Position numbers and translations under genes: made by a program
Part shown: positions 1 to 45,321 of the stretch, in pieces
Layout: each line of letters opens with the position of its first letter
How positions within the stretch are numbered: the first letter of the stretch is position 1
Origin: Bacteroidales bacterium
Lineage (GTDB): Bacteria > Bacteroidota > Bacteroidia > Bacteroidales > UBA932
Direction of reading: 5' to 3'
Length of the DNA: 45,321 nucleotides
NCBI GenBank assembly: GCA_028690215.1
Contig: JAQVBQ010000014.1
Span: 1 to 45,321, forward strand
Notes under the pieces: model-generated
What the model was told of the DNA's origin: nothing
Database searches by the model: none
Seen by the model: only the letters and a program-made list of their open reading frames with translations

Positions 1-63
1 GAAATGGACTATGCCAATAAGGAACTGGGCGATAGTCCTGAATCAGTTTATACTTATATTTGA
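1..63 (+). CDS. 3' end of an unidentified gene (partial)
   Basis: The frame starting at base 1 is open for 20 codons and ends in TGA at 61-63; the visible tail ends in VYTYI. The 5' part lies outside the window. Twenty residues are too few to assign a family. That it is a real gene is supported mainly by the hairpin with a strong T-tract about 75 bases further on (136-183), oriented to end a plus-strand transcript. Confidence 0.45.
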   Translation, partial: EMDYANKELGDSPESVYTYI

Positions 64-135
64 TAACAGAATTTTATTGTAATTATGAAACCTCTATTAT
101 CGTTTACACAAAATTCTGGACAGTGCCATTAAAAG

Positions 136-183
136 ATCAGCTCTGCATATACTCCATAACAATACTGCAGAGCTGATTTTTTG
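136..183 (+). terminator. Rho-independent terminator shared with the end of the convergent kinase gene
   Basis: A 12-bp perfect stem, ATCAGCTCTGCA at 136-147 and TGCAGAGCTGAT at 166-177, encloses an 18-base loop and is followed on the plus strand by a run of T. On the minus strand the stem is followed only by CTTTT, so it is stronger for the plus direction. The stem overlaps the last codons and stop codon (137-139) of the minus-strand hybrid kinase, so the two convergent transcripts share it. Confidence 0.8.
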
Positions 184-2065
184 TTATCGGTTTGCTCATG
201 AAGCCGCAGCATCCGCAAGATATAGCCTTTTTCACATCCTCATCACTGCAATAAGCAGTAAATGCAACCACCGGCAGTTCCGGCCTGATACGCTTGATCT
301 CCCTCGCTGCTTGCAGTCCATCCATGACCGGCATCTTAATATCCATAATAACCAAAAAAATATTATGCCTGCCTTTTGATATGTTTACTGCCTCCTCCCC
401 ATTTCTAGCCCAAATAAGATTTATATCGTAATCTTTAAGATACTCCTTTAAAAGAAGAAAATTTGACTCTTCGTCCTCTGCTACCAGAATACTGGATTGA
501 GCAACCATTGAAAGTTTTGCCCTGTTGATACTAACATCTTGTAATTCTGCAGATACCGGAGCTTTTTCATAAGGAATTGTAAAATAAAAAGTTGATCCTT
601 TAGCAATTTCAGATTTCAGCCAAATCTCTCCTCCGATCAATGATACATAAGCTTTTGCAATAGCAAGGCCCAGACCTGATCCACCATAATTAGCGGCAAC
701 CTCCGTACCAGCCTGCCTGAATCTTTTGAAAATATCCTGAAACTTATTCTCAGGAATGCCAATACCGGTGTCCTCAACAAAAAACTCAAGCATATTTCCT
801 TTAAGCTCGCAACCGTAATTTACATATCCTCTTTTTGTAAATTTGATTGCATTGCCAATAATATTCACAAGTATCTGAACTAATTTATTATTGTCTGTCA
901 ATATTTTACAACCTCCAGGAGGTAAAGATATCCAGGAATTTAGGGCCAGCCCTTTTTTCTTTGCTATCAGAGAAAACTTTTTATTCAAAGCTTCAAAAAT
1001 ATCATTTATGTCACATGGCTTGGTAATAACCCTCTCCTGACCGGCCTCAATTGTAGAGATACTTATTATGTCAGAAATTATTGAGAGAAGCTGTTCACTG
1101 CTGTTTGATATGATTTCTCCATAGGTTATACTCCTCTCCTTGTCTGTATCAGGTTCTTTCAGAAGTTTCGAAAATCCGATTATTGCATTCATCGGAGTCC
1201 TTATCTCATGAGAAATATTCTGTAGGAATGCACTCTTGAGACGATCCCCCTCTTCGGCTTTTTCCTTTGCTTTAATCAACTCCTGTTCTATCAGTTTCTT
1301 TTCTGTGATGTCTCTGGAAATACCCGACAGCCCGACAACAACCCCCTCAGCATCAAAAATCGGACACTTAATAGTATGAAAGATCCGGACCTTTCCATCA
1401 TTCATAAGAAGGCTCTCTTCGAAAGATATAGGAATAAGACGTTCCAGTACCCGTCTGTCCTCCTCGGCCGTTTTTTTTGCATCTTCATTATTAAAAATGA
1501 CATTATCTCTTTTACCTATTACCTCCCCGGCCCTCTTTCCAGTCATCATCTCAGCAGCGGTGTTAAATAGAAGGTATTTCCCTTCAGTATCCTTTACATA
1601 TATTGAATCCAGAGCATTGTTAATAACAGCGTTAAGAAGATTTCTGTTAGTTTTTGCCTCTAATTCTGCCTTTCGGAATTTCTCCAGATGCCGGGATGCA
1701 TCCAAAGCACGTTTGGTGACCAGAGAGAGCCTTTCCATCCTGTCTTTGAGCACATAATCCGTCGCTCCTTGCTTAACAAGTTCAACAGCCCGGTCTTCAC
1801 CAATAGTCCCTGATATGCAGATAAAAGGTACATCAGGGCATATTTCCAAAGAATGATTCAGCGCCTCCTGACCGGTAAATCCCGGAAGAGTAAAATCTGC
1901 ATAAATAATATCATATTTTGTACTACCTATCTTTTCAAGATAGTCTTTCTCACAATCGACGACTTCCAGTCTGATATCATATCCCTCATCAAGCAGATAT
2001 TCTCTAATCAGCTCCGCATCTCTGGGAGCATCTTCAAGGAGCAAGGCAAATAACTTTTCCTTCAT
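137..2065 (-). CDS. Hybrid histidine kinase: receiver-PAS-HisKA-HATPase-receiver
   Basis: This is a 642-residue protein with no membrane segment, so it should act in the cytosol. It opens with a receiver domain (about 1-125, phospho-acceptor Asp57 in ADFTLPG, Lys107). A PAS domain follows at about 142-255, then HisKA with His286 in the H-box SHEIRTP. The HATPase_c domain has N-box Asn405, the DTGIGIP motif at 432-438 and GSGLGLAI at 462-469. A second receiver at about 524-642 has Asp575 in MDIKMP. All catalytic residues look intact. The gene is the last of a five-gene minus-strand operon, 10 bases after the single-domain response regulator. Two receivers flanking a kinase suggest a phosphorelay hub taking input from the upstream CHASE8 kinase and regulator. 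No DNA-binding output domain is present, so the final target is not visible here. Confidence 0.93.
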   Translation of the reverse strand: MKEKLFALLLEDAPRDAELIREYLLDEGYDIRLEVVDCEKDYLEKIGSTKYDIIYADFTLPGFTGQEALNHSLEICPDVPFICISGTIGEDRAVELVKQGATDYVLKDRMERLSLVTKRALDASRHLEKFRKAELEAKTNRNLLNAVINNALDSIYVKDTEGKYLLFNTAAEMMTGKRAGEVIGKRDNVIFNNEDAKKTAEEDRRVLERLIPISFEESLLMNDGKVRIFHTIKCPIFDAEGVVVGLSGISRDITEKKLIEQELIKAKEKAEEGDRLKSAFLQNISHEIRTPMNAIIGFSKLLKEPDTDKERSITYGEIISNSSEQLLSIISDIISISTIEAGQERVITKPCDINDIFEALNKKFSLIAKKKGLALNSWISLPPGGCKILTDNNKLVQILVNIIGNAIKFTKRGYVNYGCELKGNMLEFFVEDTGIGIPENKFQDIFKRFRQAGTEVAANYGGSGLGLAIAKAYVSLIGGEIWLKSEIAKGSTFYFTIPYEKAPVSAELQDVSINRAKLSMVAQSSILVAEDEESNFLLLKEYLKDYDINLIWARNGEEAVNISKGRHNIFLVIMDIKMPVMDGLQAAREIKRIRPELPVVAFTAYCSDEDVKKAISCGCCGFMSKPITKNQLCSIVMEYMQS

Positions 2066-2075
2066 AATATATGGA

Positions 2076-2534
2076 TTATTCCTCTTTTATCTGCCCCACA
2101 GCCGGAGGAAGTTCGTTTATCAATCCCCAGAATATTCCAAGCTGCTTGATAGCATCAATAAAACCGCCAAAATTGACAGGTTTTACAACATAGGCATTTA
2201 CACCGGAATAGTAACTGTTCAGTAAATCCTTATCCTCCCTCGAGGATGTCAACATAACAACCGGTAACAACTTTAATTTTGGATCACTGCGGATCTCTTT
2301 CAAAACCTCTATACCATCTTTCCGGGGCATTTTGATATCCAGGAGCAGGACTGATGGCAGTTCCGGTTCCCTCCCTGAATACTCACCCTCACATCTGAGG
2401 TATTCAAGTGTCTCAACGCCATCTCTAACAACAACAACCCTGTTTGCCAGATTGCTGTCAGATAAAGCTTCAATAGTCAATTCCACATCTTTTGGATTGT
2501 CTTCCGCTAATAAGATCTTTTTCAACTCAAGCAT
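2076..2534 (-). CDS. Single-domain response regulator, Rcp1-like
   Basis: The 152-residue protein is a stand-alone receiver domain. Visible acidic-pocket residues are Glu11-Asp12 in AEDNPKD, phospho-acceptor Asp66 in LLLDIKMP, Thr96 and Lys118 in VVKPV. The C-terminal FGGFIDAIKQLGIFW segment is characteristic of the Rcp1 group, which usually partners phytochrome-like or CHASE8-type histidine kinases. It has no output domain, so it probably shuttles phosphate between the kinase encoded 6 bases upstream (2541-4007) and the hybrid kinase encoded 10 bases downstream. The start MLELKK is the only sensible one and leaves no overlap with its neighbour. Confidence 0.92.
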   Translation of the reverse strand: MLELKKILLAEDNPKDVELTIEALSDSNLANRVVVVRDGVETLEYLRCEGEYSGREPELPSVLLLDIKMPRKDGIEVLKEIRSDPKLKLLPVVMLTSSREDKDLLNSYYSGVNAYVVKPVNFGGFIDAIKQLGIFWGLINELPPAVGQIKEE

Positions 2535-2540
2535 AACTTT

Positions 2541-4007
2541 CTATTTAGGTATTGTAAAATAAAATATAGCCCCCTTATCAATTTCCCCCTCAGCCCATGT
2601 CTTGCCTCCATGCTTCTTGATCACCTGTCTGACATTCGTCAGTCCGATACCCGTGCCTTCAAACTCCTCATTGGAGTGTAATCGTTGAAAAACTCCGAAC
2701 AGTTTTTGGGCATATCTCATATCAAAACCGGCGCCATTATCCCGGACAAAGAAAACATACTCATCATCATTACTCTGTGAACCAATCTCTATAATGGCAA
2801 CCTCTTTTTTTCTTGTGTATTTGACTGCATTTCCAATAAGGTTCACCCATACTTGCCTCAGCATATTATAATCACCCCGGACTTGAGGAAGCGGCTCTGT
2901 TTTCCATTCAATCTGACGGTCTTTAACCTCTTGTTCCAGAAGCTGTATAGCATCCTTTACAAGTTTATTCATATCCAGAGAATCAGGATTTACCTCCATT
3001 CGGCCGGTTCTGGAAAAACTCAGCAGATCATCTATCAGATTTCCCATATGTACCGAGGAATCAAGTATTGCTTCAATATAATGACGGCCCCTTTCGTCCA
3101 GTTGCTCAGTATTTCTCTTCATAAGAAGATCCAGATAGCCTGAAATATGTCTCAGAGGAGCCCTAAGGTCATGAGATACGGAATAGGAGAAAGATTCCAG
3201 CTCTTTGTTTGCTGATTCAAGTAATGCTGTTCTCTCTGCCACTCTCTTCTCAAGTTTCTCATTCATAATTCTTATTTTCCTCTCCGCTCTGTCTCTCTCC
3301 TGTTGTTTAACTAAAAGTTGCCTTAAAAGATTGTTGTACTGTTCACAAAGTTGTCCCAACTCATCGTCTCCCTCATGCTCAATATGTACTGTAAAATCCT
3401 GTTTTTCTGAAATCTCAGCTGTTGTTTTGGCCAGTTTAAGTATTGGTTCCGAGATATATCTCTGAATCCTTGATGCCAATAGATATGATAGAATTACAAC
3501 GGCTATCAGAAGCAAGAACAACGTTAGCAGCAATCTCATTAACAACTCTTTAAGATTGCTTGCATTTGCCCTTACATGAATTGATCCAAGTTTCTCCCCT
3601 TTGAAAAATATAGGTTCAGTTATGTGAAAGAACCCATTCTTATAAATGCTTTTACCATTTGAGTCTGATTCAGTTATTTTTATATTCAGGGATGTATCTT
3701 TATATGAAGCAAATAAATTACCATCTTTATCAAAAACGTAACCTGCCTCTACAGATTCAAGTATTCCAAGTCTGCTTAAAACCTCTACAGCCTGTTTTTT
3801 ATCTCCGAAATATAGAGGCACTATGCAATAGTCCCCAACCAGACGAGTATTGATATCCAGGCTGGTAGTAAGCAAATTCCGGGTTCTGTTGAACTCCCTG
3901 CTTGCCAATACAGCAAAAGCAACAAGAACAACACTGATGGCGACCATCAGAATAACCACTATCAGCTTATTCCTTATAGAGAGATTTAATAAAAGCCTTC
4001 TTATCAT
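2541..4007 (-). CDS. Membrane sensor histidine kinase with CHASE8-type periplasmic domain
   Basis: The 488-residue inner-membrane kinase has TM1 at about 15-36, a periplasmic domain of CHASE8 type (about 37-150; GDYCIVPLYFGD is typical) and TM2 at about 157-177. HAMP follows at about 178-232, then a short coiled coil, HisKA with His279 in SVSHDLRAPLRH, and HATPase_c with Asn393, DNGAGFD from 423 and GTGIGL from 451. The kinase part is of the bacteriophytochrome/Rcp1-coupled type, matching the Rcp1-like regulator that follows. The start codon overlaps the yfiR-like stop by ATGA, indicating translational coupling. In Pseudomonas, the same YfiR-plus-CHASE8 combination controls the diguanylate cyclase YfiN/TpbB. 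Here the output is histidine phosphorylation instead. I infer that the YfiR-like protein binds the CHASE8 domain. Confidence 0.92.
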   Translation of the reverse strand: MIRRLLLNLSIRNKLIVVILMVAISVVLVAFAVLASREFNRTRNLLTTSLDINTRLVGDYCIVPLYFGDKKQAVEVLSRLGILESVEAGYVFDKDGNLFASYKDTSLNIKITESDSNGKSIYKNGFFHITEPIFFKGEKLGSIHVRANASNLKELLMRLLLTLFLLLIAVVILSYLLASRIQRYISEPILKLAKTTAEISEKQDFTVHIEHEGDDELGQLCEQYNNLLRQLLVKQQERDRAERKIRIMNEKLEKRVAERTALLESANKELESFSYSVSHDLRAPLRHISGYLDLLMKRNTEQLDERGRHYIEAILDSSVHMGNLIDDLLSFSRTGRMEVNPDSLDMNKLVKDAIQLLEQEVKDRQIEWKTEPLPQVRGDYNMLRQVWVNLIGNAVKYTRKKEVAIIEIGSQSNDDEYVFFVRDNGAGFDMRYAQKLFGVFQRLHSNEEFEGTGIGLTNVRQVIKKHGGKTWAEGEIDKGAIFYFTIPK

Positions 4008-4549
4008 TTTTCTATAATTATTGCTGAGTTAAGAAGCAGGCTGCTCATTTTTAAACCTGAGACATCAAGTACACTCTTGTTAATCTCATATTTTACATAA
4101 TTATCAACAACTATCATATTGAGAAGAACACCTTTGCTGCAATAGCCCTTTGTGTCACTAATGGTCATCACAGGCTTTCCCTTAGTGTATTGGAGAACCT
4201 TAGCCAGGGTCTCCTCGCTTATTGTACTGGAAATAAATAGGATATTACACCCCTCTATCTCTTGAACAGAGGCTATGTTAACTATTGAGACATCCTTATT
4301 TTTGGTTTTAGCAAATATTTCCCTTAGAGCCGGTTCAATCCTGCTTTTACCAAGTATCGCTATTTTCATCACCTTGTTGCCTCCTTGAGCTGAAGCGGGC
4401 CACTCAACAAAATGGGTGAATTTTTCTATAAAACCGGCTTTGATAAGATGTTCCGGTGCCTGTCCCATCATATGTGAAGGAAACAAGCTCCCGGAGAATA
4501 AAAACAATCCAAGACAGACAAATCTTATATATCTGTTAATAAACACCAT
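4004..4549 (-). CDS. YfiR-family (DUF4154) periplasmic protein
   Basis: The protein has 181 residues with an N-terminal hydrophobic signal segment (about 5-28). The rest matches the YfiR/DUF4154 pattern: an early KAGFIEKFTHFVEWP segment, a central CNILFIS strand, the GKPVMTISDTKGYCSKG segment, and a C-terminal YEIN...SGLKMSSLLLNSA stretch. YfiR of Pseudomonas is a periplasmic repressor that binds the periplasmic domain of the diguanylate cyclase YfiN and responds to redox or envelope stress. Here it lies 3 bases after the TonB-dependent receptor gene and overlaps the CHASE8 kinase start by 4 bases, so it probably gates that kinase. Only two cysteines are present outside the signal segment, fewer than I recall for YfiR, so disulfide-based redox sensing may not be conserved. 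Confidence 0.85.
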   Translation of the reverse strand: MVFINRYIRFVCLGLFLFSGSLFPSHMMGQAPEHLIKAGFIEKFTHFVEWPASAQGGNKVMKIAILGKSRIEPALREIFAKTKNKDVSIVNIASVQEIEGCNILFISSTISEETLAKVLQYTKGKPVMTISDTKGYCSKGVLLNMIVVDNYVKYEINKSVLDVSGLKMSSLLLNSAIIIEK

Positions 4550-4552
4550 AAG

Positions 4553-6571
4553 CTATTTTATAATCTTATCAAACACTTTGTCAAAATGGTAAGTCAAACT
4601 TATCTTAAAACATCTCTGTGGTTGTCTGTATCTGCTCACCGGAAGATTAGAAGAGTGATAATACTCTTTATTAAAAATATTTTCAGCCTTAAACTGTATA
4701 TCAAAACCATGAAGGTTGAAATATGATATACAACCATTAAAAACCGTAGCTGCTTCTATTTTCCGGTCTCCTGTATTAGGAATAATGTGATGGTTTGTCC
4801 GTTCGCCTGTGTAATTTGCCCGAAGGTTTATCTTTAAATGATTGTCATAATTATAGGTCACTCCAAGGTTTGCCATATGGGGAGATATCTCTGGTGTCTG
4901 GAGATCATTCTGCTCAAATGAACCGTTGTATGTATAGTTTGCTGTAAGTAACAATTTGTCGAGAACATAATTGCCGTATATCTCAACTCCGTTTGTAAGT
5001 AGTTCATCTTCATTAATCCACCTCTCTTCCGTCCCTATAATCTCCTTGGTAAGCTTTTTATTTATAAAATTGCGATATATTGAGAGTCCTGTCGTAAAAT
5101 TATCTGCAAGTTTATATGTCAGAGAGATCTCTACTGATTCCATCTTTTCCGGCTTAAGATTGCTATTTCCCAGTCCATAGGTATAATCCCATGGCTTGGG
5201 AGCTCTGAATGCCATGTTATACATCAGCTTTGCAGAGAGCTTATCTTTATTGTAAACAAGCGCCGTCCTGGGGGTTAATACCTCTCCGTAATAGCTGGAA
5301 AAATCATGTCTTAAACCGGCTATCAATGACAAATTGCTTAATACCTTGACATTAGCCTGCAGATAAAAGCTGAAAAGCTGATTGGATAGCATCTCTGGCC
5401 GTAGCGGAGTTTCTGCTTCTATATACTGAGAGTTGCTGTAACCAAATGAAAATTTTTCCGCAACATTTTCTGTCTCTCCGACCACCCCTCCTGAGATCAT
5501 TATCCAGTCAAAAGGCTTATAACCTAAATGTACTTCAGCTCCTGCAAGGTTATTCGGTCTATAATAACGCACCTGGCTTCCCGGGTAGTCAAATGTAGCT
5601 TTACGGATATCTCCTACTGTGCTGGGTCTTACTGTGGCATCCCTGTAGTATACACTGGCATTCATGCTCCATTTTCTGAGGAATTCTCTCTCATATTTTA
5701 TATAACTATTCAAGAGAGAGAGATTCCATGATGTGTTTCTGTCAAGAAAACCTGTTGCATATGTATTGTATGATGTCGATCTTGATGTTCTCTTATCTTG
5801 ATAAATAACACCGGCAGTGAATCTGTCATATTGAAATTTGGCAGAGAAGGAGATGTCATTTTCAAAATTCTCCATGATAGATGACCAGTTATCATCTCCT
5901 GCCTCTCCTCTCAGATCAGCTTTCTCTGTAGTTTTATACATCCCGGAAATTGAAAATCCGGCCTTTTTATCGGGAGAATAGTCCCTGACGCTAAAATCGG
6001 CCATAGCAGTGTTAAAAGTTCCACCCAGGACTGAAACATGCCCCTTGTCCGCATTTTTAACCTTTTTTGTAATAACGTTTATTATGCCCGAAACAGCATT
6101 TGTTCCATACATAGCCGATGCAGGACCGTAAACCACCTCAATTCTCTCCACATCCGAGAGAATAAACTGCCCTCCTGCATAAAATCCCCCGGAATTGATC
6201 TCATTAATCTGAATTCCATCCACAAGAAGGAGTATTAAATTGTTCTGGCTAGGTGCACCTCGCATAAATATATAACTGTTGTATCCGAGAATATTACGAA
6301 ACTGAAAACCCGGAAGATCAGAAAGTGCCTCCTCAAGGGTAAAATAACCGCGCGTCCTGATCTGTTCAGCTGTTACTATGTGGACATTGGCCGCAACATC
6401 TCTTATTGATTGACTCATCTTTGAAGCTGTAATGACTTTCGCATTCATCAGATCTGTGAATGACATATTCAGTATATCCTCAACCTGAAGGGTATCTGTC
6501 TTTTGACCAGACATAGGTATAGAAAAGAATAAAGCTTGAATGAATATTATTGAGAACAATAGCCTTTTCAT
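4553..6571 (-). CDS. TonB-dependent outer-membrane receptor
   Basis: The protein has 672 residues when started at MKRLLFS. It has a signal peptide (about 1-23, ending SGQ), a plug domain with the typical LVDGIQIN and YGPASAMYGTNAVSGIINVITKK segments, and a C-terminal beta-barrel ending in an aromatic-rich terminal strand. It lacks the N-terminal carboxypeptidase-regulatory-like domain of SusC and is sized like BtuB or siderophore receptors. A longer open frame runs up to 6634, but those codons overlap a promoter -7 box (6632-6639), so the internal ATG at 6571 is preferred. It is the first gene of the operon with the YfiR-like protein and the kinases. The substrate cannot be told from sequence; the receptor could also feed the signalling module with its ligand. 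Confidence 0.93.
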   Translation of the reverse strand: MKRLLFSIIFIQALFFSIPMSGQKTDTLQVEDILNMSFTDLMNAKVITASKMSQSIRDVAANVHIVTAEQIRTRGYFTLEEALSDLPGFQFRNILGYNSYIFMRGAPSQNNLILLLVDGIQINEINSGGFYAGGQFILSDVERIEVVYGPASAMYGTNAVSGIINVITKKVKNADKGHVSVLGGTFNTAMADFSVRDYSPDKKAGFSISGMYKTTEKADLRGEAGDDNWSSIMENFENDISFSAKFQYDRFTAGVIYQDKRTSRSTSYNTYATGFLDRNTSWNLSLLNSYIKYEREFLRKWSMNASVYYRDATVRPSTVGDIRKATFDYPGSQVRYYRPNNLAGAEVHLGYKPFDWIMISGGVVGETENVAEKFSFGYSNSQYIEAETPLRPEMLSNQLFSFYLQANVKVLSNLSLIAGLRHDFSSYYGEVLTPRTALVYNKDKLSAKLMYNMAFRAPKPWDYTYGLGNSNLKPEKMESVEISLTYKLADNFTTGLSIYRNFINKKLTKEIIGTEERWINEDELLTNGVEIYGNYVLDKLLLTANYTYNGSFEQNDLQTPEISPHMANLGVTYNYDNHLKINLRANYTGERTNHHIIPNTGDRKIEAATVFNGCISYFNLHGFDIQFKAENIFNKEYYHSSNLPVSRYRQPQRCFKISLTYHFDKVFDKIIK

Positions 6572-6631
6572 AATTGTTATATTTAATGAAACTGGTGCTA
6601 ATGTCACATGAGCATTGGGGCAGGCTCTACA

Positions 6632-6663
6632 CAAATATAATAAAATAAATGTGTTATTTCAAT
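6632..6663 (-). promoter_or_regulatory. Bacteroidetes-type promoter of the receptor/kinase operon
   Basis: Read on the minus strand, ATTG (6663-6660) is followed after 20 bases by TATATTTG (6639-6632), a full match to the -7 consensus TAnnTTTG with a three-of-four -33 box. The predicted transcript would start near 6625 and leave a leader of about 55 bases before the ATG at 6571. Confidence 0.65.
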
Positions 6664-6743
6664 GATTGATAGATATTTTGCGGCATTATTATTGAAAGCA
6701 AAATATTAATTTGACTCCTTTATACAACTAAAATTAAAATAAT

Positions 6744-8288
6744 ATGGAAATGATTGAAGGTTTTCTCTATAAATCAAGAGATTATAGAACAATTGAGTTA
6801 TGGAAAGATGTAAAAGAGAGTGATTGGAATAATCCATTATGGCAACTAAAGAATTCTATAAAAAGCACGGAAGAGCTGTCAAAAGTCATCAAAATCAATG
6901 TCTTCCAGAAATCTGAAATAGAAAGAGTCATATCCACTCTCAAAAGTGAGGGCAAGGAACCTCTAAGAATTACTCCATATTATGCCACTTTGATGCAGGA
7001 GAATCCTTTTCGTCCTTCAATGTCCAAGGGAGAAAAAGCGGAGAGACGTTTAGATCCCATTTTCTGGCAAAGTGTACCTACACCGGCAAACTTGCTTTTC
7101 CCTAACACAGGATTGGAAGGAGCAATGTCAGAAGGAACCAGGTCATACGGTGCCGCATATCAACGCTATCCAAACAGAGTTGCACTTTTTGTCGCAGAGA
7201 ATACCAGTTGCGCATCATACTGTGTACACTGCCAAAGGGCTAAATCACTTGACGGTACGGTAGAGGTCAGCAAGGAAGAGATTGATAAAGGGCTGTTCTA
7301 TATAGGTTATAATAAAAATATAAACGAAGTGCTTGTGACCGGAGGAGATGCCCTCATGATAAGCCACACAAGGTTAAAGTACATTCTGGAGGAGTTGAGC
7401 AGGATACCTCATCTGAGGGTAATCAGAATAGCTACCCGGGTACCGGTTGTACTACCTATGGCAATCACAGATGAATTACTCACACTTATTGAACTATCTG
7501 CAAACAGGCATACTAAAGGTGTTGCCAAGTATGTCTATTTCATGACCCACATCAATCATTATCAAGAGATCACAAAAGAACTCGCAGAGGCTGTCGGCAA
7601 AATCCGCAAACATGGTTTCACGATAAGAAATCAGACTGTACTACTAAATCATGTAAACGACTACTACAAGACTTTAGCAGAAACATTCAGGAGGATGTTC
7701 TGGATAGGAGTCCACCCCTATTACCTTCTCCAGTGTCATAAAGAGAGGGGAATTGTACATTTCATAACTCCAATACAGATTGGAAAAATTTATATGAAAA
7801 ACCTTCAGGGATGGATGTCCGGTGTGACAGTACCCAGGTATGCCGCCAATGTTGAAGGAGGCGGAGGAAAAGTTGTATTAATGCCGTCAGGGCATGACAC
7901 ACTTAACTCAGAGTCAAGAATTGATGAGAAGATCTCTGAAAGTTTTGCTACAGTTTATACATGGGATGACCGTGAGTTGCACAGATATGAGGCTTTGGGC
8001 CGGGCTACACGTGAAGAGTTCACGGAAGGAGTAAGTATAATGGACCGCTTTATCGGGAGAAAAGGTGTTTTCTTGCCAAAACTCATTATTGTTGATAAAG
8101 ACGGAAATCATATTGAGACAACCAATAGAACAAAACTTCCCTCTCTGGAAAAAATGAAGAAGGCTGAGTTACTCGACTATGCAGTTGATAATAATGGTAT
8201 GCCTGTTACAAATCCTGCTTCTATTAAGGAAAAACTTGACGTAGAATATAAAAAGTCTAAATTTGTCCGGACAAGGGGAAACTCCTGA
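6744..8288 (+). CDS. KamA-family radical SAM aminomutase, glutamate 2,3-aminomutase-like
   Basis: The 514-residue protein has the radical SAM cluster motif CxxxCxxC at Cys156, Cys160 and Cys163, and the family's PLP lysine, Lys376, in EGGGGK. Lysine 2,3-aminomutase of Clostridium holds the substrate side chain with Asp293 (QCD) and Asp330 (VDAPGGGGK). The equivalent positions here are His332 (QCH) and Asn369 (ANVEGGGGK). As I recall, glutamate 2,3-aminomutase of C. difficile has Lys332 and Asn369 at the same numbers, so the protein more likely acts on glutamate or another acidic amino acid than on lysine. The N-terminus is about 39 residues longer than lysine aminomutase, and the C-terminus about 60 longer. 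The product would be beta-glutamate, a known osmolyte. It starts at an ATG about 170 bases from the divergent receptor operon and is followed after 18 bases by a DUF3788 gene. Confidence 0.85.
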   Translation: MEMIEGFLYKSRDYRTIELWKDVKESDWNNPLWQLKNSIKSTEELSKVIKINVFQKSEIERVISTLKSEGKEPLRITPYYATLMQENPFRPSMSKGEKAERRLDPIFWQSVPTPANLLFPNTGLEGAMSEGTRSYGAAYQRYPNRVALFVAENTSCASYCVHCQRAKSLDGTVEVSKEEIDKGLFYIGYNKNINEVLVTGGDALMISHTRLKYILEELSRIPHLRVIRIATRVPVVLPMAITDELLTLIELSANRHTKGVAKYVYFMTHINHYQEITKELAEAVGKIRKHGFTIRNQTVLLNHVNDYYKTLAETFRRMFWIGVHPYYLLQCHKERGIVHFITPIQIGKIYMKNLQGWMSGVTVPRYAANVEGGGGKVVLMPSGHDTLNSESRIDEKISESFATVYTWDDRELHRYEALGRATREEFTEGVSIMDRFIGRKGVFLPKLIIVDKDGNHIETTNRTKLPSLEKMKKAELLDYAVDNNGMPVTNPASIKEKLDVEYKKSKFVRTRGNS

Positions 8289-8306
8289 TTTAAACTATTT
8301 AACAAT

Positions 8307-8729
8307 ATGGAAGGACAAATGTTGCGGGATCCAATGATACCGCCATCAGAACAACTTTTGAGCGAGATCATGGGAAAGAGTTACAGTTCATATTCTGAAC
8401 TAATCAGAAGATATGCAGAGAGCGAGTACAACCTTCAGCCACAATGGTGTTATTACAATGACGGTAAAGCTTGGCTATGCAAAGTTGTATATAAAAGCAA
8501 GACTGTTTTCTGGCTATCAATCTGGGAAGGCTATTTCAAGACCAGTTTCTTTTTCAGAGATAGAGATTGCTCCGGTGTACTAGAGCTGGACATTGACGAA
8601 TCATACAAACAACAGATTGAGTCTTCACAGACATTCGGGAAACTCCATCCGGTAGTGCTTGAGATAAGAGATCATAGTCAACTTGAAGACCTGGCAAAAC
8701 TGATCAGGTATAAAAAGGGACTTAAATAA
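8307..8729 (+). CDS. DUF3788 family protein
   Basis: The 140-residue soluble protein fits the DUF3788 pattern: an N-terminal LRDPMIPPSEQLLSEIMG segment, a QPQWCYYNDGKAWLCKV core, a KTVFWLSIWEGYFKTSFFF stretch, and a C-terminal LVLEIRD-like strand. DUF3788 has no established biochemical role that I know of. No signal peptide is present. It follows the aminomutase by 18 bases and is probably cotranscribed, although a functional link is not evident. An alternative start at Met5 (MLRDP) would fit the family N-terminus equally well. Its last 8 bases overlap the 3' end of the convergent cytidylate kinase-like gene. Confidence 0.8.
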   Translation: MEGQMLRDPMIPPSEQLLSEIMGKSYSSYSELIRRYAESEYNLQPQWCYYNDGKAWLCKVVYKSKTVFWLSIWEGYFKTSFFFRDRDCSGVLELDIDESYKQQIESSQTFGKLHPVVLEIRDHSQLEDLAKLIRYKKGLK

Positions 8730-9330
8730 TAAAACCCTGTCTGAATTTTTCTTGTACGAATCTATATAAAAAGTCAACTGTCTCATCAACTCCTAAGACT
8801 GAAGAGTTGATACAGAGATCGTAGGAATCAGCCTTGCCCCAAATTTTATTGCTGTAGAAATTGTAGTAGGCTGCCCTTTTTTTGTCTGTCTTTTCAATTA
8901 ATGAACGAGCCTCATTATCTGAAAGGTCGTTATGTTCCATAACTCTTCTGATTCTATCTTCAATATTGGCAGAGATGAAAATAGAGACAACCCCCGAATA
9001 ATCTTTGAGGATATAATCTGCACATCTTCCCACAAAAACAGAGGATTCCTTCTCCGCAATCTCTCTTATGACATCACTCTGTATCTTGAAGAGAGCATCA
9101 TTTCTAAGGCAATTGTCAGACATATAGAATATCCCGTCAAACATTGTATGATTGATTCTTTCATCCGCCTTTTCAAACACATCACTACTCAATCCGCTCT
9201 CTGCAGAGGCCAGTTTAATAAGTTCCTTATCAAAGAAAGAGTAACCAAGCCTTGAGGCAAGCCTCTCTCCTATCTCATGACCACCGCTTCCAAGCTGACG
9301 GCCGATACATATGACATGATTATTCTCCAT
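8722..9330 (-). CDS. Cytidylate kinase-like family protein
   Basis: The 202-residue protein belongs to the cytidylate kinase-like family (a P-loop kinase group distinct from Cmk proper). The N-terminal loop GRQLGSGGHEIG (10-21) is the nucleotide-binding loop in its atypical GRxxGSGG form. It is followed by LGYSFFDKELI, and later by SVFVGRCADYIL, RIRRVMEHNDLSDNEA and DKKRAAYYNFYS, the lid-like arginine-rich region. These proteins are common in Bacteroidales and Clostridia, but their substrate is uncertain. It is encoded 1 base after the MATE exporter stop, so the two are almost certainly cotranscribed. No membrane or signal segment is visible. Confidence 0.85.
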   Translation of the reverse strand: MENNHVICIGRQLGSGGHEIGERLASRLGYSFFDKELIKLASAESGLSSDVFEKADERINHTMFDGIFYMSDNCLRNDALFKIQSDVIREIAEKESSVFVGRCADYILKDYSGVVSIFISANIEDRIRRVMEHNDLSDNEARSLIEKTDKKRAAYYNFYSNKIWGKADSYDLCINSSVLGVDETVDFLYRFVQEKFRQGFII

Positions 9331-9331
9331 T

Positions 9332-10681
9332 TTATTTAGCGGTTTTAGTTACTCTGTAATGTTGAAAAAGTAAGTATGCTGTTATTATGCTAGCTAAAAT
9401 ATCTGCAACCGGAAGGCTGTACCAGACACCATTCACTCCGAAGAAGCTAGGTAATATCAGTAAAGATGGCAGCAAGAAGAGAACCTGTCTCGATAAAGAC
9501 ATAAATATAGCCTTACCCGGAATACCTATACTCTGGAAGAAATTTGATGTTACCATCTGGAAACCTATTATTGGGAAGAATATGAATACAATCCTCATTC
9601 CGGGAATAACAAGCTCTATAAGCTCCTTATCTGTTGTAAAGACAGATGCGACAGCCCGTGGGAAAAGTTCGCCGATTAAAAAACCGACAATCATCACCGA
9701 AGTTGCAAGTATAATCGTCTGCTTAAGCACTTTATTTACCCTGCCTATCTGTTTTGCTCCATAATTATAACCCGCTATCGGTTGCATACCCATATTCAGG
9801 CCCAAAACAATCATTACAAACAGTGCGGCAACCCTGTTAATGATTCCGTACGCACCGACCTGAAGATCGCCGCCATACTTAATCAGCCCCTGGTTAATAA
9901 TGATTACTATAACGCAAGATGCAGCATTCATCAGAAATGGAGCAAGACCGATAGAGAGAGAATCTTTAACAATCTTCTTCCTCAGTCTGAACATCCCTTT
10001 CTGAAAGTGTATGAGATTCTTCTTATTGTTGAACATTTTCAACTGCCAGATAAGCATGGATGTCTGAGCTATAACTGTAGCCAGTGCTGCTCCCTTTATG
10101 CCCCAGCCGGCTACATATATGAATATCGGAGCAAGAATTATATTTATTATTACAGATAATATTGTCGTATACATGGACTTTGCCGGGTATCCTGATGAGC
10201 GGAGCAGTGCGTTCAGCCCGAAATACATATGAGTCACCACATTACCAATAGATATAACAATCATATACTCTCTTGCATACGAAATCGTATCCTTACTGGC
10301 CCCAAAAAAGTAAAGAATAGGATCCAAAAATGAGAGGACAAAAATAGAATAAGTCACTCCTATTATTATATTCATTGTGAAGACATTGCCCAGTATGGCA
10401 TTGGCAGATGAATAATCCTTCTGTCCCAGCCTTAATGACATCAAGGCAGCAGCCCCGGCTCCCACAAGAGATCCGAATGCGGCACTGAGATTCATTAAAG
10501 GAAATGTTATGGCAAGCCCTGAAATGGCAAGAGGACCAACCCCCTGACCAATAAATATACTATCAATAATGTTGTAGAGAGATGATGCGGTCATAGCTAT
10601 GACCGAAGGAATTGCATACTGCAGGAGCAGTTTCCATATCCTCTCCGAACCCAACGTCGTCGGTGCTCCTTTTGTCTCCAT
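9332..10681 (-). CDS. MATE family efflux transporter (MepA-like)
   Basis: The protein has 449 residues from METKGAP with about 12 membrane segments in two homologous halves. Typical MATE segments are visible: YAIPSVIAMTASSLYNIIDSI near the start, LRSSGYPAKSM, and NMGMQPIAGYNYGAKQIGRV in the second half. Family members export cationic drugs and metabolites using Na+ or H+. The frame stays open to an ATG at 10765, but the -7 box TACCTTTG lies inside that extension (10703-10710) and the extra 28 residues do not resemble the family, so the start at 10681 is chosen. It shares the divergent region with guaB and is followed by the cytidylate kinase-like gene after 1 base. Confidence 0.92.
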   Translation of the reverse strand: METKGAPTTLGSERIWKLLLQYAIPSVIAMTASSLYNIIDSIFIGQGVGPLAISGLAITFPLMNLSAAFGSLVGAGAAALMSLRLGQKDYSSANAILGNVFTMNIIIGVTYSIFVLSFLDPILYFFGASKDTISYAREYMIVISIGNVVTHMYFGLNALLRSSGYPAKSMYTTILSVIINIILAPIFIYVAGWGIKGAALATVIAQTSMLIWQLKMFNNKKNLIHFQKGMFRLRKKIVKDSLSIGLAPFLMNAASCVIVIIINQGLIKYGGDLQVGAYGIINRVAALFVMIVLGLNMGMQPIAGYNYGAKQIGRVNKVLKQTIILATSVMIVGFLIGELFPRAVASVFTTDKELIELVIPGMRIVFIFFPIIGFQMVTSNFFQSIGIPGKAIFMSLSRQVLFLLPSLLILPSFFGVNGVWYSLPVADILASIITAYLLFQHYRVTKTAK

Positions 10682-10702
10682 ATTGTCAAGATTTAACAGA
10701 TG

Positions 10703-10710
10703 CAAAGGTA
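10703..10710 (-). promoter_or_regulatory. -7 promoter element for the MATE gene
   Basis: TACCTTTG on the minus strand matches TAnnTTTG exactly and lies 21 bases upstream of the ATG at 10681. No convincing -33 TTTG is found at the expected distance, so the call rests on the -7 box and on its position in the divergent region. Confidence 0.45.
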
Positions 10711-10806
10711 CAAAATGAGAAGTTAGATTTCTTGTTGTTTTGGCAATTAATTTGAATTTTAGCATTAACTTTATAGAAATAAGGAAAATTATTAATCTAT
10801 TTTCCT

Positions 10807-10814
10807 TACTTTTG
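10807..10814 (+). promoter_or_regulatory. -7 promoter element for guaB
   Basis: TACTTTTG matches TAnnTTTG exactly, 23 bases before the guaB ATG. The -33 region at the normal spacing (GAAA) does not match. The predicted leader is about 16 bases and contains AAAAAAAGG. Confidence 0.45.
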
Positions 10815-10837
10815 CCAAATTTTAAAAAAAGGTAACT

Positions 10838-12343
10838 ATGGCACAGATCGCAAATGATATCTCAAGGACATTCAACGAGTACCTCCTGATTCCCGGGTTG
10901 ACAACCAAGAGCTGCACACCGGATAAAATCAGCCTAAAGACTCCTTTGACAAAATTCTCCAAAGGATCCAAATCAGATTTAACTCTAAATATCCCTTTTG
11001 TGTCAGCGATAATGCAGTCTGTGTCTGACGACAAAATGGCAATTGCACTGGCAAGGAACGGTGGCCTCTCATTCATCTTCGGTTCACAATCCATTAAAGA
11101 CCAGGCTGATATGGTACGCAGGGTGAAGAAATATAAGGCCGGTTTTGTGGTCAGTGATGCCAACCTTACTCCCGAGCATACTCTTCAGGATGTGATAGAC
11201 CTCAAACTGGCAAATGGTTTTTCAACCATAGGCATTACAGATGACGGGTCATCCAACGGAGTGCTTCTGGGCTTGGTCACCAGCCGTGACTACAGACCGG
11301 GAGTAGATAGTCCCGAAAAGAAGATAAAGGACTTTATGACCCCTTTTTCAAAACTAATTACCGGAAAATACGGAATAACCCTTGACGAGGCAAACGACAT
11401 TATCTGGGACAACAAAATAAACGCCCTGCCGATAATAGACAAACAGCAAAGGCTTAAATACTTTGTGTTCAGGAAAGATTACGAGAACCACAAGAACAAT
11501 CCGCATGAGCTCCTGGATACTCATAAAAGACTTGTAGTCGGGGCCGGTATAAATACAAGGGATTATCTGGAAAGAATACCTAAGTTGGTTGAAGCCGGTG
11601 CGGACATTCTATGTATTGACTCTTCAGACGGTTTTTCTGAGTGGCAGATGGAAACCATAAAATTTGTCCGTGACAATTATGGCGATAAAGTTAAGATCGG
11701 AGCAGGCAATGTTGTTGATAAAGAAGGCTTTCTCTACCTTGCCAATGCAGGTGCCGACTTTGTTAAGGTTGGAATCGGAGGCGGTTCAATATGTATAACA
11801 AGGGAACAGAAAGGTATCGGACGCGGTCAGGCAACAGCACTGATTGAGGTTGCGCAGGCCAGAGATGAGTATTTCGAAAAGAGCGGCCAATACATCCCTA
11901 TTTGTTCAGATGGTGGTATCGTTCAGGACTATCATATGGTTCTAGCCCTTGCCATGGGTGCCGATTTTATTATGATGGGAAGATATTTTGCAAGGTTTGA
12001 CGAAAGTCCTACAAAGAAGCTGATGGTTGGCGGAACATATGTTAAGGAATATTGGGGAGAAGGTTCAAACAGGGCAAGGAACTGGCAGCGATATGATATG
12101 GGAGGTGTCGATTCTCTTAAGTTTGAAGAGGGAGTGGACAGTTATGTACCATATGCCGGCAAGCTCAGAGACAATCTTGACATAACTCTGGGCAAAATCA
12201 AGTCTACAATGTGCAGCTGCGGAGCATTAAGCATCGAGGAACTCAAGAGAATAGCCAAGATTACATTGGTTTCGTCTACAAGTATTATTGAAGGTGGTGC
12301 ACATGATGTCATTCTGAAAGACACCAAAAGCAATAGTCAATAA
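10838..12343 (+). CDS. guaB: IMP dehydrogenase (divergent clade)
   Basis: The 501-residue enzyme oxidises IMP to XMP with NAD+, the first step of GMP synthesis. Its N-terminal barrel segment has [12 protein letters not shown] and [25 protein letters not shown] pair occupies about 105-220 ([27 protein letters not shown]). The catalytic loop [13 protein letters not shown] carries the nucleophile Cys319 and Thr321. The length is normal, but the usual DTAHGHS is [11 protein letters not shown] here, and the flap sequence KGIGRGQAT replaces the usual AGVGVPQ. That places it in a divergent subfamily I associate with Clostridia and some other anaerobes rather than the common Bacteroides type. It stands alone, with a -7 box at 10807 and a strong terminator at 12384. 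Confidence 0.9.
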
Positions 12344-12383
12344 TTATCAAGGCCTTACACCGGAAAACTGACAGACAAAATTT

Positions 12384-12411
12384 AAAGAGTGCCAAAATGG
12401 CACTCTTTTTT
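12384..12411 (+). terminator. Rho-independent terminator after guaB
   Basis: A perfect 10-bp stem, AAAGAGTGCC at 12384-12393 and GGCACTCTTT at 12399-12408, has a 5-base loop (AAAAT) and runs into a T-tract. It lies 40 bases after the guaB stop codon. Confidence 0.92.
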
Positions 12412-12474
12412 ATTGCCTCGTTATATCACATACACGCTTGATTATCAACGCTCAAACTTTTCAAAATATCCTTC

Positions 12475-12489
12475 TGGCACTTATTTTGA
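12475..12489 (+). promoter_or_regulatory. Possible sigma-54-like promoter before hsp20
   Basis: TGGCAC, 5 bases, then TTGA resembles the -24/-12 sigma-54 pattern TGGCAC-N5-TTGC except for the last base, which is normally an important C. The site lies about 50 bases before the Hsp20 start. No complete TTTG-N19-TAnnTTTG promoter was found in the same gap (12412-12540). A chance match cannot be excluded. Confidence 0.3.
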
Positions 12490-12540
12490 AATTTATTCCT
12501 GTGAAAACAATTTCTAACTAAAAGCATGGAGGATAAAATT

Positions 12541-12978
12541 ATGTCACTAGTTAAATTTTCTAATCAATATCCAAGTTTGTTCGACCGCTTTTTTGACAAC
12601 GATTTGTTTGACTGGTCGAACAGGAATTTCTCACTTACAAATACAACCTTGCCATCCGTAAACATCCTGGAAGATGAGAACGGGTTTGAAGTGGAGATGG
12701 CTGCACCAAGTCTGGAAAAGGGAGACTTCAAGATTGAACTCAACAACAACATCCTGACAATATCATCTGAAAAGAAACTTGAGAACGAGACCAAAGAGGG
12801 TCAGAGATATACCAGGAGGGAGTTCAGCTATCAGTCTTTCTGCAGGTCTTTCACCTTGCCTGACACTGCAGAAAGTGATAATATCTCAGCAAAGTACGAG
12901 AATGGTGTGCTTAAAGTCTCTATTCCAAAGAAGGAGGAGGCTAAGCCAAGACCAATGAGACAAATTGAGATCCAATAA
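12541..12978 (+). CDS. Small heat-shock protein, Hsp20 family
   Basis: The protein has 145 residues from MSLVKF. The alpha-crystallin domain spans about 35-135, with LPSVNILEDENGFEVEMAAP at its start, the signature YENGVLKVSIPKKE near its end, and a C-terminal IEI motif that mediates oligomer contacts. It is an ATP-independent holdase that binds unfolding proteins. The frame opens at 12526, but a perfect GGAGGA (12528-12533) sits 7 bases before the ATG at 12541. This is one of the few clear Shine-Dalgarno sites in the window, and it decides the start. Downstream, a small secreted protein gene starts 12 bases after the stop and shares the terminator at 13419. Confidence 0.95.
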   Translation: MSLVKFSNQYPSLFDRFFDNDLFDWSNRNFSLTNTTLPSVNILEDENGFEVEMAAPSLEKGDFKIELNNNILTISSEKKLENETKEGQRYTRREFSYQSFCRSFTLPDTAESDNISAKYENGVLKVSIPKKEEAKPRPMRQIEIQ

Positions 12979-12990
12979 AAGTCTTGCGCT

Positions 12991-13398
12991 ATGAATAAGT
13001 CAGTTATATCACTTTTCTGTCTTATGATTGTCACAGCCGGCGTTTTCGGCCAAACCGGAAGGATTGGCCAGCCGGCTTCTTCAAAACAACCAAAAGCAAA
13101 TATAAAGGTTAACAAAGAGTATGACAAGAACGGCAATCTGATAAGATATGACTCTACTTACACTTATGTCTTTATAGGCACTGATTCTCTGATAAAGGAT
13201 TCTTTCTTAAAGGAGTTTGAAGAGCGGTTTGACTCTTTCTTCCCCTCTTCACGTTCCCTGTTTTTTAATGATTTTTTTGTCAATGATTCATCCATAATCA
13301 GGTATAACGAGTATATGAAGAAACTTGACAAGTTATACAGAGAGATAGATTCTGTAAGACATGAGTATTTTTATGAGCAGTACAATAAAAAAAGATAA
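12991..13398 (+). CDS. Small secreted protein of unknown function
   Basis: The 135-residue protein has a clear signal peptide (MNKSVISLFCLMIVTAGVFG, cleavage near 20). The mature part is charged and rich in Asp, Ser, Phe, Tyr and Lys. A predicted helix near the C-terminus reads roughly YNEYMKKLDKLYREIDSVRHEY and could form a coiled coil. I do not recognise a family. It lies 12 bases after the Hsp20 gene and ahead of a terminator, so it is probably cotranscribed with the chaperone. A periplasmic stress role is possible but is only an inference from position. Confidence 0.75.
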   Translation: MNKSVISLFCLMIVTAGVFGQTGRIGQPASSKQPKANIKVNKEYDKNGNLIRYDSTYTYVFIGTDSLIKDSFLKEFEERFDSFFPSSRSLFFNDFFVNDSSIIRYNEYMKKLDKLYREIDSVRHEYFYEQYNKKR

Positions 13399-13418
13399 TC
13401 ACTCAATGTAAGTATCTG

Positions 13419-13451
13419 AAAGGTATCCGGTCTAAACCAGATACCTTTTTT
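13419..13451 (+). terminator. Rho-independent terminator after hsp20 and the secreted protein
   Basis: AAAGGTATC at 13419-13427 pairs with GATACCTTT at 13440-13448, with an inner GGT/ACC pairing, and is followed by T6. It has no T-run on the opposite strand, so it serves the plus-strand transcript. Confidence 0.88.
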
Positions 13452-13472
13452 ATTTCATTGTATTAATAGAAT

Positions 13473-15659
13473 TTAATCCAGTTCAAGTAGTTTCTCGCAA
13501 AGCTTTCCGGCTATAAAGGCAGATAGTTTTTTGTGCATGATGTCTACACTGCCATAACAGACTATCGGTAATGTCCATTCAAGCATTGCTATGTAATATT
13601 GGACAATAGACTTGTTTTCGGAGAGTGAACGGTTTGCATATTCTCTCATTTTGTATGAGAGGTTCACATTTCGTCTGACAATTTCCGGTATTTCTCCTTT
13701 CCATGTAAATGAAGGCTTTTTATCTAAAACGCTATGATCGTAGAAGGCTGAAACCATGTCAATAGTTTTCTTGATATTTTTAGGCGTATCCAACAATGCA
13801 CTCTCTATCATAAAAATTGCCTCCAACCTTGCAAAGTCGGAAACTACGGCTCTGGGTCTTGTTTCGGAAAAGTCAATTAGATATACATTCATATCCTTGT
13901 CCAGCAAGATGTTCTGCATATTGAGATCTCCATGACATACAGAAACATTGTAGTCAACCACTCTCTCCTCCCTCCTCTTATATTCATGCTTTAAAAACCA
14001 GTATGGGTTAATTTGCTCAACATCAATCCCGTCAAGAACAATATATTTATCGTCGGCAGATATATCCAGCTCCTTCTCCGCTACCTCACATAGATTTGGG
14101 AAGAATGTGAGCCTTGGGTCGTGCTCTTTATATTGCTGAATCTCTTTTTTAACCGGTTGTCCATACCAAGGATTGAGGATTTTAAGGAAAATCTTATCAA
14201 ACAAATTTTCAAGTTGTTCAATCGGCATTGTATTGAAATAGTGTGTCAGCCACTCCAGTTTAGTGCCCTCACCTCCAATTCCGACAAAGTTATACCTGAG
14301 AGCTCCTTTATCACAAAAGTTAACGGTTCCCAGCACCATTGCACTATTATTCATAATGTACGGAAGGGAGTAATTGGTACATCGCTCTGCCTCCCTGGAA
14401 ATAATATCCCTGCCGGCAATTTTCAGCACTGTAGGCCTCATTTTGCGACCCTCTTTGTCATATGAATCCACCTGAAAAGTCTCTGCAGAATATCCACCAT
14501 GTAGCATTTTAACAACTATTCTGGCCGAATCATCGTAGAGCTTTCTGGAGAGATATCTTTTATAAGGCTGCATTTCCAAACCTTCAGAACACTCCACCTT
14601 TACTCTCTCGCTATCAGGAGAAATCCATCCTTCAGAGCAGAATATCCACATTAACGGATTATTGAGAACAGGAGCAACATCTGTAGGTGTGACAGATACA
14701 ATATTGTCAATTGTAAGGTTGAGAGAGGCAAAAGAGAGGAAGGATTCCTCATTTTCCGGTTTGTAAATATTCATCAAAGAGAATCTGGCACCATAAATTG
14801 TTGTAGGGAATATCCCGTTTGCAGCATTCTCTGTTTTGAAAATCAAGGTTAAAGAGGGGGCTGTCTGATTGAAGTCAGCTATTGCAACAGCCCGTAGATT
14901 GTCCGGACAGGTTTTATCGGCAATGTGCATTAGCGCCTCTTTTAAATTTGTCATTGTCACGTTTTCAGGAGATATCACCCTGACTCTGCATGTTGCCTCG
15001 CCTTTCAAAGAGAAGGCCCTATCTATATACAAAGCACCCTTTGATGGTTCACTAACCACTCTGAAATCAGCAGGAATTGTTGTATTAAAAGGAATGAATC
15101 CGCAGCAATTTCCAATCAAAACAAAAATGCCCCTGTCGTCAGGTGAGTCATCTGTAGATTCCGCAGGAGAACCGACTCCTGATGCTATTACCAACTCATC
15201 ATATCCGACAATGTCAGGATCATACCACATAAATGAACGCATCCCCGGGTCAGCAAGACACTCAACGAGATATGTAACACCACCAAATTGTAATTCGTGG
15301 TTTTTTATCTTCTCTTCACTCATCAAGGCTATCCTCTTTCTTGCAACATCCTCATTTTTAGCTACCTGCAGCACGGGAATCAGTCCGGCCATCTCAAGCA
15401 CCATATACACCTCAGGTGAAAGATCTGATAAAAAAAGTCCGCCTCCTTTGGTTGTAAGACTTTTTGTAGCCATGATCAAAAGACGGATTCCGCTACTTGC
15501 CAAATAAGTGCATTTGGAAAAGTTAATAATGATATAGTTCTGACTATCAAGAAAAGAAGAAAGAGTCGATTCGAAGCTTTTACTGTTAATTGTGTCCAGA
15601 CGGCCCTCAGGAACAAGAGTTACCAGAGACTCAGTGCTTGAAGTTGTAATGTTGAACAT
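13473..15659 (-). CDS. STAS domain fused to a kinase-fold (APH/choline-kinase-like) domain
   Basis: The protein has 728 residues from MFNITTSS; the frame is open 18 codons further, but that stretch is hydrophobic and precedes the STAS fold. Residues about 1-112 form a STAS domain like SpoIIAA/RsbV, with candidate phospho-serines at 55-56 in YLASSGIRLLI. Residues about 125-370 form an unrecognised middle region containing GNCCGFIPF. Residues about 375-728 look like a complete aminoglycoside/choline-kinase fold: a glycine loop LHGGYS near 386-391, a candidate ATP lysine Lys413 in VLKIAG, the catalytic HGDLNMQN (His576, Asp578, Asn583), and the metal-binding Asp596 in LIDFSETRP. STAS domains usually act in partner switching, whereas this one is attached to a phosphotransferase. 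It is a monocistronic minus-strand gene. Its substrate is unknown. Confidence 0.8.
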   Translation of the reverse strand: MFNITTSSTESLVTLVPEGRLDTINSKSFESTLSSFLDSQNYIIINFSKCTYLASSGIRLLIMATKSLTTKGGGLFLSDLSPEVYMVLEMAGLIPVLQVAKNEDVARKRIALMSEEKIKNHELQFGGVTYLVECLADPGMRSFMWYDPDIVGYDELVIASGVGSPAESTDDSPDDRGIFVLIGNCCGFIPFNTTIPADFRVVSEPSKGALYIDRAFSLKGEATCRVRVISPENVTMTNLKEALMHIADKTCPDNLRAVAIADFNQTAPSLTLIFKTENAANGIFPTTIYGARFSLMNIYKPENEESFLSFASLNLTIDNIVSVTPTDVAPVLNNPLMWIFCSEGWISPDSERVKVECSEGLEMQPYKRYLSRKLYDDSARIVVKMLHGGYSAETFQVDSYDKEGRKMRPTVLKIAGRDIISREAERCTNYSLPYIMNNSAMVLGTVNFCDKGALRYNFVGIGGEGTKLEWLTHYFNTMPIEQLENLFDKIFLKILNPWYGQPVKKEIQQYKEHDPRLTFFPNLCEVAEKELDISADDKYIVLDGIDVEQINPYWFLKHEYKRREERVVDYNVSVCHGDLNMQNILLDKDMNVYLIDFSETRPRAVVSDFARLEAIFMIESALLDTPKNIKKTIDMVSAFYDHSVLDKKPSFTWKGEIPEIVRRNVNLSYKMREYANRSLSENKSIVQYYIAMLEWTLPIVCYGSVDIMHKKLSAFIAGKLCEKLLELD

Positions 15660-15746
15660 AATGCGGGTAATAAAAAAGTGACTAAAATTAAATAGAATTA
15701 TTGAACAAATCACTCAATTTTAACATAAATAAACATTTAATCAGAG

Positions 15747-15777
15747 ATTGAATGTCAATAAAAGGTTTTTAATTTTG
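15747..15777 (+). promoter_or_regulatory. Bacteroidetes-type promoter of the S33 peptidase gene
   Basis: ATTG (15747-15750), exactly 19 bases, then TAATTTTG (15770-15777) matches TTTG-N19-TAnnTTTG with one mismatch in the -33 box. The ATG of the peptidase gene is 26 bases downstream of the -7 box. Confidence 0.72.
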
Positions 15778-15803
15778 TAAACTGGAATTAAGACGTTCCC
15801 TTT

Positions 15804-16751
15804 ATGAGAAAATTTATATTTTTTATTATGATTTCAACAGTACTGACATCCTGTAATTCAAACACGGATAGTGTTAAGAAAAAGGTTATCGAAGGTTATG
15901 TCGAGGTAACCGGAGGTAAAATCTGGTACAAAATTGTAGGAGCAGATAAGAAAGGGGCACCCCTTCTCGTTGTTCACGGTGGTCCGGGTGCACCACACGA
16001 CTACCTGGAGCCTCTCGAAGCACTTGCAGATGAAAGACCGGTCATTTTTTACGATCAGCTCGGCTGCGGTAATTCTGACCATCCTACAGATACTCTCCTA
16101 TGGAAAGTTGAAAGATTTGTTGAAGAGATAAAATTATTAAGAGAGGAGTTAAAACTTGAAAGGTTCCATCTTCTGGGCCAATCCTGGGGTGCAATGCTTG
16201 CCACAGAATACCTTCTGAGAGAAAATCCCCGGGGGATACTCAGTTTAACATTGTCAGGACCGCTTCTCAGCTCTCCGAGATGGATTGAAGACCAGAACAG
16301 GTTGGTCACTCTCCTGCCGGAAAATATTCAGAAAACGATAAAGAAATGCGAGCAAAACGGGGATTTTTCTTCACAAGAGTATCAGAACGCAGTTCAGGAG
16401 TACTATAAAATACATCTCTGCCGTATGGATCCTCTGCCGGAGCCTCTTAACCGCACCAACAGTAAAATGGCTGTTAATATCTATCTATATATGTGGGGTC
16501 CGAGCGAGTTCACAGCTACCGGGACATTGAAGAGTGCCGATCTTACAGGTGAGCTCCACAAAGTAAAGGTACCTGTGCTTTTTACTTGCGGTGAGTTTGA
16601 TGAAGCAACACCTGAAAGCGTCAGATATTTTCAATCAAGAATTCCAGGTTCAAAGCTACATATAATGAAAGGGTGCTCACACTCCCATCATTTAGAGAAT
16701 CCTGATGAATATACCGAGGTAACAGGCAGATTCATTAAAAGTAACGAGTAG
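15804..16751 (+). CDS. Proline iminopeptidase-like alpha/beta hydrolase, lipoprotein
   Basis: The 315-residue protein has a lipoprotein signal with lipobox LTSC (Cys17), so it is probably anchored in the envelope. The alpha/beta-hydrolase core has the oxyanion segment VVHGGPGAPHDY (57-68), the nucleophile elbow GQSWGA with Ser127, the acid Asp266 in CGEFDEATPES, and a histidine in KGCSHSHH (His293). HGGPG together with GQSWG is typical of family S33 prolyl aminopeptidases and tricorn-interacting factor F1, which remove N-terminal residues from short peptides. All triad residues appear intact. The gene has its own promoter at 15747. Substrate preference, whether proline or broad, cannot be told from sequence. 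Confidence 0.88.
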   Translation: MRKFIFFIMISTVLTSCNSNTDSVKKKVIEGYVEVTGGKIWYKIVGADKKGAPLLVVHGGPGAPHDYLEPLEALADERPVIFYDQLGCGNSDHPTDTLLWKVERFVEEIKLLREELKLERFHLLGQSWGAMLATEYLLRENPRGILSLTLSGPLLSSPRWIEDQNRLVTLLPENIQKTIKKCEQNGDFSSQEYQNAVQEYYKIHLCRMDPLPEPLNRTNSKMAVNIYLYMWGPSEFTATGTLKSADLTGELHKVKVPVLFTCGEFDEATPESVRYFQSRIPGSKLHIMKGCSHSHHLENPDEYTEVTGRFIKSNE

Positions 16752-16796
16752 AGAGATTCACCATTTTTTTATATATTTACAATCAGTGAAAAAAAA

Positions 16797-16824
16797 TGAT
16801 TGAAAAAAACTGATTGAAAAAAAC
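16797..16824 (+). repeat. 14-bp tandem duplication at the start of the TPR-HTH gene
   Basis: TGATTGAAAAAAAC occurs twice in direct succession (16797-16810 and 16811-16824). The second copy contains the TTG start codon used by the downstream gene. The ATG that overlaps the first copy (16796) runs into the TGA of the second copy after five codons. Confidence 0.9.
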
Positions 16825-18400
16825 TGCATATATAATTGAATTGTTCTGTTGCATAATGCTTCTGGCAAACCTGCCAGTTGCAGTGTGTTTGAATGCACAG
16901 CCAAAAAGCGACAGAGAGATTAATGCAATTAAGATACCTAAAAAGGATTCTACAGGGAGGATTGTGCTGCAACACAAGATTCTTCCCGCCAGCATATCAA
17001 CACAGAAGACACCAAAAGACAGCCTCTCCATTACTAAGAAGCTCATTTCGCTGACAATACAGCATTTGGAGAAGGGAGAGTCTGCCAGGGCACTCTACAC
17101 AATACACGAAGCACTTTCCAATTGCCCGAAAGGTGAGGCCCGCACAAATGCAATCGCCACTGGATACTATGCGATGATACAAATCAAAACCGGATGTCAT
17201 ACCAAGTCTGTGAACAGTCTTAATACATGTGACTCTCTGTTCAGGAAACTGGGTGATATAAATCTTCTCGCATTTCATTATAACAATCTTGGTCTTTTCT
17301 ACCAGAAATTTCACACACAAGAGAAAGCGGTAAAATATTTCCGCAGAGCTTTGGCTTTCAGCAGGGCAATTGAGGATGATTCTCATATAACTGCAACAGC
17401 ACTTAATAATCTCGCAATTGGTGAAGGTGACACTAAACTCAAGATAAGCTACCTTAAAGAGGCAATTTCAATAAACCAAAAGGGAGGAAGTCAACTATCT
17501 CTTGCAGAAAACTACAACAATCTCGCTTATCAATATATTGTCATTGGTAATTACAAAATTGGCCATACTTATTTGGACTCCGCACTAACCATCGGAAAGA
17601 GCTTGAATGCACAGGAGGTTCTTTTCAACAACTATGACCTTCGGTCAATTATATATGCAAAGGAGGGAAACTATAAATCTGCCTACGAAGAGACAAAAAA
17701 AAGGCAACTTGCTCAGAAAATCATATCTGACGGACAGAGTATAAGCGATATTGAAGAGATGATCACTAACCGCATCCTCTCAAGAAAAGAGTATGAGATA
17801 AACCTGCAAAAGAAGGAGAATGACATAAAACGGCTGAATCTCACGCTTGTAATCTTAATTTCCACTTTTATCATTACAATACTTGTTTTACTGTATATAT
17901 ACTTTTTCATCAGTAACAAGAGACGGATGCAAAACCTGGAACTCAAGCAGGCCTCTTCCGAAAGGGATGTCAAATACACCCAGGCTGAACTGCTTAACCT
18001 GGCAACTTATATCAATAGCAGGAATGACATTCTTTGTAACATACAGGAATCACTGAGCAAGGCCCAGAAAATGGATGCAAAGGATGTTTATTCGGAGTTG
18101 AGAAGGATGAATCTATATATTAGGAACTTGCAGACAAAGAATGAGGATGTTGAGTCTGTTATGAGCCGGATTGGAAAAATAAATAAAGATTTCATTGACA
18201 GATTGTCAACCGAACATCCCGACCTGACCAAGAATGATAAGAATGTGGCCCTTTTACTCAGGGCCGGCCTCTCCACAAAACAGATTTCAACACTTATGGA
18301 TTGTTCTCCAAAAAGTGTAAATATGGCTCGTTATCGTATGAGGCAACACCTCAATATCGATAGCGACACTAATCTGACATCGTATTTAAAATCTTTCTGA
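16814..18400 (+). CDS. TPR protein with one membrane anchor and a C-terminal LuxR-like HTH
   Basis: The 528-residue protein starts at TTG (16814), giving a plausible signal segment MKKTAYIIELFCCIMLL. The next in-frame ATG, at 16856, would lose its positively charged start. Residues about 70-310 contain tetratricopeptide repeats (for example YNNLGLFYQKFHTQEKAVKY, YNNLAYQYIVIGNYKIG). A membrane segment spans about 343-366, followed by a coiled coil, and residues about 478-520 form a LuxR-like helix-turn-helix (LLLRAGLSTKQISTLMDC, KSVNMARYRMRQHL). The topology puts the TPRs in the periplasm and the HTH in the cytosol. It could therefore be a one-component, membrane-bound transcription regulator of a type common in Bacteroidetes. 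It lies directly upstream of the Sus-type operon, and three TTGTAGAYATT repeats lie between them, so it is the likely regulator of that operon. Confidence 0.85.
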   Translation: MKKTAYIIELFCCIMLLANLPVAVCLNAQPKSDREINAIKIPKKDSTGRIVLQHKILPASISTQKTPKDSLSITKKLISLTIQHLEKGESARALYTIHEALSNCPKGEARTNAIATGYYAMIQIKTGCHTKSVNSLNTCDSLFRKLGDINLLAFHYNNLGLFYQKFHTQEKAVKYFRRALAFSRAIEDDSHITATALNNLAIGEGDTKLKISYLKEAISINQKGGSQLSLAENYNNLAYQYIVIGNYKIGHTYLDSALTIGKSLNAQEVLFNNYDLRSIIYAKEGNYKSAYEETKKRQLAQKIISDGQSISDIEEMITNRILSRKEYEINLQKKENDIKRLNLTLVILISTFIITILVLLYIYFFISNKRRMQNLELKQASSERDVKYTQAELLNLATYINSRNDILCNIQESLSKAQKMDAKDVYSELRRMNLYIRNLQTKNEDVESVMSRIGKINKDFIDRLSTEHPDLTKNDKNVALLLRAGLSTKQISTLMDCSPKSVNMARYRMRQHLNIDSDTNLTSYLKSF

Positions 18401-18499
18401 TTGTAGATATTATATTTATTATACTTATCTAATAATAAGCCACATAAAATTATATATTGTAGATATTTTTCTACTCGATTATGCTATTTTGTAGACATT
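18401..18499. promoter_or_regulatory. Three TTGTAGAYATT direct repeats, candidate operator region
   Basis: TTGTAGATATT occurs at 18401-18411 and 18457-18467, and TTGTAGACATT at 18489-18499. The last two copies share 14 bases with one difference and are 32 bases (about three turns) apart. Copy two also lies in an inverted repeat, GTAGA-N6-TCTAC (18459-18474). They fill the AT-rich gap between the HTH regulator and the first gene of the Sus-type operon. No full Bacteroidetes consensus promoter is evident in this gap. Confidence 0.5.
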
Positions 18500-18582
18500 T
18501 TTTAGTTCATGAAAAGTGTTTTCTATTTTCTCTTTATGCAAATTTGAATAGAAAAACAAATCACAAACCAAAACTAATAATT

Positions 18583-20037
18583 ATGAAAAAGCCCCGAATC
18601 CAAAAAAGATTGCTAGTCGGACTCGTTTCGACCGCAATGTTGATTATCGTGGGATCATGCCAGAAAAACCAAATCCCTTATGAGGACGTCTCCGGCATAC
18701 TCACATGTAGGTTCCAGCTTCCAGACGGCAGAGTTTTCGACTGCTCTGTCAATCAGGTTGAAAAATCTATCCAGAACAATCAGGATAGCATCCTTTACGG
18801 TACACCGGCGCTAACTATGTCTCGAATCAAACCTGTCTTTACAACTACGATTGGGGCAAAAGTATTTGTCAACGGGGAAGAGATCATCAGTGGCGAGAGT
18901 GAAGTTGATTTGAGCAAACCTTTGAAAATAACAACTCAATACAACAATGCCCAACGTGAATACTCAGTGACTGCATTTATAGAAAAGAGTGATCACAGCC
19001 AGATATCAGGTGCAAAAGTCAACACAGATATGAGGATGACCGGACTGCCAACATTCAGCTCATACAGTACTGCCTGGTTTAACAACAAACTCTATATCCT
19101 TGGTTCATACTACCCCAACGGGACGGCTTCAACAGGAACAGCTTACTATGAGCTATACTCATCTGAGGATGGTGGATTGTGGACAAAAGTTCAGACAAAT
19201 CCGGCTGTAATTGGAGGTTTTGGAGCAGAGTTGGCGGTGTTGAACGGAAAGCTATATGCCATAGGCGGAGTAAGATTATTCGGTAAAGATATCAATGGAA
19301 CACCTCCGGAAACCTCATCAATGAGTGTCTGGAGAATGTTATCCACAACAAACGGAACGGACTGGACCGACTGCACCACAGGACAAGTCGGCAATCCTCT
19401 TGGAAGACCATTTCCTCAAGTGGTTACACACAACGGAATGTTATTCGTCAGAAGGGGAAAGATGTATGGATACGGCATGTGGCAACCATTCAATCAAGTA
19501 TTTATATACCGTTCTTCAGACGGAACCAATTGGACGACTATTACTCCGAATCCTACTACAGTTACAAACAGGAATGAAGATGCCATGTACTCATTTAGTG
19601 GAAAACTTTGGATATCCGGCGGATACACAAGTTACTTGTCAGAAAGCAATGTAAAAGGAGATATTTACTCCTCATCAGACAATGGTGCAACCTGGGTTAC
19701 AGAAACATCGTCAGGAGAGGATCTGAAAAGATTCGGACATAAAGTAGTTACCTACAATGGCAAACTCTATATGATAGGTGGGGAGAAAATTGTTGGGAGC
19801 ACAAGAATAGGGCTCACAAAAGTACTCTCTTCAACCGATGGTAAGAACTGGACAGCTTTGCCAGCGGAACAACAGCTTCCGGCTGCGTTCTCAACCAGAA
19901 TATATGCTAATGTCTTAAACGGTACAGGCGACCTCATCTGGATTATCGGAGGCTATGCCAACTCTGCAGGAAACTATTCTATCAGTGGCATAGCTATGGA
20001 TATGAGATATGATGTCTGGACAAAACGTCTAAAATAA
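18583..20037 (+). CDS. Kelch-like beta-propeller lipoprotein (DUF6242-like)
   Basis: The protein has 484 residues from MKKPRIQKR, with a lipoprotein signal (lipobox VGSC, Cys26). The frame is open 34 codons further upstream, but that stretch overlaps one of the regulatory repeats and precedes a proper signal peptide. Residues about 30-145 form an Ig-like or DUF5018-like N-terminal domain. The remainder contains repeated blades with the motifs NNKLYILGSYY, NGKLYAIGGV, SGKLWISGGY and NGKLYMIGGE, each next to a SSEDG.LW or SSDG.NW motif typical of kelch/galactose-oxidase propellers. It is probably a surface-exposed binding lipoprotein. It is the first gene of the operon and ends 27 bases before susC. 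Confidence 0.85.
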   Translation: MKKPRIQKRLLVGLVSTAMLIIVGSCQKNQIPYEDVSGILTCRFQLPDGRVFDCSVNQVEKSIQNNQDSILYGTPALTMSRIKPVFTTTIGAKVFVNGEEIISGESEVDLSKPLKITTQYNNAQREYSVTAFIEKSDHSQISGAKVNTDMRMTGLPTFSSYSTAWFNNKLYILGSYYPNGTASTGTAYYELYSSEDGGLWTKVQTNPAVIGGFGAELAVLNGKLYAIGGVRLFGKDINGTPPETSSMSVWRMLSTTNGTDWTDCTTGQVGNPLGRPFPQVVTHNGMLFVRRGKMYGYGMWQPFNQVFIYRSSDGTNWTTITPNPTTVTNRNEDAMYSFSGKLWISGGYTSYLSESNVKGDIYSSSDNGATWVTETSSGEDLKRFGHKVVTYNGKLYMIGGEKIVGSTRIGLTKVLSSTDGKNWTALPAEQQLPAAFSTRIYANVLNGTGDLIWIIGGYANSAGNYSISGIAMDMRYDVWTKRLK

Positions 20038-20064
20038 CTGACCACCAAATCAAATTGAAGAAAC

Positions 20065-23000
20065 ATGAAAAAGATAATAGCATTATTCTGCCTGATTGCG
20101 ATATCAGTTGTATTGCATGGACAGGTAAAGATGACACTCAGCGGGACTGTGAAGGATGTTGAAGGTAAGGCTATCCCGGGAACTCACGTTCAGGTCAAGG
20201 GAACGAATGTCGCAACAGAGACTAATATAGACGGTAATTTTACTATACAGATTCACAAAGGAGGTACATTAAAGTTCACCTTTATAGGATACAAATCTAT
20301 TGAACTACCTATTAACAAACCTGATCACGTGTATGTAATTCTTGAAGAGGATAAGATGGCTCTGATGGAATTGGTATTTACAGGTTATTCAACTCAGGAA
20401 AGGAGAGATATTACAGGCTCAGTGACAACTGTAAGACCCGCAGAGGTAACAAACGCCCTATCAATAGACAAAATGCTTGCGGGACAGGCTGCCGGTGTAT
20501 ATATGTCAACCTCTTCAGGAGCGCTGGGAGCAGCCAATGTACTAACCATAAGGGGTATAAGCACAATCATGGGTGATAACAACCCTTTATATGTCATTGA
20601 TGGTGTTCCTATCTATGGTACCAGCAGAGAGAATAACCTGACCTCAACTTCGGGAGGATCCATTCCGGCTATAGCAATGGGTGGGACAAATGTTTCAAGT
20701 TCTATTACAAACAATCCGGACCTGACTTATTCATTTGAAAAGAACCCCCTTACTTCTCTAAATCCGGATGATATCGAATCAATTGAGATTCTTAAGGATG
20801 CATTTGCGACTGCAATTTACGGATCGAGAGGCGCAGCAGGAGTTATATTGATTACAACAAAAAAAGGACTCAGGGACAGAACAAAAATTGATGTAAGTTT
20901 CAGCACATCTATTGAGGACCCTATGGGGAAACTTAATCTGCTCAACGGCAATGAGTACAATCTTATTTATTCGATGTACTACCCCAATACTCCGTTCACA
21001 TCACAGTACAACACAGACTGGATTGGTGCTGTTACCCGGACAGCCATAAGTACAAACACTTCGGCTTCGGTATCGGGAGGAACAGAAAAGACCAACTATT
21101 TTGTGAGCGCCTCGCTGAGCAACAATCAATCATATATAATTAACAATGATCTGCAGAGGTTCTCAGTCAGGGTAAACCTTGATTCCAAGCTTAACAAGAT
21201 CACCACAATCGGAACCAACATATCACTCTCTCAGGTGGATAACAACGCTCTGCAGGCTCAGACCATATATGCACTTGCAGCAAAGAAGGCTCCAAACGTG
21301 CCTATTTATAAAGATAACGGAGACTACTTCTATGGACAGGGTACAAATCCTTATGGATATGCAGAAGCATACAACCCTGTAGCAACAGCATATAACAACA
21401 AAATGAACTCTCTCGACAATAGAGTGACCGGTAATATATTCCTTGAACTGAAACCTACCAGGTGGATGACACTGAGATCCGATATCGGTACAGACATGTA
21501 CAACACAAAGACAGCTGTAAGGAAATCCGATGTTCCTCTCAGCGAAGTTGTGAGCAAGAATCAGGCTCAGGAGACTGTCTCTATGAGCTCCAAGTTTGTT
21601 GTGAATAATACTCTCAACATAAACAAGGAGTTTGGCAGACACTTCATACAAGGAATTGTAGGCCAGAGCTATGAAACTTCGAAAGTCTATGCAAACTCGA
21701 TTTCAGGAAGGAATTTCTTCAGTCAGTATCTGGTCGGAGTCGGTTCAGCACAGACCAAAAGTGTTTCCGGCGGCGGAGAAGTGAAATCTGCACTCCTTTC
21801 AGGCTTTGCCAGACTTAACTATCAGTTTATGAGAAAATATATGGCCGGATTGACATATCGTATAGACGGCTCATCAAAATACAACAGGGACAACAGATAT
21901 ATAAATACACCATCAGTATCTCTCGGATGGAGACTCAGTGAAGAGAAATTCATAAAAGACCATCTGAAATGGATTGATGATCTCAAACTCAGAGGGTCTG
22001 TCGGTTGGTCAAGCAAAGATGCAAATTCGGATTATTATGGAGCCCAGGCGGAATATAGACTGATCACCGGAACAAATTACGGTGGGTATTCATATCTGAG
22101 TATGTCTCAGCCGGGAAATACAAATCTCGGATGGGAAAAGACAGTGACTTATGACGTCGGTCTGGACGCAACTTTCCTGGACCGCAGGATTGATATGACA
22201 TTGGATTACTACTACAAGAAAACCACAGATATGCTGTTCTCCTCAAATGTGCCTGCATATACAGGATACACAAAACAGGACCAGAATATCGGGGATATGT
22301 CAAACTCAGGCGTTGAACTGAGACTTACCTCATACAATGTATCCGGAAAGGATTTCCAATGGCTTACAACCTTGACATTCTCAAGAAATACCAATAAGAT
22401 ACTGAAACTCAACTTTGAGGGCAACCAGATTGATGAACTCAACAGCTCCTTCAAATACTACGCAGTAGGTTATCCTGCAGCTCAGTTTTATCTTTATAAA
22501 TGGAATGGTGTAAATCCTGAGAATGGTAACCCTCTTTGGATATATAAAGATGGTACTGTAAGTGAAACAGCCCCGGCAGCGGACAACAAAAACTCTGTCT
22601 ACAATAAGTTTATAATGGGAGATGCAACACCTAACTTTTATGGCGGTTTATCTAACTCCCTAATCTACAAAGGGCTGGAATTGAACTTCCTCTTCACATT
22701 CTCATATGGAGGACAGATGATCAACAACACAAAAGCTCAATTGATGACTTACTCGACAAAAGATGCCAATAATCTTGACAAAGACATCCTTAAATTGTGG
22801 CAAATATATGGACACAATACAGGTGTTCCTAATTTGAAAAACTCATCAATCACAGGAAGTTACGACTATACTGCCTCTAGTACAACCACAAGATTCCTTG
22901 AAGACAACTCATACCTGAGACTTAAGACTCTTGAGCTGGCTTACTCTCTTCCTGAAGTACTCCTTCAGAAATCAAAGATTTTCAAACAAGTGAGAATTTA

Positions 23001-23154
23001 TGCAATAGCAACCAACCTCTTCACCTTTACAAAATATTCGGGGATTGACCCGGAGGTTAGTGCATTCGGTTCATCAGCGACCTCGTCCGGTTATGATAAT
23101 CTTACAATGCCTCAGACAAGAGCATTCCAATTTGGTATTAAACTAGGTTTCTAA
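20065..23154 (+). CDS. SusC/RagA-family TonB-linked outer-membrane protein
   Basis: The 1029-residue protein has a signal peptide (about 1-19), a carboxypeptidase-regulatory-like domain (about 22-95; SGTVKDVEGKAIPGTHVQVKG), a plug domain (ITGSVTTV...LAGQAAGVY...TIRGI..., PLYVIDGVPI, IEILKDAFATAIYGSRGAAGVILITTKKG) and a 22-strand-type barrel to the end. The TonB-box region around ELVFTGYSTQERR is normal for the family. SusC proteins form the transport barrel that SusD closes as a lid, and together they import oligosaccharides or peptides. No glycosidase is encoded next to it; instead two thioredoxin-type genes follow, so the cargo may be peptide or protein rather than glycan. The next gene, susD, starts 18 bases downstream. 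Confidence 0.96.
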   Translation: MKKIIALFCLIAISVVLHGQVKMTLSGTVKDVEGKAIPGTHVQVKGTNVATETNIDGNFTIQIHKGGTLKFTFIGYKSIELPINKPDHVYVILEEDKMALMELVFTGYSTQERRDITGSVTTVRPAEVTNALSIDKMLAGQAAGVYMSTSSGALGAANVLTIRGISTIMGDNNPLYVIDGVPIYGTSRENNLTSTSGGSIPAIAMGGTNVSSSITNNPDLTYSFEKNPLTSLNPDDIESIEILKDAFATAIYGSRGAAGVILITTKKGLRDRTKIDVSFSTSIEDPMGKLNLLNGNEYNLIYSMYYPNTPFTSQYNTDWIGAVTRTAISTNTSASVSGGTEKTNYFVSASLSNNQSYIINNDLQRFSVRVNLDSKLNKITTIGTNISLSQVDNNALQAQTIYALAAKKAPNVPIYKDNGDYFYGQGTNPYGYAEAYNPVATAYNNKMNSLDNRVTGNIFLELKPTRWMTLRSDIGTDMYNTKTAVRKSDVPLSEVVSKNQAQETVSMSSKFVVNNTLNINKEFGRHFIQGIVGQSYETSKVYANSISGRNFFSQYLVGVGSAQTKSVSGGGEVKSALLSGFARLNYQFMRKYMAGLTYRIDGSSKYNRDNRYINTPSVSLGWRLSEEKFIKDHLKWIDDLKLRGSVGWSSKDANSDYYGAQAEYRLITGTNYGGYSYLSMSQPGNTNLGWEKTVTYDVGLDATFLDRRIDMTLDYYYKKTTDMLFSSNVPAYTGYTKQDQNIGDMSNSGVELRLTSYNVSGKDFQWLTTLTFSRNTNKILKLNFEGNQIDELNSSFKYYAVGYPAAQFYLYKWNGVNPENGNPLWIYKDGTVSETAPAADNKNSVYNKFIMGDATPNFYGGLSNSLIYKGLELNFLFTFSYGGQMINNTKAQLMTYSTKDANNLDKDILKLWQIYGHNTGVPNLKNSSITGSYDYTASSTTTRFLEDNSYLRLKTLELAYSLPEVLLQKSKIFKQVRIYAIATNLFTFTKYSGIDPEVSAFGSSATSSGYDNLTMPQTRAFQFGIKLGF

Positions 23155-23172
23155 ACGACAAAAGTAATGATT

Positions 23173-24687
23173 ATGAAAAATTTAATTAAAACCATATTAG
23201 TGATAATCCTTGCGGTTTTTATACAATCTTGCAACCTAGACCTTGCTCCTGAAAACGTCATGGTTGATGAGATAACATACAGGGACTCAAACACAGCAGA
23301 AGCGGCTCTTCTTGGAGCATATACAAGGCTTAACGCCAGTATCTCCGGCGCACCTACCGGCGTGAATAATTATGCAAATACCGGCTACTTCATCCTATTT
23401 GGCGAGATAGGAACCCCGACTCTATCACTTAGGGAGAATTCGGGATTTGTCAACATGGTTACATCTCAGTACAACAGCTCTGACCATGAAGGTTATATCC
23501 AGAGCATGTGGGGTACAACATACAATGCAATAGACTATGCAAATAATGTAATTACCAATATTAATAAATATGGTCATTACAGCACAGCAGCAATGCAAAG
23601 GCATATTGCTGAAGCCAAATTCATACGGGCTTATGAATATCTTCTGCTTTTACAGGCCTTCGGAGACGGAGCCCTTACTGGGGATATGAACGGGCTTGGA
23701 GTTATTTTACGCCTTACCCCGTATGACGGCTATAATCCAGAGGATATTCAAACCAGAATTACAGTAGGTGAAACTTACAACCAGATTATAACAGATCTTG
23801 ATGATGCCCTGAAATTCCTGCCGAACGAAAATGCCACAAATCTCACCGCAAGGACAAGGGCATCCAGAACCGCAGCATTTGCACTTCTTTCAAGGGTTTA
23901 TCTCTATAAAGGAACTTATACAAATAACCAAAGTGAGTTGCAATTGGCTGCAAACTATGCCGATTCAGTCATCAATAATACAAAAGGTTTCACATTCTCA
24001 ACCTCATATTCGAATCACACCTCATATATGTTTCCTCTCAACGAAACAGGAACAGAGACAAACACCTCAAGTTTCAGTAATGAGGCAATCCTACTTTCAC
24101 CTTGCTACTCAAGTGCAAATAACTACTCCAACGGTCTGGGCTCTCTTTTTTATAACAAAAGTTCGTTTTATGTTGGTCTTGATTTTGCAGGCATATATGC
24201 AAGCGGGGACAGACGAGGGTATATAGATCCTGCTACAGCAGCCTCATTACTCTGGTACGGCAGCACTACATCAAACCCTACAGATCTTACCTCATTCAAG
24301 TATAACAACGGCAATGGATTCAACAATGTTATATACTTACGTGTTTCTGAAGCTAAACTCACAAAAGCGGAGGCACTTGCCAGAATTAACGGCATTAACG
24401 ATGCCTCAATTACTCAGTTGAATGATATAAGAAGACGACCATTTTCAACCAAACCGGCTGCATATACAATGTCAAGCTTTGCCACCCCTCAGGCCCTTAT
24501 AGACGAGATTTTGCTGGAGAGGATGAAAGAACTTGCATACGAAGGTCACACAAGATGGGATCTTATAAGGACCGGCAGAGCATTGAAAGATCCGTCAGTA
24601 AGCAATGACAGAAAAATATTACCAATACCAAACTATGACATCAATATATCCTATGGTGCCATTGTTCAAAACAAAGGATATCGTTAG
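23173..24687 (+). CDS. SusD/RagB-family nutrient-binding lipoprotein
   Basis: The protein has 504 residues from MKNLIKT, with lipobox IQSC (Cys20), so it is a surface lipoprotein. An ATG two codons upstream (23167) is also possible. TPR-like helical units are recognisable (AEALLGAY-type segment near the N-terminus, HIAEAKFIRAYEYLLLLQAFG), as is the conserved C-terminal block with LIDEILLERMKELAYEGHTRWDLIRTGR. It acts as the hinged lid and substrate-binding partner of the SusC-type barrel encoded immediately upstream. Its ligand cannot be predicted from sequence. Confidence 0.95.
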   Translation: MKNLIKTILVIILAVFIQSCNLDLAPENVMVDEITYRDSNTAEAALLGAYTRLNASISGAPTGVNNYANTGYFILFGEIGTPTLSLRENSGFVNMVTSQYNSSDHEGYIQSMWGTTYNAIDYANNVITNINKYGHYSTAAMQRHIAEAKFIRAYEYLLLLQAFGDGALTGDMNGLGVILRLTPYDGYNPEDIQTRITVGETYNQIITDLDDALKFLPNENATNLTARTRASRTAAFALLSRVYLYKGTYTNNQSELQLAANYADSVINNTKGFTFSTSYSNHTSYMFPLNETGTETNTSSFSNEAILLSPCYSSANNYSNGLGSLFYNKSSFYVGLDFAGIYASGDRRGYIDPATAASLLWYGSTTSNPTDLTSFKYNNGNGFNNVIYLRVSEAKLTKAEALARINGINDASITQLNDIRRRPFSTKPAAYTMSSFATPQALIDEILLERMKELAYEGHTRWDLIRTGRALKDPSVSNDRKILPIPNYDINISYGAIVQNKGYR

Positions 24688-24701
24688 AAACAAATTACTT
24701 T

Positions 24702-26579
24702 ATGAGACTTAAGTTAACCACACTTGTTTTGCTGTTGCCAATAATGGCAGCAGCCCAGAATTTTTCCAATCTTGACTTTGAGCAGGCTAAACAAATAGCT
24801 TCGAAAGAGAAGAAGATCATCTTAGTTGATGTTACAAGCCAGAGGATGATGGGAGAGGAAAAACTCAAATCCGAAAAACAACTTGCAGCCAATGTAGAGG
24901 TTGCCGGATTCTGCTCTAAAAATCTCATTTCAGTCAGAATGGACATGGGTTCCGAAGCCGGCAAATCCTTTGCACCGCTCCTTCAGATGAATATGTATCC
25001 TGCTTATGCCTTTATGATGCCTAACGGTGATTTGCTGGAAATCATCCACCCATCCCGTGTATATAATAATCCCGGACTTTTTCTTGAAAAAGCAAACTCA
25101 GCACTCTCCAAAGCCAACAGCAAATGGGCAAACAGCAGGAGTATCGTTTTTCAGGATATTAGTTTTGAGGAGGCTCTGAAACTTTCAAAAAGCAGCGGAA
25201 AACCTATATTCATTGATGCCTATACAGATAATTGCCAACCATGCATACGCATGATAAAGGATGTATTTTCCGTAGACAAGGTTGCCGATTATTACAACGA
25301 GAATTTTATATGTCTCACCATGAACCTTGGAACCGTTCATACCAATCTTGCAGAGAAATATGGTACAAACGCTTACCCTACATATCTTTTCATTAATGCC
25401 GACGAAAAACTGATATACTCAGCCTCCGGCTATACCGAAGCTGATGAATTCATTTCATACGGCAAGAATGCCCTGAACAAGAGCTCTATACAATTCGAAA
25501 AAGGGACATGGAAAGATATTGTAACAAAGGCTAAGAGGGAGAACAAACCAATTTTCCTCGATTGTTACACCACTTGGTGCGGCCCGTGCAAGCAGATGAA
25601 CAACACTGTATTTACCCGTCCGGAAGTTGCTGAATACTTCAACAATAATTTCATCAATGCGAAATTCGACATGGAGAAGGGTGAAGGACTCAAACTTAAA
25701 GAGATTTTCGGCATAAATGCATTTCCCACTTATGTTTACATAGATGTCAATGAGGTTGTTTTAAACAAGATTGTAGGCAGCATACCTGCTGAGGAGTTTT
25801 TAAAGAAGAGCCGTGAAGGAATGAGCGAAAACGGACTCTCTGCAATGCAGAAAAGATACTCTTCAGGCGAAAGGGAAGAAAGCTTCATACTGCAATATCT
25901 CAAAACCCTCGAGATGGCAAATATGATCAAAGATGCCCAGAAAGTCGCTGAAGGTCTCTTTAAATCTACCGACCTGAATAATTTTAAAAGCAAGGAGTAT
26001 TTTAAACACTTCCTCTCATATATGGAAGATCCCGATTCCGATATTTTCAAGTATGTATATAAAAATCGCAGCGATTTCTATAACATATATCCACGGGATG
26101 TTGTTGACAGAAAGCTGAGGAGCATCTGGGAAAATGGAGCTAACAGATATGTACAGGGTTCCGGTGACAATGCAATTGTTGACAAAGAGGGCTTCAAGAA
26201 GTATATAAAAAGAATGAAAGACGAAGGAGTCGAAGACTATCAAACCATAGAAGAGAAAGCTAATATTTTCAATGCAATTCAGACACGCAACTGGAAATCC
26301 CTGTTATCTCTTGTTGACACCAAGATTAAAAAGACCGGCCTCGCAAATATGTCTGAAACAGAACTACTCGCATGGGGTATGCAAATCGACAGATTGTGTA
26401 CCGACAAAAAAATCAGGAGCCATGCAGCAGGATGGTACGAAAAATTTATTCCACTTTTCGAAGCAAAGCAAGCTAGAAAAAAGGCTGAAGCAGAGAAGAA
26501 CGGATATATGCTGGCAATGAGCATGGTAGACTATCACAAAGAGCTCAATCGCATTTATGAATCATTATCTAACAACTAA
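24702..26579 (+). CDS. Periplasmic protein with three tandem thioredoxin folds
   Basis: The 625-residue protein has a signal peptide (about 1-19). Three thioredoxin-like domains follow. The first (about 22-140) has no CxxC at the active-site position but keeps the cis-proline region MYPAYAF (Pro100). The second (about 148-265) has Cys178-Gln-Pro-Cys181 and AYPTYLF. The third (about 265-385) has the classical WCGPC (Cys293, Cys296) and AFPTYVY. The C-terminal 240 residues are helical with no domain I recognise. The CQPC and CGPC centres suggest a thiol reductase or relay, with the first fold as a degenerate binding module. It follows susD by 14 bases and precedes a TlpA-like gene by 4 bases. 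Confidence 0.88.
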   Translation: MRLKLTTLVLLLPIMAAAQNFSNLDFEQAKQIASKEKKIILVDVTSQRMMGEEKLKSEKQLAANVEVAGFCSKNLISVRMDMGSEAGKSFAPLLQMNMYPAYAFMMPNGDLLEIIHPSRVYNNPGLFLEKANSALSKANSKWANSRSIVFQDISFEEALKLSKSSGKPIFIDAYTDNCQPCIRMIKDVFSVDKVADYYNENFICLTMNLGTVHTNLAEKYGTNAYPTYLFINADEKLIYSASGYTEADEFISYGKNALNKSSIQFEKGTWKDIVTKAKRENKPIFLDCYTTWCGPCKQMNNTVFTRPEVAEYFNNNFINAKFDMEKGEGLKLKEIFGINAFPTYVYIDVNEVVLNKIVGSIPAEEFLKKSREGMSENGLSAMQKRYSSGEREESFILQYLKTLEMANMIKDAQKVAEGLFKSTDLNNFKSKEYFKHFLSYMEDPDSDIFKYVYKNRSDFYNIYPRDVVDRKLRSIWENGANRYVQGSGDNAIVDKEGFKKYIKRMKDEGVEDYQTIEEKANIFNAIQTRNWKSLLSLVDTKIKKTGLANMSETELLAWGMQIDRLCTDKKIRSHAAGWYEKFIPLFEAKQARKKAEAEKNGYMLAMSMVDYHKELNRIYESLSNN

Positions 26580-26583
26580 AAGT

Positions 26584-27744
26584 ATGAAAAGAGAGATAGT
26601 ATCAATAGCCCTAACAGTAATAAGCCTTCTTTTCTTTATATCATTCACTGAAACGTCATCTGCACAGGAGAAGGTAATCAACATAACCGGCACTGTACAG
26701 TTCAATGAACCATTGTTTAAAATGAGCATTTTCAGGCAAGAGGGGAATGAGCGCGTTGCTGTAGCCGAATTTGACATAGATAAGGATAATAAATTTCAAT
26801 ACAAACTTAATGTCGAGAAACCCGGCATATATATCCTCGATTGCAAGAAATGGGAAATGATCCAATTCTGGGCGGAAGATGAGGATATCAATGTTGATTT
26901 CAGAGGTAAAGACACAGCAAGAATCAGGATAAAAAATCCTCCGTTTCATTTGATCAAAGGCGGTCCTAAGAACGAGGTAATAAACCACCTTAACTTTATT
27001 ACCTTCAGGAATTATCAGGGTATGATTGCTCTGTCGAAAATCGGATACGCCACAAAATACCTGAATGACAGCATTAAGAATGAATCAATCAAGGGGTTGT
27101 ATGACTATTTAAACATTGAGAGGAAGAGTCAGATAAGATACATTGCCAGTCTGTATAGTGACAGGACAAGCGTTATAGCTGCATTGAAATTGCTTGACAA
27201 AGAAGAAGACAAAGAATTAATCGACAATATATGTAAATCCCTATTAATGAAATACCCCGGTTACCAACCAGTCCTGAATTACATAAAAGATAGTGAGGAG
27301 GAGGCAATAAATGCCGCTAAAATGAGGATAGGATCCAAAGCTCCCTTTTTCGAATGTCCGGATGCAAATGGTAAAATGTATGGACCAGAATCGTTCAAAG
27401 GGAAGGTCCTCCTGATTGATTTCTGGGCCTCATGGTGTGGACCTTGCAGGGCAGAGATTCCTCACCTTAAGAAGGTATACGAGAAATATAGCCGGAAAGA
27501 CGTCGAGTTTCTCAGTGTCTCAATAGATAAAGGCGAGAGTGAATGGAAAAAGGCTCTTTCACAGGAAAACATGCCTTGGACTCAGGTATTGGCTCCAAAA
27601 TCAGGATCTGAAGTTTCCAGGCTATATCAGTTTTCCGGAATTCCTTTTCTTGTCATAATTGATAAAGAGGGTAAAATTTCATCAAAATTTATAAGAGGTG
27701 AAGAGGAGATAACCAAAGCCATTGATAAAGCTCTCGGAAGATAA
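26584..27744 (+). CDS. TlpA-like thiol-disulfide oxidoreductase with DUF4369-like N-terminal domain
   Basis: The protein has 386 residues from MKREIVS; the longer frame from 26557 overlaps the preceding gene's last codons. It has a signal peptide (about 1-28) and an N-terminal beta-rich domain resembling DUF4369 (about 30-130; INITGTVQFNEPLFKMSIFRQ). A helical linker follows, then a C-terminal AhpC/TSA-TlpA domain (about 248-386) with FWASWCGPCRAEIP (Cys285, Cys288) and the cis-proline in SGIPFLVIID. It is the last gene of the Sus-type operon, 78 bases before a terminator. Together with the triple-thioredoxin protein it provides at least three redox centres to this locus. It should act in the periplasm, perhaps keeping imported or bound protein thiols reduced. 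Confidence 0.9.
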   Translation: MKREIVSIALTVISLLFFISFTETSSAQEKVINITGTVQFNEPLFKMSIFRQEGNERVAVAEFDIDKDNKFQYKLNVEKPGIYILDCKKWEMIQFWAEDEDINVDFRGKDTARIRIKNPPFHLIKGGPKNEVINHLNFITFRNYQGMIALSKIGYATKYLNDSIKNESIKGLYDYLNIERKSQIRYIASLYSDRTSVIAALKLLDKEEDKELIDNICKSLLMKYPGYQPVLNYIKDSEEEAINAAKMRIGSKAPFFECPDANGKMYGPESFKGKVLLIDFWASWCGPCRAEIPHLKKVYEKYSRKDVEFLSVSIDKGESEWKKALSQENMPWTQVLAPKSGSEVSRLYQFSGIPFLVIIDKEGKISSKFIRGEEEITKAIDKALGR

Positions 27745-27822
27745 GAGAAGTTGATCACAATATTGCCAAAAAACGGACTGATGCGGAAGTTTAGTAAATA
27801 ATTAGAATCTATTGTGATCTGG

Positions 27823-27853
27823 AGGGGGGACAAAATTTTTGTCCCCCTTTTTT
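27823..27853 (+). terminator. Rho-independent terminator of the Sus-type operon
   Basis: GGGGGACAA at 27825-27833 pairs with TTGTCCCCC at 27839-27847 around an AAATTT-type loop and runs into T6. It is nearly symmetrical, with A-runs and T-runs inside the loop. Confidence 0.9.
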
Positions 27854-27872
27854 GTAAATAGTCAGTTTTACA

Positions 27873-28063
27873 CTTTATCAAGAGAATTGAAAGCTTCTCC
27901 GGGGCACATTTGTTTTTCAGCTTGTTTCCTGAAGTGTTTTTCGGAAAAAGGCTGAGGACCGTTCAACGACCGGAGGGAGGCGTTCCGGAAGCCCCTAAAA
28001 ACACAAAGAAAAAAGCGTTAAGAAAAACAGCAGTGCCCCGGAGAAGCTTTCAATTTCATAAAG
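27873..28063. repeat. Fold-back element with 23-bp perfect inverted ends (MITE-like or structured RNA)
   Basis: The 23 bases at 27885-27907 (core AGCTTCTCCGGGGCAC) are the exact reverse complement of 28033-28055. Pairing continues outward with CTTTAT (27873-27878) against ATAAAG (28058-28063). It continues inward, after a 3x3 internal loop, with TGTTTTTC (27911-27918) against GAAAAACA (28022-28029), and further in with GTGTTTTT (27934-27941) against AAAAACAC (27997-28004). The centre (about 27942-27996) is GC-richer. No reading frame of note lies inside. With the terminator at 27823 and the promoter at 28087, it fills the 400-base gap between the Sus-type operon and the next gene. Confidence 0.8.
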
Positions 28064-28086
28064 AGTCTTGTTATTACTGATTGCTT

Positions 28087-28117
28087 TTTGCATTATGGCC
28101 GGAAATAACTAATTTCG
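28087..28117 (+). promoter_or_regulatory. Bacteroidetes-type promoter of the SugE/GH78/lipocalin operon
   Basis: TTTG (28087-28090), exactly 19 bases, then TAATTTCG (28110-28117) differs from TAnnTTTG at one base. It lies 27 bases before the ATG at 28145. Confidence 0.68.
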
Positions 28118-28144
28118 CATATTATCAAATAAATAGTTAACTAT

Positions 28145-29182
28145 ATGTACAGGAAAACTTTAACCTTAATCATTCTGTTAACAATATCCGTTACATCTTA
28201 TAGTCAAGAGAGTTATTCAGACGAACCGGTGTTGATTGATGAATTTAACTTTCTGCCAAACAGCCGTGGTGAAGTGAAATATATACTATCGGGACCCTGG
28301 AAGACAGAAATTGAAAAGATTTGCTCTATTTTATCTACCTGGAAAGGTATTTCTCCACCCAAAGGTTTTGAAGCCCTGTTTTCCGGAATTAGTTCATCGT
28401 TTGAACTGACCTTCGCCGCATATATAAAGGAGGATGGACAAAAAATGACTCTCTCAGGGCCTTCCATAACATTTTCCATTAACAATCCGGCCGATGTTTT
28501 CGGAATGTCAGTAGTCGACGGCATATACATTAAGCCTGTCGAAAACGGGTATTTTCACGGATTTCCCAAATTCAGCGCAAGCAGGTACGAGACAGTCGTT
28601 TTAACTAAGCTTGACACTCCTCTTTTTGTCCCCGTAACAAGGGAGGAGTATCTTAAGGCAATGATTGCCAGAGCTCTGAAAGAGTATCCCGAATCCGAGA
28701 AATTGACAGACACCAAAGTTTCCAAGGAGATTGAGGAGATGGAGAGGGTTTACCGTCAGCTCCTCGAAGTGGATAAAGCAGCTGCCGAAGAGGTGAAAAA
28801 GGGAATAGAGGAGATGAAAAAAGAGCTGAAAAACATGGTGACAAAAGACGAAGATTATTACCCTGCTCTATTAAAAAAGGAGCTCGACAAAATGGATGAG
28901 CAAGAGAGGAGGCTTCCTGCCTACTACTCTCTTTCAGCCATAGATGATAAAATAAGTGTATCCGGACTTGTCAGGGTGAATGACAACAAGAATGCAGACA
29001 CTTTAGTAAAAGTCAACCCTGCACTTGTGAATATTCTTGGTCAAACAAAAAGCACAAGGCTGCTCACCATACATTTTCAACAGGAGCCGGGTGAAAAGGG
29101 CTTCCGTCTGGCAGACAGCAAAATACGGGAATTGATGAATAACGAATCGATCTGGAAAAAGATCTATGAGTCAATAAAATGA
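28145..29182 (+). CDS. Secreted protein of unknown function with a central coiled coil
   Basis: The 345-residue protein has a signal peptide (about 1-20, ending SYSQ). I do not recognise a family. The N-terminal third has alternating strands and a GPSITFSINNPADVFGMSVVDGIY segment. Residues about 185-260 are highly charged and helical (EIEEMERVYRQLLEVDKAA, EEVKKGIEEMKKELKNM), probably a coiled coil. The C-terminal part returns to strands (ISVSGLVRVND) and ends in a charged helix. No lipobox or membrane segment follows the signal, so it is probably periplasmic. It has its own promoter at 28087, and its stop codon overlaps the SugE-type start by ATGA, so the two are translationally coupled. Confidence 0.75.
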   Translation: MYRKTLTLIILLTISVTSYSQESYSDEPVLIDEFNFLPNSRGEVKYILSGPWKTEIEKICSILSTWKGISPPKGFEALFSGISSSFELTFAAYIKEDGQKMTLSGPSITFSINNPADVFGMSVVDGIYIKPVENGYFHGFPKFSASRYETVVLTKLDTPLFVPVTREEYLKAMIARALKEYPESEKLTDTKVSKEIEEMERVYRQLLEVDKAAAEEVKKGIEEMKKELKNMVTKDEDYYPALLKKELDKMDEQERRLPAYYSLSAIDDKISVSGLVRVNDNKNADTLVKVNPALVNILGQTKSTRLLTIHFQQEPGEKGFRLADSKIRELMNNESIWKKIYESIK

Positions 29183-29505
29183 ACTGGATAATTTTAATAG
29201 TGGCCGGACTTTGTGAGACAGGCTTCGCCTTCTGCCTGGGGAAGGCAAAAGAGGCAAGCGGTATGAATGCAGCTTATTGGTACCTTGGTTTTATCATATT
29301 TTTAACAATAAGCATGATTCTGTTAGTAAAAGCTGTCCAGGAACTACCCGTTGGTACCGCCTATGCTGTATGGACCGGAATCGGAGCCGTAGGAACAGTC
29401 ATAGTTGGTATTATGTTCTTCCGTGAACCGGCTGAATTCTGGAGACTTTTCTTTCTGACAACTCTTATTTTATCAATAGTGGGTTTGAAATTTGTCTCAG
29501 AATAA
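29179..29505 (+). CDS. sugE: SMR family transporter, SugE/Gdx guanidinium exporter type
   Basis: The 108-residue protein has four membrane segments. Glu13 in the first helix (VAGLCETGFA) is the essential proton/substrate residue of small multidrug resistance transporters. The segment ELPVGTAYAVWTGIGAVGTVI closely matches SugE of E. coli, now understood as the guanidinium/proton antiporter Gdx, rather than EmrE. It works as a dual-topology dimer in the inner membrane. It is translationally coupled to the secreted protein upstream (ATGA overlap), and the GH78 gene starts 17 bases downstream. I see no guanidine riboswitch in front of this operon. Confidence 0.92.
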   Translation: MNWIILIVAGLCETGFAFCLGKAKEASGMNAAYWYLGFIIFLTISMILLVKAVQELPVGTAYAVWTGIGAVGTVIVGIMFFREPAEFWRLFFLTTLILSIVGLKFVSE

Positions 29506-29522
29506 TACAATCAAGATATAAG

Positions 29523-31847
29523 ATGAAATATATTAAGTACTTATTAGTGTTTCTCGCAATTTCTCTTTTTTCAGGAACACTTACAGCCACTGAAAAGTGG
29601 AGAGCAAAATGGATTACTGATCCGAAAGCTCAAAATGCAACAAACACATGGTTATGTTTCCGCAGTGATTTTAAGGTAGAAAATCCACCGGAATCAGCTG
29701 TTGCAGAAATCGCCACTGACACAAAATACTGGCTCTGGGTAAACGGAAATCTTGTAGTGTTCGAAGGAGGACTCAAAAGAGGACCTAATCCCGATGATAC
29801 ATATTTTGACGAGGTTGATATTGCCCCGTATTTAAAAAAAGGTAATAATTCAATATCAATACTAACATGGTATTTCGGAAAAGATGGTTTTTCACACAAC
29901 AGCAGCGGCAAAGCCGGTCTATTGTTCCAGTGCGATGCCCCGGGAGTTGAAATTATAAGCGATAACAGCTGGAGAAGCAAAGTACACCCTGCATACGAAA
30001 GTTGTTCCCTTCCATTTCCCAACTTCAGGCTACCGGAACCGAATATAAGATTTGATGCACGGGAAGATATCGGACAATGGCAGGATTCGCTCTACAAGAC
30101 ATCCGGATGGGATAGAGCCAGGGAGCTCGGCTTTCCACCCATGAAACCATGGAACAGACTTGTGCTTAGGCCGATTCCGCAATGGAAAAATTCGGGTCTT
30201 GTTGATTATGTTTCCAAACCCTCATTACCATTTGTTGCAACTAAAGACACAGTAATAGTCTGTACCCTTCCTGCAAATATCCACATAACACCCTATCTTA
30301 AGGTTGAAGCACCTGCCGGTTGTGTAATAGACCTTCGTACAGACAACTTTTACGGAGGAGGCACTCCGAATAACAGGGCCGAGTATGTTACAAAGGATGG
30401 CATACAGGAGTATGAGAGCTTTGGCTGGATTAACGGACATAAGATGTATTACAGGATTCCTAAGGGAGTTAAAGTGATTGATTTAAAATATCGGGAAACG
30501 GGCTACAATACAGAGTTTTCAGGAAGCTTCTCATCTTCAGACAATTTTCTAAATAAAATCTGGGAAAAATCGAGAAGGACTCTGTATGTAACCATGAGAG
30601 ACACATATATGGACTGTCCCGACAGAGAACGGGCACAATGGTGGGGAGATGAAGTCAACGAGGGCGGTGAAGCGTTCTATTCCCTCTCAACTGAAAGCCA
30701 CAAACTTTTCCGTAAGGGTATGTATGAGCTTATAGGTTGGCAAAGAGATGACAGCACTCTTTTCTCACCCATACCCTCTGCAAACTGGAACAGGGAGCTC
30801 CCGTGCCAGATGCTTAACAGTATAGGCTACTATGGATTTTGGAACTACTATATGCATACGGGTGATAAAGAAGCAATCAGCGACTTGTATGATGGTGTCA
30901 GGAAATATCTTCATGTATGGAAGATTAACCCGCAAGGAACGGTGGTTTTCCGCAAAGGCGAATGGACCTGGGGAGACTGGGGAGAGGACAGAGACCTTCA
31001 CCTTATTTTCAACGCGCTTTATTATATGGCGCTAAAGGGAGGTGCAAACATGGCCGATGCAATAGGAAGAAAAGAGGATGCCAGTGAGTACCGATCAGTA
31101 ATGAAAAACCTTAAAACAGCTTTCAACAGACAATTCTGGACCGGCAAAGAGTACCGAGACCCGGAATATCAAGGAAAGACAGATGACAGAAGTCAGGGCT
31201 TGGCCGTTGTTTCCGGTCTTGCTGATAAAGAGAAGTATCCTGCAATTCTGGAGGTACTGAAAAAGGAAGAACACGCAAGTCCATATATGGAGAAATATAT
31301 TCTTGAGGCTCTTTTCCAGATGGGATACGGAGATTATGCCCTCGAAAGGATGAAAAAGAGATTTTCTCCTATGGTTAATAACCCTGATTACACCACCTTG
31401 TTTGAAGGTTGGGGCATTGGTTCGGAAGGGTTCGGCGGAGGAACTGTCAACCATGCCTGGAGCGGCTGTGCCCTTACCATACTCTCGCAGTATCTGTGTG
31501 GAATTGAACCAATAGAACCAGGGTATACTCTTTTCCGGATTATACCGAGACCTTCCGGTATAGAGAGGGCATCTGCAAAGATTCAGAGTGTGAAAGGAGA
31601 AATAACAAGTTCATTTATTAATACTAAAGGAAAATTCGAACTTGATGTTTCAATACCGGAGGGTACTGAGGCTGTAATCGGGATTCCTGATTACTCATTC
31701 AGGGAAATAAAGGCAAACGGAAAAGTAATATGGCGCAATAAAAACTTTTGTAGCAATAAGATTGTTATAGGTCTAAAGGATAATATGACCGGACATATAG
31801 AGTTCAGAGCAGGATCTGGCAAATTACACTTTACAGCAACCAGGTGA
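29523..31847 (+). CDS. GH78-type alpha-L-rhamnosidase-like glycoside hydrolase
   Basis: The 774-residue protein has a signal peptide (about 1-22). Residues about 25-330 contain the beta-sandwich domains usual in GH78 (KWITDP..., WVNGNLVVFEGGLKRGPNPDDTYFDEVDI). The catalytic (alpha/alpha)6 barrel begins near 340. The motif DCPDRERAQWWGDE places Asp364, Glu369 and Asp376 at the same spacing as the rhamnose-contacting residues Asp567, Glu572 and Asp579 that I recall for Bacillus RhaB. TTLFEGWG and NHAWSG follow further on. It probably removes terminal rhamnose or a related sugar from glycans in the periplasm or at the surface. It is not next to a SusC/D pair of its own, and exact specificity is uncertain. 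The lipocalin gene starts 19 bases downstream. Confidence 0.88.
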   Translation: MKYIKYLLVFLAISLFSGTLTATEKWRAKWITDPKAQNATNTWLCFRSDFKVENPPESAVAEIATDTKYWLWVNGNLVVFEGGLKRGPNPDDTYFDEVDIAPYLKKGNNSISILTWYFGKDGFSHNSSGKAGLLFQCDAPGVEIISDNSWRSKVHPAYESCSLPFPNFRLPEPNIRFDAREDIGQWQDSLYKTSGWDRARELGFPPMKPWNRLVLRPIPQWKNSGLVDYVSKPSLPFVATKDTVIVCTLPANIHITPYLKVEAPAGCVIDLRTDNFYGGGTPNNRAEYVTKDGIQEYESFGWINGHKMYYRIPKGVKVIDLKYRETGYNTEFSGSFSSSDNFLNKIWEKSRRTLYVTMRDTYMDCPDRERAQWWGDEVNEGGEAFYSLSTESHKLFRKGMYELIGWQRDDSTLFSPIPSANWNRELPCQMLNSIGYYGFWNYYMHTGDKEAISDLYDGVRKYLHVWKINPQGTVVFRKGEWTWGDWGEDRDLHLIFNALYYMALKGGANMADAIGRKEDASEYRSVMKNLKTAFNRQFWTGKEYRDPEYQGKTDDRSQGLAVVSGLADKEKYPAILEVLKKEEHASPYMEKYILEALFQMGYGDYALERMKKRFSPMVNNPDYTTLFEGWGIGSEGFGGGTVNHAWSGCALTILSQYLCGIEPIEPGYTLFRIIPRPSGIERASAKIQSVKGEITSSFINTKGKFELDVSIPEGTEAVIGIPDYSFREIKANGKVIWRNKNFCSNKIVIGLKDNMTGHIEFRAGSGKLHFTATR

Positions 31848-31866
31848 TTAACTTAAATTTACAAGC

Positions 31867-32391
31867 ATGAAAAAATATTTTTTTATTAGTGCTCTTTGTA
31901 TTTTATCCCTCTCCTCATATGCTACAATTCCTGATGGAGTGACAGCCGTTGAACCGTTTGATCAATCTAAGTATCTGGGAGATTGGTATGAGATAGCCCG
32001 TCTGGATTTTCGTTTCGAGAGAGGGCTTAACAATACCAAAGCCAATTACAGCATCAATAACGACGGATCAATAAAAGTGATCAACAGTGGTTACAACTAC
32101 ACTAAAAAAGTGTGGAAAGAGGCTGTCGGTAAAGCAAAATTTGTAGACGGGAACAACAAGGCTATGCTTAAAGTCTCCTTTTTCGGCCCCTTCTACTCAG
32201 GGTACAATGTCATTGCTCTTGACAAGGATTACCAGTATGCTATGATTGCCGGGAAAAATTTAAAATATTTATGGATTCTCTCAAGGCAAAAGACAATACC
32301 GGACGAGATACGAGAGGAGTTTTTGAAGAAAGCTGAATCTGCAGGATACAAAATCAGTGAGTTAATATGGGTAACGCATGACAAACAATAA
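31867..32391 (+). CDS. Lipocalin family protein (Blc-like)
   Basis: The 174-residue protein has a signal peptide (about 1-19, ending SYA). The first lipocalin motif is clear: KYLGDWYEIARLDFRFERG, followed by NNTKANYSI. The second conserved block appears as MLKVSFFGPFYSGYNVIALD, and the third as YLWILSRQKTIPDE, which carries the closing arginine. Unlike E. coli Blc there is no lipobox cysteine, so it should be soluble in the periplasm. Such proteins bind lipids or other small hydrophobic ligands. It lies 19 bases after the glycosidase gene and 9 bases before an antiporter gene, and is part of the same operon. Confidence 0.92.
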   Translation: MKKYFFISALCILSLSSYATIPDGVTAVEPFDQSKYLGDWYEIARLDFRFERGLNNTKANYSINNDGSIKVINSGYNYTKKVWKEAVGKAKFVDGNNKAMLKVSFFGPFYSGYNVIALDKDYQYAMIAGKNLKYLWILSRQKTIPDEIREEFLKKAESAGYKISELIWVTHDKQ

Positions 32392-32400
32392 CCTTCAGGT

Positions 32401-33570
32401 ATGTCTGCTCTAATAATACTTACTATATGTTCACTCCTGCTGATAGCATATCTGTTTGACCTTTCAGCATCCAAAACAAAAATTCCCTCAGTTGTCCTAC
32501 TGCTCCTTCTCGGGTGGGGAGTAAAGCAGATTACCATGGTGGCAGGGATCTCCCTTCCTGACCTAACTCCGATTCTGCCGGGTCTGGGGACAATCGGTCT
32601 TGTACTTATTGTACTTGAAGGATCCCTGGAACTTGAACTCAAGAAATCAAAAATTGCCATAGTCAGGAAATCATTTATAGGCGCTTTTCTCTCAATGTTA
32701 GTGCTTGCATTTGCTATTGCAGTAATCCTTTTTAAATTTAAAGGATATCCTCTTGAGCAATCACTGATAAATGCAATTCCATTTAGTGTTATAAGCAGTG
32801 CTATTGCAATACCGAGCGTAAGATCCTCCCAAGAATCAATACGAGAATTTGCTGTTTATGAGAGCAGCCTTTCCGACATTCTCGGCGTCCTCTTTTTTAA
32901 CTTCATGACGATAAATACGGTAATCGACCTCAATGCCTTCGGCAATTTTGGACTGCAGATACTTGTAATGTTTGTAATATCTCTGGCAACTACCGTTGGC
33001 CTATCCCTTTTCTTGAGCAAGGTAGACCATCATATACGCTTTATTCCGATCATTCTTGTGATATTGCTGGTATATGAAACAACTCATGAATTAAAGCTTC
33101 CATCACTGATTTTTATAATGATTTTCGGTCTATTCCTGGGCAACCTGGAAAAGTTGAGTCAATATAAGTGGACAAGGCACTTCAGGCCTGAGGTGCTCGA
33201 CAAAGAGATCAACAAATTCAGGGAGTTCGTCTCTGAAATCTCATTTCTTGTCAGGGCTCTCTTCTTCATGCTCTTCGGATACCTGATAAAGAGTTCCGAC
33301 ATACTCAACCTTCGCAGCCTTTCCTGGGCACTAATCATTGTCTCTCTAATTTTCCTCATCAGAGCCATACAACTGAAAATTTCCTCCCTACCTCTGAGAC
33401 CTCTGCTTTTTATAGCTCCAAGAGGACTTATTACAATACTTCTTGTACTTTCAATACCTGCTGCACAACAAATACCTCTGATAAATTACTCGTTAATGAT
33501 ACAGGTCGTTGTACTCACATCTTTAATCATGATGGCCGGTCTAATGTTTTCATCTGTCAAAAAGGAGTAA
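32401..33570 (+). CDS. Cation:proton antiporter (CPA family)
   Basis: The 389-residue integral membrane protein has about 11-13 hydrophobic segments. Its organisation resembles the Na+(K+)/H+ exchanger family: an early LIVLEGSLEL segment, a central FAVYESSLSDILGVLFFN segment bearing an acidic residue in the transport core, and a late RPLLFIAPRGLITILL segment containing the conserved arginine. It has no C-terminal RCK/TrkA domain, so it is of the short type. It is the last gene of the 28145-33570 operon. No terminator is visible before the aromatic operon promoter at 33654. Substrate ion and direction cannot be read from sequence. Confidence 0.85.
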   Translation: MSALIILTICSLLLIAYLFDLSASKTKIPSVVLLLLLGWGVKQITMVAGISLPDLTPILPGLGTIGLVLIVLEGSLELELKKSKIAIVRKSFIGAFLSMLVLAFAIAVILFKFKGYPLEQSLINAIPFSVISSAIAIPSVRSSQESIREFAVYESSLSDILGVLFFNFMTINTVIDLNAFGNFGLQILVMFVISLATTVGLSLFLSKVDHHIRFIPIILVILLVYETTHELKLPSLIFIMIFGLFLGNLEKLSQYKWTRHFRPEVLDKEINKFREFVSEISFLVRALFFMLFGYLIKSSDILNLRSLSWALIIVSLIFLIRAIQLKISSLPLRPLLFIAPRGLITILLVLSIPAAQQIPLINYSLMIQVVVLTSLIMMAGLMFSSVKKE

Positions 33571-33653
33571 TTTTTGCTTACATATTATAACTTGTCAAGA
33601 CTGTTGTGTATAAGGACAATCAGGACATTTTTATAAAATATTTTATTTTTTTA

Positions 33654-33683
33654 TTTGACTTTCAAGTTTTTTTTTCACCTTTG
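33654..33683 (+). promoter_or_regulatory. Bacteroidetes-type promoter of the aromatic amino acid operon
   Basis: TTTG (33654-33657), 18 bases, then CACCTTTG (33676-33683) matches the consensus except for the first base of the -7 box. Transcription would start near 33690, about 17 bases before the leader peptide start. Confidence 0.7.
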
Positions 33684-33706
33684 CAGAGAGAAACAAACAC
33701 AGAACA

Positions 33707-33778
33707 GTGAACAACAATTTCGGATATACCTCTTTTTACTTTTTTTATTTCTTTAGAAGTAAAGCGGGGTTGATATGA
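33707..33778 (+). CDS. Aromatic leader peptide (Phe/Tyr-rich, GTG start)
   Basis: The frame has 23 codons from GTG (33707) to TGA (33776-33778). Nine of 23 residues are Phe or Tyr, including the uninterrupted run FYFFYFF at residues 10-16. No ATG precedes the run in this frame, so GTG is the only plausible start. Its position, between the promoter and a terminator/antiterminator pair ahead of pheA, fits a regulatory leader peptide whose translation speed reports the supply of charged tRNA-Phe and tRNA-Tyr. It is similar in principle to the pheA and pheST leaders of enterobacteria. It probably has no function as a protein. Confidence 0.82.
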   Translation: MNNNFGYTSFYFFYFFRSKAGLI

Positions 33779-33807
33779 TGTAAACTGACTGAATACAATA
33801 TTAATTG

Positions 33808-33834
33808 ACCCCGCTGACTCAGCGGGGTTTTTTG
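33808..33834 (+). terminator. Attenuator terminator before pheA
   Basis: ACCCCGCT at 33808-33815 pairs with AGCGGGGT at 33821-33828 around GACTC, followed by a T-run to 33833. It ends 12 bases before the pheA start codon, so transcription must read through it to express the operon. Confidence 0.92.
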
Positions 33835-33845
33835 TTTTATATGCT

Positions 33846-34703
33846 ATGCTGAAAAAAGTTGCAATACAGGGAATCCATGGTGCCTTCCACGAGATAGCAG
33901 CCCAAAGGTATTTCAGGGATTTACCGATAGAGATTGTGGAGTGCGGGACATTTGAAGAGATTACAGAGATGCTCGCAAAGAGAGAGATAGATTTCGGGCT
34001 GATGGCCATTGAGAATACTGTCGCCGGAAGTTTGCTTTCAAATTATGTCCTTCTCAGAGAGAGTCCGGTAAAAATCATTGGAGAGAAGTATCTCAGGATC
34101 AAACAAAACCTTTTGACCCTTCCGGGACAAAAGATTGAGGATATTAGAGAGGTCCACTCACATTTTATGGCAATTAACCAATGCCGGGAGTTCTTCAAAC
34201 ACTATCCATGGATAAAGCTTGTGGAATCTTCAGATACAGCTGTAAGTGCAAGAGAGATAAACCTTAACAGATCCAAAGGAGAGGGAGCTATTGCCAGTGA
34301 ACTTGCAGCCGACATGTATGAGTTAGAGATTCTGGCTGAGGGGATTGAGACAAATAAGCGCAACTATACAAGATTCCTTGTCCTTGCAAACCAGGATGAG
34401 GTTGTAGAGCACTCATGCGAAGCCACAAAAGCATCCCTATGCTTCAGCCTTCCTCACAGAAAAGGGAGCCTTGCCGGTGTTCTGGGAACATTGGCAGAAA
34501 ATGACCTGAATCTGACAAAAATCCAAAGTATGCCAATAATTGGCAAAGAGTTCCGTTACTTCTTCTATGTAGATGTAACATTCAACGATTACTCAAAATA
34601 TCTTCAGAGCATATTCGAGATTAGCCCACAGATAGTAGATTTTCAAATTCTTGGAGAATACACACACGCAATCGAGTCATTGGAAAATGTCCATAATATG
34701 TAA
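33846..34703 (+). CDS. pheA: Prephenate dehydratase
   Basis: The 285-residue monofunctional enzyme converts prephenate to phenylpyruvate, the committed step to phenylalanine. The catalytic domain (about 1-180) contains IENTVAGS (56-62), SSDTAVSA and the TRF motif with catalytic Thr175 (NYTRFLVL). A C-terminal ACT domain (about 195-275; RKGSLAGVLGTLAENDLNLTKIQS) binds Phe for feedback inhibition. The start is the ATG at 33846; an ATG at 33841 in another frame stops at once. It is the first structural gene after the attenuator and is followed after 6 bases by an aminotransferase. Confidence 0.96.
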   Translation: MLKKVAIQGIHGAFHEIAAQRYFRDLPIEIVECGTFEEITEMLAKREIDFGLMAIENTVAGSLLSNYVLLRESPVKIIGEKYLRIKQNLLTLPGQKIEDIREVHSHFMAINQCREFFKHYPWIKLVESSDTAVSAREINLNRSKGEGAIASELAADMYELEILAEGIETNKRNYTRFLVLANQDEVVEHSCEATKASLCFSLPHRKGSLAGVLGTLAENDLNLTKIQSMPIIGKEFRYFFYVDVTFNDYSKYLQSIFEISPQIVDFQILGEYTHAIESLENVHNM

Positions 34704-34709
34704 ATAATC

Positions 34710-35867
34710 ATGATAACACCCGCAAACAGGACCACATTGGTCAACGAATACTACTTCTCGGTCAAGCTCAAAGAGATTGAGCAGATGAACAGAGCCGGGA
34801 AAAAGGTAATAAACCTCGGAATAGGGAATCCGGACATGCCTGCTCCTGTAAATGCCATAGAGGCAATGGCGGAATCAGCCAGAACATATGGCACTAACGG
34901 TTATCAGAGCTATACCGGGATACCTGAACTAAGAGAGGCTTTTTCTGCCTGGTACAGAAAGTACTACAGAGTTGAACTTGACCCGGTAAATGAGATATTG
35001 CCCCTGATAGGATCCAAGGAGGGAATTATGCATATATCAATGGCATTCATCAACCCGAACGACAAGGTTCTGGTTCCTGACCCCGGTTACCCTACATACA
35101 GGGCTGTTTCGCTGATGGTTGGAGCTGAAGTGATAAATTACAACCTAAAGGAGGAGAATGGATGGGAACCCGATTTCGAAGAACTTGAAAAACAAGATCT
35201 TTCAGGTGTCAAACTTATGTGGGTCAACTATCCCAACATGCCGACAGGAGAGCCGGCCAGTTATGGCCTATACCGCAAACTTGTCGATTTCGGCAGAAGA
35301 CACGGAATACTTATCTGCAACGACAATCCCTACAGCTTTATCCTGAACGACAACCCTATCAGCATACTGGAGATAGAGGGATCAAAAGGCATTGTACTGG
35401 AACTTAACTCAATGAGCAAATCACACAACATGGCCGGATTCAGGGTAGGAATGGTCGCCGGGGAGAGCAGCCTCATCAGCTATATTCTTAAAGTTAAAAG
35501 CAATATGGACAGCGGAATGTACAGGCCTTTGCAACTGGCGGCAGTGAAGGCTCTCTCATGCGACAAAGATTGGTATAGCTCTCTGAACGAAGAGTACAGA
35601 AGAAGAAGGAGTCTTGTATGGAAGATTTTTGATGCAACGGGATCCAGTTATGATAGAAATCAGACAGGGATGTTTGTCTGGGCTAGAATACCATCCACAA
35701 CACGCAGTTCAGTAGAGTTTTCAGATAAATATCTTCATGAGAGCAACGTATTCATAACACCGGGCCATATTTTCGGCTCAAACGGTGAGGGATTCGCAAG
35801 GATTTCACTCTGTTGCAATGAAGCCACACTCTCAGAGGCGCTGGAAAGAATCAGTAAAAAGCATTAA
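34710..35867 (+). CDS. Class I/II aminotransferase, probable aromatic aminotransferase
   Basis: The 385-residue PLP enzyme is of fold type I. Visible landmarks are INLGIGNPDMPAP, NGYQSYTGIPELREA, VPDPGYPTYRA, NYPNMPTGEPA and the PLP lysine Lys237 in SMSKSHNMAGFRVGM. The overall pattern is closest to the LL-diaminopimelate/aspartate-type aminotransferases. Its place between pheA and tyrA points to transamination of phenylpyruvate and 4-hydroxyphenylpyruvate, the last step of Phe and Tyr synthesis. That role is inferred from context rather than from residues. Spacing is 6 bases to pheA and 13 to tyrA. Confidence 0.88.
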   Translation: MITPANRTTLVNEYYFSVKLKEIEQMNRAGKKVINLGIGNPDMPAPVNAIEAMAESARTYGTNGYQSYTGIPELREAFSAWYRKYYRVELDPVNEILPLIGSKEGIMHISMAFINPNDKVLVPDPGYPTYRAVSLMVGAEVINYNLKEENGWEPDFEELEKQDLSGVKLMWVNYPNMPTGEPASYGLYRKLVDFGRRHGILICNDNPYSFILNDNPISILEIEGSKGIVLELNSMSKSHNMAGFRVGMVAGESSLISYILKVKSNMDSGMYRPLQLAAVKALSCDKDWYSSLNEEYRRRRSLVWKIFDATGSSYDRNQTGMFVWARIPSTTRSSVEFSDKYLHESNVFITPGHIFGSNGEGFARISLCCNEATLSEALERISKKH

Positions 35868-35880
35868 CAGTTAACAGACA

Positions 35881-36723
35881 ATGGTAATAACAGTCATAGG
35901 ATTGGGGCTGATCGGCGGATCTGCCGCCATAGACCTCAGAAAAAGAGGATTTGCCAATACAATATTGGGAGTCGATAGCGATAAGATAAATGCCAACGGA
36001 GCACTCTCAATCGGATTGGTGGATGAGATCTGTACACTTGAAGATGGCATTAGCAAATCGGATATGATAATAGTAGCCGTTCCTGCCGATGCAGCCGTCA
36101 CACTGCTTCCCAAAGTGCTTGACCTTGCAGAGGGGAAAGTCGTGACAGATGTATGCTCCACAAAAGGGAGAATATGTGAAATCATAAAGTATCACAAGAA
36201 CAGGCGTTGTTATGTTGCCTCCCACCCTATGGCCGGAACAGAATTTTCAGGTCCCTGGGCTGCAATGTCAGGACTTTTTGACGGAAAGAGTGCAATTTTG
36301 TGCGACACAGAAGAGTCTGATATAAAGGCTGTTGCAAAGGTTAAAAGGATGTACGAAACTCTGAATATGAGAATCATATACATGAACAGCACAAATCACG
36401 ATGTCCATGCAGCATATATTTCACACATATCACATATCAGTTCATTTGCTCTGGCACTGACAGTTCTGGAGAAAGAGAGGAATGAGAAGCATATTTTTGA
36501 CCTGGCAAGCGGTGGTTTTGATTCAACGGTAAGACTTGCAAAGAGCTCCCCAGATATGTGGGTACCTATTTTTCATCAGAATAAAGAGAATGTGGTGACC
36601 GTTCTGGATACCTACATCGAGAAACTTCAGAAGTTCCGCACATTGATCAAAGAGGATGAAGGTGAGAAAATCAGGGATATGATTAAAGAATCGAATAGAA
36701 TAAAGGCAGTATTGAAGCATTAA
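35881..36723 (+). CDS. tyrA: Prephenate dehydrogenase
   Basis: The 280-residue enzyme oxidatively decarboxylates prephenate to 4-hydroxyphenylpyruvate on the way to tyrosine. The N-terminal Rossmann fold has VITVIGLGLIGGSAA (2-16) with an acidic residue at VDSD, which suggests NAD+. The substrate site contains SHPMAGTEFSGP. The C-terminal helical dimerisation domain contains HDVHAAYISHISHISSFALAL and DLASGGFDSTVRLAKSSPDMW. No chorismate mutase or ACT domain is fused. It sits 4 bases before the DAHP synthase-chorismate mutase gene. Confidence 0.95.
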   Translation: MVITVIGLGLIGGSAAIDLRKRGFANTILGVDSDKINANGALSIGLVDEICTLEDGISKSDMIIVAVPADAAVTLLPKVLDLAEGKVVTDVCSTKGRICEIIKYHKNRRCYVASHPMAGTEFSGPWAAMSGLFDGKSAILCDTEESDIKAVAKVKRMYETLNMRIIYMNSTNHDVHAAYISHISHISSFALALTVLEKERNEKHIFDLASGGFDSTVRLAKSSPDMWVPIFHQNKENVVTVLDTYIEKLQKFRTLIKEDEGEKIRDMIKESNRIKAVLKH

Positions 36724-36727
36724 GAAT

Positions 36728-37813
36728 ATGGAAAAGATTAACAACTCCCCTTTTGAAGGATGGGGACTAAGCAAACAGGATAGGCCGGTTATGATAGCCG
36801 GGCCGTGCAGCGCAGAGTCGGAAGAACAAGTAATGGATACGGCTGTTCAACTTAAGAGTATCGGAGTAGAGGTATTCCGGGCAGGAATATGGAAACCGAG
36901 GACCAGACCAAATCAGTTTGAGGGGGTCGGAAGCATGGGACTCGAGTGGATGAGGAGGGTTCAAAGAGAGACAGGAATGAAGATATCCACAGAGGTCGGG
37001 AATGTCAAACATGTATACGATGCATTAAGATACGGTGTGGATATTATCTGGATAGGTGCAAGGACAACGGCCAACCCTTTTGCCATGCAGGAGATAGCAG
37101 ATGCTCTCAGAGGAGTGGATATTCCTGTGCTTGTGAAAAATCCCGTAAATCCTGATCTGAACCTATGGATAGGGGCAATCGAGAGGATCAAAGGTGCAGG
37201 AATCAGACATGTCGGAGCCATTCACAGAGGATTTTCAACATTTGACAAAACCCGTTACAGAAATATTCCACAGTGGCAGTTACCGATTGAACTTAAACAG
37301 AGAATACCCGAAATCCCGATGATTTGTGACCCGAGCCATATGGGTGGCAAGAAGGAGCTTCTTCAGGAGATATCTCAGAAGGCTCTTGACCTGAACTACG
37401 ACGGCCTGATGATTGAGTCTCACTGTTACCCGGCAATAGCAAAGAGTGACAGCGAGCAACAGGTAACTCCGGCAGAACTTGCAGCAATAATAGACAAACT
37501 CATCCTAAGAGATGTGAATACCAGCAATCCTCTCTTCCTTCTTACACTAGACGAGCTGAGACAAAAAATCGACATCTGTGATGAGAAACTGATCAGGATC
37601 CTGCACGAAAGGATGTCCATTTCTGAAACAATCGGCCGCTACAAGAAGGAGAACAACATCACAATACTTCAGGCAGGGCGTTGGAAAGATATCGTGGATA
37701 AGATGGTGGAGAAGGGCAAGTCCAATGATCTGAGCGAGGAGTTTGTGAGTAGTGTTTTCAAGGCTATCCACCAAGAATCAATCAATAAACAGACTACAAT
37801 AATGAACAACTGA
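36728..37813 (+). CDS. Bifunctional DAHP synthase / chorismate mutase
   Basis: The 361-residue fusion joins the entry and branch enzymes of aromatic synthesis. Residues about 18-262 form a type I-beta (KDO8P-like) DAHP synthase: MIAGPCSAES with metal-binding Cys27, FRAGIWKPRTRPNQFEGVG, IGARTTANPF, KNPVNPDL and DPSHMGG. Residues about 270-350 form an AroQ-type chorismate mutase (LDELRQKIDICDEKLIRILHERM..., IGRYKKEN). The order synthase-then-mutase is the one known from Porphyromonas and other Bacteroidetes, where the mutase domain also mediates prephenate inhibition. The protein supplies prephenate to both pheA and tyrA of the same operon. aroD follows after 7 bases. Confidence 0.95.
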   Translation: MEKINNSPFEGWGLSKQDRPVMIAGPCSAESEEQVMDTAVQLKSIGVEVFRAGIWKPRTRPNQFEGVGSMGLEWMRRVQRETGMKISTEVGNVKHVYDALRYGVDIIWIGARTTANPFAMQEIADALRGVDIPVLVKNPVNPDLNLWIGAIERIKGAGIRHVGAIHRGFSTFDKTRYRNIPQWQLPIELKQRIPEIPMICDPSHMGGKKELLQEISQKALDLNYDGLMIESHCYPAIAKSDSEQQVTPAELAAIIDKLILRDVNTSNPLFLLTLDELRQKIDICDEKLIRILHERMSISETIGRYKKENNITILQAGRWKDIVDKMVEKGKSNDLSEEFVSSVFKAIHQESINKQTTIMNN

Positions 37814-37820
37814 ACCAGAT

Positions 37821-38447
37821 ATGCTTTGCCGTTCAATAGCAGTAGAGGGCAGTGAAAAGATCCTTTCACTGATAGATGGAGCCGAAATGGCCGAGATAAG
37901 AATCGAAATGAGCAACCTCTCCCCCGACGAGGTAAGGGCTCTTTTTGGAGAACATAGATCACTTATTGCAACATGCCGTCCTGGCAACATCCCTGATGAG
38001 AGAAGAAAAGCACTTCTAAATGCTGCAATAGATGGTGGGGCAGAATGGGTTGATATAGAAATTGAATGTGATAAAGGGTATATGAGAGAGTTGGCAAAAT
38101 ATGCCAAGGCACATGATTGCAAGGTCATTATCTCGTATCACAATTACCAATCAACCCCCGATAAAGAGTATCTGGAGAGAATAATCGAGAAATCGATCTC
38201 AGAGGGTGCCGACCTGGTAAAGATTGCCACGATGTCAAACAATGATAACGACAATTCAACACTTCTCTCTCTTTACAAACCGGGAAGAGCTATCCTCTCA
38301 ATTGGCATGGGAGAGCATGGCAGGGTTACCAGAATCGAAGCCCTGAAAAGGGGAGCTCCATTTACTTTTGTAATTGCTCCGGGCTCACATGAGAGTGCAC
38401 CCGGGCAATATAGCGAAGATGAGATGAAAAAGCTCCTCGGAATCTAA
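37821..38447 (+). CDS. aroD: Type I 3-dehydroquinate dehydratase
   Basis: The 208-residue enzyme dehydrates 3-dehydroquinate through a Schiff base. Expected residues are present: Glu28 (EIRIE), Arg53 (TCRP), Glu80 (VDIE), His107 (ISYHNYQ), Schiff-base Lys134 (LVKIAT), Arg171, and the C-terminal APGQ with Gln196. It is shorter than the roughly 250-residue enterobacterial enzyme, with trimming at the N-terminus and in loops, but no key residue is lost. It is the last gene of the aromatic operon, and its stop codon overlaps that of the convergent ilvE by 3-4 bases. Confidence 0.92.
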   Translation: MLCRSIAVEGSEKILSLIDGAEMAEIRIEMSNLSPDEVRALFGEHRSLIATCRPGNIPDERRKALLNAAIDGGAEWVDIEIECDKGYMRELAKYAKAHDCKVIISYHNYQSTPDKEYLERIIEKSISEGADLVKIATMSNNDNDNSTLLSLYKPGRAILSIGMGEHGRVTRIEALKRGAPFTFVIAPGSHESAPGQYSEDEMKKLLGI

Positions 38448-39451
38448 AGTTCCATACACCAATTATGGTCGTCAGCCTCCTCCCCGTACTGGATTCCGGT
38501 AAGCTTTCTGTAAAGTCTCTCACTGACAGCTCCGGTTTTCTCCTTCTCCCCGGTCTTGTAAGTAACTCCCAATGCTTTGTCTACTATCTCCCAGACAGGA
38601 GTGATAACAACAGCAGTACCGCAGGCACCAACCTCCTCAAAATCTTTCAACTCCTCTACAGGAACCTTTCTTTTTTCCACATTCATACCAAAATCTTCTG
38701 CAAGCTGCATCAATGATTTATTTGTGATGGAGGGAAGAACGGATGCCGAGTCGGGGGTCACATAGGAATTGCCTTTTATAGCGAAGAAATTGGAAGATGA
38801 AAACTCATCAATATACTTTCTCTCAGCCGAATCAAGGTAAAGTATTGAGGCAAAACCCTCCTTCTTGGCCTTGGTTCCGGCCAGCATGGAAGCGGCATAA
38901 TTTCCTCCAATCTTATAGCTTCCTGTACCCATAGGTGCCGCCCTGTCATGATCCCGAGCCAGTAGCATCCTTGCCGGAGTCAGGTTTTTACCGGAAAATG
39001 CACCGACCGGAATGGCAGCAACTGCAAAAAACACATCCTTAGGACTTACAAGATCAATCTGAGGTTCAACACCAATCACAAATGGTCTCAGATACATAGA
39101 AGCCCTGCTTTCATAGGGAGGGAGAAAATCTATATTCTCAATCACAGCCATTTTACAAGCCTCCACAAACATCTCAACAGAGGGAGAGGCGATACCCAGA
39201 AAATCGGCAGAACGCTTCATCCTTTTTGCATTTTCATCAGGGCGAAAAAGCCTCACCTTATCATCAGCACCCCTGAAAGCTTTCAACCCCTCGAAGGCCT
39301 CAATTCCATAATGGAGAGCACCTGAAAGTGCACTTATTTTAATATTATCGTCACTTTCGGCAGAAAGAGGGCTCCATTCACCATCCTTGTACCATGAACA
39401 TATTATTTTATTTGTCTTTATATAACCAAAGGCAAGTTTTGACCAATCCAT
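38444..39451 (-). CDS. ilvE: Branched-chain amino acid aminotransferase
   Basis: The 335-residue PLP fold type IV enzyme transaminates the keto acids of Val, Leu and Ile. Landmarks are HYGIEAFEGLKAFRG, RLFRPDENAKRMKRSA, PPYESRASMYLRPF, the PLP lysine Lys180 in TGSYKIGGNYAAS, and the late EVGACGTAVVITPV loop. The length and motifs match the eukaryote-like type II BCAT group. It is the last gene of the minus-strand ilv operon, 13 bases after ilvA. Its stop codon (38444-38446) overlaps the end of aroD, with no terminator between the two operons. Confidence 0.95.
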   Translation of the reverse strand: MDWSKLAFGYIKTNKIICSWYKDGEWSPLSAESDDNIKISALSGALHYGIEAFEGLKAFRGADDKVRLFRPDENAKRMKRSADFLGIASPSVEMFVEACKMAVIENIDFLPPYESRASMYLRPFVIGVEPQIDLVSPKDVFFAVAAIPVGAFSGKNLTPARMLLARDHDRAAPMGTGSYKIGGNYAASMLAGTKAKKEGFASILYLDSAERKYIDEFSSSNFFAIKGNSYVTPDSASVLPSITNKSLMQLAEDFGMNVEKRKVPVEELKDFEEVGACGTAVVITPVWEIVDKALGVTYKTGEKEKTGAVSERLYRKLTGIQYGEEADDHNWCMEL

Positions 39452-39464
39452 ATTTTTTATCTTT

Positions 39465-40718
39465 TTATAAAATTAGAAAACCAAACAAATCCGGATTCTC
39501 ATTCAGATATTGATAGACAATCCCCTTATTATCCATTCTTGCTATAAGCTGAGGAAAATCAGAAGCATCAGCCAGCTCAACTCCAATAACTGCAGGGCCC
39601 TGTTCTCTGTTATTCTTCTTTGAATATGCAAAATGGGTAATATCATCTTTAGGTCCGAGGACATCCCTTATAAAAGAGAGCAATGCCCCTGACCGCTGAG
39701 GAAAACGAATAATGAAATAGTGTTTCAACCCCTCGTGGAGAAGAGATCTCTCTCTTATCTCCTCCATCCTTGTAATGTCATTATTGCTTCCGCTGACAAT
39801 GCATACGACATTCTTACCCTTTATCCTTGAGGCATACTGATTGAGTGCAGCTACGGACAAAGCTCCTGCAGGTTCAGCAACAATTGCATTTTTGTTGTAC
39901 AATTCCAGTATTGTTGAGCAGACAGCACCTTCGGGGACAGAGATAAGATCATCCAGCACCTCCTTGCAGATAGTGTATGTGTTCTCACCCACCCTCTTTA
40001 CTGCAGCACCATCTATAAAACTGTCAATAGAGTCAAGAGTGGCAACCTCTCCTTTATCAAATGCCAGTCTCATACTCTGAGCACCGGCAGGTTCAACACC
40101 AATGATCTTGGTTTCAGGGCTGACTTGCCTGAAATAGGCTCCTACTCCGGATGCCAGACCACCTCCACCTATAGGAATAAAAACATAGTCAATCTTTTCG
40201 TTGCTATCTTGCATAATCTCCATCCCCACCGTTGCCTGGCCCTCAATGATCTTCGGATCATCAAACGGATGGATGAATGTCATCCCGCTCTCCTGGCAGA
40301 ATCTTTTTGCCTCCTCATAAGCTGCATCAAAAGTGTCACCTGTAAGTACGATTTCTACGAACTCCCGTCCAAACATCCTGACCTGGTTTATCTTCTGTTT
40401 CGGAGTGGTGGCAGGCATATAGATAACACCCTTTATACCAAGCTTGCAACAAGAGAAGGCAACACCCTGGGCATGATTCCCGGCACTTGCACATACAACA
40501 CCCTTTTTAAGCTGCTCTTTTCCAAGGCTGCTTATCTTATTGAATGCCCCTCTTATTTTATAGGAACGGACAACTTGAAGGTCTTCTCTCTTAAGCATGA
40601 CATTTGCCGAATATTTGGCAGAAAGATTCATGTCGGGCATAAGAGGAGTGGAAGCCAGGACAGGGCTGATCGTTATCCTGGCTTTGGAAATATCTTTAAT
40701 ATGGGGAAAATAGGACAT
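39465..40718 (-). CDS. ilvA: Threonine dehydratase (biosynthetic type)
   Basis: The 417-residue PLP enzyme deaminates threonine to 2-oxobutyrate, the precursor of isoleucine. The catalytic domain (about 15-320) has PLP lysine Lys54 in RSYKIRGAFN, the SAGNHAQGVAFSC substrate loop, and the phosphate-binding glycine segment IGGGGLASGV. A single C-terminal ACT-like domain (about 335-417; YFIIRFPQRSGALLSFI) is present, as in the short Bacillus-type enzyme, so isoleucine inhibition is likely. The gene lies 10 bases after ilvC and 13 before ilvE. Confidence 0.95.
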   Translation of the reverse strand: MSYFPHIKDISKARITISPVLASTPLMPDMNLSAKYSANVMLKREDLQVVRSYKIRGAFNKISSLGKEQLKKGVVCASAGNHAQGVAFSCCKLGIKGVIYMPATTPKQKINQVRMFGREFVEIVLTGDTFDAAYEEAKRFCQESGMTFIHPFDDPKIIEGQATVGMEIMQDSNEKIDYVFIPIGGGGLASGVGAYFRQVSPETKIIGVEPAGAQSMRLAFDKGEVATLDSIDSFIDGAAVKRVGENTYTICKEVLDDLISVPEGAVCSTILELYNKNAIVAEPAGALSVAALNQYASRIKGKNVVCIVSGSNNDITRMEEIRERSLLHEGLKHYFIIRFPQRSGALLSFIRDVLGPKDDITHFAYSKKNNREQGPAVIGVELADASDFPQLIARMDNKGIVYQYLNENPDLFGFLIL

Positions 40719-40728
40719 TGTGCTGAAT

Positions 40729-41778
40729 CTATTTATTTCGTTCCGGTCTGAGAGACCTGACCACCTCTCCGGTCTGCCACATCTCGCTCTCCCTCATCTC
40801 CTTCAGCTCGGCATCCAGTTTAACCCTGTAATCCACCTTTCCGTTAGAGTCGATTGAACGTTGAGCTTCATTGCCTTTTGCCACTTCACTATACAATTCC
40901 GAAAAGACAGGAAGAGTTGCATCACGGAACTTCTTCCACCAGTCCAAAGCTCCGCGCTGCGCTGTAGTTGAGCAGTTTGCATACATCCAATCCATTCCGT
41001 TTTCAGAGACAAGTGGCATAAGACTCTGTGTAAGCTCCTCTACAGTCTCGTTAAAGGCCTCTGATGGCGAGTGACCGTTATCCCTCAAAGTCTGATATTG
41101 AGCTGCAAAGATTCCCTGAATGGCTCCCATAAGGGTTCCCCTCTCTCCTGTCAGGTCTGAGTATACCTCTTTCTTGAAAGTTGTTTCAAAGAGATAGCCT
41201 GAGCCAATACCAACACCCAGAGAGACAGTCCTGTCAAAAGCCTTTCCTGTGGCATCCTGGTAAATGGCATAACTTGAATTCAAACCTCTGTTCTCAAGGA
41301 AGAGTCTCCTGAGTGATGTCCCGGAACCTTTAGGTGCAACCAAAATAACATCAACATCCTTTGGAGGGACAATCCCTGTCCTTTCGCTGTAGGTAACTGC
41401 AAATCCATGTGAAAAATAGAGAGCCTTACCGGGAGTAAGGTGTTTGCTTACGACAGGCCACAACTGTATCTGTCCGGCATCCGATAGCAAGTACTGCAGA
41501 ATAGTACCCCTCTTGCAAGCCTCCTCTATTTCAAAGAGTGTTTCACCCGGCACCCATCCGTCTGCGACAGCCTTGTCCCATGTCTTTGAATCCTTTCTCT
41601 GACCAACTATCACATTAAATCCGTTATCTCTTAGATTCAACGCCTGACCGGGTCCCTGAATACCATATCCTATTATTGCAATTGTCTCATTTTTTAATGT
41701 CTCCAATGCTTTTGAAAGTGGAAACTCCTCTCTTGTTACTACATTTTCCGCAACTTTACCGAAATACATTTGTGCCAT
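40729..41778 (-). CDS. ilvC: Ketol-acid reductoisomerase
   Basis: The 349-residue class I enzyme isomerises and reduces acetolactate or acetohydroxybutyrate. The N-terminal Rossmann domain has IAIIGYGIQGPGQALNLRDNG, followed by the cofactor loop VGQRKDSKTW, whose basic and Ser residues suggest NADPH. Metal and substrate residues lie in the C-terminal knotted domain (SDLTGERGTLMGAIQG, EAFNETVEELTQSLMPL, CSTTAQRGALDWW). The length is slightly above the usual 330-340 of class I, mostly at the N-terminus. It starts 30 bases after the ilvN stop and is followed after 10 bases by ilvA. Confidence 0.96.
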   Translation of the reverse strand: MAQMYFGKVAENVVTREEFPLSKALETLKNETIAIIGYGIQGPGQALNLRDNGFNVIVGQRKDSKTWDKAVADGWVPGETLFEIEEACKRGTILQYLLSDAGQIQLWPVVSKHLTPGKALYFSHGFAVTYSERTGIVPPKDVDVILVAPKGSGTSLRRLFLENRGLNSSYAIYQDATGKAFDRTVSLGVGIGSGYLFETTFKKEVYSDLTGERGTLMGAIQGIFAAQYQTLRDNGHSPSEAFNETVEELTQSLMPLVSENGMDWMYANCSTTAQRGALDWWKKFRDATLPVFSELYSEVAKGNEAQRSIDSNGKVDYRVKLDAELKEMRESEMWQTGEVVRSLRPERNK

Positions 41779-41808
41779 GATTATAATTATTTATAAGTGT
41801 GTTAATTA

Positions 41809-42327
41809 TTAAGAAACTTTTTGTAAAATATTTGTTATGTTTTCTTCACGGTGAAGAACGACATTTCCGGATCTCGAATAACCGGCAAGCAAACCTTTAA
41901 TGTCAAGACGATCTCTCAGCTTTTCCAGCTCGCTTCTGGTACCGGATTTTTCAATAACGACATAATCCTTGCTTATCTCCATTATCCTTCCGTGAGATTC
42001 TGTAAGCAAAAAGGCGGACTCCTTCTTGTCTGTCAGGATTCTTGAATCGACCTTATATAGAGCCAGCTCTTTGTATATGATATCTTCGGGAAGATAAAAA
42101 TCCACAGAGTAGACATCAATTATATTATCCAGCTGATTTACTATCTTTTGTGTCACATCTGTCGATGTTATTGCAGATATGACAACTGTGCTGATCCCTT
42201 TAATATAGGACTCCGAAACATTGAGACTCTCAATGTTTATATGCCTTTTCAGATATACAGATGTTATCCTGTTTAAAACAGATATCTGGTTGTTGACATT
42301 TGCCACTACTATGTACTCTCTTTCCAT
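41809..42327 (-). CDS. ilvN: Acetolactate synthase small (regulatory) subunit
   Basis: The protein has 172 residues when started at MEREYIVVANV. An N-terminal ACT domain (about 1-75; QISVLNRITSVYLKRHINIESLNV) binds valine for feedback inhibition, and a C-terminal ALS_ss_C domain follows (about 90-165). It activates the catalytic IlvB subunit encoded directly upstream. Two earlier in-frame starts, at 42351 (MQTNK) and 42366 (MKQFT), would overlap the end of ilvB. The non-overlapping start at 42327, 10 bases after the ilvB stop, fits the family N-terminus best, but the start is not certain because there is no Shine-Dalgarno site. Confidence 0.92.
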   Translation of the reverse strand: MEREYIVVANVNNQISVLNRITSVYLKRHINIESLNVSESYIKGISTVVISAITSTDVTQKIVNQLDNIIDVYSVDFYLPEDIIYKELALYKVDSRILTDKKESAFLLTESHGRIMEISKDYVVIEKSGTRSELEKLRDRLDIKGLLAGYSRSGNVVLHREENITNILQKVS

Positions 42328-42337
42328 ATCAGTTATT

Positions 42338-44059
42338 TTATTTGTTTGCATTGTAAATTGTTTCATCCAGCGACGCTCCGTTCGGAACCATCGGAAATAC
42401 GTTCTCCTCCTTCTCTACAACTACTTCAAGAAGAAACGGAGAGTCACTCGCAATCATCTCCCTCACACCTTTTTCAAGCTCTGACTGATGCTCAACTTTT
42501 ATTGAAGGGATTTTATATGCCTGGGCTATTTTCATAAAATCGGGATTCACCATATCTGTATAAGAGTAACGCCTGTCAAAAAAGAGCTGTTGCCATTGAC
42601 GGACCATCCCCAGATATGAGTTATTGAGAAGTAGTATCTTGATTTTAATTCCTGACTGAAGGATAGTCCCAAGCTCCTGGATAGACATCTGGAAGCCTCC
42701 GTCTCCAAGAATAAGAACGACCTCTTTGTCCGGCATGCCTACCTTGGCCCCTATTGCAGCAGGCAGGCCGTACCCCATTGTTCCCAGACCGCCGGATGTT
42801 ATAAAGCTTCTGGTTTTTCTGAATTTTGAATACCTGGCGCTGAACATCTGATTCTGACCGACATCAGTAACCACTATGGCCTCACCCTTGGCAACACGGG
42901 CAACGCAGTCGACAGCCCTGGCCATACTTATCCCTTCATCACCTCTGCCCGGTCGCATCAGGTCATCTATAATGACGCGCCTCTCCTTCTCCCATTTCTG
43001 GTCGATATATGAGAACCACTCCTCCCTGCTGCGGAACTCAACATTTGGAATTATCTTCCTCAGAATCTCCCTTGCATCTCCGCACAGAGGGAGATCCACC
43101 CTTATGTTTTTGCCAAACTCTGCCTTATCGATATCTATATGGATTATTCTTGCATTAGGTGCATATTTGGAGGTATTCCCCGTAACCCTGTCGCTGAAAC
43201 GCATCCCTACGGCAATAATAAGGTCGCTCTTCTGAGTCATTTTGTTAGGTGCGATATTTCCATGCATACCGACATTGCCTTTGAATAAAGGGTGGCCGGT
43301 GGGCATTGCCGAAATACCCATCAATGTTGCTACAACAGGAATATTGGCCTTTTCAGCAAGCTTTGCAAGCTCCTTTTCAGCCCCCGAGAGTATCACCCCC
43401 TGCCCTGCAATTATCATAGGCTTCTCTGCACTATTGATAAGCCTGACAGCCTCAGATGTGTCTGCAGGATCTCTCTTCTTCAAGAGTTCACCAAGGTAGT
43501 TTACCGGAGTATATTGTTTATATTGATAATCAACATCTTCAATCAGGGCATTTTTTGTTATGCTTATCAAGACCGGCCCCGGTCTGCCCGAAGCAGCAAT
43601 GTAAAAGGCCTTCGAAATTATCTCCGGTATCTCCGATGCCTTTGTAATTTGATAACTCCATTTTGTTATTGGTATTGTTATGCTGATTATGTCTGCCTCC
43701 TGAAAAAAATCAGTCCCCAATTTATCCGCATTAACCTGGGCAGTGATGCATACCAGCGGAGTAGAATCAATATGTGCATCCTCAATACCTGTGACAAGAT
43801 TTGTCGCACCGGGTCCGGAGGTTGCCATACAGACCCCCACTTTGCCGGTAGCTCTTGCAAATCCTTCGGCAGCGTGAACCGCTCCCTGTTCGTGTCTTAC
43901 AAGTATATGGTTAATCTCCTCCTTGAAATTGTATAATTCGTCATACAGAGGCATAATCGTACCTCCGGGATATCCGAATACAGTCCTTACACCCTCCTCC
44001 AGAAGTGTCAGTAAAAGTGCCTCAGTTCCTCTAATCTCTCTTTTCATAATCTGATTCAT
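42338..44059 (-). CDS. ilvB: Acetolactate synthase large (catalytic) subunit
   Basis: The 573-residue ThDP enzyme condenses pyruvate with pyruvate or 2-oxobutyrate. The PYR domain has VFGYPGGTIMPLYDEL and the cofactor-activating Glu57 in VRHEQGAVHAAEGFARATG. The central FAD-related domain has GQGVILSGAEKELAKLAE. The PP domain has SGGLGTMGYGLPAAIGAKVG and the ThDP motif LGDGGFQMSIQELGTI...LLLNN, with SYLGMVRQWQQLFF following. The start codon shares its A with the ilvD stop codon (TAATG), showing coupling. A second ATG, at 44047 (MKREIRG), is possible. Confidence 0.97.
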   Translation of the reverse strand: MNQIMKREIRGTEALLLTLLEEGVRTVFGYPGGTIMPLYDELYNFKEEINHILVRHEQGAVHAAEGFARATGKVGVCMATSGPGATNLVTGIEDAHIDSTPLVCITAQVNADKLGTDFFQEADIISITIPITKWSYQITKASEIPEIISKAFYIAASGRPGPVLISITKNALIEDVDYQYKQYTPVNYLGELLKKRDPADTSEAVRLINSAEKPMIIAGQGVILSGAEKELAKLAEKANIPVVATLMGISAMPTGHPLFKGNVGMHGNIAPNKMTQKSDLIIAVGMRFSDRVTGNTSKYAPNARIIHIDIDKAEFGKNIRVDLPLCGDAREILRKIIPNVEFRSREEWFSYIDQKWEKERRVIIDDLMRPGRGDEGISMARAVDCVARVAKGEAIVVTDVGQNQMFSARYSKFRKTRSFITSGGLGTMGYGLPAAIGAKVGMPDKEVVLILGDGGFQMSIQELGTILQSGIKIKILLLNNSYLGMVRQWQQLFFDRRYSYTDMVNPDFMKIAQAYKIPSIKVEHQSELEKGVREMIASDSPFLLEVVVEKEENVFPMVPNGASLDETIYNANK

Positions 44060-45321
44060 TATTCAATTATTCTTACTCCTCCCATATCTGCCGATGAGAC
44101 ATTCATCGCATACGCTTTCAACGATTTGCTGACATAACGCTCCCTGTTAAGTGGCTTGAAAGCCTCTTTACCTTTTGATTCCATTTTTCTCCTTCTATCC
44201 TCAAGTTCCGACTCTTCCAAATCGATATAGATCTTTCTCTCAGGAATGTCTATTACAATCATATCCCCATTTTCAATCAGGGCGATATTGCCGCCTGCAG
44301 CCGCTTCAGGAGAGACATGGCCTATCGAGAGGCCGGATGTCCCGCCGGAAAATCTGCCGTCTGTAACCAAAGCACACTCTTTGTCCAGTTTTACCGACTT
44401 CAGATAAGATGTCGGGTAAAGCATCTCTTGCATCCCCGGCCCACCCTTCGGACCCTCATATCGGATAATGACAACATCTCCGGATTTGACCGCCCCATTG
44501 AGTATTCCCTCGGATGCCTCCTCCTGAGATTCAAAGACAACGGCCTCTCCCCTGAATCTTAAAATAGACTCGTCTACTCCCGCACTCTTTACGATACAAC
44601 CGGCCTGGGCAAGATTACCGGTTAGGACAGCAATACCACCGTCTTTGAAATATGCGTGTTTGACATCTCTTATACACCCATTGGCAGAATCCAGATCTAG
44701 CTCTTTATAATAATTTGATTGTGAACCCAATTCAAGATTTCTGCGCAATCCGGGAGCGGCAAGGTATCGCTTTTCAACCTCAGGCTTTATTCCACTATTA
44801 TTAATATTGTTCTCACAGAGTGCCTCTCCAAGGGTTCCATAATCAACTCTGGATACGGACAAATCAAGATAGCCCTCTGATGCAAGCTCCCCCAGTATCC
44901 TCATTATACCACCGGCACGATTCACATCCTGGACATGAAACTTACCGTTTGGTGCAACCTTGCACAGGACAGGAATCCGTCTTGAGAGCTGATCAATGTC
45001 ACTCATTTTAAAATCCACTCCTGCCTCATTGGCCACGGCGAGAAGGTGCAAAACGGTATTTGTAGAGCCCCCCATTGCAATATCAAGAGCCATTGCATTC
45101 ATAAATGCAGCTTTTGTGGCTATGTTTCTTGGAAGGATACTCTCTTTTGAATTGAAATAATAGTCCTTTGTATTCTTGACGATTAGCCTTGCCGCCTGAG
45201 CAAACAGACTCTTTCTCAAAGTGTGTGTTGCCAGGAGAGTACCATTACCCGGAAGGGCCAGTCCGAGAGCCTCTGTGAGGCAATTCATCGAATTTGCAGT
45301 AAACATTCCCGAACAGCAGCC
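44059..45321 (-). CDS. ilvD: Dihydroxy-acid dehydratase (5' end outside the window)
   Basis: About 420 C-terminal residues are visible; the frame is open through the right edge, where it reads [14 protein letters not shown], the conserved segment around an Fe-S cluster cysteine. Other landmarks are [64 protein letters not shown] and the end of the C-terminal swivel domain. The enzyme dehydrates dihydroxy acids to the keto acids of Val and Ile. The Met within the visible part is internal and not the true start. It is the first visible gene of the operon; the promoter lies to the right of the window. Confidence 0.96.

Follow-up and report, generated by a model that had tools for sequence, protein, structure and literature searches.

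What sets the expression of the aromatic amino acid operon that begins at position 33846 of this DNA? In the window, by which we mean the whole analyzed stretch of 45,321 nucleotides, pheA (33846-34703, plus strand; prephenate dehydratase with an ACT domain, PF00800 and PF01842) is the inferred first regulated gene. It is followed on the same strand by a class I/II aminotransferase (34710-35867; PF00155), tyrA (prephenate dehydrogenase, 35881-36723; NF006307 above cut-off), a DAHP synthase fused to chorismate mutase (36728-37813; PF00793 and PF01817), and aroD (type I 3-dehydroquinate dehydratase, 37821-38447; PF01487). The last of these presumably closes the operon, the next gene being on the opposite strand. 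Judging from its gene content, the operon supplies both phenylalanine and tyrosine.

Leader-peptide attenuation is a long-established mechanism that is well known in other bacteria, and an earlier note on this DNA had read the region ahead of pheA as a Phe/Tyr attenuator. Taking the sequence comparisons and folding models together, we consider it very probable that a ribosome-mediated transcription attenuator sets the expression of pheA-aminotransferase-tyrA-DAHPS/CM-aroD according to the supply of charged tRNA-Phe and tRNA-Tyr. The evidence consists of the anatomy of the region, its mutually exclusive predicted folds of equal energy, its conservation, and its covariation, and the earlier reading is supported in that the aromatic run, the terminator, and a matching segment 2, the sequence-level predictions that were tested, are all kept.

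A short frame rich in Phe and Tyr codons precedes pheA

Direct reading of the plus strand gave a frame that starts with GTG (33707-33709), continues for 23 sense codons (MNNNFGYTSFYFFYFFRSKAGLI), and stops at TGA (33776-33778). Nine of the 23 codons specify Phe or Tyr, and seven of these are consecutive, forming the run FYFFYFF (33734-33754), the predicted Phe/Tyr sensor; both the coordinates and the counts were exactly those that had been claimed. In an alignment, the position of the start codon was occupied by GTG in two relatives and by ATG in L065. The GTG start is a caveat for translation of the leader in a class whose ribosomes fail to recognize Shine-Dalgarno sequences, according to PMC9976891.

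Upstream of the frame lies a candidate promoter (33654-33683, plus strand), with TTTG at -33 (33654-33657) and CAccTTTG at -7 (33676-33683), the CAnnTTTG of which was invariant in all four aligned loci. It is a fair match to TAnnTTTG, which we take to be the Bacteroidota promoter consensus, and the promoter that had been placed at these positions thus stands as a candidate. Promoter, leader, switch, and pheA follow one another in the order proposed, with every coordinate exact on direct reading. Between the candidate promoter and the first gene there is, as in leader-peptide attenuators, a short frame rich in the amino acids that the operon produces.

The leader region is predicted to fold into mutually exclusive structures

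By sequence, an intrinsic terminator is predicted between the leader and the first gene (3:4, 33807-33835, plus strand), made up of the stem GACCCCGCTGACTCAGCGGGGTT (33807-33829) and a T tract, with a folding energy of -17.5 kcal/mol; 16 nt separate the stem from the pheA ATG (33846). The sequence AGCGGGGT occurs twice, inside the leader frame (33763-33770) and in the 3' arm of the terminator (33821-33828), and both copies share the partner ACCCCGCT (33808-33815), confirming the duplicated arm that had been noticed. The first copy is the core of the antiterminator 5' strand (segment 2, 33763-33781, plus strand), which starts within the leader frame, 8 nt past the FYFFYFF run, and contains the TGA stop. 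ACCCCGCT is in turn the core of the antiterminator 3' strand (segment 3, 33798-33815, plus strand), which covaries in relatives. Finally, a protector hairpin (1:2, 33728-33770, plus strand) is predicted, in which both the purine stretch AGAAGUAAAG (33755-33764) and segment 2 are partners of the aromatic codons.

Folding predictions indicated that before segment 4 exists, the 2:3 antiterminator forms with an energy of -20.0 kcal/mol. Once segment 4 was included, the forced 2:3 pairing (-22.9 kcal/mol) and the terminator state (-23.0 kcal/mol) were predicted to be equal in energy. When the RNA was masked as far as a ribosome standing at the stop codon, the terminator alone remained (-18.3 kcal/mol), while in the absence of a ribosome 1:2 plus 3:4 were predicted, with segment 2 hidden by the 1:2 hairpin. 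The switch proposed earlier was thus upheld as a pair of exclusive, equal-energy predicted folds, but its antiterminator turned out to be longer than 8 pairs, comprising 18 (12, a bulge, and 6). The folds, the covariation, and the placement of segment 2 about 10 nt after the run all point to an antiterminator that uses the 5' arm of the terminator and excludes it.

On this basis, we propose the following mechanism. RNA polymerase would start near 33686-33690, and a ribosome would load on the leader frame. Given sufficient Phe and Tyr, the ribosome would pass FYFFYFF, reach the TGA, and cover segment 2, upon which segments 3 and 4 would form the terminator and transcription would end at about 33835. 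If Phe-tRNA or Tyr-tRNA were short, the ribosome would stall in the run and leave segment 2 free to pair with segment 3 while segment 4 has yet to be transcribed, and the polymerase would continue into pheA. An untranslated leader should terminate by default, because the predicted 1:2 hairpin would hide segment 2. These three states (ribosome stalled, at the stop, or absent) are those of classical attenuation. We infer the transcription start, the stalling, the coupling of ribosome and polymerase, and the response to the amino acids; transcription-translation coupling in this group is an assumption of the mechanism.

Chance controls in the window and the genome

A simple scan of the kilobase found one terminator-like site (33807-33829), compared with a shuffle mean of 0.8, so that this count alone proves little. 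The fold of the 171-nt region, however, lay 4.1 standard deviations below those of 200 dinucleotide shuffles, none of which was equally stable (0/200). In the 2.65-Mb genome, seven consecutive Phe/Tyr codons occur at this locus only. Six consecutive Phe/Tyr codons occur at five distinct places, the reversed control pattern giving 10 matches, and inspection of the other four places revealed no short leader with a terminator in the 160 nt downstream. The aromatic run alone was thus rejected as evidence, six-codon runs being at chance level elsewhere in the genome; the weight lies in the combination of signals and in their conservation. A run of five His codons was found nowhere in the genome, and no phage records resembling 33640-33860 were found.

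The aromatic leader is conserved upstream of pheA in relatives

Regions upstream of pheA were gathered from a family set, an order set, and a named set. In the family, 58 of 149 genomes had a pheA match, and all 58 were read. In the order, 126 of 295 genomes had a match and 28 loci were used; 96 of the 126 places were left out as loci, at least one of which (G022) was already in the family set. The named set consisted of the best 80 of 576 confirmed. Of the 166 upstream regions, 160 were used, three having been dropped as too short and three as duplicates; L145 and L146 were left out as repeats of L002 and L001. A leader was defined as a frame of 8 to 45 codons with at least 5 aromatic codons in 9, located within 300 nt upstream of pheA. 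A leader-like frame in L090, 363 nt upstream, lies past this limit and was scored as a miss.

A leader was present in 124 of the 160 regions, compared with 16 of 160 on the opposite strand and about 10% of dinucleotide shuffles. When at least 6 aromatic codons in 9 were required, it was present in 119/160 regions, compared with 2/160 on the opposite strand and about 1.6% of shuffles. By set, the 5-in-9 threshold was reached in 34 of 55 family, 63 of 77 named, and 27 of 28 order regions; 36 of the 160 regions had no qualifying leader, including 21 of the 55 from the window's own family. Holders include Phocaeicola vulgatus ATCC 8482 (L116), P. massiliensis (L120), Bacteroides xylanisolvens (L129), B. 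finegoldii (L136), B. nordii (L142), and a Parabacteroides (L091).

The leaders start with ATG in 119 cases and with GTG in 5 (n = 124). While the aromatic run is kept, the remaining peptide drifts. All 124 leaders contain both Phe and Tyr, which, together with the gene content, agrees with the earlier suggestion that mixed codons suit an operon making both amino acids. Unlike neighbors (FY or YF) numbered 482, compared with 358 expected from the overall Phe:Tyr proportion, and this alternation may keep U runs from growing long or even out the two inputs.

The gene context of pheA differed between regions with and without a leader. pheA lay at most 120 nt behind another gene in 21 of 32 cases without a leader but in only 19 of 122 with one, as one would expect where pheA has ceased to be the first gene of its transcript. 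The aminotransferase was the next gene after pheA in 97 of 111 loci with a leader and in 9 of 23 without. In four leaderless loci of the family (L010, L012, L014, and L017), pheA stands directly behind a gene whose product ends in DEWVAKLV or DEWVARLV, and the attenuator seems to have been lost or moved.

Segment 2 and the terminator arms change together

A hairpin with a T tract, which the search required, followed 119 of the 124 leaders, and terminators of -10 kcal/mol or better were found after 119/124 leaders compared with 8/620 shuffles. For four of the five loci missed by this search (L045, L062, L118, L138, and L168), another search gave a hairpin. The terminator arms vary by lineage (e.g., GCGGGG, GGGGC, GCAGGA, and TCCGGA), and segment 2 of the leader is altered to match. 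The mean energy of the 2:3 pairing was -14.7 kcal/mol for matched and -10.1 kcal/mol (sd 0.24) for permuted arms, with 0/10,000 permutations as low, although these counts are not probabilities, since the loci, being best pheA matches, are related to each other. A within-locus shuffle control is free of this problem: shuffled segment 2 averaged -8.3, and in 93 of 119 loci no more than 5% of the shuffled versions paired as well as the real one, a level that 26 loci did not reach. The earlier note had asked for an alignment upstream of pheA in related Bacteroidales, and had named free drift of the aromatic codons or pairing segments in close relatives as evidence against attenuation. The run is kept and the arms change together, and with leaders in 124/160 regions and covarying arms, free drift is not what the relatives show.

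We then considered the position of segment 2. It starts within the leader frame in 97 of 119 loci and lies a median of 10 nt (10 to 90% range, 7 to 14) past the end of the run. In the outlier L160, the best segment 2 is about 156 nt away from the run, and this pairing is therefore probably spurious. In contrast to the narrow step between run and segment 2, the end of the stop codon drifts by some 50 nt relative to segment 2 across relatives, and we read this as selection acting on the position of the starved ribosome and not on the end point of the fed one. In many relatives (L015, L116, L129, L142, and others), the stop codon ends 20 to 46 nt past the start of segment 2, so that a ribosome at the stop cannot cover segment 2 everywhere. 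The ribosome-at-stop picture thus fits the window but not every relative, and where the stop lies far past segment 2, timing or the 1:2 hairpin must help termination. Support for the 1:2 hairpin is weaker: its pairing averaged -14.2 when matched compared with -10.3 when shuffled, beating 95% of shuffles in only 51/119 loci; in its permutation test 0/5,000 were as low, a count open to the relatedness of the loci.

Leaders in other orders and outside the class

In other orders of the class Bacteroidia, 40 of 50 pheA places were fetched and 10 were left out. A leader was found in 29 of the 40 at 5 in 9 and in 26 at 6 in 9, compared with 5 and 0 of 40, respectively, on the opposite strand. All 29 leaders contained both Phe and Tyr and all 29 had a terminator, and 0/10,000 permutations reached the matched value of the 2:3 pairing in these loci. 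From outside the class, we read 20 of the 127 genomes with a match. Four of them (G642, G682, G763, and G742; loci L215-L218) carried a leader, with a pheA scoring like the Bacteroidia type, while no leader was found in the other 16 of the 20 genomes read, which have other pheA. These sequences suggest that the leader travels with the operon, with a possible transfer of operon plus regulator.

It is conceivable, and in our judgment only slightly less probable than the contrary, that a single ancestral attenuator controls the operon across Bacteroidia, with a mixed Phe/Tyr run that favors alternation and a near-fixed distance between run and antiterminator, and was carried to a few members of the phylum outside the class. 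If this is true, the attenuator would be a dual-input sensor, responding to Phe or Tyr, unlike the pheL of enterobacteria, which senses Phe only. Transcription and translation would then also be tightly coupled, at least at these leaders, because the attenuator works only with a ribosome close behind the polymerase, here without Shine-Dalgarno signals.

Alternative explanations

The same RNA switch might be operated by a ribosome stopped by its nascent aromatic peptide or by any translation block, for instance, an antibiotic. A general block in the run would likewise free segment 2, and in other bacteria there are small upstream frames by which stalled ribosomes are sensed (PMC12121999). In the relatives, however, the order, length, and flanks of the peptide drift while the Phe/Tyr content is kept. 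Among 52 overlapping close pairs, codons at aromatic positions differed by a single base in 98 cases, of which 40 were synonymous, 38 were Phe-Tyr swaps, and 20 were changes to a non-aromatic residue, and a further 33 codon differences were multi-base; this count is biased, as leaders were picked for aromatic content. Nascent-chain arrest normally needs particular residues, and we regard arrest by the peptide, or a general block, as quite unlikely. A different proposal is that the hairpin is the ordinary terminator of the upstream membrane-protein gene (32401-33570) and the aromatic frame a membrane microprotein or a product of chance. Terminators between two genes are common and the frame is short and hydrophobic, but the hairpin starts 236 nt after the upstream stop with its stem only 16 nt from pheA, and the pairing between frame and hairpin covaries in 119 loci and again in the 29 loci of other orders, which makes this proposal very improbable indeed.

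The short distance between the hairpin and the pheA start codon (16 nt) would also suit control of pheA translation, or a tRNA- or ligand-binding RNA (T-box or riboswitch), in place of termination governed by ribosome position. Yet the hairpin is followed by a T tract, a feature that the search demanded, after 119/124 leaders, and shuffled sequences rarely contain such hairpins. Moreover, the terminator begins at varying distances upstream of the pheA match, about 31 to 250 nt depending on the relative, and scans of the window and 20 relatives brought no Rfam family to its gathering score. We give this explanation hardly any credence and retain ribosome-mediated attenuation.

Relation to known attenuators

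The pheL-pheA attenuator of enterobacteria follows the same attenuation logic. Like the element described here, it (Rfam Phe_leader, RF01859) combines pheA as target, a Phe-coding leader, and a terminator/antiterminator switch; unlike it, the present element has a leader of mixed Phe and Tyr codons, and its operon makes both amino acids. Phe_leader scored 21.7 bits on the element, below its gathering score of 55, and at that score it matched none of 20 relatives and nothing in the element's own genome, while the E. coli control matched. The best sub-threshold Rfam match was Trp_leader (RF00513; 27.7 bits, E 0.00097 in a 351-base search, 33765-33835), which works by the same attenuation mechanism. 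Its score is nonetheless below the gathering score of 41, the leader here has no Trp codon, and the operon is another one. Both sub-threshold scores may mostly reflect the terminator. Bacteroid-trp, a Trp leader-peptide attenuator, belongs to the same phylum as the element but to another operon and another amino acid. It is listed as a cis-regulatory RNA of Bacteroidetes (RF01692) in Table 1 of PMC2864571. At its cut-off of 49 bits it had no match in the window or the genome, while the Bacteroides ihuae control matched. As these scans of the window and the relatives yielded no Rfam family of any kind at its threshold, Rfam membership of the element was rejected, and annotation based on Rfam would miss it.

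An element ahead of pheA has been reported in the phylum before. The section of the Flavobacterium psychrophilum transcriptome study consulted (PMC9723704) describes, ahead of pheA, a structured 5' element shared with other Flavobacteriaceae genera, and "strong clues" for leader-peptide attenuation before amino-acid operons. This element shares with ours the gene, the phylum, and the lack of an Rfam match, and it was found as a transcribed region; that section gives no peptide, switch, or Phe/Tyr sensing and names its presence within the family only. It is probably the same element, which has thus probably already been glimpsed in one family of the phylum. The earlier remark that no experimentally studied case was known for this operon in Bacteroidota needs some qualification in view of that study; a test of the response to Phe/Tyr supply was not found in the literature searched. 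The word pheA was absent from the main text of PMC7366714 (B. thetaiotaomicron, 2020). No published experiment on this locus was found in the literature searched. Comparative surveys by Vitreschak (2004) and Lopatovskaya (2010) reportedly predict attenuation of amino-acid operons. The sequence logic and class-wide range of the element were not found in the literature searched, and the survey of Lopatovskaya may list it.

New here are the sequence-level description of the switch, its dual Phe/Tyr sensor, and its breadth; the element is widespread across relatives but belongs to a known kind of attenuator and is not a new kind. It offers a precise model, open to experiment, of the control of Phe and Tyr synthesis in Bacteroidota, including gut Bacteroides (L129, L136, and L142), Phocaeicola (L116 and L120), and Parabacteroides (L091). 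It also opens transcription-translation coupling in Bacteroidota to testing at a single, clearly delimited site, providing a clean assay of whether the ribosome trails the polymerase closely where Shine-Dalgarno sequences go unrecognized. The loci gathered here are a starting set for a leader-plus-switch model.

Other hairpins in the window

On both strands of the window, 19 hairpins with T tracts were listed, the pheA terminator included; two of the others lie behind a short frame rich in particular amino acids. At 135-178, a strong hairpin with a T tract is preceded by a short Ile/Leu/Val-rich frame (MPIRNWAIVLNQFILIFDNRILL), possibly by chance. On the minus strand, a hairpin with a T tract at 7801-7839 has a weak Ser-rich short frame upstream. 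A strong terminator-like hairpin (GGGGGGACAAAATTTTTGTCCCCCT, -17.4 kcal/mol) lies at 27824-27848.
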